Shown here: piece after piece, positions 1 through 64,000 of the stretch
How the letters are laid out: every line of letters begins with the position of its first letter
Position numbering within the stretch: the stretch's first letter is position 1
From: Methylacidiphilum kamchatkense Kam1
GTDB taxonomy: Bacteria > Verrucomicrobiota > Verrucomicrobiia > Methylacidiphilales > Methylacidiphilaceae
Reading direction: 5' to 3'
Assembly (NCBI RefSeq): GCF_007475525.1
Contig: NZ_CP037899.1
Coordinates: 1,240,001 to 1,304,000, forward strand
Length of the DNA: 64,000 bases
Program-made: the position numbers and the translations under genes
The notes under the pieces: model-generated
Seen by the model: only the letters and a program-made list of their open reading frames with translations
Told to the model about the DNA's origin: nothing
The model's database searches: none

Positions 1-255
1 TTTCGTTTCAGCCCAAAGATTCGATACTTTTTTTAATTCTTCCTCCGCTACCGAAGGATACAATTGTTTATAAGCATACTCCATCCTTGCTTGATTACCA
101 GGCAATTCCAGCAGAGCTATAAATTCTTCCCAAGACCATTGGATAGGTATACCGAGTGTTCTAAATGCTTCATTGCATGCAGGCAGATGGGCTTCCTTTT
201 CGCTGAAGGCAATCGTTCCATCAAAATCAAAAATGATTGCTTTTAGCCTGCGCAT
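1..255 (-). CDS. HAD-family phosphatase, N-terminal part (cut by window edge)
   Basis: The first 85 codons of a HAD-superfamily hydrolase are read on the minus strand from an ATG at 253-255; the rest lies off the window. The N-terminus carries the family nucleophile motif DFDGT (residues about 10-14: FDFDGTIAF). Its place as the last visible gene of the Calvin operon suggests a CbbY/CbbZ-type sugar-phosphate phosphatase, for example phosphoglycolate or xylulose-bisphosphate phosphatase. The choice between these is inference, because the substrate-specificity cap is mostly missing. It starts 16 nt after the stop of the histidine phosphatase gene and is probably co-transcribed. Confidence 0.75.
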   Translation of the reverse strand, partial: MRRLKAIIFDFDGTIAFSEKEAHLPACNEAFRTLGIPIQWSWEEFIALLELPGNQARMEYAYKQLYPSVAEEELKKVSNLWAETK

Positions 256-270
256 GCACTTACTAATCTT

Positions 271-873
271 TTAGCAAATGGAAAGGCACTTTTCAATGGC
301 CTTTGAAGATACAATAGATAGGTTTTGGGGCAACGTTGTTTCGATAATTTCTTTTTTGAAATGATTTAGCTCTAACCCTTGAAGCGCGCATCGTAAAAGG
401 GAGCATACATACTTATGGAGAATGACCAGAACATTCTTCTCCTCGTCATTTTCTTTATAAATAGTAAGGATGGTGCTAAGAATCCTCCTTTGTGCTGTAA
501 ACACATCTTCTTTACTGCCAGGAACCAGAGGCACTTTCCTTGGATCTTCCATCCATTGCAGGTATAAAGAAGGGATTTGAGCAGAAAGTTCTAGAGCTGT
601 TTTCCCTTCCCACTCCCCCATATCCATTTCCAATAGCCCATCTCTTGTTTCGTAGGGTACCTGCAGAGCGGCGGCATAGATTGCAGCTGTCTGCTTTCCT
701 CTTGTCAAAGGACTCGCATAAATTTTACCAATCTTCAATGCTTCCAGGAAGCCGACATTCGTTTTTGCTTCTTCAATCCCAATTTCACATAAAGGAATAT
801 CCGTACGACCCTGAATTCTGTGCTCTAGATTCCAAGCAGTCTTACAATGCCGCGCCAAATAGAGATTTCCCAT
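271..873 (-). CDS. Histidine phosphatase (phosphoglycerate mutase-like)
   Basis: A 200-residue protein of the histidine phosphatase superfamily. The N-terminal catalytic motif is RHCKTAWN (residues 8-15), where the family usually has RHGxTxxN; His9 would carry the phosphate. A second histidine in VILHKYV (about residue 153) fits the usual second catalytic His. Family members include cofactor-dependent phosphoglycerate mutases, alpha-ribazole phosphatase and broad sugar phosphatases; the exact substrate cannot be read from the sequence. It follows transketolase in the Calvin operon, so a role in sugar-phosphate housekeeping is plausible. The Gly-to-Cys change in the first motif is a small oddity. 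Confidence 0.8.
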   Translation of the reverse strand: MGNLYLARHCKTAWNLEHRIQGRTDIPLCEIGIEEAKTNVGFLEALKIGKIYASPLTRGKQTAAIYAAALQVPYETRDGLLEMDMGEWEGKTALELSAQIPSLYLQWMEDPRKVPLVPGSKEDVFTAQRRILSTILTIYKENDEEKNVLVILHKYVCSLLRCALQGLELNHFKKEIIETTLPQNLSIVSSKAIEKCLSIC

Positions 874-922
874 CTTATTAAAGAATATAGGCCTCTTGAA
901 CTCAAGGACTTGTCCAATAACC

Positions 923-2962
923 CTATGGTAGTTTTCCTAAGGATCGAATGGCTGCTTCCATAACCTTCTCAGCAGTAATCCCAAACTGCTGATAGATCAC
1001 TTTATAGGGTGCCGAGGCTCCGAAATGATCTAAGCCTACTACCTCTCCCTCGAGTCCAACCCATTTGTTCCATGCGAGTGTTGCTCCAGCTTCCACCGCT
1101 ACCCTAGCCCGAATCCGTGATGGAATCACCTCTTCGATATACTGCGCAGGTTGTCGAAGGAATAGATCCCAAGAAGGCATAGAAACGACTCTTGTAGGGA
1201 TTTGTTTTTGTGCCAGTAGTTGTTGAGCTTCCAAAGCAATATGTACCTCTGAACCAGTTCCAATCAAAATGACCCGAAAGTCAGCCATATCCGAAAGAAC
1301 ATATGCTCCATACCTAGCTCCAGAACTAGGAGCATACTTGGATCGATCAAGTACAGGCAAAGCTTGCCTGGTCAGGACCAGGGCAGTCGGCCCATCTGTT
1401 CTTTCTAAAGCTACTTTCCAACCTTCCACTGTTTCTGCGGCATCACAAGGTCTGAATACCGTCATATTCGGTATGGCCCGAAGAGCGGTAAGCTGTTCGA
1501 CAGGCTGATGGGTTGGCCCATCCTCCCCTAAACCTATGCTATCATGAGTGAAAATGTAAATTACAGGCAGTTTCATCATTGCAGCCAATCTCATGGTGGG
1601 TCTCATGTAATCCGAAAAGATAAGGAAGGTCCCACCATATGGTCTTATTCCCTTATGCAAAGCCATCCCACTCATTATTGCTGCCATCCCATGTTCTCTG
1701 ACTCCATAATGAATATACCTGCCTGCATAATTCCCTTTAGTAATATCCTTTGCTTCTTTCGGTTTGGTATTGTTTGAAGGAGTCAAATCAGCAGAACCCC
1801 CAATGAGGGAGTCAACTTTAGAGAAAATGGCATTAATCACACTACCAGAAGCAGCCCGTGTAGCAATCGGTTTATCTAAGGGGAAAGTTGGCAAATCTTT
1901 ATCCCACCCTTCCGGCAGCTCATTCTTTAATGCTTTCTCTAGCTCCAAAGCCTCTTTTGGATACTTTTTGGAATAGCTCTCATAGAGCTCGAGCCACTGT
2001 TTTCTTCTTTTCTTACCTTGTTGAGCAAAAACACGAAAATACTCTTTTACTTCTTCAGGAACATAGAACGTAACATCAGGAGGCAACCCGAGTCTTTCTT
2101 TAGTTAATCTCACCTCTTCCTCCCCTAAAGGTTCCCCATGCGCTTTTTCCGAATCCTGCTTATGCGGGCTGCCATAACCAATATGAGTTTTGGCAATAAT
2201 CAGATGCGGCTTATCCATGCTCATCTTCGCCCTTAAAAAAGCTGCTTCTACCTGCTTGCGGTCATTGCCATTGATCTGCTGGACCTCCCATCCATATCCA
2301 AGAAACCTTTCTTGCACATTGTCGCTGTAGGCAAGCGAGGTATGCCCATCTATTGTAATGCCATTGTCATCATACAAGACGATCAGCTTGCCCAGCCCCA
2401 AATGCCCAGCTAAGGAACAACTTTCATGAGAAATCCCCTCCATTAAATCTCCATCGCTGGCAAATACATAGGTCCAATGGTTAAAAAGCTCCATATCAGC
2501 TTTATTATACCGGCTTGCCAAAATTCTTTCAGCCAATGCCATCCCGACCGCATTAGATATCCCTTGTCCTAAAGGACCAGTCGTTGTCTCAACTCCAGGA
2601 GTGTGTCCATACTCGGGATGACCTGCTGTTTTTGAACCAAACTGTCTAAAATTTTTTAAATCCTCTAAAGTCAGGCCGTACCCACATAAGAAAAGCAAGC
2701 TATAAAGCAGCATCGAGGCATGTCCGCAGGACAGAACGAACCGATCCCGATCAGGCCAATCGGGTGCCTCAGGATCAAAAGATAAAAACCGTGTCCAAAG
2801 CACTACAGCGGCATCAGCTAGCCCCATAGGTGTTCCTGGATGCCCTGAATTTGCCTTCTGAACAGCATCCATAGACAATCCCCTAATCACATTAACAGCT
2901 AGTTGCTCTAATGCTTCATCTTGAAGTAAATCCTTTATTGTGCGATCCATGCTCTTATCCAT
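923..2962 (-). CDS. tkt: Transketolase
   Basis: A full-length transketolase of 679 residues, the usual size. It moves two-carbon ketol units between sugar phosphates in the regenerative half of the Calvin cycle and in the pentose phosphate pathway. Visible landmarks are the N-terminal substrate loop SGHPGTPMGLADA (about residues 39-51), the thiamine-diphosphate motif region SDGDLMEG followed by DDNGITIDG, and the pyrimidine-domain segment YGVREHGMAAI. The gene overlaps the end of the phosphoribulokinase gene by 8 nt, which implies translational coupling. An alternative start at the fifth codon (also Met) cannot be excluded. In this position it can be called cbbT. Confidence 0.95.
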   Translation of the reverse strand: MDKSMDRTIKDLLQDEALEQLAVNVIRGLSMDAVQKANSGHPGTPMGLADAAVVLWTRFLSFDPEAPDWPDRDRFVLSCGHASMLLYSLLFLCGYGLTLEDLKNFRQFGSKTAGHPEYGHTPGVETTTGPLGQGISNAVGMALAERILASRYNKADMELFNHWTYVFASDGDLMEGISHESCSLAGHLGLGKLIVLYDDNGITIDGHTSLAYSDNVQERFLGYGWEVQQINGNDRKQVEAAFLRAKMSMDKPHLIIAKTHIGYGSPHKQDSEKAHGEPLGEEEVRLTKERLGLPPDVTFYVPEEVKEYFRVFAQQGKKRRKQWLELYESYSKKYPKEALELEKALKNELPEGWDKDLPTFPLDKPIATRAASGSVINAIFSKVDSLIGGSADLTPSNNTKPKEAKDITKGNYAGRYIHYGVREHGMAAIMSGMALHKGIRPYGGTFLIFSDYMRPTMRLAAMMKLPVIYIFTHDSIGLGEDGPTHQPVEQLTALRAIPNMTVFRPCDAAETVEGWKVALERTDGPTALVLTRQALPVLDRSKYAPSSGARYGAYVLSDMADFRVILIGTGSEVHIALEAQQLLAQKQIPTRVVSMPSWDLFLRQPAQYIEEVIPSRIRARVAVEAGATLAWNKWVGLEGEVVGLDHFGASAPYKVIYQQFGITAEKVMEAAIRSLGKLP

Positions 2963-3977
2963 TGCGTTTGATCTCCGTGTTAATTTCCTTAAGGCTCAAC
3001 TCTCTTTGCCTTCTAATCCTAGAAAGCGCATCGACTGGGGGAGCAAAAGGAATAGTAGCATTCTCATCATACGCTCTCAACAGATGATAGGCAAGAAGCA
3101 GTTGAGTTAAAGCTAAAGGATGACTATGTTTAATCTCATTTCTATCCAGATATCTACCTAATCGATCCAGATTGAGTGGTGGCACTCCTTTAGGAAGATG
3201 TTTCCAGATCGTTTCTTCTAATCTTAAGGCCTCTTCTTCTGGAACATTCCCATCAATCTCAAGAATATCCACCGGCTTTCCCATGTCTCTACCCAATTCA
3301 AGCCGGATTCCAGAATTTTCAGCCCGATTATCAATAAGATACGAAAAATCAGGATGAGGGATGGTCGGCCGCAAAACAAGTCTTGTGTTCAAATGCCCGT
3401 CTATTTTTTCAGGATCCACCCCTTTGGGAGGATAAAATGTAACGATAATGTCTGCAAACTCTCGTTGCGGTCGAATAAAAGCTTCTGAGTCGGGTTCTCT
3501 TTTGACCAACTCTTCAAGCACCTGCTCTGCTGTATAGCCTCTTTTGGTCGTATCCCTCTTTATTTTCCAAATTCTACGGAGTTCTTCAGGAGGATTCAAG
3601 TAGACCTTGACGTCATAAAATTGACGCATGACTCGAGTATAGAAGCCGAGCAACCCTTCCACGATGATAAATTCTTTGGGCATAATGTATTCAGGACGAA
3701 CAAGGGTGCCATTAGAATGATCGTACACTGGCTTTAAAATGGGCAGCCCATAATGGAGCCTCTCTAGGTGTTGCTCCATGATATCCAAATAATTACAATC
3801 TGGATGTAATGCTGTGATGCCAATCTGAGCTCTTTCTTTCCGATCATACTTATGATAATCATCGGTACAAATATGGGTCACTCGATCAGCACCTAATAGG
3901 TTCACTAATCCACCTGTCAACGTGGACTTGCCCGCCGCACTGTCTCCAACGATTCCAAGCATTATTGGCCGTCGCAT
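2955..3977 (-). CDS. prk: Phosphoribulokinase
   Basis: A 340-residue kinase that phosphorylates ribulose 5-phosphate to ribulose 1,5-bisphosphate, the RuBisCO substrate. The P-loop GDSAAGKST lies near residues 11-19, and the following CTDDYHKYDR segment fits the catalytic region of phosphoribulokinases. At 340 residues it is longer than the roughly 290-residue proteobacterial CbbP and closer to the cyanobacterial/plant-like group. The gene starts 9 nt after cbbX and overlaps transketolase. Together with RuBisCO it is a hallmark of an operating Calvin-Benson cycle. Confidence 0.93.
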   Translation of the reverse strand: MRRPIMLGIVGDSAAGKSTLTGGLVNLLGADRVTHICTDDYHKYDRKERAQIGITALHPDCNYLDIMEQHLERLHYGLPILKPVYDHSNGTLVRPEYIMPKEFIIVEGLLGFYTRVMRQFYDVKVYLNPPEELRRIWKIKRDTTKRGYTAEQVLEELVKREPDSEAFIRPQREFADIIVTFYPPKGVDPEKIDGHLNTRLVLRPTIPHPDFSYLIDNRAENSGIRLELGRDMGKPVDILEIDGNVPEEEALRLEETIWKHLPKGVPPLNLDRLGRYLDRNEIKHSHPLALTQLLLAYHLLRAYDENATIPFAPPVDALSRIRRQRELSLKEINTEIKRNG

Positions 3978-3986
3978 AGGTTTAGA

Positions 3987-4940
3987 TCAAGACTTGGTTA
4001 TTTCTTTCTCTTCTTTTGGTTGATTTTCCTGAAAGACTCGACTCTGTCGAATATCGGACACATCGATTCTCATCAGTTCGGTCGCAGGGATTTTTCCCCC
4101 TTTTTCGATCAGACGAGCCGCTTGCCGAAGTTTAAATCGATCTATAGCATTTCTAACGCTTCGGGCGTTAGCAAAGAGTGGTTGTTGCATTCGTAGTCTT
4201 AAATACTCCTCGAAGGCCTTTCTCGAGGCATCATCAAAAGTATACATCTGCTGTTTTAGCATCAGTTCAGCAATTGCCATCAGCTCTTCAAAGGTATAAC
4301 TGGGGAATTGGATATGATGCGTGATCCGAGATCTTAATCCAGGATTCATCTGGAAAAAAAGCTCCATCCTGTCTTGATAACCAGCAAAGATCACCACTAG
4401 ATCTTTCCGGTTATTCTCCATGGCTTGCAAAAGAATCTCTATGGCTTCTTGCCCATAATCCCTTTCGCTTTCAGGTCGGTATAAAGCATAGGCTTCATCA
4501 ATAAAAAGAACCCCACCCATGGCCCGCTTAATCACTTCTTTTGTCTTAGGGGCCGTATGACCCACATATTGCCCAACAAGATCTTCTCGTGTTACCGATA
4601 CTAAATGTCCCTTTCTAACATAGCCAAGTCTATGTAAAATCTTCCCCATCTTCATCGCAACAGTCGTTTTCCCTGTACCAGGAGGACCCGTAAAAGACAT
4701 ATGTAAGGAAGGAGGTTCAGTAATGACTCCAGCCAATTCTCGAAGCCTTTGGACCATCAGAAAAGAAGCAATTTCTTTAACCCTTTGTTTAACTGGCTTT
4801 AGACCAATCAACTCCTTTTCAAGATCGTTAAGCACATCATCGATCCGAAACTGAGTTAATTGTTCTTCCACATCGACGATTCCAGCCGCCTCAACACCCT
4901 CCATAGAAACAAACGCTTCTTTCTGCTGAACCTCCATCAC
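3987..4940 (-). CDS. cbbX: Red-type RuBisCO activase CbbX (AAA+)
   Basis: A 317-residue AAA+ ATPase with Walker [10 protein letters not shown] (about residues 85-93) and Walker [13 protein letters not shown] (about 142-153). CbbX hexamers pull the C-terminal tail of red-type RuBisCO large subunits to remove inhibitory sugar phosphates and are stimulated by ribulose bisphosphate. It lies directly downstream of cbbL-cbbS, the standard arrangement for form I red-type RuBisCO. The first 30 or so residues before the AAA+ domain are acidic and poorly conserved in type. Confidence is high from motif and context together. Confidence 0.94.
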
Positions 4941-4988
4941 TTACCTCTTTCTGTTTGATTTTAGGAGCTGACGATACACCGCAAAGGT

Positions 4989-5405
4989 TTAGTACCGTTG
5001 ACCCTTTGGCTTATCCAACGCATAGGGCTTAATCTGGTACTTCTGCTGCCTATCTTCCCATTCCGTTCTTTGTAGTGCAAAACCAGGCTCTTCTTTCGGC
5101 CGGTTGCAAATAAAGCTGATCATGGTCGTTTGATAGCCCTGCTGCCTGTTATAACCACTAATCTTAATATAATGGTTTGGAAAAGCCTTTCGGCAATTAT
5201 TTAACTCCTCCATGACCGCCGCCGGATCTTTGATATCAAACAGAGGCAGTCCCCACATATCCCAATAAGTATTCCGCGGATGAGGATCGTCGGTATATTC
5301 AATCATGACCGACCATCCCTGGTCTATAATATATTGAACCTGAGCAGCTATTTCTTCATCAGTCAAGTCAGGCAGATAAGAAAAGGTACCTTGGGTAATT
5401 CTCAT
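4989..5405 (-). CDS. cbbS: RuBisCO small subunit
   Basis: A 138-residue small subunit of form I RuBisCO. The N-terminal TQGTFSYLPDLTDEEI and the segment NTYWDMWGLPLFD are typical of red-type small subunits, as is the C-terminal extension beyond about residue 110 that forms the beta-hairpin barrel in this class. It starts 27 nt after the cbbL stop and precedes cbbX. Eight small subunits cap the large-subunit octamer. There is no sign of truncation. Confidence 0.95.
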   Translation of the reverse strand: MRITQGTFSYLPDLTDEEIAAQVQYIIDQGWSVMIEYTDDPHPRNTYWDMWGLPLFDIKDPAAVMEELNNCRKAFPNHYIKISGYNRQQGYQTTMISFICNRPKEEPGFALQRTEWEDRQQKYQIKPYALDKPKGQRY

Positions 5406-5432
5406 AATCGTTATCCTTTAGTTATTAAGTTT

Positions 5433-6899
<1,467 letters not shown>

Positions 6900-6969
6900 T
6901 TACTCCTTTTTTTTGTTTCTTTTATATTTTAAGAATAAATTACCAAAAAGAAAAATCCAAAAAGATGAT

Positions 6970-8313
6970 TTAAAAAGATTTTTCTATCTTTTGAATAGTA
7001 TCCGCATCCATTTTTTCCTGAAAGTTGGAAAAATCACCAAAAGCTAAAAGGCTATAGAGCGTATCCATTGCGATATTCTTTGTCAACGTTGAATTTAAAT
7101 CTGGCAGTTTCGATTTTCTCAACTCTTTCCACTCTAGGGCGCTCGGTGCATAAAAGAAATCCCCAAATCCAGCTTGATCAAATTTTTTCTGTAATCCTTC
7201 TCCATCGATCGTCTCAAATTCAGGAGTCTTTCGTAACTCTAGAAGAAATTCAATAAACTGCGGCTCAACCACAAAAAGACGCTCAATCTGTTTTCTGCCA
7301 ACTGTATTCAATACCTCATCTTTTAAATGGAGCTCTTCCAGATAGCTCTTATGCTCCTGAGAAATGATATTTTCGGGAAGCACTTCCTTTTGTTCTAAGA
7401 AATCTTTGAGCGCTTTGTATGGGGCAGTATAGACATCACAGCCTGCTGTGAGGGGAAAAGTTTGCCACCGGCGCATACTAGCCACAATGTTTAAAGTTTG
7501 TAGCCCATAGGCACTCCTTATTTTTCGAAGCTGTCTTTGAGCCTCCAATACCACATGCTCTCCTAATAATGCGGACTCTAGCCCTTGACTGAGCCGACCA
7601 ATAAAGACGTTACTGCGATGTGGATTTGCCAGTAGAGCGGCCGCAACAACTTGCCTTGCCGAAAAAGTTGCCGTAAAATTAACAGCAATACCCGCTTTTT
7701 CTAGCTCCCTAGCAATCACAAAACAGTGGGGGAGGTGCGGTGTAAAAGGAACTTTGACAAAACAATTGGGATTGCTAGCATGCAGACACCATCCTGCTCT
7801 AAAGGATTCCTCCATGCTTGCAGCTAGCCCCGTATGCAATTCAAGGCTGATTTCCCATCTCCTATCCACTCCATATCTCTCGGTGGTTTCTATGCCTATT
7901 CTTCCATTAATGATGGTATACAGAATGCTAGCAGCTTTAGAAAAACTTAAGGAAGGAGTAGCCTTTTTTAGCTCTTTTACCCATACTTCGAGACTTTCCT
8001 GTGAACCTTCTCTAGCAAAGCTATCGAAGATCTTTGCTACCAGCGGCTGATTGGTGGTATTGCCATCGATTTCTTTATTATAAACAAACTGGTCTTGGTC
8101 TTCAGAATAAACGATAAGATCTGAAAGTTCTTTAAAATCAGCGGTATCCACATAAATATGGGTGGTGCCCACTCTTTTGAGTGCCTGCAATAATGGATGC
8201 GAACGATACTTGACTGCTTTTTTCAATCTATTTTTACCTCGTACCCGTTCAATAATTTCAAGAGCCGTATTTTCTAAAGGTGTAAGGTAATCCGTAATAT
8301 TTTTTGTTTTCAT
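6970..8313 (-). CDS. tal: Transaldolase
   Basis: A 447-residue protein of the transaldolase/fructose-6-phosphate aldolase family. The HIYVDTADFKEL segment and the downstream NKEIDGNTTNQP match the N-terminal strands of the family. The catalytic lysine is probably that in CFVKVPFTP, followed by GIAVNFTATFS. It is longer than the roughly 320-residue enzymes and resembles the long transaldolases of some verrucomicrobial and actinobacterial genomes. As the first gene of the minus-strand Calvin operon it may feed sugar-phosphate rearrangements, including those linked to C1 metabolism. Confidence 0.85.
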   Translation of the reverse strand: MKTKNITDYLTPLENTALEIIERVRGKNRLKKAVKYRSHPLLQALKRVGTTHIYVDTADFKELSDLIVYSEDQDQFVYNKEIDGNTTNQPLVAKIFDSFAREGSQESLEVWVKELKKATPSLSFSKAASILYTIINGRIGIETTERYGVDRRWEISLELHTGLAASMEESFRAGWCLHASNPNCFVKVPFTPHLPHCFVIARELEKAGIAVNFTATFSARQVVAAALLANPHRSNVFIGRLSQGLESALLGEHVVLEAQRQLRKIRSAYGLQTLNIVASMRRWQTFPLTAGCDVYTAPYKALKDFLEQKEVLPENIISQEHKSYLEELHLKDEVLNTVGRKQIERLFVVEPQFIEFLLELRKTPEFETIDGEGLQKKFDQAGFGDFFYAPSALEWKELRKSKLPDLNSTLTKNIAMDTLYSLLAFGDFSNFQEKMDADTIQKIEKSF

Positions 8314-8509
8314 AGTTTTCCTTTTCCAGGGATAAGTAAACGGTATAGAAGTGGGTTAGGAAACACCCTTAAAAGAAGATACCCAGACAGAGCGACTAGA
8401 AAAGTAAATATTTTTAATTTTCTTTATAGATTTCGAAGAGATATTATATAAATTTTCATTTGCATTTTTAACAATCTTCCATTTTAGTTAGATTCTTTAA
8501 TTTGGACCT
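8314..8509. promoter_or_regulatory. Divergent intergenic region between Calvin operon and rplU
   Basis: These 196 bases separate the divergently transcribed transaldolase and rplU genes, so at least two promoters must lie here. The stretch 8401-8480 is very AT-rich. I could not pick -35/-10 boxes with confidence, and I saw no inverted repeat that would mark a CbbR-type site. Confidence 0.4.
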
Positions 8510-8842
8510 ATGAAAGCAATCATACAAACAGGGGGAAAGCAATACTGGGTTAGTGAAGGCGAACAGTTCCCAATCGAATTGCCTCGTCAGCGACCTACCC
8601 AAGAGAATACGATTAAAATAGAGGAAGTTCTCTACATAGAGGATGGGGAAAAGAGGCATGTCGGTACTTCCTTTGTTCCTGGTGCCTCGGTTGAACTAGA
8701 ATGTATCTCTGAAATAAAGGCACCTAAGGTTGTGGCCTTTAAATTCCGTCGCAGAAAAGGCTACCACCGAACCGTGGGTCACAGACAAAAACTTTTACTT
8801 GTCAAAGTTAAGAAGATCCATTATCCAGCTGAAAATCAGTAA
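8510..8842 (+). CDS. rplU: 50S ribosomal protein L21
   Basis: A 110-residue L21, a primary 23S rRNA-binding protein. The N-terminal MKAIIQTGGKQYWVSEGE is diagnostic, as is the C-terminal KFRRRKGYHRTVGHRQ. It is followed 24 nt later by rpmA and then obg, the conserved bacterial rplU-rpmA-obg order. The start is fixed by the conserved N-terminus. Confidence 0.97.
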   Translation: MKAIIQTGGKQYWVSEGEQFPIELPRQRPTQENTIKIEEVLYIEDGEKRHVGTSFVPGASVELECISEIKAPKVVAFKFRRRKGYHRTVGHRQKLLLVKVKKIHYPAENQ

Positions 8843-8866
8843 CCTTTTACACCGGGAGAGGTCTTT

Positions 8867-9124
8867 ATGGCTCACAAAAAAGGTCAAGGCAGTACAAGAA
8901 ACGGTAGAGATAGTCATAGTAAAAGACTAGGCATAAAAGAATACAGCGGAGAAATTGTCAAAGCTGGCCATATTCTTTTACGACAGCGAGGAACAAAATT
9001 TCATCCAGGAAAAAACGTTGGCATGGGAAGAGATTTTACTCTCTATTCCCTGGTTGATGGGAAGGTTTTTTGGGACGGACAAAGAAGAGTGGTGCACGTC
9101 AGACCTCTGACGGAACTCTCTTGA
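8867..9124 (+). CDS. rpmA: 50S ribosomal protein L27
   Basis: An 85-residue L27 with the conserved N-terminal [16 protein letters not shown], whose tail reaches the peptidyl-transferase centre, followed by [14 protein letters not shown] and [15 protein letters not shown] good Shine-Dalgarno (gggagagg) sits just upstream of the ATG. There is no N-terminal leader peptide of the Firmicutes type. It is part of the rplU-rpmA-obg cluster. Confidence 0.97.
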
Positions 9125-9198
9125 TCCTATCCCTTCCCACCTTCTTTTTCCTCTCTTTTTTGCTATAGTTATTATAAAACCTCATTAATAGAATAAAA

Positions 9199-10296
9199 AT
9201 GTTTACAGATTACGTGCGTATTTTAGCCAAAGCGGGAAAAGGAGGTAATGGTTGCGTTAGCTTTTGTCGAGAAGCTTTTCGTCCTCACGGAGGGCCCGAT
9301 GGAGGGGATGGCGGGAAAGGAGGCGATGTCATCTTAAAAGTTAACCCACAGGTTACGGATCTGACTCCATTCTTTTTTTCCCCACACCAGTTTGCAGAAG
9401 ACGGGCAAGCAGGCAAAGGTAAAAAAAGAAAGGGGAGGGATGGGAAAAACCTCGAGCTAGAGATCCCCCCTGGAGTGGTCGTTTACCGGCTGCCAGCAGC
9501 CCAACTGCTCCATTCCTCCACAGACCTATTGCCTATTCCCAAACCCGGAGAACCGATGGATAAAATGGTCGAACTGTTGGAACCTGGAATGCGTTTTATC
9601 CTTTGCAAAGGGGGAAGAGGCGGAAGAGGTAATTTTCAGTTTCGAAGTCCTATCAATCAAGCTCCACGCTATGCGGAAGAAGGAGAGGAAGGAGAATCAG
9701 GACAGTTTCTCCTGGAACTAAAAACTATTGCGGATGTCGGGTTTTTGGGAATGCCTAATGCAGGCAAATCGACGTTACTTTCTAAGATTTCGAGTGCAAA
9801 ACCAAAAATAGCGCCTTATCCGTTTACTACCATCAGACCTCATGTAGGCATCGTTAGTTATGAGGATGGTTTAAGAATTTCCTTTGCCGATATACCAGGA
9901 CTCATCCAAGGAGCGCATTTAGGAAAGGGACTTGGATTTTACTTTCTTAGACACGTAGAAAGATCCCGTATCCTCGTCTATGTGCTTGATCTTGCTGATC
10001 CGATGATAGACCCAATATCTGTATTCTATATGCTGCAGGAAGAAATTGAAAAATATAATAAAAAACTATTAGAAAAGCCTTTTATTGTCGTGGGAAACAA
10101 GATAGATCTCCTGCCAATTGGCACCGCCAAACAACTAGCCTATGAGTTTGAACAAAAAACGGGCTATCCATTATTGCTCCTCTCCGCTCGTGAAGGAAGC
10201 GGGATCCATCAGTTCCTAGAACAATGTCGAGAAATGGTCTTAGTAGTAAGAACATCATTTCCTTCTTCAAAAATCGAACTTTCTAACTTACAATAA
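9199..10296 (+). CDS. obg: GTPase Obg (CgtA)
   Basis: A 365-residue ribosome-associated GTPase. The N-terminal glycine-rich Obg fold is clear (GGNGCVSFCREAFRPHGGPD). The G domain follows with G1 GMPNAGKST, G2/G3 PFTT and DIPGLI, and G4 NKID. It takes part in 50S maturation and growth control. Compared with the usual Obg there is a short insertion near residues 97-120 (around LLPIPKPGEPMD). It follows rpmA in the conserved cluster. Confidence 0.95.
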   Translation: MFTDYVRILAKAGKGGNGCVSFCREAFRPHGGPDGGDGGKGGDVILKVNPQVTDLTPFFFSPHQFAEDGQAGKGKKRKGRDGKNLELEIPPGVVVYRLPAAQLLHSSTDLLPIPKPGEPMDKMVELLEPGMRFILCKGGRGGRGNFQFRSPINQAPRYAEEGEEGESGQFLLELKTIADVGFLGMPNAGKSTLLSKISSAKPKIAPYPFTTIRPHVGIVSYEDGLRISFADIPGLIQGAHLGKGLGFYFLRHVERSRILVYVLDLADPMIDPISVFYMLQEEIEKYNKKLLEKPFIVVGNKIDLLPIGTAKQLAYEFEQKTGYPLLLLSAREGSGIHQFLEQCREMVLVVRTSFPSSKIELSNLQ

Positions 10297-10315
10297 TGCG
10301 GTTGCTCATTAAAAT

Positions 10316-10666
10316 ATGACAGAAAGAATTTCCACCGGTTTAATCCTTTATGGAATCATCCTCCTCATTCTTGGGTTCGTAGGCTATTTGTCTAATCCCC
10401 AAAAAGCTAAAACCTCTCTTTTCAGCGGTGGAGGCATGGGCGTTCTTTCCATACTCCTTGGCTACTTTTCTAAACTGCCTTTCGTCTTACCTCTTTCTTT
10501 TATCCTTATTATCCTCTTTAGCCTTATGTTATTGTGGAGAGCAGCCATAACTTGGAAATTGGTACAAGCTGGAAACAAAAACAAACTCTTTGCTGCTTCT
10601 CTTCTTTCCATAATGCTCTTCTTGTCTCTGTTAACACTCGGTTACCTATACTTAGCCCAAAAATAA
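10316..10666 (+). CDS. Small TMEM14-like membrane protein
   Basis: A 116-residue hydrophobic protein with about four predicted membrane segments (roughly residues 8-24, 37-52, 54-76 and 92-112). The segment GFVGYLSNPQKAKTSLFSGG resembles the TMEM14/UPF0136 family (glycine-rich, with K/S before a second helix). Function in bacteria is unknown. It starts 20 nt after obg and may be co-transcribed. The following 280 bases to the next gene contain nothing I can support. Confidence 0.6.
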   Translation: MTERISTGLILYGIILLILGFVGYLSNPQKAKTSLFSGGGMGVLSILLGYFSKLPFVLPLSFILIILFSLMLLWRAAITWKLVQAGNKNKLFAASLLSIMLFLSLLTLGYLYLAQK

Positions 10667-10948
10667 AAAAGGTTTTTTTCATCTTAGAGACGGAAGTTAA
10701 GGATTGATTAGATTGGAATAGGAAAGCAGTGCCATCCGTAGCAGCCTCTATCATTTCAATGAGATTCTTTTGTTAAGAAGCATGAAGAGCCAAGGCTAGT
10801 TTCTTTTCTTACTATTCTAGCCCTAGCTCCGGAAGCCAAAAATAGAGTGGAACATCTTCTTTTTTTGCCGCTTTAACAGGCTTTGCAATGCGAAACTAAT
10901 GCCCCTATTCAGAAGGCTGGTGAAAGTGATGTTCTTCCTACGATTTAT

Positions 10949-11389
10949 TTATAGTTCCTTAGCATAAATTTCTCTTCCAAAAACGTTCCGAGTATGCATG
11001 ATCTTTGGAAAACTCTTTTCTAAGAATAAAATTTCAACCGTATCAAAACGAAAAGGTACAGAAGCTTTCTTTAAAAGCCTCAAATAGCCATAGGCAGCAG
11101 CAATCAGCCGGCTTTTTTCCTTCTGATCTATCCGCATCTGCCATTCTTCGCATGTGGCCGCATAACCGCTTTTCACCACTACAAACACGAGGCTTTGCTT
11201 CTCTCGGCATACAAGATCAAGTTTGTATCCTTCAATCGTTATATTTCTTAGAAGGATAACAAATCCTATTTTTCGAAGAAAACTTGCTGCCAGTTTTGCG
11301 GCTCGTTTTTCCACCCAAAGCTGAGCATTCAGAGGATCTTGCTTTAAGGGAAGTAGCCCAAGCAGAGGCAGCAAAAAGATCCTTCCCAT
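10949..11389 (-). CDS. YraN/UPF0102-like putative nuclease, active site altered
   Basis: A 146-residue protein that fits the YraN family: LWVEKRAAKLAASFLRKIGFVILLRN, then LDLVCREKQSLVFVVVKSG. The family is a restriction-endonuclease-like fold with the motif D...(E/V)xK, normally written LVFVEVK. Here the glutamate is replaced by valine (FVVVK), so nuclease activity is doubtful. It is adjacent to rnhB and rplS-trmD, the usual neighbourhood for yraN, which supports the assignment. The first 20 residues are hydrophobic and may be an overcalled start. Confidence 0.65.
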   Translation of the reverse strand: MGRIFLLPLLGLLPLKQDPLNAQLWVEKRAAKLAASFLRKIGFVILLRNITIEGYKLDLVCREKQSLVFVVVKSGYAATCEEWQMRIDQKEKSRLIAAAYGYLRLLKKASVPFRFDTVEILFLEKSFPKIMHTRNVFGREIYAKEL

Positions 11390-11529
11390 GGATACAATCA
11401 GTCCTTAGTATTAAATAGTAGGCCGATGCTCGTTTGAATTTGATGAGTTATTTCTAAATATAACGACGCTTCTAATTTCCAGGCTACCTGACAAAAGCAT
11501 TGGATGAGGGCCTAAAAAGCTCCTCTTTC

Positions 11530-12177
11530 TTACAAATAACCCTCATATTGACCGAAGAATTCTCTTTTCCTAAAAAAAGATTTTCTGTGAAAAGGGCTAA
11601 ATCCGTTTGCTTTTATTGCCTCAAAATGAGAAGGAGTACCATATCCCTTGTTTTTATCCCATCCGTAAGTTCTATAGAGAGATCCAAGCTTTGTCATCCA
11701 CAGGTCCCGGCTTACTTTAGCAACGAGCGATGCGGCAGCAATAGATGCTACTTTAGCATCTCCTTGAGCAATGGGAATGGAGGTAATTTCAATCCCTGGC
11801 AAATTCCATATTCCATCTATTAGCAGAAGATCAGGCTCGACATCAAGGCAACAAACCGCTCTTCTCATGGCCAACAAGCTTGCCTTATGAACATTGCATT
11901 TTTCTATCTCTTCGACCGAGGAAAAACCAAGCCCATACTTTATTTCAATTTCTTTGATCAGCCACCGAACAACCAATTCTCTCTGTTTCTCTCCTACGCT
12001 TTTGGAATCTTTCAAAGATTGATGGAAAGGCAGCTCCAGTGGTAAAATCACAGCCGCTGCAACGATTGGTCCAGCCAAAGCACCCCTGCCAACTTCATCA
12101 ATTCCTGCTATAAGCCTATACCCATCCCTAGCGAGGTTCTTTTCAAAAGTCAGATCGAGGGAGCCATACAGAGTCAA
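11530..12177 (-). CDS. rnhB: Ribonuclease HII
   Basis: A 215-residue RNase HII, which cuts RNA in RNA-DNA hybrids and removes misincorporated ribonucleotides. The N-terminal catalytic motif IAGIDEVGRGALAGP is present, then LKDSKSVGEKQRE and the later acidic residues in LLIDGIW and SIAAASLVAKVSRD. Its position next to rplS-trmD is a common bacterial order. Length is normal. Confidence 0.93.
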   Translation of the reverse strand: MTLYGSLDLTFEKNLARDGYRLIAGIDEVGRGALAGPIVAAAVILPLELPFHQSLKDSKSVGEKQRELVVRWLIKEIEIKYGLGFSSVEEIEKCNVHKASLLAMRRAVCCLDVEPDLLLIDGIWNLPGIEITSIPIAQGDAKVASIAAASLVAKVSRDLWMTKLGSLYRTYGWDKNKGYGTPSHFEAIKANGFSPFHRKSFFRKREFFGQYEGYL

Positions 12178-12208
12178 CGAACGACCTTTTTCCCCTTATT
12201 CCCCTATG

Positions 12209-12553
12209 TTATTTTTTCATCCCAAGCATCGCTTCTTTGCCCTTTTGTTTCCGTAAATAATAGAGTCTTGCCCTTCTTACCTTAGGTGCCTTCTTTTCAA
12301 CAATGATCTTTTCGATAGCAGGAGAATGCAATTTAAAATTCCGCTCAATCCCTTCTCCATAACTAATTTTTCTGACAATAAAAGACTCATTAATTCCCCT
12401 GCCTTTCCGACTAATGACAATGCCAGAAAAAGATTGGATTCTTTCCTTTTCTCCTTCCACGACCTTGGTCATCACCGTAACAAAATCCCCCCGAGAAAAG
12501 AAAGGGATGTCTTTTCTTAGCTGAGTTGATTCAATTTTTTCAATCAGATTCAT
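12209..12553 (-). CDS. rplS: 50S ribosomal protein L19
   Basis: A 114-residue L19, which lies at the 30S-50S interface. The core FFSRGDFVTVMTKVVEGEKERIQ and GIVISRKGRGINESF, with C-terminal KVRRARLYYLRKQKGKEA, are diagnostic. Its start overlaps the trmD stop by 14 nt, so translation is probably coupled. Confidence 0.96.
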   Translation of the reverse strand: MNLIEKIESTQLRKDIPFFSRGDFVTVMTKVVEGEKERIQSFSGIVISRKGRGINESFIVRKISYGEGIERNFKLHSPAIEKIIVEKKAPKVRRARLYYLRKQKGKEAMLGMKK

Positions 12554-13247
12554 ATTGAGTCTCCTTTTTCTTAGCTTCCCACAGATCTTTTCGAAATTTT
12601 TCAGTTTTTTCTTCCGCTAGCCGTTTTCTCCATGTACTAATTGCTTTGTGGTTTCCCGACAGAAGCACCTCTGGAACCTCCCAATCCCTAAATTTTCTAG
12701 GCCGGGTATACTGGGGAGCTTCAAGTAACATATCTTTAAAAGATTCGTCAAGAACCGAATTTTCGTTGCCTAAAACCCCTGGGATCAACCTCACCACACT
12801 ATCTATAATAACAAGGGTGGCAATCGTTCCATTACTAAGTATATAGTCCCCAATACAAATCTCTAAGTCTACAAGCTGATCTATCACCCGCTGATCCACC
12901 CCTTCATACTGTCCGCAAATAAAAATCAACCGTTGTTTGCTCGCTAAGCTAGCAGCCAATTTTTGGCTAAACGGCAAGCCGGACGGAGAAGGAAATACAA
13001 CCGTATCTTTTTCCTTATCATATCCTATGGCTTCCATAGCATCAAATATTGGCTCACATTTCAAGACCATTCCAGGACCCCCTCCATAGGGCCTATCGTC
13101 TACCGTCCTATGCTTGTCCTTTGCATAATCTCTCAACTGATGGATAAAAAGACGCAACAACCCTTTTTTGATAGCTTGTTTTAGAATTCCTTCTCCTGAA
13201 GCAGCCTCAACGATTTTAGGACACAGGGTGATTACATCAATTCTCAC
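12540..13247 (-). CDS. trmD: tRNA (guanine-N1)-methyltransferase
   Basis: A 235-residue TrmD that methylates G37 of tRNAs reading CNN codons. It shows the N-terminal MRIDVITLCPKI, the loop DDRPYGGGPGMVLK, and the knot region ICGQYEGVDQRVID followed by IGDYILSNG, which form the trefoil-knot SAM site. It sits in the standard rpsP-trmD-rplS order. Confidence 0.96.
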   Translation of the reverse strand: MRIDVITLCPKIVEAASGEGILKQAIKKGLLRLFIHQLRDYAKDKHRTVDDRPYGGGPGMVLKCEPIFDAMEAIGYDKEKDTVVFPSPSGLPFSQKLAASLASKQRLIFICGQYEGVDQRVIDQLVDLEICIGDYILSNGTIATLVIIDSVVRLIPGVLGNENSVLDESFKDMLLEAPQYTRPRKFRDWEVPEVLLSGNHKAISTWRKRLAEEKTEKFRKDLWEAKKKETQYESD

Positions 13248-13346
13248 TTTACCAGAGAAAAGAATGGATCTTTTCTCGTTTGTTTATTTCTCTATGTACG
13301 GATCGATTTATTTTATCTACAAAATATCCCCAGTTTCAAATCTCAT

Positions 13347-13604
13347 TCAATGAACGGCGACGTTCTTTGATGCTTTCTTTATAAGATGATTGACAGTTTC
13401 TGTTGGCTTTGCCCCCTTCTGAAGCCAATATTCCACTCGCTCCATCTTAAGTTTGCAAAAATCTGGCCCCTCAGCCATTGGATTATAAAATCCAACTTCT
13501 TCTAAATACTTGCCATTAGCAGGCCACCTCTTTTCTGCTACAACAATTCTATAAACGGGCCTACCTTTCTTTCCTTCCCGACGTAATCTAATTACTACAG
13601 CCAT
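13347..13604 (-). CDS. rpsP: 30S ribosomal protein S16
   Basis: An 85-residue S16 beginning MAVVIRLRREGKKGRPVYRI and containing VEKRWPANGKYLEEVGFYNP, both diagnostic. It is the first gene of the rpsP-trmD-rplS ribosomal cluster and lies about 100 nt downstream of ffh, with which it is often grouped. No C-terminal extension is present. Confidence 0.96.
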   Translation of the reverse strand: MAVVIRLRREGKKGRPVYRIVVAEKRWPANGKYLEEVGFYNPMAEGPDFCKLKMERVEYWLQKGAKPTETVNHLIKKASKNVAVH

Positions 13605-13711
13605 AGCTATCGTTCCTTATGAAAGTATTGATAAAAACTCTATTTATTCGTACCAAATCTTCAATCTAAAGAAAAAATAAACTATATAAATGGAAAGATA
13701 AAAAACAAGCT

Positions 13712-15025
13712 TTAGTTTTTAAAAAAAGGAAACTTGAAGCCTTCTTTAGAAGCAGAAAACTTTTTGATTAGTTTTCGGACAGAATCAAATCGTCTTAAAA
13801 ACTCATTGATCTCCGGGACAGTAGTCCCACTGCCTTTAGCTATTCTTAATTTTCTTTTGCCATTGATTATGTCAGGATTTTTTCTTTCTTCAGGCGTCAT
13901 GGAAAGGACAATGGCTTCAATCCTTTTGAGTTTTTTGTCATCGATCTCAATCTGTCCCTTCCCTGGGAATCCAGGCAGATAAGACAAAAGTTGGTCCAAT
14001 GGTCCTAGCTTTTTAAGCATTCGCATTTGGACAAGAAAGTCGTCTAATCCGAATTGCTTGGAACGTATTTTCTTTTCGATTTCAGCAAGCGACTCTTCTT
14101 TTATCTGGGCTTCCACTTTCTCAACAAAAGAAACAATATCTCCAAATCCAAAGAGCCGATCGACCAATCGTTCCGCCCGGAATGGCTCAAAAGCCTCAAC
14201 CTTTTCTCCCGTCCCTAAAAACAAAACGGAGAGTCCTGTGACTTTCTTAACAGAAAAGGCAGCTCCTCCTCTGGCATCCCCATCAAATTTCGAAAGGATC
14301 AACCCCGAAACAGGAATTTTTTCAAGGAAAGCCTTGACGATGTCTACCCCCTTTTGGCCAGTTGCCGAATCAATCACAAGAAGGACTTCCTGAGGAAGAA
14401 CCACAGAATAGGCAAGCTGTAATTCTTTTAGAAGCTCTTCGTCTAAATCTAGCCTCCCTGCTGTATCATAGATGACGACTGATAACCGATCTTGCTTTGT
14501 CTGCTCTAGGGCTCTCGAAAGGAAAGCTTCTATTTTTTCCTCTTTTTCTGGAGCATACACCGGAACATCAATCTGCGAAGCAAGCTTGGTTAGCTGCTCT
14601 CTAGCAGCTGGCCGCGTTAGATCCGCTGCCACAAGCCCTACCCTTTCCTTGTTCTTTTTGCACCATAAAGCAAGTTTAGCGGCTGTGGTCGTTTTTCCAG
14701 ACCCGTTTAACCCACACAGTAAGATTCTTAAAGGCCGTTCAGTCGATAATCCCTGTTTTTCTGAAGCAAGATATTCAATGAGAGCATCATGAAAAATCTT
14801 GATGAATTGATCCCCAGGCCGAATGCTTTCCAAGACTTTTGTACCTAGAGCCTTTTGTTTGACTTCTTCACAAATATCCCTAACGACCTGATAATGAACA
14901 TCAGCAGCTAAAAGAGCCAACCTAATTTCCCTTATGGCTCCAGAAATATTCTCTTCACTGAGTTTTCCATAGCCTCTTAGATTCTTAAAAAGCGACTGCA
15001 GTTTTTGCTGTAAAAGCTCTAACAT
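13712..15025 (-). CDS. ffh: Signal recognition particle protein Ffh
   Basis: A 437-residue SRP54 GTPase that targets membrane proteins to the translocon with 4.5S RNA and FtsY. The N domain is followed by G1 LCGLNGSGKTTTAAKLA, DTAGRLDLDE, and G4 LSKFDGDARGGAA. The M domain (from about residue 290) has the RNA-binding segment but ends soon after residue 430. It is 8 nt upstream of rpsP's side of the operon and directly downstream of pafA. Confidence 0.95.
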   Translation of the reverse strand: MLELLQQKLQSLFKNLRGYGKLSEENISGAIREIRLALLAADVHYQVVRDICEEVKQKALGTKVLESIRPGDQFIKIFHDALIEYLASEKQGLSTERPLRILLCGLNGSGKTTTAAKLALWCKKNKERVGLVAADLTRPAAREQLTKLASQIDVPVYAPEKEEKIEAFLSRALEQTKQDRLSVVIYDTAGRLDLDEELLKELQLAYSVVLPQEVLLVIDSATGQKGVDIVKAFLEKIPVSGLILSKFDGDARGGAAFSVKKVTGLSVLFLGTGEKVEAFEPFRAERLVDRLFGFGDIVSFVEKVEAQIKEESLAEIEKKIRSKQFGLDDFLVQMRMLKKLGPLDQLLSYLPGFPGKGQIEIDDKKLKRIEAIVLSMTPEERKNPDIINGKRKLRIAKGSGTTVPEINEFLRRFDSVRKLIKKFSASKEGFKFPFFKN

Positions 15026-15032
15026 AAATCAT

Positions 15033-16424
15033 CTACCAATGGATTGTATCAAAATACGGTCGTTTTGTCGTCTTTGGCATAACGCAGATAAAAGGATCAT
15101 CTAACGAATAATATTTCGAATTACCTATTTGAACATAATCCCAATCGATCACATAGGAAACATTTTCTTTAGCCAACTGTCTCATGAGCAGGCTGCGAAC
15201 ATAGGCTCTCGTATTTTTTGGAGGTTCTGCAAGATAGTTATTCTGTGGCCATGCGGGTAAAGCAAGATCCTCATAACTAGTATTGGGAAGAAGCCAGACA
15301 AAATTTTTTTTCCTATCGATCTGATGATATTCTAAATCCAAACTATCAAGCCAGGGATCATCCCAAGCTATCTTTTCTTGCCTACAAAAAGATTCGAGCA
15401 AAAAGCGCTTGGTGATCCAGTCTACTTTCCCAATCAGTTTTTCTTGATTCCCAGCTAATCCTTCCAGCACTTCTTTCCAAGCTTTTAAAACCCACAGCGC
15501 ATCTTCATCTTTTTCATCCAGTTTTTCAGCCTGAAGATAATACTCAGAAAGCACGTCCACAGGCGTCCACTTCCTCCCATCAGCCAATTCAATCAAACAA
15601 TCCGCCGTCGCTGCATGAGAAACAGCTTGCATTGTTTTTACGGGATCGGCAAAAGCAATCTTTGGCAGCATTCGGCATTCTAAAAGATCCAAAACGAGCG
15701 AGGTGGTTCCTACTTTTAAAGCTTGAGAAAAGGGAAGAATGTTGGAATCACCCAATAGCAGGTGAAGTCTACGAAATCTACAGGGATCGCTCAAGGGTTC
15801 GTCGCGGGCATTGATCAGCGCTCTGTTAAATTGAACCCATTCATAAATTTCGGTTTGTATGTAATCTGCCCGCTGCATGATTTGAAAAGGAACGGTTTTG
15901 CCATCCTTCTTATTGTATTTTTTTGCAGTCAACACACTGCCCACCCGACCGCTTCCCACCATCAGTCCTCTGATCGCAAGAAATGCCAACAGGGATTCCA
16001 CGTTTTGCTGAGTCAAAGGGGCGTTACGCCGAAGGAGATAATTTTCATGGCAACCAAACGTCGCCCCCGTATAATGATCAATGTTATTCTTGATAAAAGA
16101 AACGCTCTCACTCAACCCCAATTCATCCAATGCCGTTTGCAACAATCGCTCTCCTGCATAATCAGAAGCCACAAGATCGGCAAGATTTTTGCATTCTGAA
16201 GTACAATACTCCACATGCCCCATATCAATATAGAGCCTGCCGCCATTGAACAAAAATCCTCCATTTCCTGCGGGCTCATCGTAATCCCTATCATGAATAT
16301 CAATTAACCCAATTTTTTTTTCTAAAATAAGATAATCTTTCACCTGTTCTGGAACTGATAGTGGATCAGCCCCATGATTGAACAGACACCCATATTCGGT
16401 TTCGATGCCTACGATTCGCTTCAT
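15033..16424 (-). CDS. pafA: PafA-like ligase for the UBact modifier
   Basis: A 463-residue member of the Pup ligase/deamidase family (carboxylate-amine ligase fold). It begins MKRIVGIETEYG and has GGRLYIDMGHVEYCTSEC, which matches the ATP/Mg site of PafA. It lacks the DARGF segment of the depupylase loop seen in the paralog at 18456-20003, so I assign it as the ligase. It would join the C-terminal glutamate of the UBact protein to lysines on target proteins. It is the last gene of the cluster ARC-dop-UBact-prcB-prcA-pafA. Confidence 0.88.
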   Translation of the reverse strand: MKRIVGIETEYGCLFNHGADPLSVPEQVKDYLILEKKIGLIDIHDRDYDEPAGNGGFLFNGGRLYIDMGHVEYCTSECKNLADLVASDYAGERLLQTALDELGLSESVSFIKNNIDHYTGATFGCHENYLLRRNAPLTQQNVESLLAFLAIRGLMVGSGRVGSVLTAKKYNKKDGKTVPFQIMQRADYIQTEIYEWVQFNRALINARDEPLSDPCRFRRLHLLLGDSNILPFSQALKVGTTSLVLDLLECRMLPKIAFADPVKTMQAVSHAATADCLIELADGRKWTPVDVLSEYYLQAEKLDEKDEDALWVLKAWKEVLEGLAGNQEKLIGKVDWITKRFLLESFCRQEKIAWDDPWLDSLDLEYHQIDRKKNFVWLLPNTSYEDLALPAWPQNNYLAEPPKNTRAYVRSLLMRQLAKENVSYVIDWDYVQIGNSKYYSLDDPFICVMPKTTKRPYFDTIHW

Positions 16425-16465
16425 TGAAAAATCATCCTTTTTATTATCAGCTATAAAACTACCTC

Positions 16466-17233
16466 CTATGAGGGTGAGGAAAAGCCCAACAAAGCATCAT
16501 TGCCAACCGTAAAACTCTGCCGGTCATAATAGTTCCTATCCAAAAGCACAATTTCATAGTCTGCAAGCGTCGTTACTTCCATCTTTTCTTCAACCAATCG
16601 TAATCCCTCTGTCAAAGTGCTTTTCAAAGATTCCGGCTCAGATGCCCATAATATTAGTTTTATAGTATAGAGAACCATTTCTTTAAGGCTCTTCCATTCC
16701 AACGGGCCAAGGCTTTCTCTTTCTGTCCGAAACTTTTCCATTATTTCCTTTTTGCCACTGATCAAGAGTCCCTTGCTCATATCCCTGCCAAAACTGGTCC
16801 AGTAGCTTCCGTCATAGTCAACAATCCATCCTTCGTCCTTTTCGAGCTTTTCTCCAAGTTCAACAAACAAGCACCTAAAAAGAAAAGGAGCAGAAAAAAT
16901 CTGCTCAAATGCATTTTTAAGGCCTACCGCTAGACTGTAGGTCACAATCCGCCGAGCCGAAACATCTTCTCTAGATCTCGTAAAGCCTTCCAGATGAGCC
17001 AACTCAATGGCTGATTGCCTAATCTTTTCCATATCCGCCGGATGGCCTATACACCCCATAGCTAAGTGATCATAAATCTCATATATTTTAGGAGTGCCTG
17101 CTCGTTTCGTCGCAAGGATTATCCCTGGCTCACCGTTAACAACAGCTAGTGGCAGCGCAGCTTGCAGTTGATCTTCAATATACTCTCTTCTGTTCGCAAT
17201 GGCTTCCAGCCATCTGTAAGGCTCCTCTATCAC
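16466..17233 (-). CDS. prcA: Proteasome alpha subunit
   Basis: A 255-residue alpha-type 20S proteasome subunit. There is no catalytic N-terminal threonine. The segment GIILATKRAGTPKIYEIYDHLAMGCIG resembles actinobacterial PrcA, as does IELAHLEGFTRSREDVSARRIV. Alpha rings gate the beta rings and dock the ARC/Mpa ATPase. A gap of 163 nt separates it from prcB, unusually wide for this cluster. Confidence 0.9.
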   Translation of the reverse strand: MIEEPYRWLEAIANRREYIEDQLQAALPLAVVNGEPGIILATKRAGTPKIYEIYDHLAMGCIGHPADMEKIRQSAIELAHLEGFTRSREDVSARRIVTYSLAVGLKNAFEQIFSAPFLFRCLFVELGEKLEKDEGWIVDYDGSYWTSFGRDMSKGLLISGKKEIMEKFRTERESLGPLEWKSLKEMVLYTIKLILWASEPESLKSTLTEGLRLVEEKMEVTTLADYEIVLLDRNYYDRQSFTVGNDALLGFSSPS

Positions 17234-17396
17234 AACATTATCTCCTTTTATTTATATAAAGCTTTTATAGATTAAAAACAAAACCTTCTCTTGTCGATGT
17301 TCAAAAGAAAGCATAAAGATGAAAAGTTAATGATGGGGAAAAAGATAGTGGAAGCTCCGTGCTAAAAAGGCAAAAGAATAATGGGAACTGCTGAAG

Positions 17397-18233
17397 CTAT
17401 CCGGCTTCAGCAAACAGTTGTGCTAGCCTTTCTTCAGCTACTTCGACCACGCCACTTTTTTTCAATAGTTTTACCTGTGGATAGATTCTATTCCTTCGAT
17501 TGACTCCCCCAGTAGCCGTATCCGACTCGGCAGCAATGTCTAATAGCTGTAAGGCAAGCCTAATAGCTTCATCCTCATTCCTTTCTATACTTGGCTTTCC
17601 ACTCCATCTGTTAATATACTGCAGAATGCTTCGAACAGCAGGAGAGCCAGACCCGGAGGCCGCAAAATCTACGGTCTGAAACTGAGCTCCCAAAGCATCG
17701 TAAAAATAAATAGTCGGCTCCTCCTTACCAAAGGGATCTGCCAAGGCAAGCAACGGCACCACAATCCCAATGCCTTGCAAGGATAAAGCCATGTTATCCT
17801 TCAGTAACTTGCTAACCATTCTTACCTTGGCAGCAACACTAAGAGGCTGAAGCTGGCTTCTTCGATAAAACTCAAAGGAATGCTGAAGGACTCTGGCAAT
17901 CTCAAAAGCCGTTGCGGGCGTGCCCGCTATGGCTAAAATCGTGTTTCGGTCAATTGAAATCACTTTTTCAGCTCGTTCATGAATAACAAGATTGCCCGCC
18001 GTTGCCCTCCGATCCCCTGCTACAATCACTCCTTCTTTATAATAAAAGGCTAAAATTGTTGTTGATTCTACCCATACCCTTTCCGAAGTCGGTTTTGTGG
18101 GAAGCTCAGCGGCAGCAGGAAAAGGAAAGACTATGCCACTTTCCCTCAGTAACGACACAAAATCCCCTTTTAGTCTTTCCTCTCTGCCCGCTTCAACAGG
18201 CGAAGAAAACCTTAGATGTGGGTTTTGATTCAC
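17397..18233 (-). CDS. prcB: Proteasome beta subunit (proteolytic)
   Basis: A 278-residue beta-type subunit with a propeptide of about 57 residues. Cleavage would expose the nucleophilic threonine of TTILAFYYKEGV (Thr58). The following GVIVAGDRRATAGN and the SGSGSPAV segment are typical of active beta subunits. The start is a GTG that overlaps the UBact stop (GTGA), showing strong translational coupling with the modifier gene. The acidic/basic propeptide has no recognisable other domain. Confidence 0.92.
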   Translation of the reverse strand: MNQNPHLRFSSPVEAGREERLKGDFVSLLRESGIVFPFPAAAELPTKPTSERVWVESTTILAFYYKEGVIVAGDRRATAGNLVIHERAEKVISIDRNTILAIAGTPATAFEIARVLQHSFEFYRRSQLQPLSVAAKVRMVSKLLKDNMALSLQGIGIVVPLLALADPFGKEEPTIYFYDALGAQFQTVDFAASGSGSPAVRSILQYINRWSGKPSIERNEDEAIRLALQLLDIAAESDTATGGVNRRNRIYPQVKLLKKSGVVEVAEERLAQLFAEAG

Positions 18234-18439
18234 TCTCCAGTCCTCTGCCTGTAGCGGCGCGCTTGGTCAGGGTCGACTTTGCGCATACGCTTAAGAATTT
18301 CTTCTGTGTTCGGTTTTTCTACTTGTGGAGCCTGTGGTCCAGGGCCACTGCCTCCTCCTGGTCCTGGAGCCGGAATAACCTGTTTGTTTTTCTGTCCTTG
18401 CTCAGGCATGAGCATGATTACCTCCATGTTGTTTTTCAT
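18230..18439 (-). CDS. ubact: UBact, Pup-like protein modifier
   Basis: A 69-residue small protein between dop and prcB. Its middle is a Gly/Pro-rich disordered stretch (APGPGGGSGPGPQAP). Its C-terminal third is helical and basic and ends RRYRQRTGE, matching the UBact family, whose conserved C-terminal glutamate is the conjugation site. UBact was described as the Pup counterpart in Gram-negative bacteria such as Verrucomicrobia and Nitrospirae. The terminal residue is already Glu, so no deamidation by Dop would be needed before ligation. Later Met codons (residues 5, 9 and 11) are also possible starts. Confidence 0.88.
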   Translation of the reverse strand: MKNNMEVIMLMPEQGQKNKQVIPAPGPGGGSGPGPQAPQVEKPNTEEILKRMRKVDPDQARRYRQRTGE

Positions 18440-18455
18440 TGTTTGTACAATTTAA

Positions 18456-20003
18456 TCAATTCCCCATGGGCTTCAAATTCAAGTTCTTTACGATGTCCCC
18501 CACGCTTTTCGCATTATCGATCACTTCGCAATAGACCTCCAGATCCACTCCTGGAAAAGCAGAGGCTAAATCCAGTCTATAGGTCTGCCCATTGAACCGA
18601 AAGGCAATATAATCCCATTGGACGTTAATAAGATCTTTTGAAAATCTCTGGATACATTTGCCTCGAACAAAGGCCCGAGACGAGGAAGGAGGCTGTTGTA
18701 TAGCCTGACAAATGTCTTCATCAGTCGTTAATCGGATAATATCCCCTGCAGACTCCAAAGCGTAAAACAAGCCTCGGCTCCGATCAACCAGATGATACTC
18801 CAAATCAAGACTTTGAAGCCAAGGATCTTCCCAAGAAAGGTTCTGATCCTCCCGAAATGTCTGCAGTAGCCAGAACTTCGCCATCCAATCCAATCGGTCT
18901 TTCAACGCATAGGGATTGGTTGCCAAAGTTTGAAGGGTCTCTTTCCATGCCTTCCATACTTTTTCTTTTTCCGGATGATCTAAATCCACATACCGGGCAA
19001 CCCAATCTGCGTAGTCACTCTGCAGTTCAATGGCCGTGGTCCTCCCTCCCTGCGCTAGTTCTATTTCCCAGCGGAACTTCGGATCACGCGAGATGCTACG
19101 GTGTGCATAGAGCGGATCAGCCAAAAAGAATCTTTTAGGGATACGCTCATACTGCAAGGCTTCTAAGACTAAGGCAGTAGTTCCTACCTTGAGCCAAGTT
19201 GAAAATTCTGAAAGATTCGCATCGCCAAGAATCACATGAAACCTTCGATACAGCTTCGGATTGGCATGCGGTTCATCCCGAGTATTGATGATCGGCCGAC
19301 GATTCATTGTATCAATCCCGACAAGCTCCGTGAAAAAATCGGCTCGCTGTGAGATCTGATAGCCTCCTGGCATCCCATGATCTTCTCTTTCCCATCCAAG
19401 TTTTCCTGCTCCCGCATAGATCTGTCGGGTAATCAAAAAGGGAAGCATGCCTTCGACAAGCCTATCCCAAGGAATGAGACGGGGGATCAAATAGTTTTCA
19501 TGGCACCCGTAACTGTGACCAGCAAAATCCGTATTGTTTTTGTACATGCAAACGGTATGGCGTCTTTTTTTACTGGATGCCTTGGCACATTCTTCCAATA
19601 TCCTTTCTCCGGCTTTATCCTGAGCAATCAGTTCGATCAGCGTCGAACATTCCGCTGTGGAATATTCCGGGTGGGTATGATCGTTATAAAGTCTAGCCCC
19701 GTTGCGCAGGACAAAATCACTCTTTATTTCTTCAAAACTATAGGGTCTTTGTCGATCTTGAGAAAAAAAGTTGGCTTCATCCGCATCCTGCCGCAATTCC
19801 CTTGCCCGAAATCCTCTAGCATCTTGATGAGGATCTTCTTTGGTATAATCCCAAAGGTTTGGACTGCCAAGCTGAGAGGCAGAACGGACTAAATGAATCG
19901 ACTCTTCGACAACATCAATATCGGCATTCTCTAAAACAGAAATCCCAAATTCAGTTTCTAACCCAAAATACACTGACCAGGGCACAAGCCTCTTTTTTTC
20001 CAT
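18456..20003 (-). CDS. dop: Dop-like depupylase (UBact-removing enzyme)
   Basis: A 515-residue paralog of PafA. The N-terminal FGLETEFGISV and the segment WDYTKEDPHQDARGF are hallmarks of Dop; the latter lies at the start of the Dop loop. The acid/Mg motif HPEYSTAEC is also present. Dop removes Pup from substrates in actinobacteria; here it should act on UBact conjugates. It is 16 nt upstream of the UBact gene and 22 nt downstream of the ATPase gene, as in mycobacterial clusters. Confidence 0.88.
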   Translation of the reverse strand: MEKKRLVPWSVYFGLETEFGISVLENADIDVVEESIHLVRSASQLGSPNLWDYTKEDPHQDARGFRARELRQDADEANFFSQDRQRPYSFEEIKSDFVLRNGARLYNDHTHPEYSTAECSTLIELIAQDKAGERILEECAKASSKKRRHTVCMYKNNTDFAGHSYGCHENYLIPRLIPWDRLVEGMLPFLITRQIYAGAGKLGWEREDHGMPGGYQISQRADFFTELVGIDTMNRRPIINTRDEPHANPKLYRRFHVILGDANLSEFSTWLKVGTTALVLEALQYERIPKRFFLADPLYAHRSISRDPKFRWEIELAQGGRTTAIELQSDYADWVARYVDLDHPEKEKVWKAWKETLQTLATNPYALKDRLDWMAKFWLLQTFREDQNLSWEDPWLQSLDLEYHLVDRSRGLFYALESAGDIIRLTTDEDICQAIQQPPSSSRAFVRGKCIQRFSKDLINVQWDYIAFRFNGQTYRLDLASAFPGVDLEVYCEVIDNAKSVGDIVKNLNLKPMGN

Positions 20004-20025
20004 AAAACTTCACTTCTTTTTTTTA

Positions 20026-21714
20026 CTATACTACTCCAGAAACCATCTTTTTTCTAGGCATAATCGGCGATAGTTTTACAACATTCTGTGGATCATAATC
20101 CACGAGCTTCAACCAATCTTCCGTAATATCCGAAGGAGGGAATATATCATTTTCAATGTATTCTTCATCCAAGGCACAAAGCAGATCTTCCAGGCGTATC
20201 CCTCCCTGAAGAGGATCAACAATGGTTCTTTTTATGGCCATCCCCTTTGCTCTTTCTACAATGGAAGCAATAATAGCCCCACTATTCAGATCGCCCCTGT
20301 AGAGATATTCTTTTTTGCCGCTTCTTAAAGTCACTTCCAAAAACTGGTTGCGATCCGTTCGAGCGTATTGTTCTTCGACTACCTTTTCGATAAGAAAATC
20401 GATCACTTTCTTTGGATCTCCTCCAAACCTTTCCATAAGGCTTGTGTCATAAGGGAGATCTTCGGTAAGATAGATCCTAAAAATTTCCTTTGCTTCTTCT
20501 TTCCCTGGTCTGTTAACTTTGATCTTCCTGTCAATTCTTCCAGGCCTTAAGATTGCCGGATCGATGAGATCAGCCCTGTTAGAAGCAAGAATAATAACTG
20601 CCTGTCGCATCGACTCAATCCCATCCATTTCGGCACAAAACATCGGAACGAGGGTATTCAGTATACTATTAAATCTTCCCGCTCTTCGAGTCCCAAGGAT
20701 TGATTCGGCTTCATCAATGAAAATAAAAGGAAGATAATCTTCCTTGGCTAGCTCTCTGGCCTGTTCAAAAATCTCTCTAACCTGCCTTTCCGATTCACCG
20801 ACCCACATGTTGAGGATTTCAGGGCCTTTAATATGCATAAAATATTCTCGCTTCTCCTCCCCAGTCTTTTCTCGAAGCTTTTTTGTTAGATTATACGCCG
20901 TAGCTTTGCCAATAAGTGTCTTTCCGCATCCAGGCGGCCCGTACAACAAAAATCCTTTAGGCACATTGTGCTTGTACTTGGCAAAAATATCAGCATAGAG
21001 GAAAGGAAGCTCCACAGCATCCTTAATCGCTTCAATCGCCTGCTTCTGTCCACCGACTTTCTCCCATGGCAATTCTGGTACTCTCTCTAAGAGCTTCGAT
21101 GAGGTCTTGGTCGATTTTACCACTTCGATTGCCACTCGATGAGAAGGGTCTAACCGAATTTCTAATCCTGGCTTCAACCGCTCCTTCATCAGTGGGGAAG
21201 AGCGAATGACGATGAACGTACCAAAACTGCCTTCATGACTGATCCTTAACCGATTGTCAGGTAAAACGTCTAAAATCTTTACAATCAGTCCTGAAGCATC
21301 AAAACCTAAGTCGCCTACAATAGCATAGGCTTCATTTAAAAGCACTCTTGTGCCAATAAGCAATGTTTCCCCTTTTAAACGCGGATCAATAAGACAATAG
21401 AATTCAGAACCTCCTTGAGCCACAAGCCCTACGTCACTTTTAGGAAGATCCAAAAGCGTCCCTACTCGATTGGCTGGAGAAGAAAGCTTTTCAACAGCTT
21501 CATTTAGCTTCTCAATTGCCTCTCTTGCCTTATCACAGGTCTCTTCTAGATCCCCCACCCGCTTTCTTAGATAAAAAAAGGCTTCCCTACTGAAAGCATC
21601 ATTGACCAGAGACTGCCCAAGCAGATCAACTATTTGGAGGGTCGACAGCGAATCAAGTTTTTCGAATGTCATAGAGGTGTCCTTCATTCCAGTGTCTTTA
21701 ACTTTTTTTGCCAT
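20026..21714 (-). CDS. mpa: Proteasomal ATPase ARC/Mpa
   Basis: A 562-residue AAA+ unfoldase. An N-terminal coiled coil (about residues 50-80, CDKAREAIEKLNEAVEKL) would bind the modifier, two OB-type domains follow, then Walker A LYGPPGCGKTLIGKA and Walker B FIFIDEAESI. It would unfold UBact-tagged proteins into the PrcAB core. The C-terminus ends MVSGVV; actinobacterial Mpa ends in a GQYL-type motif whose penultimate Tyr opens the alpha ring, and that motif is not present. It is the first gene of the proteasome cluster. Confidence 0.92.
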   Translation of the reverse strand: MAKKVKDTGMKDTSMTFEKLDSLSTLQIVDLLGQSLVNDAFSREAFFYLRKRVGDLEETCDKAREAIEKLNEAVEKLSSPANRVGTLLDLPKSDVGLVAQGGSEFYCLIDPRLKGETLLIGTRVLLNEAYAIVGDLGFDASGLIVKILDVLPDNRLRISHEGSFGTFIVIRSSPLMKERLKPGLEIRLDPSHRVAIEVVKSTKTSSKLLERVPELPWEKVGGQKQAIEAIKDAVELPFLYADIFAKYKHNVPKGFLLYGPPGCGKTLIGKATAYNLTKKLREKTGEEKREYFMHIKGPEILNMWVGESERQVREIFEQARELAKEDYLPFIFIDEAESILGTRRAGRFNSILNTLVPMFCAEMDGIESMRQAVIILASNRADLIDPAILRPGRIDRKIKVNRPGKEEAKEIFRIYLTEDLPYDTSLMERFGGDPKKVIDFLIEKVVEEQYARTDRNQFLEVTLRSGKKEYLYRGDLNSGAIIASIVERAKGMAIKRTIVDPLQGGIRLEDLLCALDEEYIENDIFPPSDITEDWLKLVDYDPQNVVKLSPIMPRKKMVSGVV

Positions 21715-21781
21715 GTTTCAAACAATACCAATGGTTTTGTTTTCATGCAAAAAAGTTATTTTTTTCTTCATTAAGCTCTTC

Positions 21782-22483
21782 CTATAATTTATCCTTTTTA
21801 AGCTCACTAAGCAATTTTCGCACCAACCCTAGTTTATCATTAGCTTGCAGTATAGATCTACCGACTACAATGTGTGTTGCTCCCAGGGCTGCAGCTTCTT
21901 TCGGATCTATGGTCCGTTTCTGATCATCTCCAGCCAGTTTTTCCCACCGAATCCCAGGCACTATGATATAATCAGGCTGTTTTTCCATTTTTCGAATAGT
22001 CACTAGCTCTCTGCCCGAACAGACTATGCCTTTGAGCCCAGCCTCCAGTGCCAATCTCGTCAATAACCGCACTTCTTCTTCAACCGACCGATCGATGCCA
22101 ACTCTTTCTAGTGTTTTTTGCTCAGCACTCGTCAACACAGTTACTCCAATGACTTCTGTGGCACTTCCAGCAGCTGCCGCAACCGCTTCCCTGAGCATTT
22201 CTTCCCCGCCTAAAACATGAACCGTTGTAAACTTTACTTTGAGCTTGACAGCTTCAGAAACTGCTCTAAAAACAGTCTTAGGAATATCATGAAATTTTAG
22301 ATCAAGAAAGACGTCGGCACCGCTATCAATAATTTTCTTGATAACATCTGCCCCTCCAGCCATAAAAAGCTGACTGCCTACTTTAAAAAAATCGATCAGC
22401 GGCCTTAACAAATGAACCAAATTCAAAGCCTCGGACACATCGGATAAATCCAAAGCAACAATTGGTTTTAATTCCATGGACAC
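21782..22483 (-). CDS. pyrF: Orotidine 5'-phosphate decarboxylase
   Basis: A 233-residue PyrF that makes UMP, the last step of de novo pyrimidine synthesis. The active-site segment FLDLKFHDIPKTV with the catalytic Asp-Lys-Asp array is visible, as is the phosphate-binding end VVGRSIL. It overlaps the start of the divergent ispE gene by 8 nt (5' ends overlap), so the promoters must lie within the opposite genes. Confidence 0.94.
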   Translation of the reverse strand: MSMELKPIVALDLSDVSEALNLVHLLRPLIDFFKVGSQLFMAGGADVIKKIIDSGADVFLDLKFHDIPKTVFRAVSEAVKLKVKFTTVHVLGGEEMLREAVAAAAGSATEVIGVTVLTSAEQKTLERVGIDRSVEEEVRLLTRLALEAGLKGIVCSGRELVTIRKMEKQPDYIIVPGIRWEKLAGDDQKRTIDPKEAAALGATHIVVGRSILQANDKLGLVRKLLSELKKDKL

Positions 22484-23336
22484 TTTATCTTATATTAATA
22501 GCTTTGCTCCGGCAAAAATCAATCTTGGACTACGTATTCTTGGAAAAAGAGAGGATGGCTACCATGAGATCCGAACCCTCATGGCTCCAATATCTATTGG
22601 AGACAATATCTATATCGAACGAACAGAGGATGGCATAGTATTGGAGACTAGCGGCCATTTCGATGTTCCTAAAGATGCGAACAATCTAGCCCTCAAAGCA
22701 GCCCTGCTTTTTTTATCTCATTATTCCATACAATCAGGCTTAAAAATAAAACTAACCAAAGTGATTCCTCCCGGTGCTGGACTTGGAGGCGGTAGCAGTG
22801 ATGCGGCGACAGTCCTTTCCTCCCTAAAAGAACTCTTTGGAATAAAAGATTCTATTGATACTCTTTTCCAATTAGCTGCCCAGCTGGGCAGTGATGTGCC
22901 TTTCTTTCTATTAAAAAAACCAGCTCTTTGTACTGGCCGAGGAGAAAAGCTCCAACCAGCGACCATTCATTATCCGCGCAAAGGGATCCTTTTTTATCCA
23001 GGCTTTCCGGTACAAACTCCTTGGGCATATAAGAAATATAGAGAACTGCTGGACCAAGGCGCCGTGCATCCCCCAGACCCAGCAACGATTGATCAACCCC
23101 TCAATGACCTCGAACAAGTCGTCTTTTCAAAATATCTTTGGCTAGGAACGCTCAAAAGCTGGCTCATCAATAGATTCCATCCAGAACTTTGCCTGATGAG
23201 CGGCAGTGGTAGCTCTCTCTTTGCCCTTTTTAACCAAGAAGATCCTCAGTTTTTTGAGTCGCTCATCCAGGAAGCTAAAAACTATTTGGGCTCCTGTTGT
23301 TGGATCCGTTCTTTTGAAATCCTCGAGTCGATCTAG
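22476..23336 (+). CDS. ispE: 4-diphosphocytidyl-2-C-methyl-D-erythritol kinase
   Basis: A 286-residue GHMP kinase of the MEP isoprenoid pathway. It has the N-terminal APAKINLGLRILGKREDGYHEI and the ATP loop PPGAGLGGGSSDAATVL (about residues 95-111), with the third motif MSGSGSSLFALF near the C-terminus. The gene starts inside the divergent pyrF gene. The first few codons (before FAPAKINL) could vary. Confidence 0.93.
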   Translation: MDTLSYINSFAPAKINLGLRILGKREDGYHEIRTLMAPISIGDNIYIERTEDGIVLETSGHFDVPKDANNLALKAALLFLSHYSIQSGLKIKLTKVIPPGAGLGGGSSDAATVLSSLKELFGIKDSIDTLFQLAAQLGSDVPFFLLKKPALCTGRGEKLQPATIHYPRKGILFYPGFPVQTPWAYKKYRELLDQGAVHPPDPATIDQPLNDLEQVVFSKYLWLGTLKSWLINRFHPELCLMSGSGSSLFALFNQEDPQFFESLIQEAKNYLGSCCWIRSFEILESI

Positions 23337-23399
23337 CTTCTTCTTAAGCAGAAAAAATTATGTTTTGATCTTTTCTATATTTCTTTTCACAATATTGCC

Positions 23400-24584
23400 A
23401 TGATAGCTCATTATCCATACCTAATTGTTGGCGGGGGGATGACAGCGGATGCTGCAGTTCGTGCCATTCGTTCCATCGACGAGAATAAAGCGATCGGTAT
23501 TATCTCTGAGGAGCCATATCCACCCTATCTCCGCCCTCCTCTTTCCAAGGGGTTGTGGAAAGGAAGGCCGGTCCAAAGGATATGGTGTCGAACCGAGTCA
23601 AAAAAAGCAGACCTTTTTCTTGGAGAAACAGCCCTTGCTCTTGATCTTTCCAATCGCAGGCTGTATACGGATAAAGAAAAGACTTATAGTTTTGAAAAGC
23701 TTCTTATAGCAACGGGGGGAAGGCCAAGAACGCTGCCTTTTAAGGATCAATCCATTATCTATTACCGTAATCTTGCTGATTATTACAAACTGAGGGAAAT
23801 AACAGAAAGGGCAGAACATTTTGGGATCATTGGCGGTGGATTTATCGGAACTGAAATTGCTTCCTGTTTGTGCGAGCTTGGGAAAAAAGTCAGCATGATC
23901 TTTTTGGAAGAAGGCATAGGCCGCCGGATATTTCCCTTAGAACTTTCCCTTCGGCTCAACGCCTTTTTTGAACAAAAGGGAGTGCGCCTCTACCCTAATC
24001 AATCCGTTAAAGACTATAGGAAAGAGGGGGACAAAGAAATCATTGTCAGTTCCACAGGCCAAGAACTCGTCTTTGATTGTGTTGTCGCAGGCCTTGGGAT
24101 TATCCCCAATGTCGAATTAGCCAAGGAGGCGGGCATCAAAGTAGAAAACGGGATTGTTGTTAACGAATATCTACAAACGAGCTGCGAAGGGGTGTATGCC
24201 GCCGGGGATGTGGCGAATTTTTATTGCCCACCCCTTGGGAAGCGACTGAGGGTAGAACATGAAGATAATGCAAGAAAAATGGGAGAATGTGCCGGCAAAG
24301 CCATGGCTGGAAACCCTCTTGTTTATGAGCATATTCCTTCCTTCTATTCTGATTTTTTCAATTTTTCTTACGAAAGTGTGGGCATAGCCGATGGGAACCT
24401 TCCTGTCATCTCTTTTTGGAACGCGGACAGTTCCAAGGGGGTGCTTTATTATCATGATTCCTCGAAACTCATGGGGGTGCTATTATGGAATATCCCAGGG
24501 AAGGTGCCCGAAGCAAGAGCCCTTTTAAGCGAAGGGGTGGCAGCTGATCCTCAGGTGCTTTCTCATAGGATTTCCCTCGATTAG
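23400..24584 (+). CDS. FAD-dependent NAD(P)H oxidoreductase (ferredoxin/rubredoxin reductase type)
   Basis: A 394-residue pyridine nucleotide-disulfide family reductase without redox-active cysteines. The FAD-binding LIVGGGMTADAAVRAIR is at the N-terminus, a second Rossmann motif GIIGGGFIGTEIASCL near residue 142 binds NAD(P)H, and GVYAAGDVANF contacts FAD. The overall plan matches AIF/ferredoxin-reductase-like enzymes such as those of dioxygenase electron chains. The natural electron acceptor is not evident from neighbours. Confidence 0.85.
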   Translation: MIAHYPYLIVGGGMTADAAVRAIRSIDENKAIGIISEEPYPPYLRPPLSKGLWKGRPVQRIWCRTESKKADLFLGETALALDLSNRRLYTDKEKTYSFEKLLIATGGRPRTLPFKDQSIIYYRNLADYYKLREITERAEHFGIIGGGFIGTEIASCLCELGKKVSMIFLEEGIGRRIFPLELSLRLNAFFEQKGVRLYPNQSVKDYRKEGDKEIIVSSTGQELVFDCVVAGLGIIPNVELAKEAGIKVENGIVVNEYLQTSCEGVYAAGDVANFYCPPLGKRLRVEHEDNARKMGECAGKAMAGNPLVYEHIPSFYSDFFNFSYESVGIADGNLPVISFWNADSSKGVLYYHDSSKLMGVLLWNIPGKVPEARALLSEGVAADPQVLSHRISLD

Positions 24585-24644
24585 TCGCTTTTTCTTACAG
24601 GCTTTTGTGTTGCTAAAATTGCTTCTGGATTTATTTTTTTCTGG

Positions 24645-25333
24645 ATGGATGGCATTACGTTGCTTCCGAGGGAAGAGGTTTTGAAGCTAAAACTTGTGGT
24701 AAACGAGCTGTTTTTAAGCATTCAGGGAGAAAGTACTTTTGCTGGCTACCCTTGTGCTTTTATAAGACTAACCGGATGTAATTTGAGGTGCCGGTGGTGC
24801 GACACAACGTATGCTTTTTCAGAAGGCAAACTTCTGCCTATCGAGGCTATCATTAATCAGATTCAAAAATTTAACATTCCACTTGTAGAAGTGACCGGGG
24901 AGAACCACTCCTTCAAAAAAATACTCTGCATCTGCTCCGCTTGCTCTGCGATCTAGGCTATCAGGTGCTTTTGGAAACTAGCGGCTCTTTGTCCATCCGC
25001 CATGTAGACCCAAGGGTCCATCGGATCGTTGATTTGAAATGCCCATCAAGTGGAGAAAGCGAAAAGAACTTACTAGCCAATCTCGATTGGCTTGGCGAAA
25101 GAGACGAACTGAAGTTTGTCATTGGGAATAACGAAGATTACCAATGGGCAAAGACCAAACTAAACGAAGAAAAAGAACGACTCACTAAAGTCAGAGCAAT
25201 CACTTTTTCTCCTGTCTTTGGCGAACTAGAGCCAAGGATCCTCTCCGAATGGATTTTAGCCGATAGACTAAATGTTAGACTGGGGCTTCAGATCCATAAA
25301 TACATATGGCATCCGGAAGCACGCGGAGTGTAA
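24645..25333 (+). pseudogene. queE: 7-carboxy-7-deazaguanine synthase QueE, single frameshift
   Basis: A radical-SAM enzyme of the queuosine pathway, here split by one frameshift. The first part reads LFLSIQGESTFAGYPCAF and the cluster motif CNLRCRWC, then VEVTG. The second part reads LLRLLCDLGYQVLLETSG to the C-terminal QIHKYIW. One extra G in the run at 24897-24900 would restore VTGGEPLLQ, the conserved SAM-binding GGEP motif. So the gene may be intact in reality if the G run was miscounted. The partner enzyme queD is intact at 28840. The original start may be the ATG at 24645 or a later one. Confidence 0.85.
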
Positions 25334-25364
25334 TAACTTCTTGATTAGCCCTCCCTCAAACTCT

Positions 25365-25613
25365 TCAGAATCCTGCCCCTGGCATTCCTCCCATATACGA
25401 GCCCGCCTGTCCATTTTGTTGCCATGAAGGAGGAGTATTCCAAGGCATGGAAGTAACATTTTCCTGGTTCTGCTTCTTCTTCTTTTTGGATTTAGAAGAA
25501 TCCTGGCTGGCTTGTGGGGTAGTGGAATTTGAAGTGGATGCACAGCCTCCCACAACGCTCATCATCACACAAAGGGACAAGACCCAAAGTAAATTCAACA
25601 TTTTCGCTTTCAT
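25365..25613 (-). CDS. Small putative lipoprotein
   Basis: An 82-residue protein with a lipoprotein signal: a hydrophobic stretch (residues 6-22) followed by the lipobox VVGGC, so Cys24 would be lipidated. The mature part is short and low-complexity, with Ser/Lys/Gln runs and a Gly/Met/Pro-rich tail. No family is recognised. It ends close to queE, convergently. Confidence 0.6.
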   Translation of the reverse strand: MKAKMLNLLWVLSLCVMMSVVGGCASTSNSTTPQASQDSSKSKKKKKQNQENVTSMPWNTPPSWQQNGQAGSYMGGMPGAGF

Positions 25614-25669
25614 AGCAAACCAGTTTTGTCTTTTTTAATAAAGAAATCAAAAATATTTTTTCTTTTTTT

Positions 25670-26416
25670 CTAATTTAAAACATCATCTCCGGGCTGAATG
25701 TTTCCTTTTAGTGAATCCATCACAATATCAGCAACAGCTGTGGAAGGTTCTGTCGAGACAATCTTTATCTTTCCAAGAAATTGTTTGTTGCGGAAGACTT
25801 CAAGCTCTCCATTTTCAACTAATCCATCTTTTTCTCCAATATTCAATACGACGAAATTCCAGTTCCGGTTGACAGAAACCACCTTCCCACGAATACCAGT
25901 TCTCATGGAGACAGCTCGAGCAACCGCAGGAGAGGCTTGCTTGAACTTGTTTAATTCATTGGTCAGCCGAGCTATGCTATCTTCCAAAGCAAGTTTTTCC
26001 TTGACTAAGTTTTCTATTTTTTCTGAGGCTTCCTGATTGGCTTTCTTTTCTTCTTCAAGCTTAGCTGTCAACGCATCCAATTCGGATTTATGCTGATTGG
26101 CTAACGAAGAACTGCTCTCCGATTTCTGTTGGAGATCGGCTAGTTGACTTTGGGTTTCTTTAAGATCGTTATCAAGCTTTTGAGCCCTTTCTCTTTCCTG
26201 GGCCAGTTCAGCCTTTACCTCCTCTAAATGTTTCGAAGTCCTCTCTAGCAAGACTTTCGATTCTTCTAGCTGTTCGCTCGTTTTTTTCAACTCTTCGGAG
26301 GTGCGTGCATACTCAGCCTTGAACTGATTTTTTTGTTTGACAATAAGAAGTCCAAAAACTGCCGATACAACAACGCCTACAAAAACGACAACGGATAAAA
26401 ATCTACCGATAAACAT
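25670..26416 (-). CDS. Membrane-anchored coiled-coil protein
   Basis: A 248-residue protein with one N-terminal membrane segment (about residues 5-25) and a long Glu/Lys/Leu-rich coiled coil (about 30-155). A C-terminal globular part of about 80 residues follows (GKVVSVNRNWNFVVLNIGEKDGL). That last part looks like a small beta domain found in verrucomicrobial envelope proteins. The role is unknown; a periplasmic structural or tethering role is inference. It lies upstream of the lipoprotein gene on the same strand. Confidence 0.65.
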   Translation of the reverse strand: MFIGRFLSVVVFVGVVVSAVFGLLIVKQKNQFKAEYARTSEELKKTSEQLEESKVLLERTSKHLEEVKAELAQERERAQKLDNDLKETQSQLADLQQKSESSSSLANQHKSELDALTAKLEEEKKANQEASEKIENLVKEKLALEDSIARLTNELNKFKQASPAVARAVSMRTGIRGKVVSVNRNWNFVVLNIGEKDGLVENGELEVFRNKQFLGKIKIVSTEPSTAVADIVMDSLKGNIQPGDDVLN

Positions 26417-26596
26417 GGAAAAATGACTGCCAAAGTTTAATTACAAAAAGATATGTTCTCTTTTTCGCATGTTTTCTCCTCTTCTAGAATGTGCACGGAT
26501 TTTATGCCATGAATTCTTAAGAGTGTCAATAATGCAATTTTTAAAAGTTCTATCTGGTAGGAAAAAAAATATTAATTTTTTAAAATAAAAAATATA

Positions 26597-27454
26597 TCAC
26601 TTTCTTTTTTTAACTGGCTCAGTCACAAAAGGTTCATCCAAAATACTTCCTTGGAGCGATGGAGGCAGTGGTATCGACACAACCACCGGGTTGCTTTCTC
26701 CTTGTCTAGCCACAAGAAAACGGATCGAATTTTTAGCTCCAGTAAGCCCAAATTTCTCTTTCCTATAGATAGACAAAAAATCAGAAAGACCGCCATTAAT
26801 CCCTATATCGTTGATCGCCAAGATCTGATCCCCAGATTTCATTCCGTATTCGTAGCCTTTCCCCCCCACTTCTAGCGCTACCACAAAGACCTTCGAATCG
26901 ATCTGGGCAAGAATCATGCCTTCTGGAAAGCTAATCGGTTCATCCTTAAAAGACTTTTTGTCTTTTTCTTGAAAGATAATTCTTAAATCATCCGCATCAA
27001 GAAAATCAAAAGCCTGGCAAAACGCTAGTCCCGTCTTCCATACTGTCTGATGGATCATTTTCATTTCTTTTTCTTCCGGACTATCCGTATGGAATGCTCC
27101 TTCTGATTCTAAGGCCGGGGTGGACCGAGAAGCGGCTGCAGCTAATCCTCCTTTTTCTCCACCTTCTCCTTCAGCTGTTTGAGGGTTACCGGAGAGAAGA
27201 TCCATCTGCGGCTTTACGTAAATCACTCGTAGCAGAGCATCTGAAGGAATGATCGTATACGCATTGATCACGAAGGGGTATTTTGGATGCACCCCTTCTT
27301 CATCTTCTATAAAAAGCTGGCAGTCCTTTAGCTCAGGCGTAAATTTTAGTGGAGCGGAAACTAAAGAAAAAGGAAAGACTAAAAAGAGAAGAAAAAAGAA
27401 GCAGTAGGAAATTCTCTTTTGGCTTAGAAGAAAGCCTCTAAAAAAAAAGCTCAT
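26597..27454 (-). CDS. Exported PDZ-domain protein
   Basis: A 285-residue protein with an N-terminal signal sequence (hydrophobic residues 15-35) and a PDZ-like domain near residues 195-265 (GKGYEYGMKSGDQILAINDI is typical of the ligand-binding loop and helix). No protease domain is visible, so it is probably a binding or adaptor protein of the periplasm. A low-complexity Gly/Ala/Glu stretch lies around residues 92-120. It shares orientation with the DUF167 gene upstream. Confidence 0.7.
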   Translation of the reverse strand: MSFFFRGFLLSQKRISYCFFFLLFLVFPFSLVSAPLKFTPELKDCQLFIEDEEGVHPKYPFVINAYTIIPSDALLRVIYVKPQMDLLSGNPQTAEGEGGEKGGLAAAASRSTPALESEGAFHTDSPEEKEMKMIHQTVWKTGLAFCQAFDFLDADDLRIIFQEKDKKSFKDEPISFPEGMILAQIDSKVFVVALEVGGKGYEYGMKSGDQILAINDIGINGGLSDFLSIYRKEKFGLTGAKNSIRFLVARQGESNPVVVSIPLPPSLQGSILDEPFVTEPVKKRK

Positions 27455-27468
27455 CGTTCTTCTTCCTG

Positions 27469-27750
27469 TTACTTAACCTTTGCTTTCAGGAGAAAATCTT
27501 GCGGGCTATCTTTCCTTAACCATTCCTCAATGACGATTGTTTTAAGCCTGTTTTTTTCTCCTTTTTCAATACGCAACAATCCTTTGGGGACTTCCAACCG
27601 GTCAGAAAGAAAAGTAAGAAGCAGTTCATTGGCTTTTCCCTCCACGGGTGGAGCTGAAAGCTTGATTTTAATCAATTCTCCATGCTTGCCAACGACCTCA
27701 GTTTTTTTTGCGTTGGCTACCACCTTGATCATCAGTCGTGCCGAGACCAT
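27469..27750 (-). CDS. DUF167 (YggU-like) protein
   Basis: A small basic protein of the YggU/DUF167 family: VVANAKKTEVVGKHGELIKIKLSAPPVEGKAN is the family core, with GKANELLLTFLSDRLEV and the IEKGEKNRLKTI end. Function unknown. I place the start at the Met before VSARLMIKVV, about 94 residues from the end; an upstream Met at 27798 would overlap the aldo/keto reductase gene. The Met just before IKVVANA is another possible start. Confidence 0.8.
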   Translation of the reverse strand: MVSARLMIKVVANAKKTEVVGKHGELIKIKLSAPPVEGKANELLLTFLSDRLEVPKGLLRIEKGEKNRLKTIVIEEWLRKDSPQDFLLKAKVK

Positions 27751-27779
27751 AAAAAGATGCCGCTGTCTCTTCTCTTTTC

Positions 27780-28712
27780 TTATCCTTGTGCAAGCCAAGG
27801 GCTTGCTGAATTCTGTTCGGCTTTCCGAAAAGCCTCTTTTACTTTTTGGAGTACAGACGCCTCCAGGGGACCTTCTTGTAAGGTTTCGATATTCTTAAAG
27901 AGATGCTCTAGCTTTGTCGTGCCAACGATAACCGAATGCACTTCGGGAAAAGAAAGTACAAAACGCAAGAAAAACTTGGGCCAATCCTTTTTTTCTACGC
28001 CAAAATCTTCCGGTTTTAGCCGCATTTGCTCAAACCTTTTCCTGTATTCAGCCCCATACTCCCTTGCATAGGAAGGACTCAATTCCGTAGGATCTTTCCA
28101 GGGGCAATTGGCCAAGGGTCTTTTTGCTAAAACACCCACATTTTTAGCTTTGGCTTCCGGTAAAACTTTTTCGAGATTCTTCTGATCGGTCACATTCAAA
28201 CTCATCTCTAATACATCAATTTCAGGAAGACTCAAAGCATAGATGGCCTCCTCATTGTCTCCAGAATAACCAATAAACCGTATTTTCCCCTTTTCTTTGG
28301 CTACGAGTAAAGCTTCTAGAGCTTCGCCTTTCGCTAAAATTTCTTTTGAGCAAGTATGCAGAAGCATAATGTCAATATGATCGGTTCGCAGTTTTTTGAG
28401 AGATTGATCCACTGAAGCCGCAATCTTTTCTTTAGACCAAGGGGGTAAAAACTCTTTGCCTTCCACCTCGCCATAGCCGCACTTCGTGACAAGGATAAAA
28501 TCTCTTCTTCGATGAGCAACCGTTTTGCCAATCAGCTCTTCAGACTGTTCATAGCCCCGAGCCGTATCGATGAGATTGATACCATGATCTAAAGCAAAGA
28601 GCAGCAACTCAGAAACGGCTGCCGTTTGCATATGCTCAAAGCCAATTTCAGCGGTTCCAAGTCCTAGCCTTGAAACTTTGTAACCTGTTTTGCCAAGAAC
28701 TGTATATTCCAT
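27780..28712 (-). CDS. Aldo/keto reductase
   Basis: A 310-residue NADPH-dependent aldo/keto reductase. The family strand GYKVSRLGLGTAEIG opens the barrel; the catalytic region NLIDTARGYEQSEELIG holds Asp and Tyr, and FILVTKCGYG holds the Lys. The C-terminal SVIVGTTKLEHL fits the cofactor-binding loop. The substrate cannot be assigned. It is the first gene of the minus-strand group down to 25365. Confidence 0.88.
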   Translation of the reverse strand: MEYTVLGKTGYKVSRLGLGTAEIGFEHMQTAAVSELLLFALDHGINLIDTARGYEQSEELIGKTVAHRRRDFILVTKCGYGEVEGKEFLPPWSKEKIAASVDQSLKKLRTDHIDIMLLHTCSKEILAKGEALEALLVAKEKGKIRFIGYSGDNEEAIYALSLPEIDVLEMSLNVTDQKNLEKVLPEAKAKNVGVLAKRPLANCPWKDPTELSPSYAREYGAEYRKRFEQMRLKPEDFGVEKKDWPKFFLRFVLSFPEVHSVIVGTTKLEHLFKNIETLQEGPLEASVLQKVKEAFRKAEQNSASPWLAQG

Positions 28713-28839
28713 AGACGTTTCTTTTTGAACTCCACCCGTTTATAGATACACTTTGCACAAAAAGCTTTTAAAAATCGATTACTTTCTATTTTATTGATTG
28801 TTTGCGCATTTGTCCAAAATGAACCAAGCATAAATTTGC

Positions 28840-29202
28840 ATGCAAGTAATACTATCTAAAGACTTTGATTTTGAAGCCGCTCAGGCTTTACCTTCTTTTC
28901 CCGAAGGCCATAAATGTCGTAAGATCCATGGCCATAGCTTTAAGCTCACTGTGGCCGTACGAGGAGAAGTCGACCCTACCCGAGGCATACTTTATGATCA
29001 TGCCAAAATTTCCGAGGCTGTTATTCCTTTGATCGAACAGCTCGATCACAGTTATTTGAATGATATTGAAGGACTCCAAAATCCAACTATAGAAAATATG
29101 GCTGGGTGGTTTTGGAAAAAGCTTCAGGATAAACTGCCTGGACTGTATGAAATCACCGTTCAGGAAACAGCCAGAACACGGTGCATATACAGAGGAGAAT
29201 AG
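28840..29202 (+). CDS. queD: 6-carboxy-5,6,7,8-tetrahydropterin synthase QueD
   Basis: A 120-residue QueD/PTPS-family enzyme that makes carboxytetrahydropterin for queuosine. The zinc ligands are visible in EGHKCRKIHGHSFKL, with the acid-base residues in LDHSYLND and in the C-terminal ITVQETA. It lies 39 nt upstream of lysS. It works before QueE, whose gene is at 24645. Confidence 0.92.
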   Translation: MQVILSKDFDFEAAQALPSFPEGHKCRKIHGHSFKLTVAVRGEVDPTRGILYDHAKISEAVIPLIEQLDHSYLNDIEGLQNPTIENMAGWFWKKLQDKLPGLYEITVQETARTRCIYRGE

Positions 29203-29241
29203 ATTGTAGAAGAACTTTTCAGCAGAGAGGAACTAACCATT

Positions 29242-30702
29242 ATGTCTTTAACTCAAGAATCAGAACTTCTGAGACTGCGGAAGGAAAAACTGAACTACTG
29301 GAAATCCCAAGCCATCGATCCATTCGGAGGGCCCTATCCCGATACCCAACCGATTGAAACAATTATTACTAGTTTCGTCGAGAACCTGTCCGTTCGGATC
29401 GCAGGCCGCATTCTCTCCATCAGGGATATGGGGAAAAGCTTTTTTGCTCATATACAGGATCAAAGCGCAAAAATGCAGATTTATGCTAATCCGCAATCGG
29501 TTGGCCAAGAAGCATTCCAGCAGCTAAAACATTTGGACCTCGGAGATATCATTGGAGTAGCAGGAGAGTGTTTTCTTACAAAAACAAAAGAAAAGACCGT
29601 CAGAGTGAAAAGCTGGCAGCTGCTTGCAAAGTCGCTACGCCCTCTTCCTTCTAAGTGGCATGGGCTGCATGATGTTGAAGCCAGATACCGACAAAGATAT
29701 CTGGATTTAATAATGAATCCTGAAGTCAAAAAAGTGTTCTTTAATCGTAGCCAGATCATTAAAGAAATCCGTCATTTCCTTCACCAAAAAGGCTTTATAG
29801 AAGTCGAAACCCCGATGATGCAAACAGTAGCCGGAGGGGCAGCAGCCAATCCATTCAAAACTTTTCACGAAGCCCTTGGAATTCCTCTTTATTTAAGAAT
29901 CGCCCCTGAGCTTTATCTGAAAAGACTGCTGGTCGGAGGATTCGAAAAAGTATTCGAACTAAACCGGAATTTTCGGAACGAGGGCATTTCTAGAAAACAT
30001 AATCCGGAGTTTACGATGCTAGAGGCTTATTGTGCGTATGGAGACTACCGCTCGATGGCACAACTGCTCGAAGAGCTAATTGTTCACGTGGCTCAACGCG
30101 TCTTTGGTACCTTGCAGTTTCCTGCCTCCAAGCACTTAGGGGAAAATAAAATCGTTGATCTGACCCCTCCGTGGCCACAAAAACCGTTCAGAGAGGTGCT
30201 TAGCGAAGCCATTGGCAAAGACTGGTTTACTTTGGATGAGGCAGAAAAAAGAAAGGTCGCTGAGGAGTTTGAGATCGAAGTCAAAGAAGAATATACTGAA
30301 AGTGATATTGCTAAACATCTTTTTGAAAAGCTAGTCGAAGCTCGAACAATCGGTCCACTTTTTGTTACAGAACTGCCTGCAGATCTAGTGCCACTAGCCA
30401 GACAAAATAAGGTGAAGCCAGAGTTCGTTGATGTTTTTGAGCTGATCGTCAACGGTCAGGAACTGGCGCCGGGTTATAGCGAACTAAACGATCCGATTGT
30501 GCAAAGAGAACGGCTTGAAAAACAGGTAGGAGAAGAAAAACAAAAAATTGATGAAGAATTTCTTCTAGCCTTAGAGTACGGTATGCCTCCGGCGGGAGGA
30601 ATCGGAATGGGGATCGATCGATTGACCATGCTCTTCACCGGCCAAGAATCAATCCGGGATGTCATTCTTTTCCCACTCCTTCGACCAAAAGAGGAAAAAT
30701 AA
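29242..30702 (+). CDS. lysS: Lysyl-tRNA synthetase, class II
   Basis: A 486-residue class II LysRS. An N-terminal OB anticodon-binding domain (VRIAGRILSIRDMGKSFFAHI) is followed by motif 1 near FIEVETPMMQ, motif 2 FRNEGISRKHNPEFTMLEAY, and motif 3 GIGMGIDRLTMLFTG at the C-terminus. Length and motifs are normal. It is the last plus-strand core gene before the tRNA and the accessory region. Confidence 0.96.
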   Translation: MSLTQESELLRLRKEKLNYWKSQAIDPFGGPYPDTQPIETIITSFVENLSVRIAGRILSIRDMGKSFFAHIQDQSAKMQIYANPQSVGQEAFQQLKHLDLGDIIGVAGECFLTKTKEKTVRVKSWQLLAKSLRPLPSKWHGLHDVEARYRQRYLDLIMNPEVKKVFFNRSQIIKEIRHFLHQKGFIEVETPMMQTVAGGAAANPFKTFHEALGIPLYLRIAPELYLKRLLVGGFEKVFELNRNFRNEGISRKHNPEFTMLEAYCAYGDYRSMAQLLEELIVHVAQRVFGTLQFPASKHLGENKIVDLTPPWPQKPFREVLSEAIGKDWFTLDEAEKRKVAEEFEIEVKEEYTESDIAKHLFEKLVEARTIGPLFVTELPADLVPLARQNKVKPEFVDVFELIVNGQELAPGYSELNDPIVQRERLEKQVGEEKQKIDEEFLLALEYGMPPAGGIGMGIDRLTMLFTGQESIRDVILFPLLRPKEEK

Positions 30703-30783
30703 GAATCAGGTTGCTTCTCCTTAGTGATTCTATTTTGCTTGCATTTTTCTCTAATGAATAAATTGTATTGAATATATAGAAAG

Positions 30784-30856
30784 GGGGGTTTAGCTCAGTT
30801 GGTAGAGCGTCTCGTTCGCAATGAGAAGGTCAGGGGTTCGAATCCCCTAACCTCCA
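30784..30856 (+). tRNA. tRNA-Ala (anticodon CGC)
   Basis: A complete cloverleaf of 73 bases. The acceptor stem GGGGGTT pairs with AACCTCC and contains the G3-U70 wobble pair that marks alanine tRNAs. The D arm is GCTCAGTTGGTAGAGC, the anticodon loop TTCGCAA gives CGC, and the T arm is AGGGGTTCGAATCCCCT. The gene encodes the discriminator A but no CCA beyond it. Confidence 0.95.
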
Positions 30857-30860
30857 GAAT

Positions 30861-31433
30861 CTAACGCCTTACAGCCCGATCCAGACGAAATAAGGAGAAA
30901 CTCAAAATCATGGCTAAACTCGTAGCCCAAAGCAAAATACCCATTTTGCTTTCCACAAGATAATAATTCCAAGGTTTTATTGCTACCGTAATGGGAAAAT
31001 CAAAAGTAAGCTGATTGTTTGGCTTATCCTTTAGAATCACTTCCAACCTGTACCTGCCTTTCTCTAAATAAACAGGCAAGGAAATGGTACCATTCGGATA
31101 CGACCGAAATGCCAATGACTTCAGCAGCTTGTCATTGTCCGAAAAGAGCTTCACAGCCACAGAAGCCGCTCTTGCCTTATCACTGATTAAGTCAACAACA
31201 ATAGTGGCTTGACCCGGATCAGGCATATTATCACAAAAGGTTTGGCCCTGATAAATGGATTGTTGCGTATAAAGATCCATATGCACCGAATACCCTTCTT
31301 TTTCCATTACAGGACACTTAAAACGTCCTGCATTTTTATTGCACACATGCCCACAGTCAGCAAAAGAAGGAGAAGATAACCCAAAGATCCATCCGAAAAT
31401 CCATATGAATAAAGGACAAAAGAATAGTCTCAT
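30861..31433 (-). CDS. Exported protein with C-terminal membrane anchor
   Basis: A 190-residue protein with a signal sequence (about residues 3-25, ending near FADC) and a second hydrophobic segment near the C-terminus (about 162-182). Between them lie five cysteines (CGHVCNKNAG, FKCPVME, TFCDNM) and a beta-rich region resembling domains that present a ligand outside the membrane. It is unrecognised. The cysteine pattern could hold a metal or disulfides. It is convergent with tRNA-Ala, with only 4 nt between. Confidence 0.6.
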   Translation of the reverse strand: MRLFFCPLFIWIFGWIFGLSSPSFADCGHVCNKNAGRFKCPVMEKEGYSVHMDLYTQQSIYQGQTFCDNMPDPGQATIVVDLISDKARAASVAVKLFSDNDKLLKSLAFRSYPNGTISLPVYLEKGRYRLEVILKDKPNNQLTFDFPITVAIKPWNYYLVESKMGILLWATSLAMILSFSLFRLDRAVRR

Positions 31434-31615
31434 GTTGTCATAAGAAGTATTTAATGTAATGACATTTTTAATCCTCTACCATCCACTCGTAAAGAAAAAA
31501 ATTGGTTTTATAAAAATATTTTTTTAACCTGTTGATAATTAAAGGGATTAAAAATTTTCTTAGGAAAAGATATTTTTCTTTTAAAAACAAAAATAGTAAA
31601 TCCTATTTTTAATCC

Positions 31616-31846
31616 ATGCGTTTAATCTTACGATTAAAACCTGAAGACAAAAAAGCTACTCTTCCTATTCATTACAATGAATTTATTCAAGCCTTTATTT
31701 ATAACTTCCTGGACTATGAGCTTTCGAATCAGCTCCATGAAGAAGGTTTTGTTGAGGGCAAAAGAGGATCAAAGCAACTTTTAGCGAACTTAACAGGGCT
31801 TCTAGATTTTATTCGTAGTCGTTTGAGATATTTGTTAGAGGACTAG
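31616..31846 (+). pseudogene. Cas6-like endoribonuclease, N-terminal relic
   Basis: A 76-codon frame starting MRLILRLKPEDKKATLPIHY, then NEFIQAFIYNFLDYEL and LHEEGFVEGKR. This matches the N-terminal RAMP fold of Cas6 proteins. After the GKR the frame becomes random; another frame continues IKATFSELNRASRFYS, which fits the expected F-K-L-F-T-F-S segment. So this looks like a frameshifted remnant, with no clear continuation past about 31860. No intact Cas6 is present elsewhere in the window, so pre-crRNA processing must rely on another locus or enzyme. Confidence 0.6.
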
Positions 31847-32222
31847 GTGGATCAGCCTGTGATCCTACTAATAAAAGATTTAGGTGTTCTCAAGATAAAA
31901 AAATCTTTCCTGAGGAGAATAGACATTACGGTGTGTGGTATGTGAGTTTTTGATGCTAGACAAGAAAGTTTGGCTTTTTAGAAATGGATGGGAATAATAG
32001 TAGTATAGAGAAAAGATTCCATCAAAAAGATTGAAACACTGTTTTTTTAGTTTATTCCACTACAGAATATTGAGCAAGAGAAATGGATACTTCTTGAATT
32101 CACACTTCGACTTATTCCAATAAGCATGACATCTTGTCTAAGATTCATCATAAAGACTATGAAATCATTGAAATCTCTAAACAAAATATGGATTCAGACA
32201 AAGATAAACATAGTTCACATAT
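31847..32222. other. Non-coding stretch after the Cas6 relic
   Basis: AT-rich sequence with no supported gene. Fragments of the Cas6 C-terminal half could be hidden here in shifted frames, but I could not identify any motif. Confidence 0.4.
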
Positions 32223-32621
32223 TCACATATTTTGGATTAGCGCAATAATCTGTTGGTCAAAGGCTTCAGCCTTAGAAATCAAGTTTGTTAGTTGATGATA
32301 TTGACAAAGATGAGACAGGCGATGAAAAAAGACATCAACGGTTTTATCAAGGTTCTGCCGAATAAGAAGTTTACTAGGCAAATCGATGGCAAGAGTAGAA
32401 GACTGGAGCATTAATTCTGTTCCTGCTAAAGGATTTCCAAAGACAATCACAGCAGTCGGTGGCAGCTCTAAACCCACCTCTTTTGCAGCTTGACTATGAT
32501 CATACGTAGCAAAAAGCCGAAAACCTTCTGTCATTAATGCGCTTTTCAACCGCAAAATTGTGTCTAAAAATTTATACGGTGAAGAATATCGTACTATTCC
32601 TTCAGGCAAGGGTCCAGGCAT
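32223..32621 (-). CDS. DUF302 protein
   Basis: A 132-residue protein resembling the DUF302 family: GIVRYSSPYKFLDTILRLKSALMTEGFRLFATYDHSQAAKEVGLELPPT followed by VIVFGNPLAGTELM, which matches the family's swapped beta-alpha fold and conserved GNP segment. Function is unknown; the family occurs widely in acidophiles and sulfur oxidisers. It is isolated between long non-coding stretches and looks intact. Confidence 0.75.
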   Translation of the reverse strand: MPGPLPEGIVRYSSPYKFLDTILRLKSALMTEGFRLFATYDHSQAAKEVGLELPPTAVIVFGNPLAGTELMLQSSTLAIDLPSKLLIRQNLDKTVDVFFHRLSHLCQYHQLTNLISKAEAFDQQIIALIQNM

Positions 32622-33442
32622 ACCTTCTCCATCTATTTATGAGAATTTATTAGAATTTCGAAAATTATTGGTAGCCATGTATAATGCACTCTTAATCTAA
32701 TTTTATGCAGATTGTCAAATCTGAAGCCATCACAGAATAACTATCCAATCCTTGCTTTTTCTTTTGTTTCTTATAATTCTGCTATATTCAGTTCGAATCG
32801 GTATAAAGCTTCATACTCAATAACCACCAAAGATATTTTCAATTTGTTCTCTTTCTATCAACTTCTGTAAAGATGGGAATAGAATAATGCTAAAGGCTTC
32901 ATCATATACTGAACCAGAACATTTCGACTTTTCCAGAATCTACTATTACTACTATTTAACTTTCTGAACGGCTAAAGCCGCATCCAGATTTTCCAACTTA
33001 ATCTCATCGGCTAACGCCACAACCCCACATCAATGGTCTTAAAATATTGATTGGATAACAGGAGCAGAAGCTTCGGCTTAAGGCTATTTAATCCGGAATT
33101 GATTTTGGTAATAAGTTTCCAAAGGGCCTAAACCCGATAGATCTCATGCTTTATAGGTCTAACAATTGGCAAACCTATTCCACTCTCGAAATAGCAGGGA
33201 TACGCATCGAGGTATTGTCCAAAGCACTTAAGTTTTTCTCTGGCTCTTGATTAAGGACTTATCGAGATATCTATTCAAGAAGACTGATAGTGCCATTTCT
33301 TTTCCAGTCATTTAGTGAAGTCCTAATTTTTAATTATTCTCTCTTTAGCACTACCCTAAACAGAGGATTGAAGATGGAAAAAGAAAAAGCTCTCTGTTTA
33401 TTTTCATATTCCTAAAGGTGTTCTTTGAGAGCCTCCGTATCC
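32622..33442. other. Long non-coding stretch (821 bases)
   Basis: No reading frame of convincing length or composition is visible on either strand. The stretch has the look of decayed coding sequence but I cannot name a parent gene. Confidence 0.4.
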
Positions 33443-33787
33443 TTAAAAAGTTAGAATCCTAACTCCTTGATCTATTCGCTCATTGATCTCCACAGCGCCT
33501 TTTACAACTCTTGCAGGGAGCATTTGTTCGACAGGAACTCCAAAGGCTTCTAAAGAAACTGCACAGGCAGCAATATCGACTCCAATCTGACGAAGCTGAC
33601 TAAAGGCTTCTGAAAATATTGGCGAAGATTTCTGATTGGCACGAAGTAGCTCAACCCCAGGACCTAAGAGAAGTAATTCAACTTTTGTATCCTTTTGTTG
33701 GGCTAAAACTTGTGTCATATGGAGTAAAGAATTTATTCGCGGGAAAGCCTCTTTTCCCATTGTAATTACAATAAGAATAGATTTCAT
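33443..33787 (-). CDS. DsrE/F-like protein
   Basis: A 114-residue protein of the DsrE-like fold: KSILIVITMGKEAFPRINSLLHMTQVL, VELLLLGPGVELL and GVDIAACAVSLEAFGVP, where the cysteine lies at the position of the reactive Cys in sulfur-carrier members. This family takes part in sulfur trafficking or binds small ligands. It is isolated and has no functional neighbours besides the DUF302 gene. Confidence 0.7.
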   Translation of the reverse strand: MKSILIVITMGKEAFPRINSLLHMTQVLAQQKDTKVELLLLGPGVELLRANQKSSPIFSEAFSQLRQIGVDIAACAVSLEAFGVPVEQMLPARVVKGAVEINERIDQGVRILTF

Positions 33788-34563
33788 TCATGATTCACCA
33801 TGTTTTTGGACAATAATTCTATTCAACGATTGCCCATATTGTTTTACAAGATTTTTTGTCTTTAAATTAATCAACTCGCTCATTTCTACAAAATAAAGAA
33901 AATTTTGTTTTTCTTTATTCTTCTGCTCTCAGAAAGATTATTCGATTGATTTTTTTTCCGATTTTGGCACTTATGACTGTATCTTAATCTTAAAGATGAA
34001 CTCGATGAACAGATTGGAACCAGTACTTATTTAAAAGGAATTTACAATAAGGGTTTCTAGCCTTCATTCCAAACTAGATTGAAATAGTCTAGAATCCAGG
34101 TTCTTCCAAGTACGCTGAGCCTTTAGAACCGATGAGCCACCAACTGATAGGCAACAATCCTGAATCTGCAGACAACGCTTATGCAGGCTTTCTCCAATTC
34201 ATTTAGAGATTAAAACTTGAAGAAAATCAACAGCTTTGGAAGAACACATTTTTCTATCATGGATGAAATGCGGTGCCTTATGTAATTAGCTCCAGCCACA
34301 TCGCACCAATGACTACGTGGGAAACAGTCGCTGGGTTCCTTTTGGGAGGTAAGAGACTATGGCATGAAAATATATTTTAACTCTGGATAAGAAAAAGATG
34401 TGGATAGAACTTGATAGATTCAACAATCCAGTAGTTATGACTTTTCTCAAAGAAACTTGTTAAAAAGGGAAAAGAAGCGAAGAATAAACCTTTTTTTGAT
34501 TTCTTTATTTCAGTAAACTCTTTAAGAGTTTATTAATAGTTGAAAGGATAAAATATCGCCTCG
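33788..34563. other. Long non-coding stretch (776 bases)
   Basis: No supported gene. Around 34125-34340 short open pieces in one frame (for example SADNAYAGFLQF, and SSSHIAPMTTWETVAGFL) read like degraded protein-coding sequence with stops, but no family is recognised. Confidence 0.35.
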
Positions 34564-35478
34564 GTGCAAAAACATGTATTTTTTCTTATTATCGTATTTA
34601 TTTCTTTAAGCAACCTAACTTCAGATTTCTTTGGTGCTACAGTTGATGTTTCTCGTGATTCCCCTGCTCTTGCTTTATCTTACCAGCGGCTAAGCCGACC
34701 ACAATTCCGGCAGGGTAAAAAATTGATCCATTTATTAAAGATTAAAGCCGGAGAGAAAGTATTAGATATTGGATGTGGTTCGGGCGAATTAACCGCATAT
34801 ACAGCTCAGTTTGTTAAGCCAAAAGGGTGGGTGCTTGGGATAGACCCCTCACCGTACCGAATTGACCTAGCAAACCAAAAAAAGGATAAAAATCTTTCCT
34901 TTAGGATTGGAGGTTCTGATGATTTATCCAGTCTTCCCTCCAATTTTTATGATGTCGTTTATCTCAATTATGTTTTCCACTGGATATTGGATAAAAAGCG
35001 GGCATTAGAAGAAATTTTTCGGATTCTTAAGCCTGGGGGTAGATTAGGCTTATGCACTGGAGATAAGGAACAACATTCTAAAAATTTCAAAATTCTTAGT
35101 GAATCAATTCAAGCAGTGCTTGGTCCGACAGCATCCAAAGACCTTGTTGTGCCTTATCATATAAGTAAGGAAGAACTCCAATCTTTAGTCATCAAAAGTG
35201 GCTTTATTATCGACTCATTAATGGTAGAGGAGAAAACCAATTATGTAAAATCTCCAAAAGAAGTTATCGAATTTTTGGAAGCAAGCGATTTTGGTAATTT
35301 TTTAGCAGGAATTACCGAAGAGAAAAGACAGCGAATTTTGTCTTTGTTTAAACAGAAACTGTCAGAAACAATGACTTCTCAGGGAATACCAATGAAATAT
35401 AGAACCCTCATTCTAATTGGACATAAACCTAAGACAGTTGTCTCAAAAGCTTTTTTAAAAATAGATCTAAAGAGCTAA
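34564..35478 (+). CDS. SAM-dependent methyltransferase with signal-like N-terminus
   Basis: A 304-residue class I methyltransferase. Motif I is KVLDIGCGSGELTAY (about residues 66-80), then VLGIDPSP with the SAM-binding acid, and the post-motif YDVVYLNYVFHWILDKKRALEEIFRILKPGG. It resembles trans-aconitate/UbiE-like small-molecule methyltransferases. Oddly, the GTG-initiated N-terminus (residues 5-24, HVFFLIIVFISLSNL) looks like a signal peptide or membrane anchor; SAM is cytosolic, so either the enzyme is membrane-anchored or the start is not where the open frame suggests. It stands alone between non-coding stretches. Confidence 0.8.
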   Translation: MQKHVFFLIIVFISLSNLTSDFFGATVDVSRDSPALALSYQRLSRPQFRQGKKLIHLLKIKAGEKVLDIGCGSGELTAYTAQFVKPKGWVLGIDPSPYRIDLANQKKDKNLSFRIGGSDDLSSLPSNFYDVVYLNYVFHWILDKKRALEEIFRILKPGGRLGLCTGDKEQHSKNFKILSESIQAVLGPTASKDLVVPYHISKEELQSLVIKSGFIIDSLMVEEKTNYVKSPKEVIEFLEASDFGNFLAGITEEKRQRILSLFKQKLSETMTSQGIPMKYRTLILIGHKPKTVVSKAFLKIDLKS

Positions 35479-36364
35479 TATCTTGTGTAAAAGTCCAACC
35501 CATATGATTGAAAAGACATCACTTCCTCATGAAATAGATCCATTTTTTTCTATTTAGCGGTGCAATCAAATGTTCTCCATAAATAGGCACTAAATCCGAA
35601 GATTTTTTTTAGGTTTTAAAATCCCTTCTTCTTCCACCTCCTTTAATGATAATCCGATAATCCCTCTTGACTCTTGATCCACTTGCTTTCGAATGGAAGA
35701 AAATTAGTCCCTTTAAAATCAATTAAAAGTCTACTCTTCTTTAGATGTTTATTAAAAAAATGGTTTCAATAAGGAATGGGATTTTTTAAAAATTAGTTTT
35801 CACATTCTAATAAGAAAAAGTATGGGAACACAATCACCAGCTAGATCATTTTCAGTGAATAATGATCTTGCTTGCCACATGTAAAATAACTTCTCTCCGT
35901 TTGTCTTTGCTTTCTGATGCATATTCGATTTTTCTTTTAATGATTTCTAGAAGCAATAGTTTTTCATCTTATTGGAATCAACTAAAAATGCGATGTTGAT
36001 GATTCTGTGGAATGGTTCTATCTTTCTTTTCCTAAATTGCCTTTCTAAGAGTTCATTCTATAAAACATAATAAAAAAATAGATAAAAAATGCATGTATTC
36101 TTCTGGCTAGAAGACAATGTCCTTATTTTCAAGCACCTTCATAATATATGAGACCGTTGTAGCCATTTTATAATGTGCATTTAGCAGGTTGTTATTTTTA
36201 ATTAGACACAAACATCATCTTGCTCATAGTGCAATGGATTTTTTTATAATTGCACATTATGCAATCAATAGAAGTTGATTTTATAATCCATAGTTCTACA
36301 AAATACTTATATGAACTAATTAGATTCAGTGTATTAATAAAAAACTATTAAAAGGAGAATAAGC
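35479..36364. other. Long AT-rich upstream region (886 bases)
   Basis: No supported gene. The last 200 bases before the gene at 36365 hold operator-like inverted repeats (see 36249-36265). The rest is AT-rich with no coding signal. Confidence 0.4.
36170..36265. promoter_or_regulatory. Operator-like inverted repeats upstream of the 36365 gene
   Basis: ATTGCA-CATTA-TGCAAT at 36249-36265 is a perfect 6-bp inverted repeat with a 5-bp centre. A second element at 36170-36179 (ATAATGTGCA) is the inverted copy of TGCACATTAT at 36251-36260. The 5-bp spacing and CATAATG-like core recall the palindrome over the start of the neighbouring regulator gene at 37301, so a shared repressor is possible. This is inference. 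Confidence 0.45.
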
Positions 36365-37048
36365 ATGGATATATATAGAATATATGTAGTAAACAATGGA
36401 GCGGATGCACAGAATTTTTGGTGCTTTCTTGCTCCTCCACAGGAACTTGTCAATGATCAACGCGTATTTGCTAATTCCAATGTGAGATTGAGGATTAGAA
36501 ATAATGCAAATGGTCATAATTATTTTGAAATCCCGGTTCAATACGTTATAGGAGCAGGAGCGAGTAATAATGCGGTTGGTCTCGGAGTCAAGATTGTATC
36601 AAATATTGTGGAAGACGCTAACATTGGGGAAATTTGGGAAGCAAATTATTCAACTGTACCTCCTAATGAAGGACCGACGTTGACAAAATTGCCAAAAGTA
36701 TCTCCAACCAATACGATTTCCATTGTGTCTAACAGATTTGATAAAGTCAAGAATCAAGACAATGATTGGTTTTGCAACCAATCTTTTGGGGTAAAGACAA
36801 CCTCAGGGTTTATGGGCATGACTTGGTCTCCTGAACCTCAAGAAACAAGAATATTGACCCCAAAATTGCGGTTCTACATAAGCATCGGTGAATATGGAAG
36901 CAATGTACTTGCCAATTGGGAACAGGTAGCCAATCAGGCTGCAGTTGTCCATGTTCCTACTTCATTCGCATTTGAAAAGTGCACCGTGATTTATACCTCA
37001 ACGGGGGATTGGAAAGTGGTAAAAGGAGAGCCAGAACCAATAGCGTGA
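36365..37048 (+). CDS. Unrecognised protein, probably beta-rich
   Basis: A 227-residue protein starting MDIYRIYVVNNGADAQNFW. No signal peptide or membrane segment; rich in Asn, Val, Thr and aromatic residues, with alternating hydrophobic patterns that suggest an all-beta fold. I do not recognise a family. It is well expressed in appearance: a Shine-Dalgarno (aaaaggag) lies just before the ATG, and a strong hairpin terminator follows at 37131. The downstream gene is a phage-type repressor. Possible roles include an accessory phage-derived or carbohydrate-binding function, but nothing decides between them. Confidence 0.65.
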   Translation: MDIYRIYVVNNGADAQNFWCFLAPPQELVNDQRVFANSNVRLRIRNNANGHNYFEIPVQYVIGAGASNNAVGLGVKIVSNIVEDANIGEIWEANYSTVPPNEGPTLTKLPKVSPTNTISIVSNRFDKVKNQDNDWFCNQSFGVKTTSGFMGMTWSPEPQETRILTPKLRFYISIGEYGSNVLANWEQVANQAAVVHVPTSFAFEKCTVIYTSTGDWKVVKGEPEPIA

Positions 37049-37049
37049 T

Positions 37050-37099
37050 TTATAATGATTATTGGGATGAGATTCATATCAACACATAAATCATTATAA
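37050..37099. repeat. Inverted repeat after the 36365 gene
   Basis: TTATAATGATT at 37050-37060 is the exact reverse complement of AATCATTATAA at 37089-37099, with 28 bases between. AT-rich and without a T run, so it may be a protein-binding site or an mRNA 3' hairpin rather than an intrinsic terminator. Confidence 0.5.
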
Positions 37100-37130
37100 T
37101 GATTGTGGAGATTGATTATTCTTAACTGGA

Positions 37131-37169
37131 AGAGAAGGCAAATCGCAAAAATAAAAATTTGCCTTCTCT
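37131..37169 (+). terminator. Hairpin terminator of the 36365 gene
   Basis: AGAGAAGGCAAAT (37131-37143) pairs perfectly with ATTTGCCTTCTCT (37157-37169) to give a 13-bp stem and 13-base loop. It is followed by a short pyrimidine-rich stretch. It lies 83 bases after the stop codon. Confidence 0.7.
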
Positions 37170-37287
37170 TTCCATGTAATTAACAGGAGCAGACTGATTT
37201 TATAACAAAAATTAAAGACGATGGATAAATAATATGATGATATTATTATAACTTTTTAAATATCAAATACTTGTGTATAATCAAAAT

Positions 37288-37308
37288 GTTTTCATAATGC
37301 ATGAAAAC
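37288..37308. promoter_or_regulatory. Palindrome over the repressor start codon
   Basis: GTTTTCAT-AATGC-ATGAAAAC is a perfect 8-bp inverted repeat with a 5-bp centre; its right arm contains the ATG of the HTH gene. Protein binding here would block initiation of its own gene, which suggests autoregulation. Confidence 0.55.
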
Positions 37309-37666
37309 ATACAAGAATCATGATCCAAATAGGGGAAAGAGAATCAAAGAAGCATTAAGTGCTCGATTATGTAATAAACAGCTCGCTTTAGCTAAAGAAC
37401 TAGGAATACACGAATGCACCATATGTCGATGGCAACAGGGAAAAAGTATTTCTTTAAAACATGCTGCACTGTTATGCGAAAAATTAGATATTTCTATGGA
37501 TTGGTTAATACTTGGCAGAGGAGAAATGAATTTTCACCACAATGGCAAGAACGGTTATAGCTTCCAGAAGATTGACTTAAAGGAGGTAGAGGAGTTTCGC
37601 AAATTACCAGAAGACATCTATCAAGCTTTGATGAGCCTGTTAAAAGAAATATCAAAAAGACTATAA
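37301..37666 (+). CDS. Phage-type HTH regulator (CI-like)
   Basis: A 121-residue protein with a Cro/CI helix-turn-helix near residues 20-65: LAKELGIHECTICRWQQGKSISLKHAALLCEKLDISMDWLI matches the CI-repressor HTH family, including the SxxWLxxGxG ending. No peptidase domain. The gene stands alone 250 bases after the unknown gene at 36365 on the same strand, and a palindrome covers its start codon. It may repress itself and the 36365 gene. Confidence 0.82.
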   Translation: MKTYKNHDPNRGKRIKEALSARLCNKQLALAKELGIHECTICRWQQGKSISLKHAALLCEKLDISMDWLILGRGEMNFHHNGKNGYSFQKIDLKEVEEFRKLPEDIYQALMSLLKEISKRL

Positions 37667-37766
37667 GTGCCGTTAGAACTTATTGCTGTAGTCCAAATCC
37701 AATCATGATTGTTTTATGAGGAGAAAAAACAAGCTACTAGTAAAGGATGGTTTCAGAAAGAAAGCT

Positions 37767-37790
37767 AAAATAGGATTTTGATCCTATTTT
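37767..37790 (+). terminator. Hairpin terminator after the HTH gene
   Basis: AAAATAGGA (37767-37775) pairs with TCCTATTTT (37782-37790), a 9-bp stem with a 6-base loop, with T residues at the 3' end. It lies about 100 bases after the stop codon. Confidence 0.6.
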
Positions 37791-38204
37791 CCTATTCTAT
37801 AGAATCTCTACGATTGGATGCATTGAAGGCTATATGGATCATCAGATTGGGAAAAAACTATTTTTACTATTAAAAGAGTAAGGGAATCGATTCGATCAGA
37901 AAAGACCCTGAAAAGGGATCTTTTTTTTCCTTGATAACATGATGATCGAGGTGACTTCTTTTTTGATGTACCTTTTCCATAAACTTCATCAAAACACACT
38001 CCTAGTACACTCTTTGAGTAGGCAATTGAAATTTGGCAGATTATTACTTAGTCCTACCCTACAGGACATGCAAAAGGAATTATTGAGTGGACATTCACTT
38101 AATCTTCAAATTATAGCTAAGACTGTATCACTTCAATCTAGCAGCTTCATCAAACGTTTTGTTTTCAAAAAAAATTTAGAACTTATAAAGAAGAAACCTG
38201 TCAT
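37791..38204. other. Stretch before the cmr6 relic (414 bases)
   Basis: A 93-codon open frame (37939-38220) runs through here but has no recognisable motif and overlaps the start of the cmr6 relic in another frame. By position it could hide a decayed cmr5, as cmr5 precedes cmr6 in the intact locus, but I see no supporting similarity. Confidence 0.35.
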
Positions 38205-39579
38205 ATGCCAATCTGGCTGACCAAAGACTTAAGAAAAACCCTTGGAGAAGAAGTCAAACAGTGCGACTCCTTAAGTCTTCTTTTGGATAAATTTCCTTTT
38301 TTGGATTTTAAAATTAAGGAATATCGGCTTTTTTCTTTAGCTCGAGTCGTTTAGTGGAAATTCCTCCATAAAAGTACAAAGCCTGATTCAATCACTAGAA
38401 AAGGAAAAAAAAAAAACATCTATTGAACCAGAACCATAAGGAAAAATAGCGAAAAAATAGCGGATATAGAGAATAAATTATAAATACTCAAGTCCTTTCC
38501 TGAAAGCCCAATTAATTGTCACTATCAAAAACTATTCTCCTGGTTCCAAAGTTTTTTTTCTAATGCTGACAATAATTTTCTAAATAACAATGTTCTTTTC
38601 GGTCAACTAAGATCTCGATTAATGGTTAATATGGCCTGGGGAGTTTTAGAAAATGCCGGGTTATGCTTGGACCGATTCGGAATCCCTTATATCCCTAGTA
38701 GCGCAGTCAATGGGGGTGCGCAAAAAGAATGGCAATACAGAATCTTCTTAACAGCAAAGATAAGGAGAAGAAAAAAGAGCTGCTTCTTCAGATTGAAAAA
38801 TCTTTGGATGGTCTAGTGAAGATTGGAAGGAAGAAAATTCGGATTTAGCTTTTGGTAGTAATAGCCAATGGATTGATATAAGAGAGGAAGCTGCTCATAT
38901 CTTATTAATCAAATTAATCATCCTAAAAAAAGAACGACTGTAGGAAAACTTAAATAATTTTAAAGGTGTTGTTTCTTTTCTACCCGCTTATCCTTTCGAT
39001 CTATCTTTGCTCAAAGTGGACAAAGCAGAAATCAAAATTAATATCGAATTGGATGTGATTTGCTGTCACCATGAGAATTACTATAAAGGGCAAATAGATA
39101 ATGCTACCGATGACGAAGCTCCAAACCCAGTGTTTTTCCCAGCTATTGCTCCAGGACTGTATTTTGCTTTCGTTCTTCTTCCAATTGAACATAGAAGAGT
39201 AATTGAAGAGGGAGCAGATCTTTTATCGACGGCAAAATTATGGCTTGCAGAAAGATTGCAATGCTTTGACATTGGAGCAAAAACAGCCGCCGATTACGGA
39301 AAATTTGATTGCAACGAGAATGATCGGATCAAACAGTCAATACTACAAGTCAATAAAAGAAAAAGCATAAAGCCTGATCCTAAATGGCTTGACAAACTTT
39401 CTAAGCTGAAAGAAGACGAACATAGAGGAAAAATCAAACCATTTTCATATGAAGAGGAAGGGGTTTTAAATGATGAAAAACTAAAAGATGAGATTTGTCA
39501 AATATCTCTTTTTAAGTATCTTATAGAAATTAATCCCGATTTATATCAAAAAGAAAAAACAACAAAAATTCTAAAGTGA
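38205..39579 (+). pseudogene. Decayed second copy of cmr6
   Basis: Pieces of a Cmr6 protein in shifted frames: a start MPIWLTKDLRKTLGEEVKQ at 38205, then GQLRSRLMVNMAWGVLENAG and FGIPYIPSSAVNGGAQ at about 38600-38730. A long intact stretch from 39007 contains VICCHHENYY, NPVFFPAIAPG and FDIGAKTAADYG. These match the intact Cmr6 at 48956 (LRSRLMVNMAGGVLENAG, FGIPYIPGSAVKGC, IACHHQKYY, GIGAKTAAGYG), with high nucleotide similarity around 38600-38710. Several frameshifts and stops separate the pieces, so it cannot make a full protein. It is followed by a cmr1 relic in the same order as in the intact locus. Confidence 0.8.
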
Positions 39580-39619
39580 TCAAGGGATTGAAATATCTGG
39601 CAACAAAATTCAATCAACC

Positions 39620-40476
39620 ATGAATAAAGAAAAGCACGAAATCACATTTATTACTCGTTGTTTTTGTGCAGGAGCCAATCAGAGTCAACCAGAATTGAGA
39701 TCTTCTTCTATTCGAGGAAAACTTAGATGGTGATTTCGGGTTCTTGGTGGAACTAAAACAGAAGAAAGAGAAGTTTTGGAGGAGTCACAAAGAAGGAGTC
39801 TTTGAGCAGTTCTTTTCTTCTTCACATAACTACTCTTCCTGAACACAAGACGCTAAAGATAGATAAAAATAACTGGCATAACTGGGGTATTTTGGTATTT
39901 TGTTTTTGTCAAAGCTTCCAATCGACAATATGCAGATATTCCTCCTGGAACCCAAGCTCAAATCGAAATTTTATGGAGAAAGAATCTTCCGAAGGATTTG
40001 TATAACAAATTTCAGAAGGCACTCGAAGCTTTTCTTCTTTTTGGTTCAATTGGTTTTCGGTCAACGCGTTGCGCCGGTTCCTTTCATCCAGAAAGTTTAC
40101 CACAAAGCAAAAAAACCACCCCAAAATCTTAAAGAGTATCAAGAGATTTTGAATACATATGATGGTTTTTGTTGGGGATTTTGTCACAAACCATTTCCAA
40201 CGTGCAAAAGTCTTTTAGAAACGGCTCAAACAATCTTAAAAGATAAATTTAGAAAAAAATATTCTGCAAAAAAAAAATGGTTCTCCCCTAGGTTCAGCTA
40301 ATCCTAGACAAGCAAGCGCTGTTTATTTTAGACCTATCCAAATTAAGGATCAGTATCATCTTTTACTATTCGAAGCACCACACGATAAGATTCTGAATGA
40401 AAAAATAAACAAGAAATATCCAAAACCTATATTAAAAGAATATATTGACGAAAAAAATAGTATCTTTTGTCAATGA
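39620..40476 (+). pseudogene. Decayed second copy of cmr1
   Basis: Starts MNKEKHEITFITRCFCAGA with SSIRGKLRW then TGA, exactly where Cmr1 has the IRGxLRWWFR motif, so a Trp codon became a stop. Later pieces in other frames read RQYADIPPGTQAQIEILW, FGSIGFRSTRCAGSFHPE (the Cmr1 glycine-rich loop) and ASAVYFRPIQIKDQYHLLL near 40300-40370. The intact Cmr1 at 50361 has the same opening but is otherwise rather different, so this copy may come from another Cmr lineage. The reading frame ends at the TGA at 40474. Confidence 0.75.
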
Positions 40477-40930
40477 GGATTTCACCCAAAGGAAAAAAAT
40501 ATGCGCTGCTGATAAATAAAGATTCTTATGCGCCTATGCAAAGAAAGGCTTATCATGAAGATATTTATATTCAGGAACCTGCCTATTATCCATTAAAGGC
40601 AGAAAAGAAAACTTTAGGGAGGACCATTATTAAGACTAAATTAAATATGAACATTCTCCAAGAACATGGCAACATGAGAATTCCAAGGACTTACAGATTG
40701 CGGCAAAGATAAAGGCTGGAATGATGCAGTCAAATGCTGTAGTTGATAATTTAGTCTTATCTTTTGGAGAATACAAGCAACTGAACAGGATAGAAAAATA
40801 AGAGATAAAATTTTGGAAAATTTCTTCTAAACAGAACAGAGCAGTGTTCATTTAAAGAAAAATTAAAAAAAAGACATGCAAGAATGTCTAAAAAGAAAAG
40901 GTTAATCTTTTTTATGAGTAAGGTACTTAT
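40477..40930. other. Stretch after the cmr1 relic (454 bases)
   Basis: An 81-codon open frame (40467-40712) and other short pieces exist, but no family is recognised. It may be the decayed continuation of the second Cmr locus. Confidence 0.35.
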
Positions 40931-41527
40931 ATGAAAATAATTTCTTTTTCCTTATCATGGTGCATTCTCTTTTTATCTCTACTCTTAAATCCTCTCAAGG
41001 CCCAATTTTTTATAAATGGAACAACTAACAATACCACTAATTTTTTCTCTTCCTCACCTGGACCAACCTTTACCAATGGCTTTACAACTGGAAACTCCTA
41101 CTTCTTTAATACACTGCCTGGACCAACCTTTACTAATGGCTTTACAACTGGAAACTCCTACTTCTTTAATACACTGCCTGGACCAACCTTTACCAATGGC
41201 TTTACAACTGGAAATTCGTATTTCTATAATTCCCCTTCTGATTCAACAAAATCTTCCACTTGGATCAATACCAGAAGCAGTTCTGGATACTTTAAAGAAC
41301 ACAAAGCTTCTTCTTCCTCTGCGGACTATTTTTCTCTTGGCTCGCAATTTGATGATGATAATGATAGTCATTACTATAGACAACGATTCACTACTCCTCG
41401 GTTTAACAGTCAACCCTATCACCTGTATAAATCCTACTCCTGGCACGATAGAGAGGACCCCTTCGACTTATCCTCAAGTCTAGATGATGACGAGGGATCT
41501 TGGGACAATGATGATGAAGAGGAATGA
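40931..41527 (+). CDS. Secreted repeat protein
   Basis: A 198-residue protein with a clear signal peptide (residues 1-24, MKIISFSLSWCILFLSLLLN, cleavage probably after LKA). The mature part has three copies of a 20-residue repeat containing GPTFTNGFTTGNSYFFN, rich in Thr, Asn, Phe and Gly. A Ser/His/Arg/Tyr-rich segment follows, then a very acidic C-terminus (DDDEGSWDNDDEEE). Such Thr/Asn-rich repeats suggest a surface or extracellular protein, possibly metal binding at the acidic end. No family is recognised. It is a single gene between relics. Confidence 0.65.
   Translation: MKIISFSLSWCILFLSLLLNPLKAQFFINGTTNNTTNFFSSSPGPTFTNGFTTGNSYFFNTLPGPTFTNGFTTGNSYFFNTLPGPTFTNGFTTGNSYFYNSPSDSTKSSTWINTRSSSGYFKEHKASSSSADYFSLGSQFDDDNDSHYYRQRFTTPRFNSQPYHLYKSYSWHDREDPFDLSSSLDDDEGSWDNDDEEE
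41057..41236 (+). repeat. 60-bp tandem repeat, three copies
   Basis: Three consecutive, nearly identical 60-base units, in frame, encoding the 20-residue repeat of the secreted protein. Differences are few (for example accaat/actaat), so the expansion is recent and copy number may vary between strains. Confidence 0.85.
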
Positions 41528-42048
41528 AGTTTGTGAGCTTATCTTACTGCAGCTTTAAGAATGGTTCTTTCTTTTCTGTAATACGCATAAGAAGAACCTT
41601 TGGCAAGTTTCTATAGAAATTTCACCATTGTACTCTTTTGCCTTTTAGGAAATCAAGGGGTTGTTGTATCAAGCCTTTAAACTCAAAAGTTTCTCACAAG
41701 CCAATAGACTAAATTAAAAATTCTCCTGTTGTTAAAACATAAAAAATACTATTAAACTTTCCACATCCTTTGATAGGTAGTGCTCAAGCACTTTTGTTCA
41801 TCCGTTCACCAAGACCGCATATTATCATTGATGATCGACTGTTTTGGGATTCGCCTAATATACAACAAGCTTTTCATCCCTCTATATGGCTTATTAATTT
41901 AGACAACCAAAAGAAAATCACATGGCATAAGTCTTAGTTTTTTATGCATAAAAAATCTAGCCTAAGTCTATAGATCCACTATTTGGAATGTCTCCATACA
42001 TCCTCAGGCTTTCCAGAAAGAGCAAAATCCAGAATTTTAGCCTATTGT
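41528..42048. other. Stretch with a short decayed coding piece (521 bases)
   Basis: Mostly without coding signal. Around 41776-41938 one frame reads LLFIRSPRPHIIIDDRLFWD and then SIWLINLDNQKKITWHKS before a stop. It looks like the remains of a gene I do not recognise. Confidence 0.35.
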
Positions 42049-43035
42049 ATGGAAAGCCATTATTCTGGAGATATTATTAATTGGATTAACAAAAAGGAAT
42101 GTTATCTTTGTGGTTCTCAAGGCAAAGTGTTGTATTCTCAACTTGAAGACAACTTTTTTATATTCCTGGAAAATGGGACATCCTCCAATGCAGCGATCCT
42201 TCATGCAATCTCCTTTGGATTAGTCCTCTGCCTCTGCCAATAGACATACCAAAACTCTACACCCACTACCATATTCATAAGCCTCAGCTTGTTTTCCGTT
42301 CTCCTTTTTCTCTAGTTTTCAAAGTTTTCTTTAGGATGTTCAGTGCTTTCCTAGCAATGTCTTTTGGAATAGCAACTGAGCAACACAAATTGCGGTATCT
42401 CTTCCTTCAGGACCAACCTCCTAGTTCCCTTTTAGAAGTTGGGTGCGGCAAAGGAAGATTTTTACATCGAATGCATAAAAAAGGTTGGTCAGTCAGCGGA
42501 ATAGAAATCGACAGGCAAGCTCTTGAATATATAAAAAAGAAATACCAACTTAAAAAAATATTTCAAAGTTTAAAAGAAGCCCATTTTCCTAACGAATCCT
42601 TTGATTGGATTGTGCTCAGCCATGTTATTGAACATCTCCTTGATCCAATTACTGAGCTTAAAGAGGTATTCCAAACTTCTAAAACCTGAAGGAAAAATTA
42701 TTATCCTTACTCCCAACACGCAATCAATTGCACATTGCCTCTTTGGCTTCTATTGGAGAGGACTGGAACCTCCACGTCATATCCATTTATTCAATAGTAA
42801 TAACCTCAAAGTATGCTTACAAAAGAGTGGTTTTTTAGCTTTAGAGCAAAAGTCCTTCTCGGCAGATTCCCACAAAATTTATCTTTGGGGATTTATTCAA
42901 AAATATCATGCAGAGTCTCTGTATGATTATCTATTAGCCCTTTTGTTTCAATGCGAAGAATTTCGGTCAAAAAAAATCTGCGAGGCAGATGGAGAAGATC
43001 TTTTTTTAGTGGCTCAAAAAATTAATATTTTATAA
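42049..43035 (+). pseudogene. Broken SAM-dependent methyltransferase with N-terminal Cys motif
   Basis: Three pieces in shifted frames join into one methyltransferase. First NKKECYLCGSQGKVLYSQLEDNFF (a zinc-ribbon-like C-x2-C start); second, after a shift near 42165, GKWDILQCSDPSCNLLWI, which continues into LLEVGCGKGRFLHRMHKKGWSV (motif I) and FDWIVLSHVIEHLLDP. Third, after a shift near 42670, LLKPEGKIIILTPNTQSIAHCLFGFYWRGLEPPRHIHLF to the end. The architecture (Cys pair plus class I methyltransferase with PPRHIHLF) is typical of methyltransferases in surface-polysaccharide clusters. At least two frameshifts make it non-functional as given. Confidence 0.8.
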
Positions 43036-43227
43036 TCTATCTTTATATCCTCTTACCTTATTTTAAAAAAAATCCTATTGCAATTTTTTTTTATACGCTT
43101 TTAATAAACAAAATAAATACCTTAAGTAAAAGTTAAGGCGGGGCTATGTTTTTTGTTTTTTTTTAAAACGGACGTCTCAATACGTTCCAATTCTTTTTTA
43201 TAACTAATTTTTTTATAAGATCCTCCT

Positions 43228-46203
43228 ATGAATTTCTGGCAACGCAAATTATTAGCTTTACTGCATGATCCACCGTGTAAGGCTTATAACCTTAAAGAGC
43301 ATCAAGAAATTGCTGATAGTTTAATTCAAAATGCAGAGCTTGATGTAAAAAAAGCAAAAACCTTTTTCTATAAAGTTTGTGATCACATTGCGGCAGCAGC
43401 GGATCGTTTGATTTTCCCACGTCCGTCTATATTAAAATCTCCTTTTCATGGAGACAAAGATTCTCCTTACCATCATACACTGGGAGAAGGTACACTAATA
43501 TTCAAAAATTCAATAACTCCGGAAAAAGCAGAAGAGATTATTTCTAGCAATCAGCCAGTAAACTACGATTATGAATCAGTAGAGGACCAATCTTTTGATG
43601 GCTTTGAGAAAAGAATAGGCAAGGATTGGGCCAAATTTTTTATCCATTGGCGACTTTGGAAAAAATTTGTTTCTAAAGAAGACCCTCATCTTGTCTTTTC
43701 ACCAGCCGATACTCGAATCCCTGATCATACAATCTGGACGCATTGCTCTATTACTAGTGCCCTTCAAGGTTGTACAGAGATTGAACTCGGAGAAGCTGAC
43801 TATCAGATCAAGTTTCAATTTCAACCTGCTTTTCTTCTTTTCCAACTTGGTCCAGTTCAAGAATTTATAGCTCAAGCAAGGACTACCAAAGACTTATGGA
43901 GTGGCAGCTATTTATTTTCCTTTTTGGTAGCACATGGCATCAAGGCGGTCACGGATCGTTTGGGACCTGACTCTATTATATATCCGGCCCTTTTAGACCA
44001 ACCTCTATTCGATTTTTTGCATAAAGACGAGCTTTATTGTAAAGTCAAGACTCTTAATGATAATAAGAATTTGTGGGAGGAAGAAGTAGGTAAGCTTAGC
44101 TATAATTCCCAAGTTTTAACTCCAAACCTTCCAAACCGATTTCTTGCGCTAATTCCTTATAATAAAACCGATATAATCACAAAGGCCATAGAAGAAAAAA
44201 TCAGAGAAGAGCTTAATAACATTAGTAACGCATGCATCAAGTATCTGAAAAAGAATGAAATTTATTGGGACGAAAGGATTGAAGAACGATGGAAAGAACA
44301 GCTTCAATCCTTTCTTAACTTTTCTTGGCAAGTCTATCCTTGGAAGAATATAGAAACAACAATGTGGTTGTTGAAGCAACTACCGTTTGAAGATCATTCC
44401 GCTGATAATCTTAATAAAGTTTACGATCTTTCCCGCCGTATCCCAAGAAGCGATTTAGACCCTCGCAACTACAAAAACGAGAATGGGGAGATTCAATTTG
44501 ATACTAAAAATCGTCCGATTATTGACAATCCAGGGTTTTGCTGGTCTGCACATTATGCTCTCACAGATTTTCTTCTGGCTGGAAGAAGAAATACCCGGAA
44601 TTTCTCTTTTTTTGGAGATCCAGAAAAATTGCATAGCCGCAGTGGGGTGCCCAAAGACATGTATTCGGGTAAAGAGGAATGTATTGGTGATGAAAAATGG
44701 CAAGATACTTTGTATGAGAAGCTACCCAGAAAGTTCAAGGAAAATGAAAGACTGGGAGCCATTAATATTATCAAAAGGATCTGGGATGAAGCTTATTTAA
44801 AAGAAAAACATCACCTTAGCCACGAAGGTTTTGATTCAGTACCCGATGTCGCAGCCTACTATTGGGGCAAAGAAGAGCTAGAGAAATGCACCGATAATGA
44901 TACTAAAGCTAAAATAGATTCTTTCTATGAGTTAATTCAAGAAGCTTTTAATAAAAAAGATAAAGAACAGGCAAAAAAGTTTCTTATAGAAGAAAGTCCT
45001 CGCCTCTTTTTTATTTCTGAACTGAAACGCGAAATCAAAGAAAACAAAACGAAAAACGAAGCTTCTTTGCATTTAGAAAAAAATCTACTTGGGTCTCTCA
45101 AAGAGATTCAAAGCCGTCTGCAGTCTGAGCCTACTCCTTACATTGCTATTTTAGCTATGGATGGGGATTCGATGGGAAAGTGGCTTAGTGGAGCTAACGC
45201 CCCGGCTTTTAAATTTCAGCTTTCCAAGGAAGCCAAAGAGTATTTCGAGAAGAATAATGATTTAAAGGAGATCTTAGATGTCAAAAGGCCTTTATTCCCA
45301 AGTTATCATATTGAATTAAGTACCGCCCTTGAAAATTTCTCTGTTTATCTTGCTCCTTACATAGTAACAGCATATTACGGACAGCTAATTTATGCAGGTG
45401 GTGATGATGTCTTAGCTATGCTTCCTGCAGAATATGCCTTAAGCTGTGCCTATGCTTTAAGAAAAGCGTTTCGAGGAGATCCTTCGCTTGTTGATGATAA
45501 ATTGTTTAAAGGAGCACTGCCTGCACCCAAAAATCAATGGGGTTTTGTTAGTTTAAATGGGGAATGGGAAGGATGGAAAAGAAAAATTAATATACCTCGA
45601 GAATACCATCTCATCACCATGGGTAAAAATGCGGATATCTCGGCTGGTATCGCCATTGGACATATTCATAGTCCTTTGCAAAACTTGGTTGAAGAGGCTA
45701 GAAAAGCTGAAAAAATCGCAAAGCTTTCTCCTGATAATAAAGGCTACGGGAAAAAAGCTTTCGTCGTGAGTCTTTTCAAACGCTCAGGAGAAATTATTCA
45801 ATGGGGATCAAAATGGGATCATCCTTCCCATACTCATTCAGAAGAAATAGATTCAGAAGAAATAGATCTTCCTTTGCAAATTCTTACCAAGCTCGAAGAG
45901 CTTTATAAAAAGAAAAAAATTTCTGGGAAGCTTCCCTATAGAATCTCTGAATTAACCTCTCCTTATTGCCTAAACAAGAAAAATGATGACCAGCTAGATG
46001 ACGACATAAAGCAAGTCGTTAAAAACGATATTTCTTTTGCCCTCGATCAACACTTTTTAACCAATAATGAAGAAGACATAAAATTGAAAGAAGATCTTTT
46101 TGATTCTCTAACTCAATACTTAGAAAACTGCAGCAGATTAAAAGATTTTCTTGGTCCACTCCATACCTTTGCATTCTTCAAAAAGAAAGGAGATGTTCTG
46201 TGA
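43228..46203 (+). CDS. cmr2: Cas10/Cmr2, type III-B large subunit
   Basis: A 991-residue Cas10 of the Cmr2 type. The N-terminus has LLALLHDPPCKAY (His13-Asp14), the HD-domain motif of Cmr2, followed by DHIAAAADR. The palm domain has AMDGDSMGKWLSG (about residues 644-656) and the cyclase motif YAGGDDVLA with GGDD at 724-727, so cyclic oligoadenylate synthesis should be possible. The segment QFQPAFLLFQLGPVQEFIAQARTT is typical of Cmr2 at the D1 domain. It is the first gene of the operon; its stop overlaps the cmr3 GTG start. The 190 bases upstream are AT-rich and should carry the promoter. Confidence 0.93.
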   Translation: MNFWQRKLLALLHDPPCKAYNLKEHQEIADSLIQNAELDVKKAKTFFYKVCDHIAAAADRLIFPRPSILKSPFHGDKDSPYHHTLGEGTLIFKNSITPEKAEEIISSNQPVNYDYESVEDQSFDGFEKRIGKDWAKFFIHWRLWKKFVSKEDPHLVFSPADTRIPDHTIWTHCSITSALQGCTEIELGEADYQIKFQFQPAFLLFQLGPVQEFIAQARTTKDLWSGSYLFSFLVAHGIKAVTDRLGPDSIIYPALLDQPLFDFLHKDELYCKVKTLNDNKNLWEEEVGKLSYNSQVLTPNLPNRFLALIPYNKTDIITKAIEEKIREELNNISNACIKYLKKNEIYWDERIEERWKEQLQSFLNFSWQVYPWKNIETTMWLLKQLPFEDHSADNLNKVYDLSRRIPRSDLDPRNYKNENGEIQFDTKNRPIIDNPGFCWSAHYALTDFLLAGRRNTRNFSFFGDPEKLHSRSGVPKDMYSGKEECIGDEKWQDTLYEKLPRKFKENERLGAINIIKRIWDEAYLKEKHHLSHEGFDSVPDVAAYYWGKEELEKCTDNDTKAKIDSFYELIQEAFNKKDKEQAKKFLIEESPRLFFISELKREIKENKTKNEASLHLEKNLLGSLKEIQSRLQSEPTPYIAILAMDGDSMGKWLSGANAPAFKFQLSKEAKEYFEKNNDLKEILDVKRPLFPSYHIELSTALENFSVYLAPYIVTAYYGQLIYAGGDDVLAMLPAEYALSCAYALRKAFRGDPSLVDDKLFKGALPAPKNQWGFVSLNGEWEGWKRKINIPREYHLITMGKNADISAGIAIGHIHSPLQNLVEEARKAEKIAKLSPDNKGYGKKAFVVSLFKRSGEIIQWGSKWDHPSHTHSEEIDSEEIDLPLQILTKLEELYKKKKISGKLPYRISELTSPYCLNKKNDDQLDDDIKQVVKNDISFALDQHFLTNNEEDIKLKEDLFDSLTQYLENCSRLKDFLGPLHTFAFFKKKGDVL

Positions 46204-47537
46204 CGACTTTTGATCTTATTCCTTTTGACACCTGTTTTTTTCGGGATAACAGGCCTCTATCCGCTGGCAGCAGCTATGGCCGAGGCGCTCGTTGGCCACT
46301 ACCCATGACAATTCATTCAGCTGTGCGATCTGCTTTGCTTTCCCTTTCTGGTCTAACGCCCACATCACAAACAAATGGATTTTCTCGCCATGGTCAACCT
46401 CAAGGGAAAATTGGGACCGAGGCCTATAACTGGATTCATACTATTGGGCCTTTTCCTGTTGACTTAACAAACAACAAAGTTTATTTTCCAATTCCACTAG
46501 ACCTTTCCTTATCGCATTATCCCACAGGAAACTCATCAATTAAAAGATTCTGCTTTTTAAAACCATTCAATCCGAAATTTGAAAAATCAGATCTATTAGA
46601 AAAATCAGATCTATTAGAAAAATCAGATCTATTAGGAAAATCAGATCTACCCGCTCCCCTCCAATATCCTGTAGTTTCTCAAACTAGCCCTTCCAAAGAC
46701 AAGCTTCCAGAATGGGTTCCTTCTGGGTTCTATGCAAACTATTTAGAAAACAAAGAACCCACCTACCAACCAACTGAACCACTTTGGGACTCAGAATATA
46801 GAATTGGAATAGCCATTGATGCTGCAAGTCAGACTGTTAAAGAAAGTCAATTCTTTGCCGCAGAACATCTAAGACTTAGAGAAGGAATAGGATTGCGATT
46901 GGTTATCAATGATCCTCCTACCCACAAACCTAGAAATCAAAAGGAAGTTCCAGTGGAAACTCTAGTTGATACTACGATCAATATTGGAGGAGAAGGTCGA
47001 TTTTTTAGGATCAAGAAAGCAGAAACACTTCAGCCGCTTACAGACGAAACAATAGAGTCTACTACTCTACTGAAAACAATAGAGTCTACTACTCGACTGA
47101 AATGGGTTTTAATCAGCCCGGCAGTCTTTCGTCAAGGATGGCTTCCAGGATGGATTAATGCTCAAAAACAAGAAGAAAATGTTGCCCTACGGGTAGTGGA
47201 TAAAGAAAAAAGGCGTGAGTTCCGTAGACAGCGTAGGGACAATCCTGAGTGGAAATACAATCCTGAAGAAGATACAGCCTTACCTATCAAAGCAACTCTT
47301 GTAGCCGCTCGAATAGGAAAACCAATAGTGATTGGTGGTTGGGAAATTCTAGACAGAGGACCTCGTCCTACTTTATTGGCCGTTCCAGCAGGATCCGTTT
47401 ATTACTTTGAAACAAAAACTACAGAAGATACCAAAAACCTTTACCTTGCTCTTCATAAAAGATGTCGATCGGATTACTTGGGGGAAAAAGGCTTTGGATT
47501 TGGGCTGTGTGGCATATGGGATGATTGGAAGTTATAA
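46200..47537 (+). CDS. cmr3: Cmr3, type III-B RAMP subunit
   Basis: A 445-residue RAMP protein of the Cmr3 family, which caps the crRNA 5' tag. The N-terminus FDLIPFDTCFFRDNRPLSAGSSYGRGARWPLP matches the family's FRD-xRPF signature, and the C-terminal segment LLAVPAGSVYYFE matches the conserved GS-V-Y end. It starts at a GTG overlapping the cmr2 stop. Two internal tandem repeats (four EKSDLL-type units at 46581-46652 and two nine-residue units at 47049-47102) lie in loop regions and make it longer than many homologs. Confidence 0.9.
   Translation: MTTFDLIPFDTCFFRDNRPLSAGSSYGRGARWPLPMTIHSAVRSALLSLSGLTPTSQTNGFSRHGQPQGKIGTEAYNWIHTIGPFPVDLTNNKVYFPIPLDLSLSHYPTGNSSIKRFCFLKPFNPKFEKSDLLEKSDLLEKSDLLGKSDLPAPLQYPVVSQTSPSKDKLPEWVPSGFYANYLENKEPTYQPTEPLWDSEYRIGIAIDAASQTVKESQFFAAEHLRLREGIGLRLVINDPPTHKPRNQKEVPVETLVDTTINIGGEGRFFRIKKAETLQPLTDETIESTTLLKTIESTTRLKWVLISPAVFRQGWLPGWINAQKQEENVALRVVDKEKRREFRRQRRDNPEWKYNPEEDTALPIKATLVAARIGKPIVIGGWEILDRGPRPTLLAVPAGSVYYFETKTTEDTKNLYLALHKRCRSDYLGEKGFGFGLCGIWDDWKL
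46581..46652 (+). repeat. 18-bp tandem repeat inside cmr3
   Basis: Four in-frame units of gaaaaatcagatctatta (the last degenerate) encode EKSDLL repeated. Three are identical, so this is a recent slippage expansion and may vary in copy number. Confidence 0.85.
47049..47102 (+). repeat. 27-bp tandem duplication inside cmr3
   Basis: Two in-frame units, beginning acaatagagtctactactc, encode TIESTTLLK and TIESTTRLK. They differ by one base. It is a second recent in-frame expansion in the same gene. Confidence 0.85.
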
Positions 47538-47631
47538 GAAACAGAAAGGGAAGCATGTCCATGAATGTCATAATAAAAGCATTTTCTTGGGGGTCTTTTA
47601 TACTAAAAACTTAAAAGCAGGAGAAAAAGCA

Positions 47632-48573
47632 ATGGATGATACAGCAATCATTTATTTTTTTACTCGTACCCCATTACACATAGGATCTGGGGGATCGGTT
47701 GGAGCCATCGATCTGCCCATTATAAGAGAACGACATACGGCATTTCCAATTATTCCTGGCAGTGCGATAAAAGGAGTCTTCGCTGATGAATGGGTCGAAC
47801 CGAAAGTAAAGAAAGTAAATAGTAATGAGGAAAAGGAATATATAAGAAACGAAGAAGGAAAAACTCTTTTCGGAACAGGGGCAGACGAAGAGGCAAAGGG
47901 AGGGGTTCTTCAATTTTCAGAGGCAAAGCTACTCTTTTTCCCAATTCGATCTCCTAAGGGCTGTTTTGGTTGGATAACCTGTCCGCTGATTTTAAACCGT
48001 TATGCCCGAGATACTGGTCTTAATTCCCCTTTTGACCACCCTTCTTTATCTGATAATCAAGCTTTGTTCAAAAAAGATGGTTTATTGGCAATAAAAGAAG
48101 GCGAAAAAGACAAAGTAATTCTTGAGGAATATGTCTTCGAACATGCCGGTGAACTTCCATCAAATATTGACTTGCTTAATCACTTGAGAACTTTGATATC
48201 TAAGGATCCTATTTGGGAAAAAATAGAAGACCGGGTCGTTATCATAAGTGATGGAATGATGAGCTTTTTCACCCAATCAGCCTGTGAAATTGCTCAACAT
48301 GTCAAAATTGATGATAAAACAGGAACTGCTGAAAGTGGCGCCTTATTCAATCAGGAGAATGTCCCATCAGAAACCGCCTTTTATTGCATCGTCCGGAAAA
48401 GTGCATTGAGAAGCCTAGACAATCTTGAGAAGGATCCATTCGATCTTCTTCAGGAAAAAATTATTGAGAAAAAAATATTTCAATTTGGAGCAGATGCTGG
48501 GACCGGTCTTGGATATTGTACTACAGTTTTTTCAAAGTTATCTAAAAAAGGAGAAGAGAGCAATGAACAATAG
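47632..48573 (+). CDS. cmr4: Cmr4, type III-B backbone nuclease
   Basis: A 313-residue RAMP subunit. The N-terminus FFTRTPLHIGSGGSVGAIDLPIIRE carries Asp27, corresponding to the catalytic aspartate (D26 in P. furiosus Cmr4) that cuts target RNA at 6-nt steps, and TAFPIIPGSAIKGVF is the conserved RAMP motif. I choose the ATG at 47632 because it has a good Shine-Dalgarno (gcaggag) and matches the family N-terminus; the frame is open upstream to 47407 but that part overlaps cmr3 in another frame. The stop overlaps cmr5. Confidence 0.92.
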   Translation: MDDTAIIYFFTRTPLHIGSGGSVGAIDLPIIRERHTAFPIIPGSAIKGVFADEWVEPKVKKVNSNEEKEYIRNEEGKTLFGTGADEEAKGGVLQFSEAKLLFFPIRSPKGCFGWITCPLILNRYARDTGLNSPFDHPSLSDNQALFKKDGLLAIKEGEKDKVILEEYVFEHAGELPSNIDLLNHLRTLISKDPIWEKIEDRVVIISDGMMSFFTQSACEIAQHVKIDDKTGTAESGALFNQENVPSETAFYCIVRKSALRSLDNLEKDPFDLLQEKIIEKKIFQFGADAGTGLGYCTTVFSKLSKKGEESNEQ

Positions 48574-48925
48574 TTCAAACCTCGATCTGTTTCGTGCTAC
48601 ACATGCTTTGGAAAAAGCAAAATCTCTTAGAAAAGAAAGCGTTAATCGGCTGCCTGGACTTATTATAGCCAATGGATTGTTGGCTACACTTGCTTTTGTT
48701 TCTGAAGAGAAGGACGAAAGAGAACCTCTTCGCAACGCAATGGATGCAGTAGCTCATTACCTTCTCAAAAGAAAAATTATCACTGCCAAGGATAATAATA
48801 AATCCTTAGCCGAACAAATGCTGGAAGATCTTACTAAAAGCCCATCTTCAAAACTCCAACAGGCCACTTATGAAACTCTTAAATACCTTTCTTATCTTAA
48901 ACGCTTTGCCAAGAAAAAAATCTGA
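48563..48925 (+). CDS. cmr5: Cmr5, type III-B small subunit
   Basis: A 120-residue helical small subunit that lines the crRNA-target duplex. It shows ATHALEKAKSLRKESVNRLPGLIIANGLLATLAFV, typical of Cmr5 (Cas11), and YETLKYLSYLKRFAKKK at the C-terminus. The ATG at 48563 overlaps the cmr4 stop by 11 nt with a Shine-Dalgarno aaggagaag. The open frame extends upstream to 48425 within cmr4, but the family N-terminus supports 48563. Confidence 0.9.
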   Translation: MNNSSNLDLFRATHALEKAKSLRKESVNRLPGLIIANGLLATLAFVSEEKDEREPLRNAMDAVAHYLLKRKIITAKDNNKSLAEQMLEDLTKSPSSKLQQATYETLKYLSYLKRFAKKKI

Positions 48926-48955
48926 TTAACGGATGGAATTTTAACTCGTTGTTTT

Positions 48956-50071
48956 ATGAATACTCAGTTGTTACTTATTGAAGAAGTAAAAAATGCCCTT
49001 TCAACTGAAATAGAATCTCGCTCTCTTTTCCTCGAGAAATACTTCAATCCAAAACTAACAAAAGACGATCGCAAACGCCAATTTATTAAAGCATTTAAGA
49101 TTAAAAATAATCAATTGATGGAAAAGAAACTCTTTTCTTGGTGGGAATTTTGTAATCAATTGCCACAAGTTAGTCTTATTTATGCCCAACTAAGATCCCG
49201 ATTAATGGTCAATATGGCTGGAGGAGTTTTAGAAAATGCTGGATTATGCTTAGACCGATTTGGAATCCCATATATTCCCGGTAGCGCCGTCAAGGGATGT
49301 GCACGAAGAATGGCAATAGAAAAGCTTCTAGAAGCTACTGATGATGAAAAACCCACGCTTCTAAGTGAAATTGCACTTGTCTTTGGATGGACTTCTTCTG
49401 ATTGGGAAGAAAAACATAAAGATTCATCCGATTTTTATTATGGATGTCACTCCCAACTCTCTCTTGTAAGAAAGGCTGCAGAGATTTTATTGGAAACTTT
49501 CTCTATCCCGACTAGAAATTCTGATACCTTAGAACAACTTCTTGAAAACATTCCCAATTATGCAGGAACTGTCCGCTTTCTAGCCGCCTACCCTATTCCA
49601 ACTGAATTCTATCCAACAGCTGAAAAACCAAAGCAAACAGGAGACTTAGAATTAGACGTCATTGCGTGCCATCATCAAAAATACTATGCCCAAGACCAAG
49701 AATATTCTAAAGCTTGGGATACAGAAGATCCTATCCCAGTATTTTTCCCCGCTATAAGTCCATTTCATATCTTTGTTTTTTGTCTCCAATCTTCTCAAAG
49801 GGCTAGTGAAAAAGCAAAAAAATTAGCTGAAAGCTGGCTTCAAGAGGGTTTGGAAACTTTAGGAATTGGAGCCAAAACGGCTGCCGGCTATGGGTGGTAT
49901 CAAATCTGTACAAGCCAAGTAGAAAAGAAAATTCAAGAAAAGAAAGAAGAAGAAAAACAAAAAGAGGCAGCAAAAAGAGAAGAAGAAGAAAAGAAAAAAG
50001 AGAAGAAGAAAAGAAAAAAAGAGAAGAAGAAAAGAAAAAAAGAGAAGAAGAAAAGAAAAAAGCAGAACTAA
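48956..50071 (+). CDS. cmr6: Cmr6, type III-B RAMP subunit, with frameshifted C-terminal extension
   Basis: A 371-residue protein. The RAMP core contains LRSRLMVNMAGGVLENAG, FGIPYIPGSAVKGCARRMA, VIACHHQKYY and the C-terminal LGIGAKTAAGYGWY, all diagnostic of Cmr6. The core ends near residue 316; the rest is a Lys/Glu low-complexity tail ending in KKRKKQN. Adding one A to the run at 49994-49999 would shift the tail into REEEKKK repeats and then ELKEIEELTKGMSPEEKEAF and a further ~90 residues to a stop at 50362-50364, which overlaps the cmr1 ATG (ATGA). So the native protein probably has a roughly 110-residue charged extension and is truncated here by one missing base. Confidence 0.9.
   Translation: MNTQLLLIEEVKNALSTEIESRSLFLEKYFNPKLTKDDRKRQFIKAFKIKNNQLMEKKLFSWWEFCNQLPQVSLIYAQLRSRLMVNMAGGVLENAGLCLDRFGIPYIPGSAVKGCARRMAIEKLLEATDDEKPTLLSEIALVFGWTSSDWEEKHKDSSDFYYGCHSQLSLVRKAAEILLETFSIPTRNSDTLEQLLENIPNYAGTVRFLAAYPIPTEFYPTAEKPKQTGDLELDVIACHHQKYYAQDQEYSKAWDTEDPIPVFFPAISPFHIFVFCLQSSQRASEKAKKLAESWLQEGLETLGIGAKTAAGYGWYQICTSQVEKKIQEKKEEEKQKEAAKREEEEKKKEKKKRKKEKKKRKKEKKKRKKQN
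49981..50061 (+). repeat. 20/21-bp A/G-rich tandem repeat in the cmr6 tail
   Basis: Four units of an AGAAGAAGAAAAG-A(n)-G pattern. The second and third have seven A's (21 bp, in frame); the first has six (20 bp), which puts everything after it in another frame. This is a natural slippage site. Confidence 0.8.
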
Positions 50072-50360
50072 AAGAGATTGAAGAACTTACAAAAGGGATG
50101 AGTCCAGAAGAAAAGGAAGCTTTTATCCTTCATAGAAATACAAATGACCAGCAGTTCAAAGATAAACTCCTTAGTAAGTTCAATAAGACAAATGACTCTG
50201 AAAAGAAGATTTTTTACATCTGCATAATAAAATTTAAACAAAATGTTTGGGAAGAGATTAAAAACATGTCTCAAAAAGGTTCTAACAAAGAAAGAAAAAA
50301 GTGGGGGCCAATCGTTCAGGAGTTATATAGAATGGCCAAAGAAAGAAAGGAAAAATTGCC

Positions 50361-51401
50361 ATGATTTTGAACAAATACAAAATTGAATTCATTACTCCAT
50401 GCATTTGTGGGGGTGCAGAACCAGAAGAAAGAGCGGAAATAAGAATCCCATCTATTCGTGGCCAATTGCGTTGGTGGTTTAGAGTACTTGGAGGCTTTAA
50501 AATCCTTTCAGAAGATGTACGCGAACAGGAAGATATGATTTTTGGATCGACTACAAACAATCCTTCAGCTTCAAAGTTAATCCTTAGGTTATCATCACCC
50601 TCAAACATACTTTCAGAAAAAATGAATGGAACCGATCTTGGAGCGGATCGTGCTTATCGTGCTTCTGTTCCTTTTCCTCTAAGACAACAAAAAGATAGAC
50701 GAGTTATCAAAAAAAATACAGCATTTGAATTATCTATTTTCTGGAAAGGAAGAAAAGAGCCATTCCAAAAAACAGATGAACTAAAGGAAAGTATCGATGT
50801 ATTAATTTCTATTTGGGTGTCTCTAGGTGGTCTTGGATTTATGTCCAGAAAAGGATTTGGAGCTTTGACCTTTAGTAGAGAAAGTTATCCACCCCACGAC
50901 CTAAAAACAGCGCTTAGTTTTTTTAAACACCCAGAAAACATTCTAATTAAAAAGCTTAATAATGATACTTTTACTGATTCTAATTCCGCTCGTGTGTCTT
51001 TATGGAAGTGGTATAAAACGACAAGGGCATATAAATATAAGGAATACATTAAAAATGACCGCGAAGCTGGACTGGCTATTGCCAATAATAACAAATGGGA
51101 GGGGAAAGTGTATCGACCTGCCTTGGGTCTTCCAATCATTCAACATTTCTCTAAAAGAAACATTAAAAATAATATTAATTGGTACCCTAGACCAGACTCT
51201 AAAGGTCGATTTGCCTCTCCAATCCTTTTACGTCCTTTCAAATCAATAAAAGGATATCTTGCACTGGTTATTTTCATCGAAGCGCTAAAATGGCCAGAAA
51301 ACAAAAAAGTCTATATAAACTCTATAGGAACAGAAGTGTCTCTTGATCTTTATAACAAAATAAAAAATGACAGTCAATTATCTGAGTTTAACTTCTTATG
51401 A
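50361..51401 (+). CDS. cmr1: Cmr1, type III-B RAMP subunit
   Basis: A 346-residue RAMP. It opens YKIEFITPCICGGAEPEERAEIRIPSIRGQLRWWFRVLGG, the family signature of Cmr1, and has the glycine-rich loop LGGLGFMSRKGFGAL. It binds the 3' part of the target RNA at the end of the complex. The ATG overlaps the stop of the extended cmr6 frame by 4 nt. It follows cmr6 in both the intact locus and the decayed copy at 38-40 kb. Confidence 0.92.
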   Translation: MILNKYKIEFITPCICGGAEPEERAEIRIPSIRGQLRWWFRVLGGFKILSEDVREQEDMIFGSTTNNPSASKLILRLSSPSNILSEKMNGTDLGADRAYRASVPFPLRQQKDRRVIKKNTAFELSIFWKGRKEPFQKTDELKESIDVLISIWVSLGGLGFMSRKGFGALTFSRESYPPHDLKTALSFFKHPENILIKKLNNDTFTDSNSARVSLWKWYKTTRAYKYKEYIKNDREAGLAIANNNKWEGKVYRPALGLPIIQHFSKRNIKNNINWYPRPDSKGRFASPILLRPFKSIKGYLALVIFIEALKWPENKKVYINSIGTEVSLDLYNKIKNDSQLSEFNFL

Positions 51402-51690
51402 AGCATCAACTTTCCTTTCTCGGGAATGGTAAGTATAAATCGACACAATATTGCTTTCCTAACAATTAAACATATGAAACAAAATTCCAGTAGCATTAGC
51501 TTCTTATATTAAGCCTGATACTATTAACATGGCCCTTACTGAAGATATTGAAAAAGGGGATAACTGGAATGAGCTCCAAAAAGAATTTTCTGACAAAAAT
51601 CTTTCTTATGAAATCATTAAAATTCCAACTGGGAAAGAAGAAAATGAACTTTGGAAAATTTTTGAATCAATCACAGAAAAGATTCCACAT
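51402..51690 (+). pseudogene. N-terminal remnant of a Csx2-like CARF protein
   Basis: The piece starting ATGAAGCATCAACTTTCC reads MKHQLSFLGNGKYKST, resembling the CARF start of the TM1812/Csx2 family (SFLGTGKY). After stops and a frame change it continues as MALTEDIEKGDNWNELQKE and IIKIPTGKEENELWKIFESI, matching the family's LTExA..NW..L and IPxGxxExELWxIF motifs. The remnant then runs into the NE0113-type ORF. The expected DITHGFR motif is absent. So an effector of the CARF-HEPN class seems to have been lost here. Confidence 0.55.
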
Positions 51691-52932
51691 TGCTCAAGTT
51701 ATTTCCACTTCTCCCAATCTGATTATCAAGCTTGGAAAATTACAAAGAGGCATCAAACCAGAGACGGTAGTTTTGCCTCAACTTCTGGTGGAAAAAATCC
51801 AATCTTTGGTTTCTTAAAAATGCTCTTGAACAAAGAAAAAGAAATCATTTTGTTGGCCGTTGTTGGCACCTCTCCTGCTGTTATTCCTGAAACCATCTGG
51901 GCATTAGCTCATGAATCTCCGCCCTTATATCCTCGTTTTATTGATATAATTACAACAACTATCGGGAAAAAATCTATCGATTCCGAATTGCTCAGATCAA
52001 AATCAAATTCAAAGCCAATTTGGGAAGAATTTAGAGAATGGTTGATTACTGAAAAAGCTATAGATAAAAACTTCATCATCTTAAGGGATATTAAAATTAT
52101 TTCCTCTCCCCTTTTATCCCAAGGCAAGTGCGTAGAATTAGAAGATATTCGTTCGATTAAAGATAATGAAGAAGCAGCCGATTGTATTCTTGAAGAGGTC
52201 AGAAAAATCACAGAAAATCCAGACACCCGTCTGATCGCTTCGGTTGCAGGAGGAAGAAAAACAATGGGCATTCTTCTCTACAGCTCTGTTTCTATGCTTG
52301 GTAGAGAGGACGATAGACTAACTCACGTACTAGTCAATGAACCTTACGATGACCCACGGCTTCAACCAAAGTTTTATTTTCCGCAACAAAAAGAACAGCT
52401 TCTAAGAATGCCGTCTGGCCAAGAAGTCTATGCAAAAGATGCTAAAATTGAATTAGCTACCATTCCCTTTGTAAAATTCCGTGAGCTTTTTCCTAAAGAG
52501 CTTGGAAGATTTCCAGGTCGTTTTACTGATCTTGTCTATCAATATTCGAAAGAAATTAAAGAGCTTAACCCCCAGCTGGATTTTGATTATCAAACGGGTG
52601 AGCTTATTATAAATGAAAAGAAGATTCAGCTCCATGGCAGAGAACTGTCATTCTTTGCATTCCTTTGGGAAAGAAGAAGACAAAAGCTTCCCCCTATAGA
52701 AAGCCATAAGGAAATAAATGAGTACTTTCCTTCTTTTTTAAAAAAATGGGAAAAAGAAAATCCACAGTTAAAGCACCTTCTCAAAGAATGGAATCCTTGT
52801 CCTGACGATTATAGGAAATGTTTAAGTGTCCTTAGAAAAAAATTAAAAGACGCAGGCTTGGGAAAATACTGTCAACTATTCTTTCCAATAAGAGGAAAAG
52901 TTGGTCTTCCTTTAAAAAATGAAAAGTTTTAA
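51529..52932 (+). CDS. CARF-domain CRISPR protein, NE0113 type (possible ring nuclease), with fused remnant
   Basis: The core from about residue 98 (Met at 51820: KEIILLAVVGTSPAVIPETIWAL) matches the NE0113 (TIGR02584) family of CRISPR-associated CARF proteins. Further matches are RLIASVAGGRKTMGILLYSS, a ligand-binding loop, and a C-terminal wHTH-like segment near LHGRELSFFAFLWERRRQ. Proteins of this type bind cyclic oligoadenylate and some degrade it. The first 97 residues belong to the remains of a Csx2-like CARF protein in the same frame, so the open frame is a chimera. Translation may start at 51529 or 51820. It lies 127 nt after cmr1. Confidence 0.65.
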   Translation: MALTEDIEKGDNWNELQKEFSDKNLSYEIIKIPTGKEENELWKIFESITEKIPHCSSYFHFSQSDYQAWKITKRHQTRDGSFASTSGGKNPIFGFLKMLLNKEKEIILLAVVGTSPAVIPETIWALAHESPPLYPRFIDIITTTIGKKSIDSELLRSKSNSKPIWEEFREWLITEKAIDKNFIILRDIKIISSPLLSQGKCVELEDIRSIKDNEEAADCILEEVRKITENPDTRLIASVAGGRKTMGILLYSSVSMLGREDDRLTHVLVNEPYDDPRLQPKFYFPQQKEQLLRMPSGQEVYAKDAKIELATIPFVKFRELFPKELGRFPGRFTDLVYQYSKEIKELNPQLDFDYQTGELIINEKKIQLHGRELSFFAFLWERRRQKLPPIESHKEINEYFPSFLKKWEKENPQLKHLLKEWNPCPDDYRKCLSVLRKKLKDAGLGKYCQLFFPIRGKVGLPLKNEKF

Positions 52933-52944
52933 AGGGGAGGATAT

Positions 52945-53577
52945 ATGAGTGCCAATAAAAACATTTTTTTGTGTACTCTAGGTGTAACATGGCCTGTGGT
53001 AATGGAGGCAGCAGATTATCTATCTTCTTGGGATGAAATTCACTGTTTGACAGGAACGGGTCCCAAAATTGAAGGAAATTTTGAAAAACTTTTCTCTTAC
53101 TTCTCCAAAAAGGATTGTATTTTTGGGCTATGGCAACTCAAAAATTTTGATGAAATCAAATCTAATGAGCAAATCCAATTTTGTAATGAAACTATTTTTC
53201 GGTGGTATTTGTATCATCTGAACAAACATGGACTACCTTATGCTTGTATTGCTGGAGGTTTTAAATCGATGGGAGCTGTACTTCACAAAGCAGCTTCTAA
53301 TTTTGGTTCCAAAGGGATATTCCATATCCTTATCAGAGGAGTAGTAGAACCAAAGGATGAAGAAAGTTACGAACAAGCAAAGAAAGAAAAGAGGATTTTT
53401 TACGTAGAACTTGGAGAGGAACCTGGTTTTGAAGAACTGCGTCAGCTCGATCCTAACATATATTCCTTAGACTCTTTTATACAAAATATACAAAATAAAG
53501 AAAGAAATATTTACCACTATCTTCTTAACGATTCGCATAAAAAAACAGTTTATGGGAAGAATGTAAAAAGACCTTAG
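52945..53577 (+). pseudogene. Cad1 CARF domain (N-terminal part of a CARF-adenosine deaminase)
   Basis: A 210-residue CARF-like domain starting NIFLCTLGVTWPVVMEAADYL with the second site PYACIAGGFKSMGAVLHKAA. A strong Shine-Dalgarno (ggggagg) precedes the ATG. The frame stops at 53577. One extra A in the A7 run at 53539-53545 would continue as HKKNSLWEECKKTLENL and lead directly into the adenosine deaminase domain, the architecture of Cad1 (cOA-activated deaminase that converts ATP to ITP). As given, only the CARF half could be made. It might still bind or cleave cyclic oligoadenylate. Confidence 0.75.
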
Positions 53578-54608
53578 AAAATCTTTCATTAAAAGCAAAA
53601 GCTTGGGATAAGAAAGAAAATCTCCCTTTCTCTATCCTTGCTATTGCTAATGATAAATACATAGATTGGTTGAACCAACCTATAGACCCTAAGAAAGATA
53701 TAGATTGGTTCAAGCAACTGCCAAAGATAGATTTGCACTGTCATCTGGGAGGCTTTGCTACCCATGGCATCCTTTTAGAAGAAGTTAGAAAACAATCAAA
53801 AAACAGTTCTCAATTTTCCCCTCCTCCAGATTTTCCTGAGGGTTGACCTAGACCAAAAAAAGAAATAGGCCTAGAAGCTTACATGAAATTAGGAGATGCT
53901 AATGGATCCAAACTTCTTAAAGAGCCAGGATGCTTAGAAAAACAGTGTCAACTTCTTTACGAAGAGTTATGCAAAGATGGTGTTATCTATGCTGAAATAC
54001 GTTGTTCACCCAATAATTACGCAGATCCCACGAATAATCGATCCGCTTGGGTCATCTTGCAAGAGATAAGAGAACATTTTCAAAAGGCAATGGATAAAAA
54101 GAAAAAAGAAAATCCAGAAGCATTCTGTCAGATTAATCTTATTATTATTGCTGATAGAAAAAGCCCCAATCTTTCATCCCTAAGCCGCCATCTCTCTTTA
54201 GCTATAACCGCCAATCAACATTTTCCTTTAAAATGGGGGAATTGTGCGGTTGTGGGAGTAGATTTGGCAGGTTTCGAATCCAAAAAAACAAGGGCTGAAC
54301 TTTTTTCTTATGATTTTACCCTCATCCATCGCTGCGGCATAGCTGTCACAGCACATGCAGGAGAAAATGACGATGCCGAAGGAATATGGCAAGCTATTTT
54401 TAAACTCCATGCTAGAAGACTAGGCCATGCATTAAGTTTAAATAACTCACAAGATCTTTTAAGAACAGTTGTCGATAGACATATTGCTATTGAAATGTGC
54501 CCATATGCTAATTTTCAGATTAAAGGGTTTTCTCCGATGGAAGGGAAACCTTCATATCCCGGGAAAAATATTTTAAAGGAATTTATGCAGAGCTTCGAAG
54601 CCTTTTAG
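53577..54608 (+). pseudogene. Cad1 adenosine deaminase domain, main part, with in-frame stop
   Basis: Reads LPKIDLHCHLGGFATHGI (metal HxH), [45 protein letters not shown]-type (VTAHAGEND; catalytic His/Glu) and [11 protein letters not shown] (RLGHA), all adenosine-deaminase motifs in order. A TGA interrupts it near 53844 (after PDFPEG). It ends abruptly after [12 protein letters not shown] near 54590, before the final metal-binding (S/T)D motif and the C-terminal helices. The C-terminus reappears about 1.1 kb downstream (55665). The gene therefore is dead as sequenced. Confidence 0.8.
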
Positions 54609-55665
54609 CTTATTACCACACTGATGATTTAAGTAAATATAGCGGAAAAGAAATAGATATTAACATAGCTAAAATAGCGCTTGATTATGTTGAGTCTTAT
54701 TTCAATAAGCAAGTAGACATTGAAAAGCTAAGGGACAGGGCAATAAGAGCAGAATACCTAGACATAAACGAGCTTTACTGCTCTTTCATAGAAGAGAATA
54801 TTATTGCAAATAGAGTAGTCGCATTTAGTGCAGGTTGGTTAAAGGATAGAATCGAAGAATGCAACATGAAAGTAGAAACTTCTTATAACAAAATCATAGA
54901 TATTTTAAAATCAAGACATCCTATTTATGGAGGATTTGTAAAAGTTGCTGCTCATGGGATTGTGTGGGTGAAAAATAAGTATAAAGATGAAATAGAAAAA
55001 AGACAAAGACAATATCCTCTTTCAGAATCAAAGCAGATAGTAAAACATATTAGGAAAAGATCTTCTAATACAAGAACTTTAAAATCCGTGTTTATGGAAA
55101 ATCCCACTGAATCGTTCACAATAGATAAGCTTATGCAGCTTACTGGGAAGAATAGGCATTCCATAAATACAGAACTTTATCGACTGAAAAATCATCTAGA
55201 GAAAGTTGGAAGAGGAGTTTACAGGTGGAAGAACTAAAGATTAGTGACAAACAATACATGAACTTATGGCTAGCGGCAGTAATTGCCATTAGCCAGTTTG
55301 AGTGTGAGTTTGATAAGGAAGGGAATGTAGTGAGCGAAGACGATCCTGATGACCCAGGAGGACTAACGAAATATGGGATAGACCAGAGAAGTCATCCCGA
55401 TGTGGATATTAAGAACCTAACCTTTACCTGCGCAGTAAAGATATGTGTGGATGAGTTTTATAGGTATAATCTTCATAAGCTGCCTTTTAAGCTTTGTTTA
55501 TTCCTTGCAATCATGGGGATGAATGTAGGTTATGAAACTGCCTATTAAATTCCTACAGAAAGCATCTGGAGTAGTGGAGGATGGAATAATAGGAGAGATG
55601 ACTTTGAAATTCTGTTATAAAGTGAATTTATTTAGGCTGCTTAGCTTATTTGAAGCGCATTATAA
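54595..55665 (+). mobile_element. Phage-like insertion inside cad1
   Basis: About 1.07 kb separate the deaminase core from its C-terminal piece. The insert carries two overlapping genes on the plus strand, one unknown with a C-terminal helix-turn-helix-like end and one GH108 muramidase. I see no transposase, no clear terminal inverted repeats and no obvious target duplication; junction positions are accurate only to about 10-20 bases. Some 25 residues of the deaminase, including the (S/T)D metal motif, are missing, so the event included or was followed by a small deletion. Confidence 0.6.
54866..55237 (+). CDS. Unknown protein of the insertion, HTH-like C-terminus
   Basis: A 123-residue protein from the ATG at 54866; the same frame is open upstream to about 54560 (AYYHTDDLSKYSGKEID, DYVESYFNKQVDIEKLRDRAI), so the real protein may be up to about 90 residues longer. 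The C-terminal SFTIDKLMQLTGKNRHSINTELYRLKN looks like a winged helix-turn-helix, followed by VGRGVYRW. It is unrecognised. It overlaps the muramidase gene by 13 nt, so the two are a unit. By context it is probably phage-derived. Confidence 0.5.
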   Translation: MKVETSYNKIIDILKSRHPIYGGFVKVAAHGIVWVKNKYKDEIEKRQRQYPLSESKQIVKHIRKRSSNTRTLKSVFMENPTESFTIDKLMQLTGKNRHSINTELYRLKNHLEKVGRGVYRWKN

Positions 55666-55708
55666 TGAACTTATCATACGCTCAACTTACAAGAATGGAT
55701 ATTCTTAG
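55225..55708 (+). pseudogene. GH108 muramidase (phage endolysin-like), frameshifted
   Basis: Starts at a GTG (MEELKISDKQ). It has the family core DDPDDPGGLTKYGIDQRSHPD followed by VDIKNLTF and LPFKLCLFLAIMGMNVGYETA, matching glycoside hydrolase 108/TtsA-type N-acetylmuramidases (DPNDPGGxTxxGI). The catalytic Glu of the ExGY segment is present as QFECEFD. Near 55538 a frameshift switches to IKFLQKASGVVEDGIIGEMTL, the conserved C-terminal domain. As given it is truncated. Such enzymes are phage or secretion-system lysins. Confidence 0.75.
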
Positions 55709-55820
55709 GATCATTTCTCATTCAATTACTGCTGCTTTTCTTCCTTTCGAAGATCAAACCAAACTAAAAAAAGAAGTTGAAAATAAATTACAGAGACTAA
55801 TCAATCAAAAAAGCTTGTGA
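55665..55820 (+). pseudogene. C-terminal piece of the Cad1 deaminase
   Basis: Reads MNLSYAQLTRMDILRIISHS and then ITAAFLPFEDQTKLKKEVENKLQ to a stop at 55818. The pattern LTRxDxLRxIxxSxxAAFLP fits the final helices of adenosine deaminases. It aligns with the end expected for the deaminase domain broken at about 54590, so this is its severed C-terminus beyond the insertion. It overlaps the end of the muramidase frame. Confidence 0.65.
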
Positions 55821-55909
55821 ATTAAATTAATGTTGACGTCAATCCATGTCTTTTCTTTTTCGAATGAAAAACATTTTTTTTATAATCCTTAAAAAAATAA
55901 TAATTGATT

Positions 55910-56917
55910 ATGCCTTCTGCCTATTTACTTCAAACTTATACCAAAGTTTCTCTCTATTCGGAAAGGCTCCAAGTCGTCAGTCAAAATGAAGAAACTGGTT
56001 CAGAAGAAGTCATCAGAGAGATACCCCTAAGAGAACTGGAAAGACTGGTTCTAGATCAAACTGTCTCAATAACCACCCCTGCCCTTTGTGAACTATTGGT
56101 CCGTAATATTCCAATCTCGTTTTTGAGTTTTAATGGACAAATCTTAGGTGGATTCCTTCCTCCTTCGAATTCTCATGGGTTATGGAGACAAAAACAGTAT
56201 CAAAATAGCCTTGATCCTAAATCAATCCTAATTTTTTCAAAACAGCTAATCAAAGGCAAAATTTATAACCAAAGACGGTCTCTACAAAGGCTAAGCTTAA
56301 ATAGAAATATTAATATAGAAAATGATCTTCAATGGCTTAACCAAATCCTTTTCAATGTATCCTCAGCAGCCACTGTTGACGAAGTCAGAGGATATGAAGG
56401 AGCCTCTACAGCACGTTATTTTCAAACTTGGGCTTCATTTTTGCCAAAAGAATTTCCTTTTGAGCGAAGATCCACTCGTCCTCCTCTCAATCCTGTGAAT
56501 GCATGTATTTCATTTGGAGCGACTCTTCTTTATAATGAAATGACTGCCCTAATTCATCTTCATGGATTGGATCCAGCTTTAGGATTCCTGCATGCTCCAG
56601 AAAATGAAAGATGGTCACTTGCCTTAGATCTTATTGAACCATTCAGACCTGTAATTGTGGAAGCATTGGCATTGGATCTCTTTAGCCATAAAATCCTTAA
56701 TCATGAGCATTTCGAAAAGAAAAATGGTGGCTGTTACTTAAATGAATTGGGAAGAAGAAAGTTTCTTACTCAATATGAAACTAGACTCGAAAGACAGTTC
56801 CTATCTGAATTTGCTGGATGCCGAACAACCTTAAGAGTTCAGCTTGATGCCTCTGTTTGTTCATTCAAAGCTGCGTTGGAAAATCCAGAAAAATTTGAGC
56901 CATTTTTAATGAATTAA
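55910..56917 (+). CDS. cas1: Cas1 integrase
   Basis: A Cas1 of about 335 residues. It begins YLLQTYTKVSLYSERLQVVS; the catalytic residues are visible as Glu in VDEVRGYEGASTARYF, His in LIHLHGLDPALGFLHAP and Asp in LALDLIEPFRP. I choose the ATG at 55910; a TTG six bases earlier is possible. It is followed two bases later by cas2 and then the leader and array. Both catalytic and structural features look intact. Confidence 0.94.
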   Translation: MPSAYLLQTYTKVSLYSERLQVVSQNEETGSEEVIREIPLRELERLVLDQTVSITTPALCELLVRNIPISFLSFNGQILGGFLPPSNSHGLWRQKQYQNSLDPKSILIFSKQLIKGKIYNQRRSLQRLSLNRNINIENDLQWLNQILFNVSSAATVDEVRGYEGASTARYFQTWASFLPKEFPFERRSTRPPLNPVNACISFGATLLYNEMTALIHLHGLDPALGFLHAPENERWSLALDLIEPFRPVIVEALALDLFSHKILNHEHFEKKNGGCYLNELGRRKFLTQYETRLERQFLSEFAGCRTTLRVQLDASVCSFKAALENPEKFEPFLMN

Positions 56918-56919
56918 GT

Positions 56920-57309
56920 ATGCAAGATGATAATAAATCAAATACTGAAAAACAGAACGAAGATCCATCCTACTGGTGGTATGAAGCTTTTACCCCTTTT
57001 CCTAGCCGAAAAAATCCACCCGGAGAAAAAAAAATGCTCACTGTAATTGCATATGATATTTGCGATGATCGAAGACTACATAAGATAGCAAAAATTTGTG
57101 AAGACTATGGAGTAAGAGTGCAGTTTAGCGTATTTGAATGTTATTTAGAAGAATCAGAGCTAGAAGAACTATGGGAAAAACTTCTTTTGGAAATCGATCC
57201 TAAAGAAGACAGAATTGTATCCTACAAAATTGATGCTAAAATGGCAAAAGAAATAAAAACAGCTGGGACCATGGTATGCTCTGAAAAAGTGATCTGCTTT
57301 TTAGTATAA
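56920..57309 (+). CDS. cas2: Cas2
   Basis: The Cas2 core is LTVIAYDICDDRRLHKIAKICEDYGVRVQFSVFECYL (ferredoxin fold, catalytic-type Asp in YDI), followed by the swapped strand and KVICFLV end. From the ATG at 56920 the protein is 129 residues, with a 38-residue extension before the core. An ATG at 57034 with a Shine-Dalgarno (cccggag) would give the usual 91-residue Cas2; I list the longer one because it is continuous with cas1 (2-nt gap). Confidence 0.9.
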   Translation: MQDDNKSNTEKQNEDPSYWWYEAFTPFPSRKNPPGEKKMLTVIAYDICDDRRLHKIAKICEDYGVRVQFSVFECYLEESELEELWEKLLLEIDPKEDRIVSYKIDAKMAKEIKTAGTMVCSEKVICFLV

Positions 57310-57584
57310 AATATATTGCAAATTATAAAATTTCTTAATATAGTTAAGAGCATTTGCAAAAATAATGACGGTAGTTTTTTTGAAAAAATTTCCAATTTAG
57401 GTATTGGCTCATGTCCCTGTAAAATAGCGTTGCCAATACCTAATAATAACTATTTATGTTGAATAATTTATTATTTTTGACCATTTTTTATTAAATTTGA
57501 AGCATAAAGTGTGCCAAAATAAATCATGCATCAATATCGGAATGGGCTATATTATGTTCATAATCAATATATTAGAATATCGCA
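57310..57584 (+). promoter_or_regulatory. CRISPR leader
   Basis: AT-rich, gene-free DNA between cas2 and the first repeat. The repeat 3' end (CAATTGAGAC) resembles the ATTGAAAC-type 5' handle of type III crRNAs, and decayed repeats lie only at the far (right) end. Both point to transcription from this side. It contains a 12-bp inverted repeat (57397-57443). Confidence 0.65.
57397..57443. repeat. Perfect 12-bp inverted repeat in the leader
   Basis: TTAGGTATTGGC (57397-57408) pairs exactly with GCCAATACCTAA (57432-57443), with 23 bases between. No T run follows, so an intrinsic terminator for cas2 is unlikely; a protein-binding site or leader structure is possible. Confidence 0.6.
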
Positions 57585-58921
57585 GTCAGATTTAGAGATG
57601 AAGCCGAAAGGCAATTGAGACATTTTTCACAGAAATATTTACCGAAGCAATTTTCCTTAGTCAGATTTAGAGATGAAGCCGAAAGGCAATTGAGACCACT
57701 AATTTGGAAGTGACAAATAGATAATCTTGCCCAAGTCAGATTTAGAGATGAAGCCGAAAGGCAATTGAGACATAGTGATAGCGCTTAAGTGATTAGCAAT
57801 AGCCTGCATGGTGTCAGATTTAGAGATGAAGCCGAAAGGCAATTGAGACAATATCTTCAACAAGACCAGCTTGATCAGGTGTTTCTATCGTCAGATTTAG
57901 AGATGAAGCCGAAAGGCAATTGAGACGATATTCCAGTAACCTTGCTAAATCATGCTCTTTCTCTGGGTCAGATTTAGAGATGAAGCCGAAAGGCAATTGA
58001 GACCCCTGTCCCAAATTTTTCGATTGTTCTTATAATTTCTCCAAGTCAGATTTAGAGATGAAGCCGAAAGGCAATTGAGACCATCTAATCGTTCAGCTTC
58101 ATTACTTTTCCCAAACCCTGTCAGATTTAGAGATGAAGCCGAAAGGCAATTGAGACAGTTATCTTCATAAAACCTCCAAGGTTTAGGGTTTTTCTTGTCA
58201 GATTTAGAGATGAAGCCGAAAGGCAATTGAGACCTTGAATCGGGATATAGACCCAATTAATCGGGGGCAAGTCAGATTTAGAGATGAAGCCGAAAGGCAA
58301 TTGAGACGATATTCCAGTAACCTTGCTAAATCATGCTCTTTCTCTGGGTCAGATTTAGAGATGAAGCCGAAAGGCAATTGAGACCCCTGTCCCAAATTTT
58401 TCGATTGTTCTTATAATTTCTCCAAGTCAGATTTAGAGATGAAGCCGAAAGGCAATTGAGACCATCTAATCGTTCAGCTTCATTACTTTTCCCAAACCCT
58501 GTCAGATTTAGAGATGAAGCCGAAAGGCAATTGAGAAAACAGAAACTTTTTCCTCCATTAAATTACACAACACGAGTCAGATTTAGAGATGAAGCCGAAA
58601 GGCAATTGAGACCTTCTGATGACTTCCTCTGGATTTTTTCCAGTAACATTCCAGTCAGATTTAGAGATGAAGCCGAAAGGCAATTGAGACGAAGGGAAAG
58701 GAATTCGCTTAGATAACACAGTGGAAATTGTCAGATTTAGAGATGAAGCCGAAAGGCAATTGAGACATCCATCTACAATTAATTGCATTGTTTACGCTTA
58801 TTTTCAGTCAGATTTAGAGATGAAGCCGAAAGGCAATTGAGACCTTCCATCAATAGCAAGACTAACGATTGCATCCTTTAGTGGGTCAGATTTAGAGATG
58901 AAGCCGAAAGGCAATTGAGAC
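57585..58921 (+). CRISPR. CRISPR array, 18 repeats of 37 bp, 17 spacers (14 different)
   Basis: Repeats of 37 bp beginning GTCAGATTTAGAG, with AAGCCGAAAGGCAATTGAGAC at the 3' end, start at 57585, 57660, 57735, 57813, 57890, 57967, 58045, 58120, 58197, 58271, 58348, 58426, 58501, 58576, 58654, 58730, 58807 and 58885. All are identical except the 58501 repeat, whose last base is A instead of C. Spacers are 37-41 bp. Spacers 5, 6 and 7 recur as spacers 10, 11 and 12. Association with cmr genes, cas1 and cas2 gives type III-B. Confidence 0.98.
57927..58500 (+). repeat. Duplicated spacer block (spacers 5-7 = 10-12)
   Basis: The segment 57927-58119 (three spacers with the repeats between) is repeated at 58308-58500, an offset of 381 bases. 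Spacers 8 and 9 lie between the copies. This is best explained by unequal recombination between repeats rather than by new acquisition. Confidence 0.95.
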
Positions 58922-60534
58922 TGGGTCGTTTGGTACTTGCTGCAGAGACTTGGACAACCGAATAAAGACATTACTGGATGGGTGCTCCCCGAGAAATGTT
59001 GCCTCATTGAAGGCTTACCCTAAAATGAAGCTATTTGATTCAAGTACATGTGTATCCCGGTATCCTTCCATACCCTAGGATGACAGAATGAGCAGCGCAT
59101 GGAGCGTTTGCTCGAATTTCCCGAAGTGACTTACACTAAGTAGTCCCGGCACTTAGCCAAGAAAAAGCTTGTTAATAGACTATCTTATTTCTAGGGAGGA
59201 ATTCCCCTACCCTCTCCGGGGGTTCTTTCATAATGCAGTGTGCCATAATCTGAAAGGCTACTTCCATCTCCTAGGGACTCGGCTACGGAAAGAATATTCG
59301 GCACCCCTAGAGCCCTTTGATCCAACAATAAAAAAGGCACTTGAGCTTTGTTATAAAACTCAAGCATTCTTGTACTAGAGTTTTCCTCAGCCCAAGGATC
59401 TTCAAATGCCATAACTAGCAACGAAGTAAAGGCAATTGGGACAAGTAAAGACATTCTTTTTCTTGTCTTGACTCTCATTAATTGTCAGAACTCGAAACAA
59501 AGCCGAAAGGCATTTGAGACGACTTAGTTATTTTTCCCTGTCAACCAAACAAATAAATAATCAGGGCTAAAAGCGAAGCCAAAAGACAAATCAAGGTATC
59601 TTTTGAAAGTGTCTAGATGCAAAGAACATTGACAAGGAGAACTAGGATGTAGGGCGCTTTTAACGTCAATGTGGTTTATAAGACAAATAACTATCCTTTC
59701 CTACCCCCTATTCAAACCCTGCCTAAGAAATTATGAAAAAAAACGTTTCATTACTAAGCACTAATGGCTTATAACACTTCAAGTCCATTGCAGAATAAAA
59801 GTGCAAATGACACAAACCCAGCCTGCAACCATTCACGGTAGAATAAAAACCATGAACTTAATTAGGTGGTCTATGGGTGTTTTAATCATCCCTGCTCTAA
59901 GAATGCTTTATAGAAAAAAACACTTTTCGCGGTATTTAGCATTTATTAATTTGTTTAGCTCTTGCATTTCACTAACACACCACCCGCATTAGTCGCACTA
60001 TTCCTGTAGTTTCTCAAGACCTACGACAGTGGTAACCTATATCGACTCCCATTGCTTGGACTGCAAGACTCTTACTGATCTTTCCTATGGCCAATGTTTA
60101 AGTTTTGTTTTACATCATTTCGAACTCAAAATCCAACAGCTCCATTCAATTCAAGGATATCTTTTTCTTTTATTATTCTGGTTTCTAAGGTCTACAGTCA
60201 GCAAAAGCTGTCTTGATTTTTCAATCAAGTAGTCCTTCCTGAGGATCAACTTGAACAATATTCTTGTCATCATATTTTTGAAATTGCATCCATATCACTC
60301 ACTATTCATTACTTTGGTATCTCTTAAGGTTGAATTGTGTATGGTAAGATTTTTTTCCAATAGCCTGATTAACAATTCCAGATTACTAATTAGCCAACTT
60401 AAGTGTTAGGAACCCTATCGGTCTAATCAAACGAACAGCATCCTGCTCCCCTGTAATTCCTTTACAGGAAGCTTGAAATTCGTCGCTTTTCTCTTCTTCG
60501 TTTAAGAAGTTCGTTTTATATTTTTTTATTCCTT
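58922..60534. other. Gene-poor stretch downstream of the array
   Basis: No supported gene in about 1.6 kb. It contains decayed CRISPR repeats (59406-59596). Several short open frames exist but have no recognisable content. Confidence 0.5.
59406..59596 (+). repeat. Decayed CRISPR repeats beyond the array
   Basis: The piece 59484-59520 is 37 bases, matching the array repeat at 30 of 37 positions (GCCGAAAGGCATTTGAGAC at its 3' end). A weaker copy ends at 59442 (AAAGGCAATTGGGAC) and another spans about 59560-59596 (AAGCGAAGCC). The gaps between them are 41 and 39 bases, the size of spacers. So these are the worn remnants of the old, leader-distal end of the array. Confidence 0.75.
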
Positions 60535-61130
60535 ATGAAAGAAAAGCTTGAAGATCGCTATCTAGAAAGAGAAAGAAACGCGCTTTGTGACGAACCGCTT
60601 GAGACTTTCCTCACTGCCACGCTTTCTTCTTATCCTCCTGAAGGACTACCGACTGAGAGTCAACCAGCCTTGGTTTTCTCATCGGAAGGAAAAATCTCTG
60701 AGTTTTACAGACTAAAAAAAGAAGAAAAGCCTTGGGAATATCCTCTTTATGGTAGTCTGGTTGCTGCCGGCTTTCCCAATCCGGGTGACGATTATCTAGA
60801 AAAAAGTCTGAGTCTAGACGAACTTCTGGTTAAACGGCCCTCGTCCACTTTTTTTGTTAGAGCCAGCGGATACTCAATGGAAGGAGAAGGGATTCGAAAC
60901 GGCGACATTCTAGTAGTCGACAGGGCTGAAACGCCGAAAAACGGATCGATTGTGATAGCGGCTATCAATGGAGAGCTAGCAGTTAAGAAGCTGCGGATAG
61001 AAGGAGGTAGAGCTTGGCTACTGTCGGTGCCACACCATCAAGAAAGCAAAGCTTTTCTATAGAAATAAAAGAGGAAATAGAGCTAGTGATTTGGGGAGTG
61101 GTGACCGCCGTCATTCACAAGGTTTGTTAG
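60535..61130 (+). pseudogene. umuD: UmuD-like SOS peptidase, frameshifted near the C-terminus
   Basis: A LexA/UmuD-family S24 serine peptidase. The cleavage site VAAGFPNPGDDYLE, the catalytic serine in ASGYSMEGEGI and the lysine in ELAVKKL are visible. The 60535 frame stops at 61062 after LLSVPHHQESKAFL. In another frame [22 protein letters not shown] follows and ends one base before the umuC ATG; this is the conserved C-terminus. So one frameshift near 61030-61040 disrupts the last strands. It forms a umuDC operon with the next gene. Confidence 0.8.
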
Positions 61131-61131
61131 C

Positions 61132-62396
61132 ATGAACAAACAAAAAAGGTTCGGCCTCATCGACTGCGATAACTTTTATGTATCCTGCGAACGGCTGTTT
61201 AATCCTTTTTTGGAAGGCAAACCGGTGGTGGTGCTTTCAAATAACGACGGTTGTGTTGTCTCCAGATCCAAAGAAGCTAAAGCCCTGGGGGTTCCGATGG
61301 GAGCTCCTTTTTTCCAGTGGAAAGAGTTTTTTCAATCCCATAAGCTGATAGCTCTTTCGAGCAACTACACTCTCTATGGGGACATCAGCAGCAGGGTCAT
61401 GGAGCTTGTTGAAGCCTCCGCTCCTTTGGTAGAAGTGTACAGTATCGACGAGGCTTGGGTGGATCTAACGGATAGCCCCTCACCCTATGAGTATGCAAGC
61501 GAATTAAGAAAAAAAATCTGGAGATGGACTGGCATTCCCGTAACCATAGGCATTGGGCCTACGAAAACGCTAGCGAAAGTCGCTTCAAAAATTGCGAAAA
61601 AAGCGGATAATCTGCGAGGAGTCAATTTCCTTGCTAACGAGGATCAAATAACTGCAGCGTTGAGCACCATAGCAGTAGAAGATGTCTGGGGATAGGCCAC
61701 AAGCTAGCTGCAAGACTAAAAGAACTTAAGATCCACAGTGGTCTTGACCTGAGGAATGCGGATCCTTTCCATATAAGAAAACTATTCTCCGTGATGCTAG
61801 AACGAACGGTATGGGAACTAAGAGGGGTAAGCTGTTTTGATTTCGAAGAAAACGCCAAACCTCCAAAGCAGATCCTTTCATCGCAGACTTTTGGAAAAGC
61901 TCTTTTTCGACTGGACGAGCTACAAGCGGCTACGGCTAATTTTGTGAATGAAGCCGGAGGGAAGCTCAGACGCTTCGGTCTAGCCGCTGGAAGCATGACA
62001 GTATTCGTCAGGCATGGGTCTTTTCCTGGGCAAGTGACCTCAGCAACTCTTCGGTTTATAGAGCCAGTGGAAGATACGATCACTCTGTTGGACAAAGGAG
62101 AAAGTCTTCTCCAGTCCATTTATAAACCCAACAGAACCTATACAAAATCAGGCGTGCTTCTTTTCGATCTTCAACCAAAAGGAAATCGTCAGCTCGCTTT
62201 CTGGTCAAGCAAAGAGGAAAAAAAAGAAAAATTACGCACTCTTTCCCAACTTTTGGATGATTGGTCCATGGGTAGAAGCAAGCCAGCCCTGAGGGTAGGA
62301 ACGGAACTGTTCAGCGAAAATTGGCGGCTGCGAGCAGAAAGAAAAACCCCTAGATACACAAGCAGATGGAAAGAAATTCCAACAGTCCGAGCCTAA
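61132..62396 (+). pseudogene. umuC: UmuC-like DNA polymerase V subunit, single frameshift
   Basis: A Y-family polymerase. The first part reads [17 protein letters not shown] with catalytic Asp, [10 protein letters not shown] with Asp-Glu, and [20 protein letters not shown]. It stops at 61695 after EDVWG. One extra G in the run at 61687-61690 restores [20 protein letters not shown], the helix-hairpin-helix region, and the frame then runs through 61791-62396 with the little-finger domain (LDELQAATANFVNEA, TVFVRHGSF) to the end. Total would be about 421 residues, as usual for UmuC. Confidence 0.85.
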
Positions 62397-63065
62397 ACTC
62401 TGGAAAATTAAGAAATTAGCGTTTTAGGCGCTTATAGCTCGCTGCAAGAAAATCCCCTACCTCTTAAAAAATGGATGATAACAGCCCAGACAGGGCAAAA
62501 GCAGAATAAGTCAACAAGGTCTGCTTCTATAAAAAAGGCAGGCAGAAGCTGTACAACGAAAAAAAACATCATGAGATTCAGTAAAGACAAAAGGCAATGT
62601 AGAGCATATTGAAGTAGGCAACGCAAGGATCGGGTCTGAATAGCAAAAAGAGGATTTAGAAAAAAGAAGCTAACCTGTCTGTAATTATAGCCAAACAGAG
62701 TATGAAGTTTACAATTATATCAGAAGATCAGCAGAGGAATTACCTACTTTGTTTGCAGCCGTCCTCTTTAAAAAGGGGCCATGCTTGATCGCGTAATGTG
62801 AAGCCTGTAAAAGAGCAAGATAAGATGGAAGGGATAGAAGCAGTCTTGTATTCCTTTTAGTAAAGGATACGACCATGCTATCTTTCCTAGTAGGCAGCCA
62901 ACCCATGCGTTGCCTGACAAGGCTAATAAGAATGCGTATCCTTAAGTCCTGCAAGAAGCAGAAAGTTATCAGGCCTCTATAATAGTTTTATTCCCATAAC
63001 CCAAACTTCACAGCAGATAATATAACGAACTCAGCAAGGCAGACACGGAAATGATGATTAGTCAT
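62397..63065. other. Gene-poor stretch between umuC and the glycosyltransferase
   Basis: About 670 bases with no supported gene on either strand and no strong hairpin that I could see. Confidence 0.45.
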
Positions 63066-64000
63066 TCAATCAATTTTTTTATTAATCAATTCATTGAACT
63101 GTCGCCCCACTTCCATCAGCTTTTGAGCATAATGCATTGGCGTATGATGAGCTAAAACATATTCCTTTGCCCTATTGCCCATTTTTATAAGTTCAGATCG
63201 GTTAAAAAGAGACATTTTCAAGATTTCTTCCAACTCTTTTTCAGCAGACTCCGGATTAAGCTTGAAAACGCAGCTATTGGGCAGTTCTGCATACCAACCT
63301 ACATTTAGAACTACCGCTGGCTTAGACAAAAGCATTTGATTAAGCAGCGAACTAGACGTTTCTCCCATTGTCGGATCCCTTAAGGCAATGCAGAGATCCA
63401 CGCATGAAAGAATCTCCTGCACTTTTTCAGGCTCCTGATATCCAAAGATCTTCACAATGGCTTGCAGCTTATATTTTTTCGCAAGGCTGTGAATATTATA
63501 CCAAAAGAACGTCCCTCCAACGATCCAGTATTCCATATGGTTTTGCAGCATGGGATTAGATTGCAATACCTTGAACACCAGTTCATAGGCTTTGTTAGGT
63601 AGCACATAGCCGAAAGTAGCTGCGATGAGTTTAGGTCTATCCTTTGGCACCGAAAAGCTATACGGGTTAGACGGCAAAGAAACCAAAGTCTCCTCAGGCA
63701 ACGTATAAGGAAGATCAATCTTAACGACCGGTTTTGACAAGAACTTCTTTTTAATGTTCTGAAGCGCAAAATCAGAATGGACGATCAGTGCAGAAGCCTT
63801 TGAAATGACCTCTTCATTCATTGGATACCAAAGGATAGAATGATCCACATAAATTTTTTTTAAAAAATTCAAGATGACCGTACGTCCATCTGCCACTGGG
63901 TGTGTTGTGAGCAAATCCAAAGCGTATAATTCTTTGAATTTTTCTAGGTAGCCTGAAAAATTTCTTTTTTCGATTAAATAATAACCAGCGTAAAAGAACT
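63066..64000 (-). CDS. Glycosyltransferase, GT4-like (N-terminus off window)
   Basis: The visible 311 codons are open to the right window edge, so the start is missing. Features of a GT-B fold glycosyltransferase: SKASALIVHSDFALQNIKKKF at the domain junction, FGYVLPNKAYELVFKVLQ and VKIFGYQEPEKVQEILSCVDLCIALRDPTMGETSSSLL, the nucleotide-sugar binding region with a conserved Glu. The donor and acceptor are unknown. It is probably part of a surface polysaccharide cluster. Confidence 0.75.
   Translation of the reverse strand, partial: FFYAGYYLIEKRNFSGYLEKFKELYALDLLTTHPVADGRTVILNFLKKIYVDHSILWYPMNEEVISKASALIVHSDFALQNIKKKFLSKPVVKIDLPYTLPEETLVSLPSNPYSFSVPKDRPKLIAATFGYVLPNKAYELVFKVLQSNPMLQNHMEYWIVGGTFFWYNIHSLAKKYKLQAIVKIFGYQEPEKVQEILSCVDLCIALRDPTMGETSSSLLNQMLLSKPAVVLNVGWYAELPNSCVFKLNPESAEKELEEILKMSLFNRSELIKMGNRAKEYVLAHHTPMHYAQKLMEVGRQFNELINKKID

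Follow-up and report, generated by a model that had tools for sequence, protein, structure and literature searches.

The window analysed here is a stretch of 64,000 nucleotides from Methylacidiphilum kamchatkense Kam1, and on its minus strand, at 15033-21714, it carries six intact reading frames which Pfam and NCBIfam identify as ARC/Mpa, Dop, UBact, PrcB, PrcA and PafA. The order ARC-Dop-modifier-PrcB-PrcA-PafA is that of the actinobacterial Pup-proteasome locus, and thus the six-gene cluster in actinobacterial order, as claimed by the original prediction, holds in its open frames as well as in its family identities. The prediction further described these bounds as a complete operon; the six genes are all there, but the cluster runs past 15033, with ffh starting only 7 nt on. 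The features are listed below.

13712..15025, minus strand, ffh, coding for the signal recognition particle protein and separated from pafA by 7 nt; a conserved neighbour in Methylacidiphilaceae
15033..16424, minus strand, PafA, ligase-like Pup_ligase family member, 463 aa, short insert; PF03136 375 bits
16466..17233, minus strand, PrcA, 20S alpha subunit, 255 aa, conserved N-terminus MIEEPYRWLEAI
16880..16882, minus strand, PrcA Leu118, at the position of the tyrosine-contacting Glu119 of M. tuberculosis; 43/43 have Leu/Ile/Met
17087..17089, minus strand, PrcA Lys49, equivalent to M. tuberculosis Lys52 (carboxylate contact); kept in 43/43
17159..17161, minus strand, PrcA Ala25, at the position of the tyrosine-contacting Arg26 of M. 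tuberculosis; 1/43 has Arg, lost in 42/43
17397..18233, minus strand, PrcB, 20S beta subunit, 278 aa; PF00227 92 bits
18230..18233, minus strand, GTGA, in which the stop codon of UBact and the start codon of prcB overlap (from the sequence and a junction tally across loci)
18230..18415, minus strand, UBact modifier, 61 aa when read from ATG 18415, its likely start; C-terminus RYRQRTGE
18421..18425, minus strand, GGAGG, likely UBact ribosome-binding site, 5 nt before ATG 18415 (from the sequence)
18456..20003, minus strand, Dop, depupylase/deamidase-like, 515 aa, long insert before NGARLYND; PF03136 530 bits
20026..21714, minus strand, ARC/Mpa-type proteasomal AAA ATPase, 562 aa; TIGR03689 460 bits
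20029..20040, minus strand, last four ARC codons S-G-V-V, a tyrosine-free tail in place of GQYL (from the sequence)
21782..22483, minus strand, pyrF, conserved upstream neighbour of the cluster in Methylacidiphilaceae

Promoter and terminator scans gave signals at or below the shuffled level. UBact is said to have been named in 2017 by Lehmann et al. The operon is not new for Methylacidiphilum, and its presence here only confirms the reports of 2008 and 2017; in the portions available of the two 2008 papers, proteasome genes are reported for Methylacidiphilum infernorum (PMC2474590) and Pup for Methylacidiphilum (PMC2588565).

In its longest reading (18230-18439) UBact scores 83.1 bits with NF033388 (cut-off 35) and 78.5 bits with PF20513 (cut-off 27.8), and as judged from the sequence the start is most likely ATG 18415, not the first in-frame ATG. 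The RYRQR segment and GE end foreseen for the modifier are both found, and the C-terminus following R-Y-[RK]-Q-R is G-[EQ] in 89/89 locus rows (54 Q and 35 E), a set which contains at least two duplicates (L017/L021 and L014/L057). The GTGA overlap with prcB was likewise as predicted, and since the -4 overlap, or one near to it, is widely shared and conserved across loci, the translation of UBact and prcB is probably coupled. No Pup family was listed for UBact in Pfam or NCBIfam even with E values as high as 0.1 admitted, nor did a UBact profile search pick up Nonomuraea Pup; in contrast to the actinobacterial Pup system, the modifier here is UBact, a family with a TGE/TGQ end. The original prediction took UBact for a Pup-like modifier described from gene context, which is where the literature reached stands; no biochemical study of a UBact system turned up in it. 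Compared with the UBact conjugation-proteasome system, the window locus is a member, with a family match above the curated cut-offs, the same partner genes, and no gene-content difference found.

As for the two Pup_ligase members, Dop scores 445 bits with the depupylase equivalog TIGR03688 (cut-off 492) and groups in the tree with Nonomuraea Dop with support 91/71, the actinobacterial Dop and PafA rows lying on long branches. The stretch up to NGARLY that holds the long insert of the Dop-loop region, beginning at ETE[FY]G, spans 90 residues; in Nonomuraea it spans 84 in Dop but 46 in PafA. The Asp that follows RLYx is present too, as RLYND, aligned to solved Dop. PafA scores 268 bits with the Pup ligase equivalog TIGR03686 (cut-off 551) and slightly higher, 282 bits, with the Dop model; in the tree, again with long branches, a single split groups it with PafA.

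For the 20S core, PrcB has a propeptide of 57 aa with GDFxxLL, followed by the catalytic Thr as residue 58 (18060-18062, minus strand), which aligns with residue 1 of the mature chain 1q5q_H. PrcA passes its family threshold narrowly (PF00227 22.6 versus a cut-off of 22.4), and its fold is confirmed by a structure model (pLDDT 93), which superposes on M. tuberculosis PrcA (3mka_M) with Z 24.2 and rmsd 2.9 over 217 aligned residues. In ARC, family matches and the model give the order of coiled coil, two OB domains, AAA domain with a W-V-G pore loop, beta-grasp and disordered tail. Altogether the locus resembles Mpa-Dop-Pup-PrcB-PrcA-PafA of M. tuberculosis in gene order, in the Pup_ligase pair, in the 20S alpha and beta subunits and in the ARC domain order, whereas the pore loop is W-V-G here and F-V-G in the actinobacterial system.

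A further difference from the actinobacterial system, which the original prediction did not note, lies at the ARC C-terminus. A penultimate tyrosine of the GQYL or HbYX kind occurs in 0/54 verrucomicrobial ARC ends, the window ending with SGVV, and the consensus of these ends is S-G-[VI]-[VI]. All 54 sequences close with V or I, preceded by V, I, M, T or A; because L017 and L021 are one and the same contig, the 54 ends represent at most 53 genomes. In front of this end the linker is variable in both sequence and length (12-17 residues in the 54 ends), and it is disordered in the model of the window ARC. By the same pipeline the ARCs of Nonomuraea and Tsukamurella, the only two actinobacteria among the tail controls, both end with GQYL. 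Like the HbYX-tailed caps (PAN and the Rpt ATPases), the window ARC is a 20S AAA cap whose C-terminal tail is flexible, and in both cases a lysine of the alpha subunit is conserved; yet the window ARC has no penultimate tyrosine.

The pocket of PrcA differs correspondingly in its sequence. The contacts of the ARC-tail tyrosine and carboxylate in M. tuberculosis are taken from the part available of PMC9599533, and the positions were read from an alignment of the window PrcA with 42 of the 68 usable named-locus sequences (those with >85% identity removed; partial sequences L028, L068 and L093 and rows from L013-L020 omitted), which is gap-free between the flanking invariant residues. The carboxylate-binding Lys52 and also Asp144, whose equivalent is kept in 43/43, are common to both systems, whereas the window pocket is without Arg26 and Glu119. 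Among three actinobacterial controls, Nonomuraea PrcA retains Arg26, Lys52, Glu119, Asp144 and Ser146, and Rhodococcus PrcA has Arg and Glu at the two tyrosine-contact positions.

Reading tail and pocket together, we incline to the view that docking in UBact proteasomes follows a tyrosine-free code, in which an S-G-[VI]-[VI]-COOH tail would fit a pocket without Arg26 and Glu119, the second position being always aliphatic or Met and the carboxylate lysine being kept. Specifically, the flexible and mostly aliphatic tail of ARC would enter the PrcA inter-subunit pocket, its terminal carboxylate forming a salt bridge with the invariant Lys49 and its aliphatic end making a hydrophobic contact with Leu118, so as to replace the contacts of Tyr with Arg26 and Glu119 in M. 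tuberculosis. For archaeal 20S, the section available of PMC12352868 states that gate opening requires no more than a filled hydrophobic pocket. This code and GQYL may be mutually orthogonal. Since every tail and pocket sequence is from the same phylum and the sequences are related to each other, the swap may reflect a single ancestral change.

Alternatively, the ARC tail might have no part in docking at all, the beta-grasp hairpins alone holding ARC on the 20S and the aliphatic end being a by-product. The beta-grasp hairpin of M. tuberculosis, according to the excerpts available of PMC9599533 and PMC8755798, touches the alpha ring, and degradation depends on it; a hairpin is predicted in the window ARC model too; however, the end stays V or I throughout despite the variable linker, and the carboxylate-binding lysine is invariant, which makes this explanation unlikely. 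It seems similarly improbable that we are dealing with an ordinary actinobacterial-type Pup-proteasome, gained by gene transfer and functionally the same, with tail and pocket changed by neutral drift. The shared gene order fits such a transfer, and a transfer from Actinobacteria is inferred in the parts available of PMC5666114 and PMC2474590, but drift would not yield the pattern because the tail end and the Leu/Ile/Met at position 118 are conserved over PrcA sequences only ~29-50% identical to that of the window.

With the tyrosine-free ARC-PrcA docking included, the cluster probably encodes a complete UBact conjugation-proteasome pathway, for which family matches and solved relatives also speak and whose ligation, degradation and docking mode we infer as follows. 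PafA would ligate the C-terminal glutamate of UBact to substrate lysines, for which deamidation would not be needed because the window UBact already ends in Glu, and Dop would take UBact off the substrates. The ARC coiled coil is expected to capture the UBact helix, whereupon the flexible Pro/Gly-rich N-terminus would be threaded via the W-V-G pore loops into the barrel of PrcA and PrcB; there Thr58 of PrcB, after propeptide removal, would act as the nucleophile. Should the docking code be real, an ATPase that caps the 20S would do without the HbYX-type tyrosine. Moreover, a real swap of tail and pocket would separate the role of the tyrosine (binding) from that of the hydrophobic side chain and carboxylate (gate opening), and would do so in a system that many species carry naturally, with a concrete prediction refutable by one mutation, and the signature may serve as a sequence test for UBact-type proteasomes.

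The association of these genes is not by chance, since UBact over the cut-off, two Pup-ligase family genes and bacterial PrcB coincide in the same 9 of 387 genomes of a phylum sample. In many related genomes the pathway genes are dispersed rather than clustered. Pup is known to function without a proteasome in some actinobacteria, and among 41 loci flanked by 4 kb or more on either side there are 17 with none of ARC, Dop and PafA near UBact, but that UBact marks proteins for a non-proteasomal fate, with the shared locus only historical, is very doubtful, as UBact-PrcB is the sole linkage retained in 81/81 loci (PrcA on the same strand in 72/81) and PrcB is present in 9/9 of the genomes with UBact in the phylum sample. 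The loci with only UBact, PrcB and PrcA are not ligase-less, an idea we rejected; as Pup_ligase (PF03136) members were found in 31/31 and strong ARC matches (410-467 bits) in 19/19 UBact genomes searched, the ARC and ligase genes are dispersed and not lost. Cores apparently without PrcA in G398-G403 were also rejected, PrcA being elsewhere in 5/6 of these genomes and not found in G398.

In the contig scan for UBact loci, Nitrospirota, Armatimonadota and NC10 are named in none of the 80 titles, which are the best 80 of 326 candidates. Bpa/PafE (PF10759) was matched in 0/9, with the controls equally without a match, hence no absence is claimed. One Streptomyces match (H5), partial, lying among transposases and without an annotated gene beneath, was set aside. 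No ARC relatives were found in viral contigs, and the plasmid records gave only actinobacterial relatives, two of which served as controls.

The proteasome operon of the window is real and was previously known. In fact all six genes of the minus-strand cluster lie where the original prediction had placed them, with agreeing coordinates and with matches to the expected Pfam or NCBIfam families, in a genome of 2.2 Mb on one contig. Among the matches listed, the nearest named relative is Methylacidiphilum sp. Yel, whose UBact and ARC are 97% and 99% identical, respectively. The cluster is preceded by pyrF, and ffh starts 7 nt past its end with rpsP and then trmD beyond; in the complete loci of Methylacidiphilaceae the cluster is flanked by PyrF and Ffh. 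The G+C content is 0.34-0.39 across 32001-60000 of the window, against 0.41-0.45 in its left half. UBact is reportedly treated in Lehmann 2017. As stated in the available parts of three papers, proteasome genes are present in M. infernorum and were likely transferred from Actinobacteria (PMC2474590), a Pup-like protein with a G-[EQ] end exists in Methylacidiphilum (PMC2588565), and alpha and beta subunits including the verrucomicrobial ones form a separate Gram-negative cluster (PMC5666114).

As for the two Pup_ligase members, neither Dop nor PafA of the window reaches the NCBIfam equivalog cut-offs. A 64-row tree groups the window Dop with Nonomuraea Dop (support 91/71) and puts the window PafA across one split; the insert ahead of NG[AG]RLY is Dop-like in the window Dop, 90 residues vs 84 in Nonomuraea Dop, and short in the window PafA, 57 residues vs 46 in Nonomuraea PafA. 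The predicted names are retained, that of PafA less firmly because of the long branches in the tree.

At its longest, the UBact frame would begin at 18439; a GGAGG at 18421-18425 is followed 5 nt on by an ATG at 18415, and only from about this point does the M-P-[DE] conservation set in (MP[DE]xxx[KR] is matched by 88 of 89 UBact rows). This spacing and onset suggest a UBact of 61 residues starting at 18415. Its stop and the prcB start share GTGA, as originally predicted, and close spacing recurs among the 89 locus rows: the first ATG or GTG of prcB is at -4 in 39 (31 ATG, 8 GTG), at -1 in 20, between 0 and +6 in 22 and at other positions in 6, with 2 rows unassigned. From this tally it is reasonable to infer coupled UBact-prcB translation across the group, which supports the coupled production that had been read from the overlap. 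Of 89 UBact rows (loci L013-L100 plus the window), 54 end in Gln and 35 in Glu, and the two are mixed even inside one family (TGQ in L013, TGE in the window), so that the need for deamidation may switch easily.

In a phylum sample of 387 genomes, UBact over the cut-off, two Pup_ligase members and bacterial PrcB co-occur in the same 9. Two weaker UBact matches, located inside long frames, were taken as chance, and the Pup_ligase match of a tenth genome covers 27 residues only, at a contig end. Bacterial PrcB also occurs in a tenth genome, G004, where PrcA is its sole companion and both frames are intact (locus L154, G004:C303:1-7055); its assembly yielded no UBact and no Pup_ligase, and for ARC nothing beyond an AAA match near 100 bits. 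Either the assembly has a gap or the contig is a contaminant, or this proteasome lacks tagging genes. Moreover, a scan of named genomes gave 326 UBact-encoding places, and nearly all of the best 80 of 326 are labelled Verrucomicrobiota. The gene set is complete in 16 of the 41 loci with at least 4 kb on each side (the window included); in 17 neither ARC nor Dop nor PafA lies close by, and the other 8 fall in between. UBact is followed by PrcB in 81/81 loci, and PrcA shares the strand in 72/81. The ARC, Dop and PafA missing from partial loci sit elsewhere in the genome, as PF03136 members were found in 31/31 genomes searched and a strong ARC match (410-467 bits) in 19/19.

The tail of ARC differs from that of the actinobacterial system. 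M. tuberculosis Mpa, according to the available part of PMC9599533, docks via a GQYL tail, in which the tyrosine forms a hydrogen bond with Arg26 or Glu119 of PrcA and the carboxylate is able to pair with Lys52, whereas the window ARC ends in KKMVSGVV without tyrosine. A penultimate tyrosine is absent from all 54 verrucomicrobial ARC ends that are complete (35 from genes near UBact, 19 from dispersed ones). V and I share the final position evenly, with 27 ends each; the penultimate residue is V in 33 ends, I in 16, M in 2, T in 2 and A in 1, and in 44 ends it is preceded by G, A or S. The linker after the conserved N-V-V block varies from 12 to 17 residues and is disordered in the predicted structure (pLDDT <50 at residues 554-562). 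In the same pipeline, the Nonomuraea and Tsukamurella controls both end in TGQYL.

The pocket residues were counted in 43 PrcA sequences aligned by profile to the M. tuberculosis PrcA chain, the numbering of which agrees with the available part of PMC9599533 on Arg26, Lys52, Glu119, Asp144 and Ser146. Lys52 and Asp144 equivalents are Lys and Asp in 43/43; the Glu119 equivalent is Leu 36, Ile 5 and Met 2, and that of Arg26 is Arg in 1/43, chiefly Gly, Ser or Ala. With Ser in only 16/43, the Ser146 contact is not retained as a rule. Nonomuraea PrcA retains all five, and Rhodococcus PrcA has Arg and Glu at positions 26 and 119. Thus where the tyrosine is lost, the residues for its contact are changed and the carboxylate-contact residue is not. 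At the sequence level the change in tail and pocket is well supported, its main weaknesses being that these sequences are mutually related and that the UBact loci sampled are all verrucomicrobial; how the tyrosine-free tail docks is inferred. Such a tail would be plausible by analogy with the archaeal proteasome, in which filling of a hydrophobic pocket alone opens the gate (PMC12352868, available part). The altered tail and pocket are undescribed as far as searched: the tyrosine-free ARC tail had no mention in the literature covered, with most subscription journals and Lehmann 2017 outside its scope and absence therefore unproven.

PrcA is the most divergent of the six proteins, above the Pfam cut-off by 0.2 bits; its predicted structure (from 43 sequences; mean pLDDT 93) can be superposed on M. 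tuberculosis PrcA over 217 residues (Z 24.2, rmsd 2.9). Aligned to bacterial beta subunits of known structure, PrcB has residue 58 at the place of Thr1, which gives a propeptide of 57 residues (18063-18233); a GDFxxLL-like motif is found in the propeptides of most relatives. In the whole genome that holds the window (G000), the bacterial beta-subunit model matches PrcB only, which hints that HslV is absent; the E. coli and B. subtilis controls also match, presumably through HslV. The prcB-prcA gap is 163 nt (17234-17396), the other junctions being short, and it contains a single terminator-like hairpin (17312-17283), with an overall scan signal no higher than in shuffles. The PrcA N-terminus, M-[IT]-[ED]-E-P-Y-R-W-[LV]-E-A (17174-17233), is conserved far above most of PrcA and sits where the alpha-ring gate residues would be.

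Follow-up and report, generated by a model that had tools for sequence, protein, structure and literature searches.

A broken cad1 effector gene holding DNA of probable phage origin in the type III-B CRISPR locus of Methylacidiphilum kamchatkense Kam1

Introduction

The effectors described as Cad1 or CAAD (PDB 9C67, 9EBT and 8Z3K; PMC11645235, PMC12669630) carry a CARF domain followed by a deaminase domain with HCH, HAGE and GHA motifs, and are found in type III loci with cas10. In the intact proteins, the deaminase would turn ATP into ITP once the CARF domain has bound cyclic oligoadenylate made by Cas10. For TaqCad1, the motif II lysine K106 is required for cA4 binding and cleavage, cleavage damps the neighbouring Csx1, and D548 and N549, which correspond to residues of an N-[TS]-D-N motif, serve as metal and ATP ligands (PMC12669630); BabCad1 D533 corresponds, judging by the motif, to its aspartate (PMC11645235).

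Here we describe a decayed member of this known effector family, rather than a new system. Methylacidiphilum kamchatkense Kam1 is a thermophilic, acidophilic, methane-consuming bacterium. The published description of its genome (CP037899, 2,202,032 bp; PacBio, 489-fold coverage) records no prophages and a seemingly functional type III CRISPR system with 17 spacers (PMC6688271). The window analysed is a stretch of 64,000 nucleotides of this genome, and all positions below are counted within it. We consider it very probable, taking the account as a whole, that its cad1 gene was recently inactivated and that a probable phage fragment replaced 38 of its codons by illegitimate recombination.

Results

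The type III-B locus

Upstream of cad1, PADLOC identifies the type III effector complex genes cas10-cmr3-4-5-6-1, the setting expected of a Cad1 gene, and cas1, cas2 and a CRISPR array lie downstream (Table 1). Cas10 keeps its HDPP (HD) and GGDD motifs and may therefore have retained both cyclic oligoadenylate synthesis and DNA cleavage. The original prediction that cas10 stayed intact while its effector was lost holds. The single array agrees with the 17 spacers published; two of its blocks (57890-58155 and 58271-58536) form an exact 266-base duplication of three spacers, 381 bases apart, and one spacer searched in IMG/VR gave no match. Upstream of cas10, remnants resembling cmr6 and cmr1 (38604-39357 and 39647-39775) suggest, from their sequence, an older decayed type III-B module. 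A CI-repressor-like helix-turn-helix (HTH) gene at 37301-37666 (Pfam Phage_CI_repr, 1.6e-7), also upstream of the CRISPR locus, is a possible further phage trace.

Identity of the broken gene

Both the CARF and the deaminase parts of the Kam1 gene fit one PADLOC model, CARF_ADA. The CARF ORF keeps motif II as AGGFKSM, including the lysine, in the alignment, and the motif columns show the HxH, HAGE and GH motifs of the Cad1 deaminase domain, in the forms HCHLGG, HAGEND and RLGHA. Beyond the foreign DNA, the C-terminal end (QLTRMDILRIISHSITAAFLPFEDQ...INQKSL and stop) aligns at both the DNA and the protein level with QLTKMDILRIISNSIRAAFLPYKGQ... of an intact Cad1 from the same genus.

Of four further genomes from the genus, two carry an intact cad1 gene: G008 (633 aa) and G009 (628 aa). 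The G008 gene (contig L005, 12463-14364) is flanked by the CARF5 gene and cas1, just as in Kam1, and its protein has the Cad1 structures 9ebt, 9c67 and 8z3k as PDB relatives (E about 1e-160). The two loci share the gene order ending CARF5-cad1-cas1 and the same CRISPR repeat type; they differ in that cad1 is intact and free of an insert in G008 but broken in Kam1. In G009 (contig L006), cad1 follows a cmr1-like gene upstream of cas10, so that species of the genus differ in where the locus holds this gene. Family models, structural relatives and the intact same-place gene together bear out what had been read from the Kam1 DNA alone, namely a Cad1-type effector with a CARF domain, the three deaminase motifs and a deaminase C-terminus beyond an insert.

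Table 1 Features of the Kam1 type III-B locus, in window coordinates (G008 and G009, other genomes of the genus; L005, contig of G008)
Feature	Position	Strand	Basis
cas10 (cmr2), type III-B, intact	43228..46203	+	PADLOC Cas10 1.4e-99; HDPP at residue 13, GGDD at residue 724
cmr3	46200..47537	+	PADLOC Cmr3 2.3e-57
cmr4	47407..48573	+	PADLOC Cmr4 1.5e-55; ORF start upstream of likely start, homology from about residue 82
cmr5	48425..48925	+	PADLOC Cmr5 1.2e-15; listed ORF begins upstream of likely start
cmr6	48956..50071	+	PADLOC Cmr6 1.6e-29
cmr1	50361..51401	+	PADLOC Cmr1 2.5e-25
CARF5 (Cas_NE0113)	51820..52932	+	Pfam Cas_NE0113 1.6e-31; PADLOC CARF5--CARF_TM 1.4e-112; hydropathy
cad1 pseudogene, CARF domain	52945..53577	+	210-aa free-standing ORF; PADLOC CARF_ADA positions 1-192 of 605, E 3.9e-21; alignment; upstream sequence
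A7 run, reading-frame switch between CARF and deaminase parts	53538..53544	+	Comparison of frames
cad1 pseudogene, deaminase part with HCH, HAGE and GHA motifs	53550..54557	+	PADLOC CARF_ADA positions 304-530 of 605, E 4.9e-84, and Pfam A_deaminase 4.2e-24 (frame ~53550-54605); 77.8% identity to G008 Cad1
In-frame TGA	53844..53846	+	Trp in both intact same-genus genes (G008, G009)
Foreign DNA in place of 38 cad1 codons	54558..55680	+	Junction alignments with L005; alignment of 27 relatives
5'-truncated ORF within insert, 226 aa	54557..55237	+	No Pfam match; weak phage matches; no relative in 388 phylum genomes
GH108 muramidase (phage-type endolysin), N-terminal part, frameshift at end	55225..55548	+	Pfam GH108 3e-7; phrog_315 endolysin 6.4e-11
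Remainder of GH108 protein, other frame, cut at right junction	55532..55680	+	phrog_315 match resumes at its position 419
cad1 pseudogene, C-terminal end including stop codon	55681..55820	+	Alignment with G008 contig L005 from 14222
cas1, intact	55904..56917	+	PADLOC Cas1 5.4e-82; 90.4% identity to G008
cas2	56920..57309	+	Place after cas1 and sequence type
CRISPR array, 18 repeats, 17 spacers	57585..58921	+	Only copies of its repeat in genome

Three lesions

Kam1 lacks the continuous Cad1 frame of about 600-650 codons that the intact genes possess, owing to a frame change in the A7 run, an in-frame TGA and the insert; the first two had been called from the Kam1 DNA and are confirmed. In the third lesion, about 114 nt (38 codons) of cad1 are exchanged for about 1.12 kb: DNA homology to G008 ends after the PSYP codons (~54557) and restarts at CTCAACTTAC (55681), junctions that the alignments with L005 place to within a few bases. 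The 38 codons, FYDYHKK...TKLCP in G008, contain the N-[TS]-D-N active-site motif, which is found in 27 of 27 aligned relatives and is missing from the Kam1 copy with its segment. 'Split', the term first used for this effector, is right in that the gene is broken and understates the damage, part of the active site being deleted. Likewise, the insert of about 1.07 kb first described is indeed foreign DNA, but it is somewhat larger and is a replacement, not a clean insertion.

Because the N-[TS]-D-N segment is lost, no active deaminase should be obtainable from this copy, whatever happens to the frameshift or the TGA; judged by its sequence, the gene is unable to yield one, and the cA4- or cA6-dependent conversion of ATP to ITP by a hexamer is not expected of it. 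Kam1 has thus probably lost the ITP response. The frame change and the nonsense codon, which also struck the gene, would by themselves point the same way, with the proviso that slippage could bypass the frame change at the A7 run, or that a homopolymer error could account for it.

Timing of the loss

Between Kam1 and G008 the deaminase part is 77.8% identical (dN 0.140, dS 1.58), and because dS is near or beyond saturation, relative counts alone were used for timing. With changes polarised against G009, Kam1 has 19 of its own in the deaminase part and G008 has 18; in the CARF part the counts are 12 and 8, respectively. That Kam1 shows no excess of amino-acid change over G008 suggests that the inactivation is recent. 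Three lesions with no missense excess are slightly odd under neutral decay and rather many for a recent loss; one of them may be a reading error.

The surviving CARF ORF

The alternative that survives best, although we think it unlikely, is that the deaminase was lost while the CARF ORF is still made, as a lone cyclic-oligoadenylate binder or ring nuclease tuning the CARF5 protein. The ORF is complete and has a strong ribosome-binding site, GGGGAGG, ahead of its ATG; it retains the lysine equivalent to TaqCad1 K106, shows no excess of change (12 versus 8), and the CARF domain of TaqCad1 offers a precedent in damping a neighbouring Csx1 (PMC12669630). By analogy, the free CARF ORF might still bind or cleave cA4. 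However, this part is less conserved than the deaminase (60.9% against 77.8% identity to G008), about 15 C-terminal residues are out of frame, no sign of selection keeping CARF apart from the deaminase was seen, and decay of the ORF has possibly just not yet begun. That a stand-alone CARF protein was left, the effector gene having turned into a regulator of its own CRISPR locus, seems to us slightly less probable still.

CARF5 is the remaining intact CARF gene and has no transmembrane helix by hydropathy; no intact effector of the Csx1 type turned up when the genome was searched for Csx1 CARF and HEPN families. The ORF that contains CARF5 runs from 51529 to 52932, with CARF5 homology beginning near residue 101, and models of CARF2-HEPN (Csx1/Csm6-type) proteins match its first ~95 codons (51529-51819) with their N-terminal part. 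From these matches, the segment looks like a remnant of another effector, of Csx1 type, fused in frame upstream of CARF5.

The foreign DNA

The insert carries two ORFs, and the genes at both its edges are truncated. The second encodes a phage-type GH108 muramidase, so that a gene of this kind does lie inside the effector gene, as originally predicted. Its GH108 domain scores 31.3 bits in Pfam against a cut-off of 21.2, and its identity is ~38% with Vibrio phage proteins and reaches about 49% with an IMG/VR contig; elsewhere in the family, GH108 is present in one genome only (G012). Like phage GH108 endolysins (Pfam PF05838, PHROG 315), it has the GH108 domain and then the start of the C-terminal region; unlike them, it is incomplete, its frame breaking at 55548 and the protein being truncated at the right junction.

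The larger, 226-aa ORF has no start codon. It matches phrog_62 weakly (0.0056). A donor was sought among phages, plasmids, IMG/VR and 388 phylum genomes, and these searches returned nothing beyond a weak similarity to Vibrio phage, confined to the last ~60 residues of the ORF. Pfam and PDB searches returned nothing, no holin or spanin likeness and no transmembrane-like segment was found, and the predicted structure (mean pLDDT 46) is not usable. The HTH-like gene first read at this place is unsupported by any Pfam match. The supposed phage lysis cassette is not upheld either: a complete one is ruled out by a 5'-truncated, unassigned ORF, which is no recognised lysis gene, beside a frameshifted and cut GH108 gene.

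We infer a phage origin for the larger ORF mainly from the neighbouring GH108 gene, and the insert as a whole is probably of phage origin. The proposal of a phage remnant is likely to be correct, but no source phage or prophage was found. Spacers of the Kam1 array match the insert at no more than 23 of 40 bases, which is chance level.

A small mobile element or gene cassette, instead of a chance scrap, would fit a compact ~1.1 kb segment with two same-strand ORFs within a defence locus, yet we hold this to be very improbable. No transposase or integrase was found in the insert, no terminal inverted repeats, flanking direct repeats or target duplication at its ends, and no second copy in the Kam1 genome or 12 relatives of the family; target sequence was lost, not duplicated, and the genes are cut at both edges. 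An artefact of assembly or sequencing is even more improbable as the source of the insert. One of the three lesions does fall in an A7 run, where errors are frequent, but the genome is a closed single contig with deep long-read coverage (PMC6688271), the cad1 halves stand in order on the same strand around unique DNA, and cas1 comes next, as in G008. We therefore favour the reading in which a fragment of ~1.12 kb, probably from a phage, replaced 38 cad1 codons and with them the N-[TS]-D-N motif that binds metal and ATP; the fragment was probably joined through illegitimate recombination, in which target sequence was lost.

Discussion

The Kam1 gene resembles the described Cad1 and CAAD effectors in domain order, in the motif II lysine, in the HCH, HAGE and GHA motifs and in its place in a type III locus with cas10, and it departs from them in its broken frame, its nonsense codon and the replacement of the 38 codons that bear the N[TS]DN motif. 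A strain described with an apparently functional CRISPR system would therefore have lost its ATP-to-ITP effector and kept Cas10, the adaptation genes and the array, part of the damage to cad1 having been done by DNA that bears a phage-type gene. Kam1 is accordingly unsuitable as a Cad1-positive strain, and caution is warranted in using it as one. On a modest scale, the locus illustrates the loss of an effector from a type III system, and the free CARF domain left behind is open to experimental testing.
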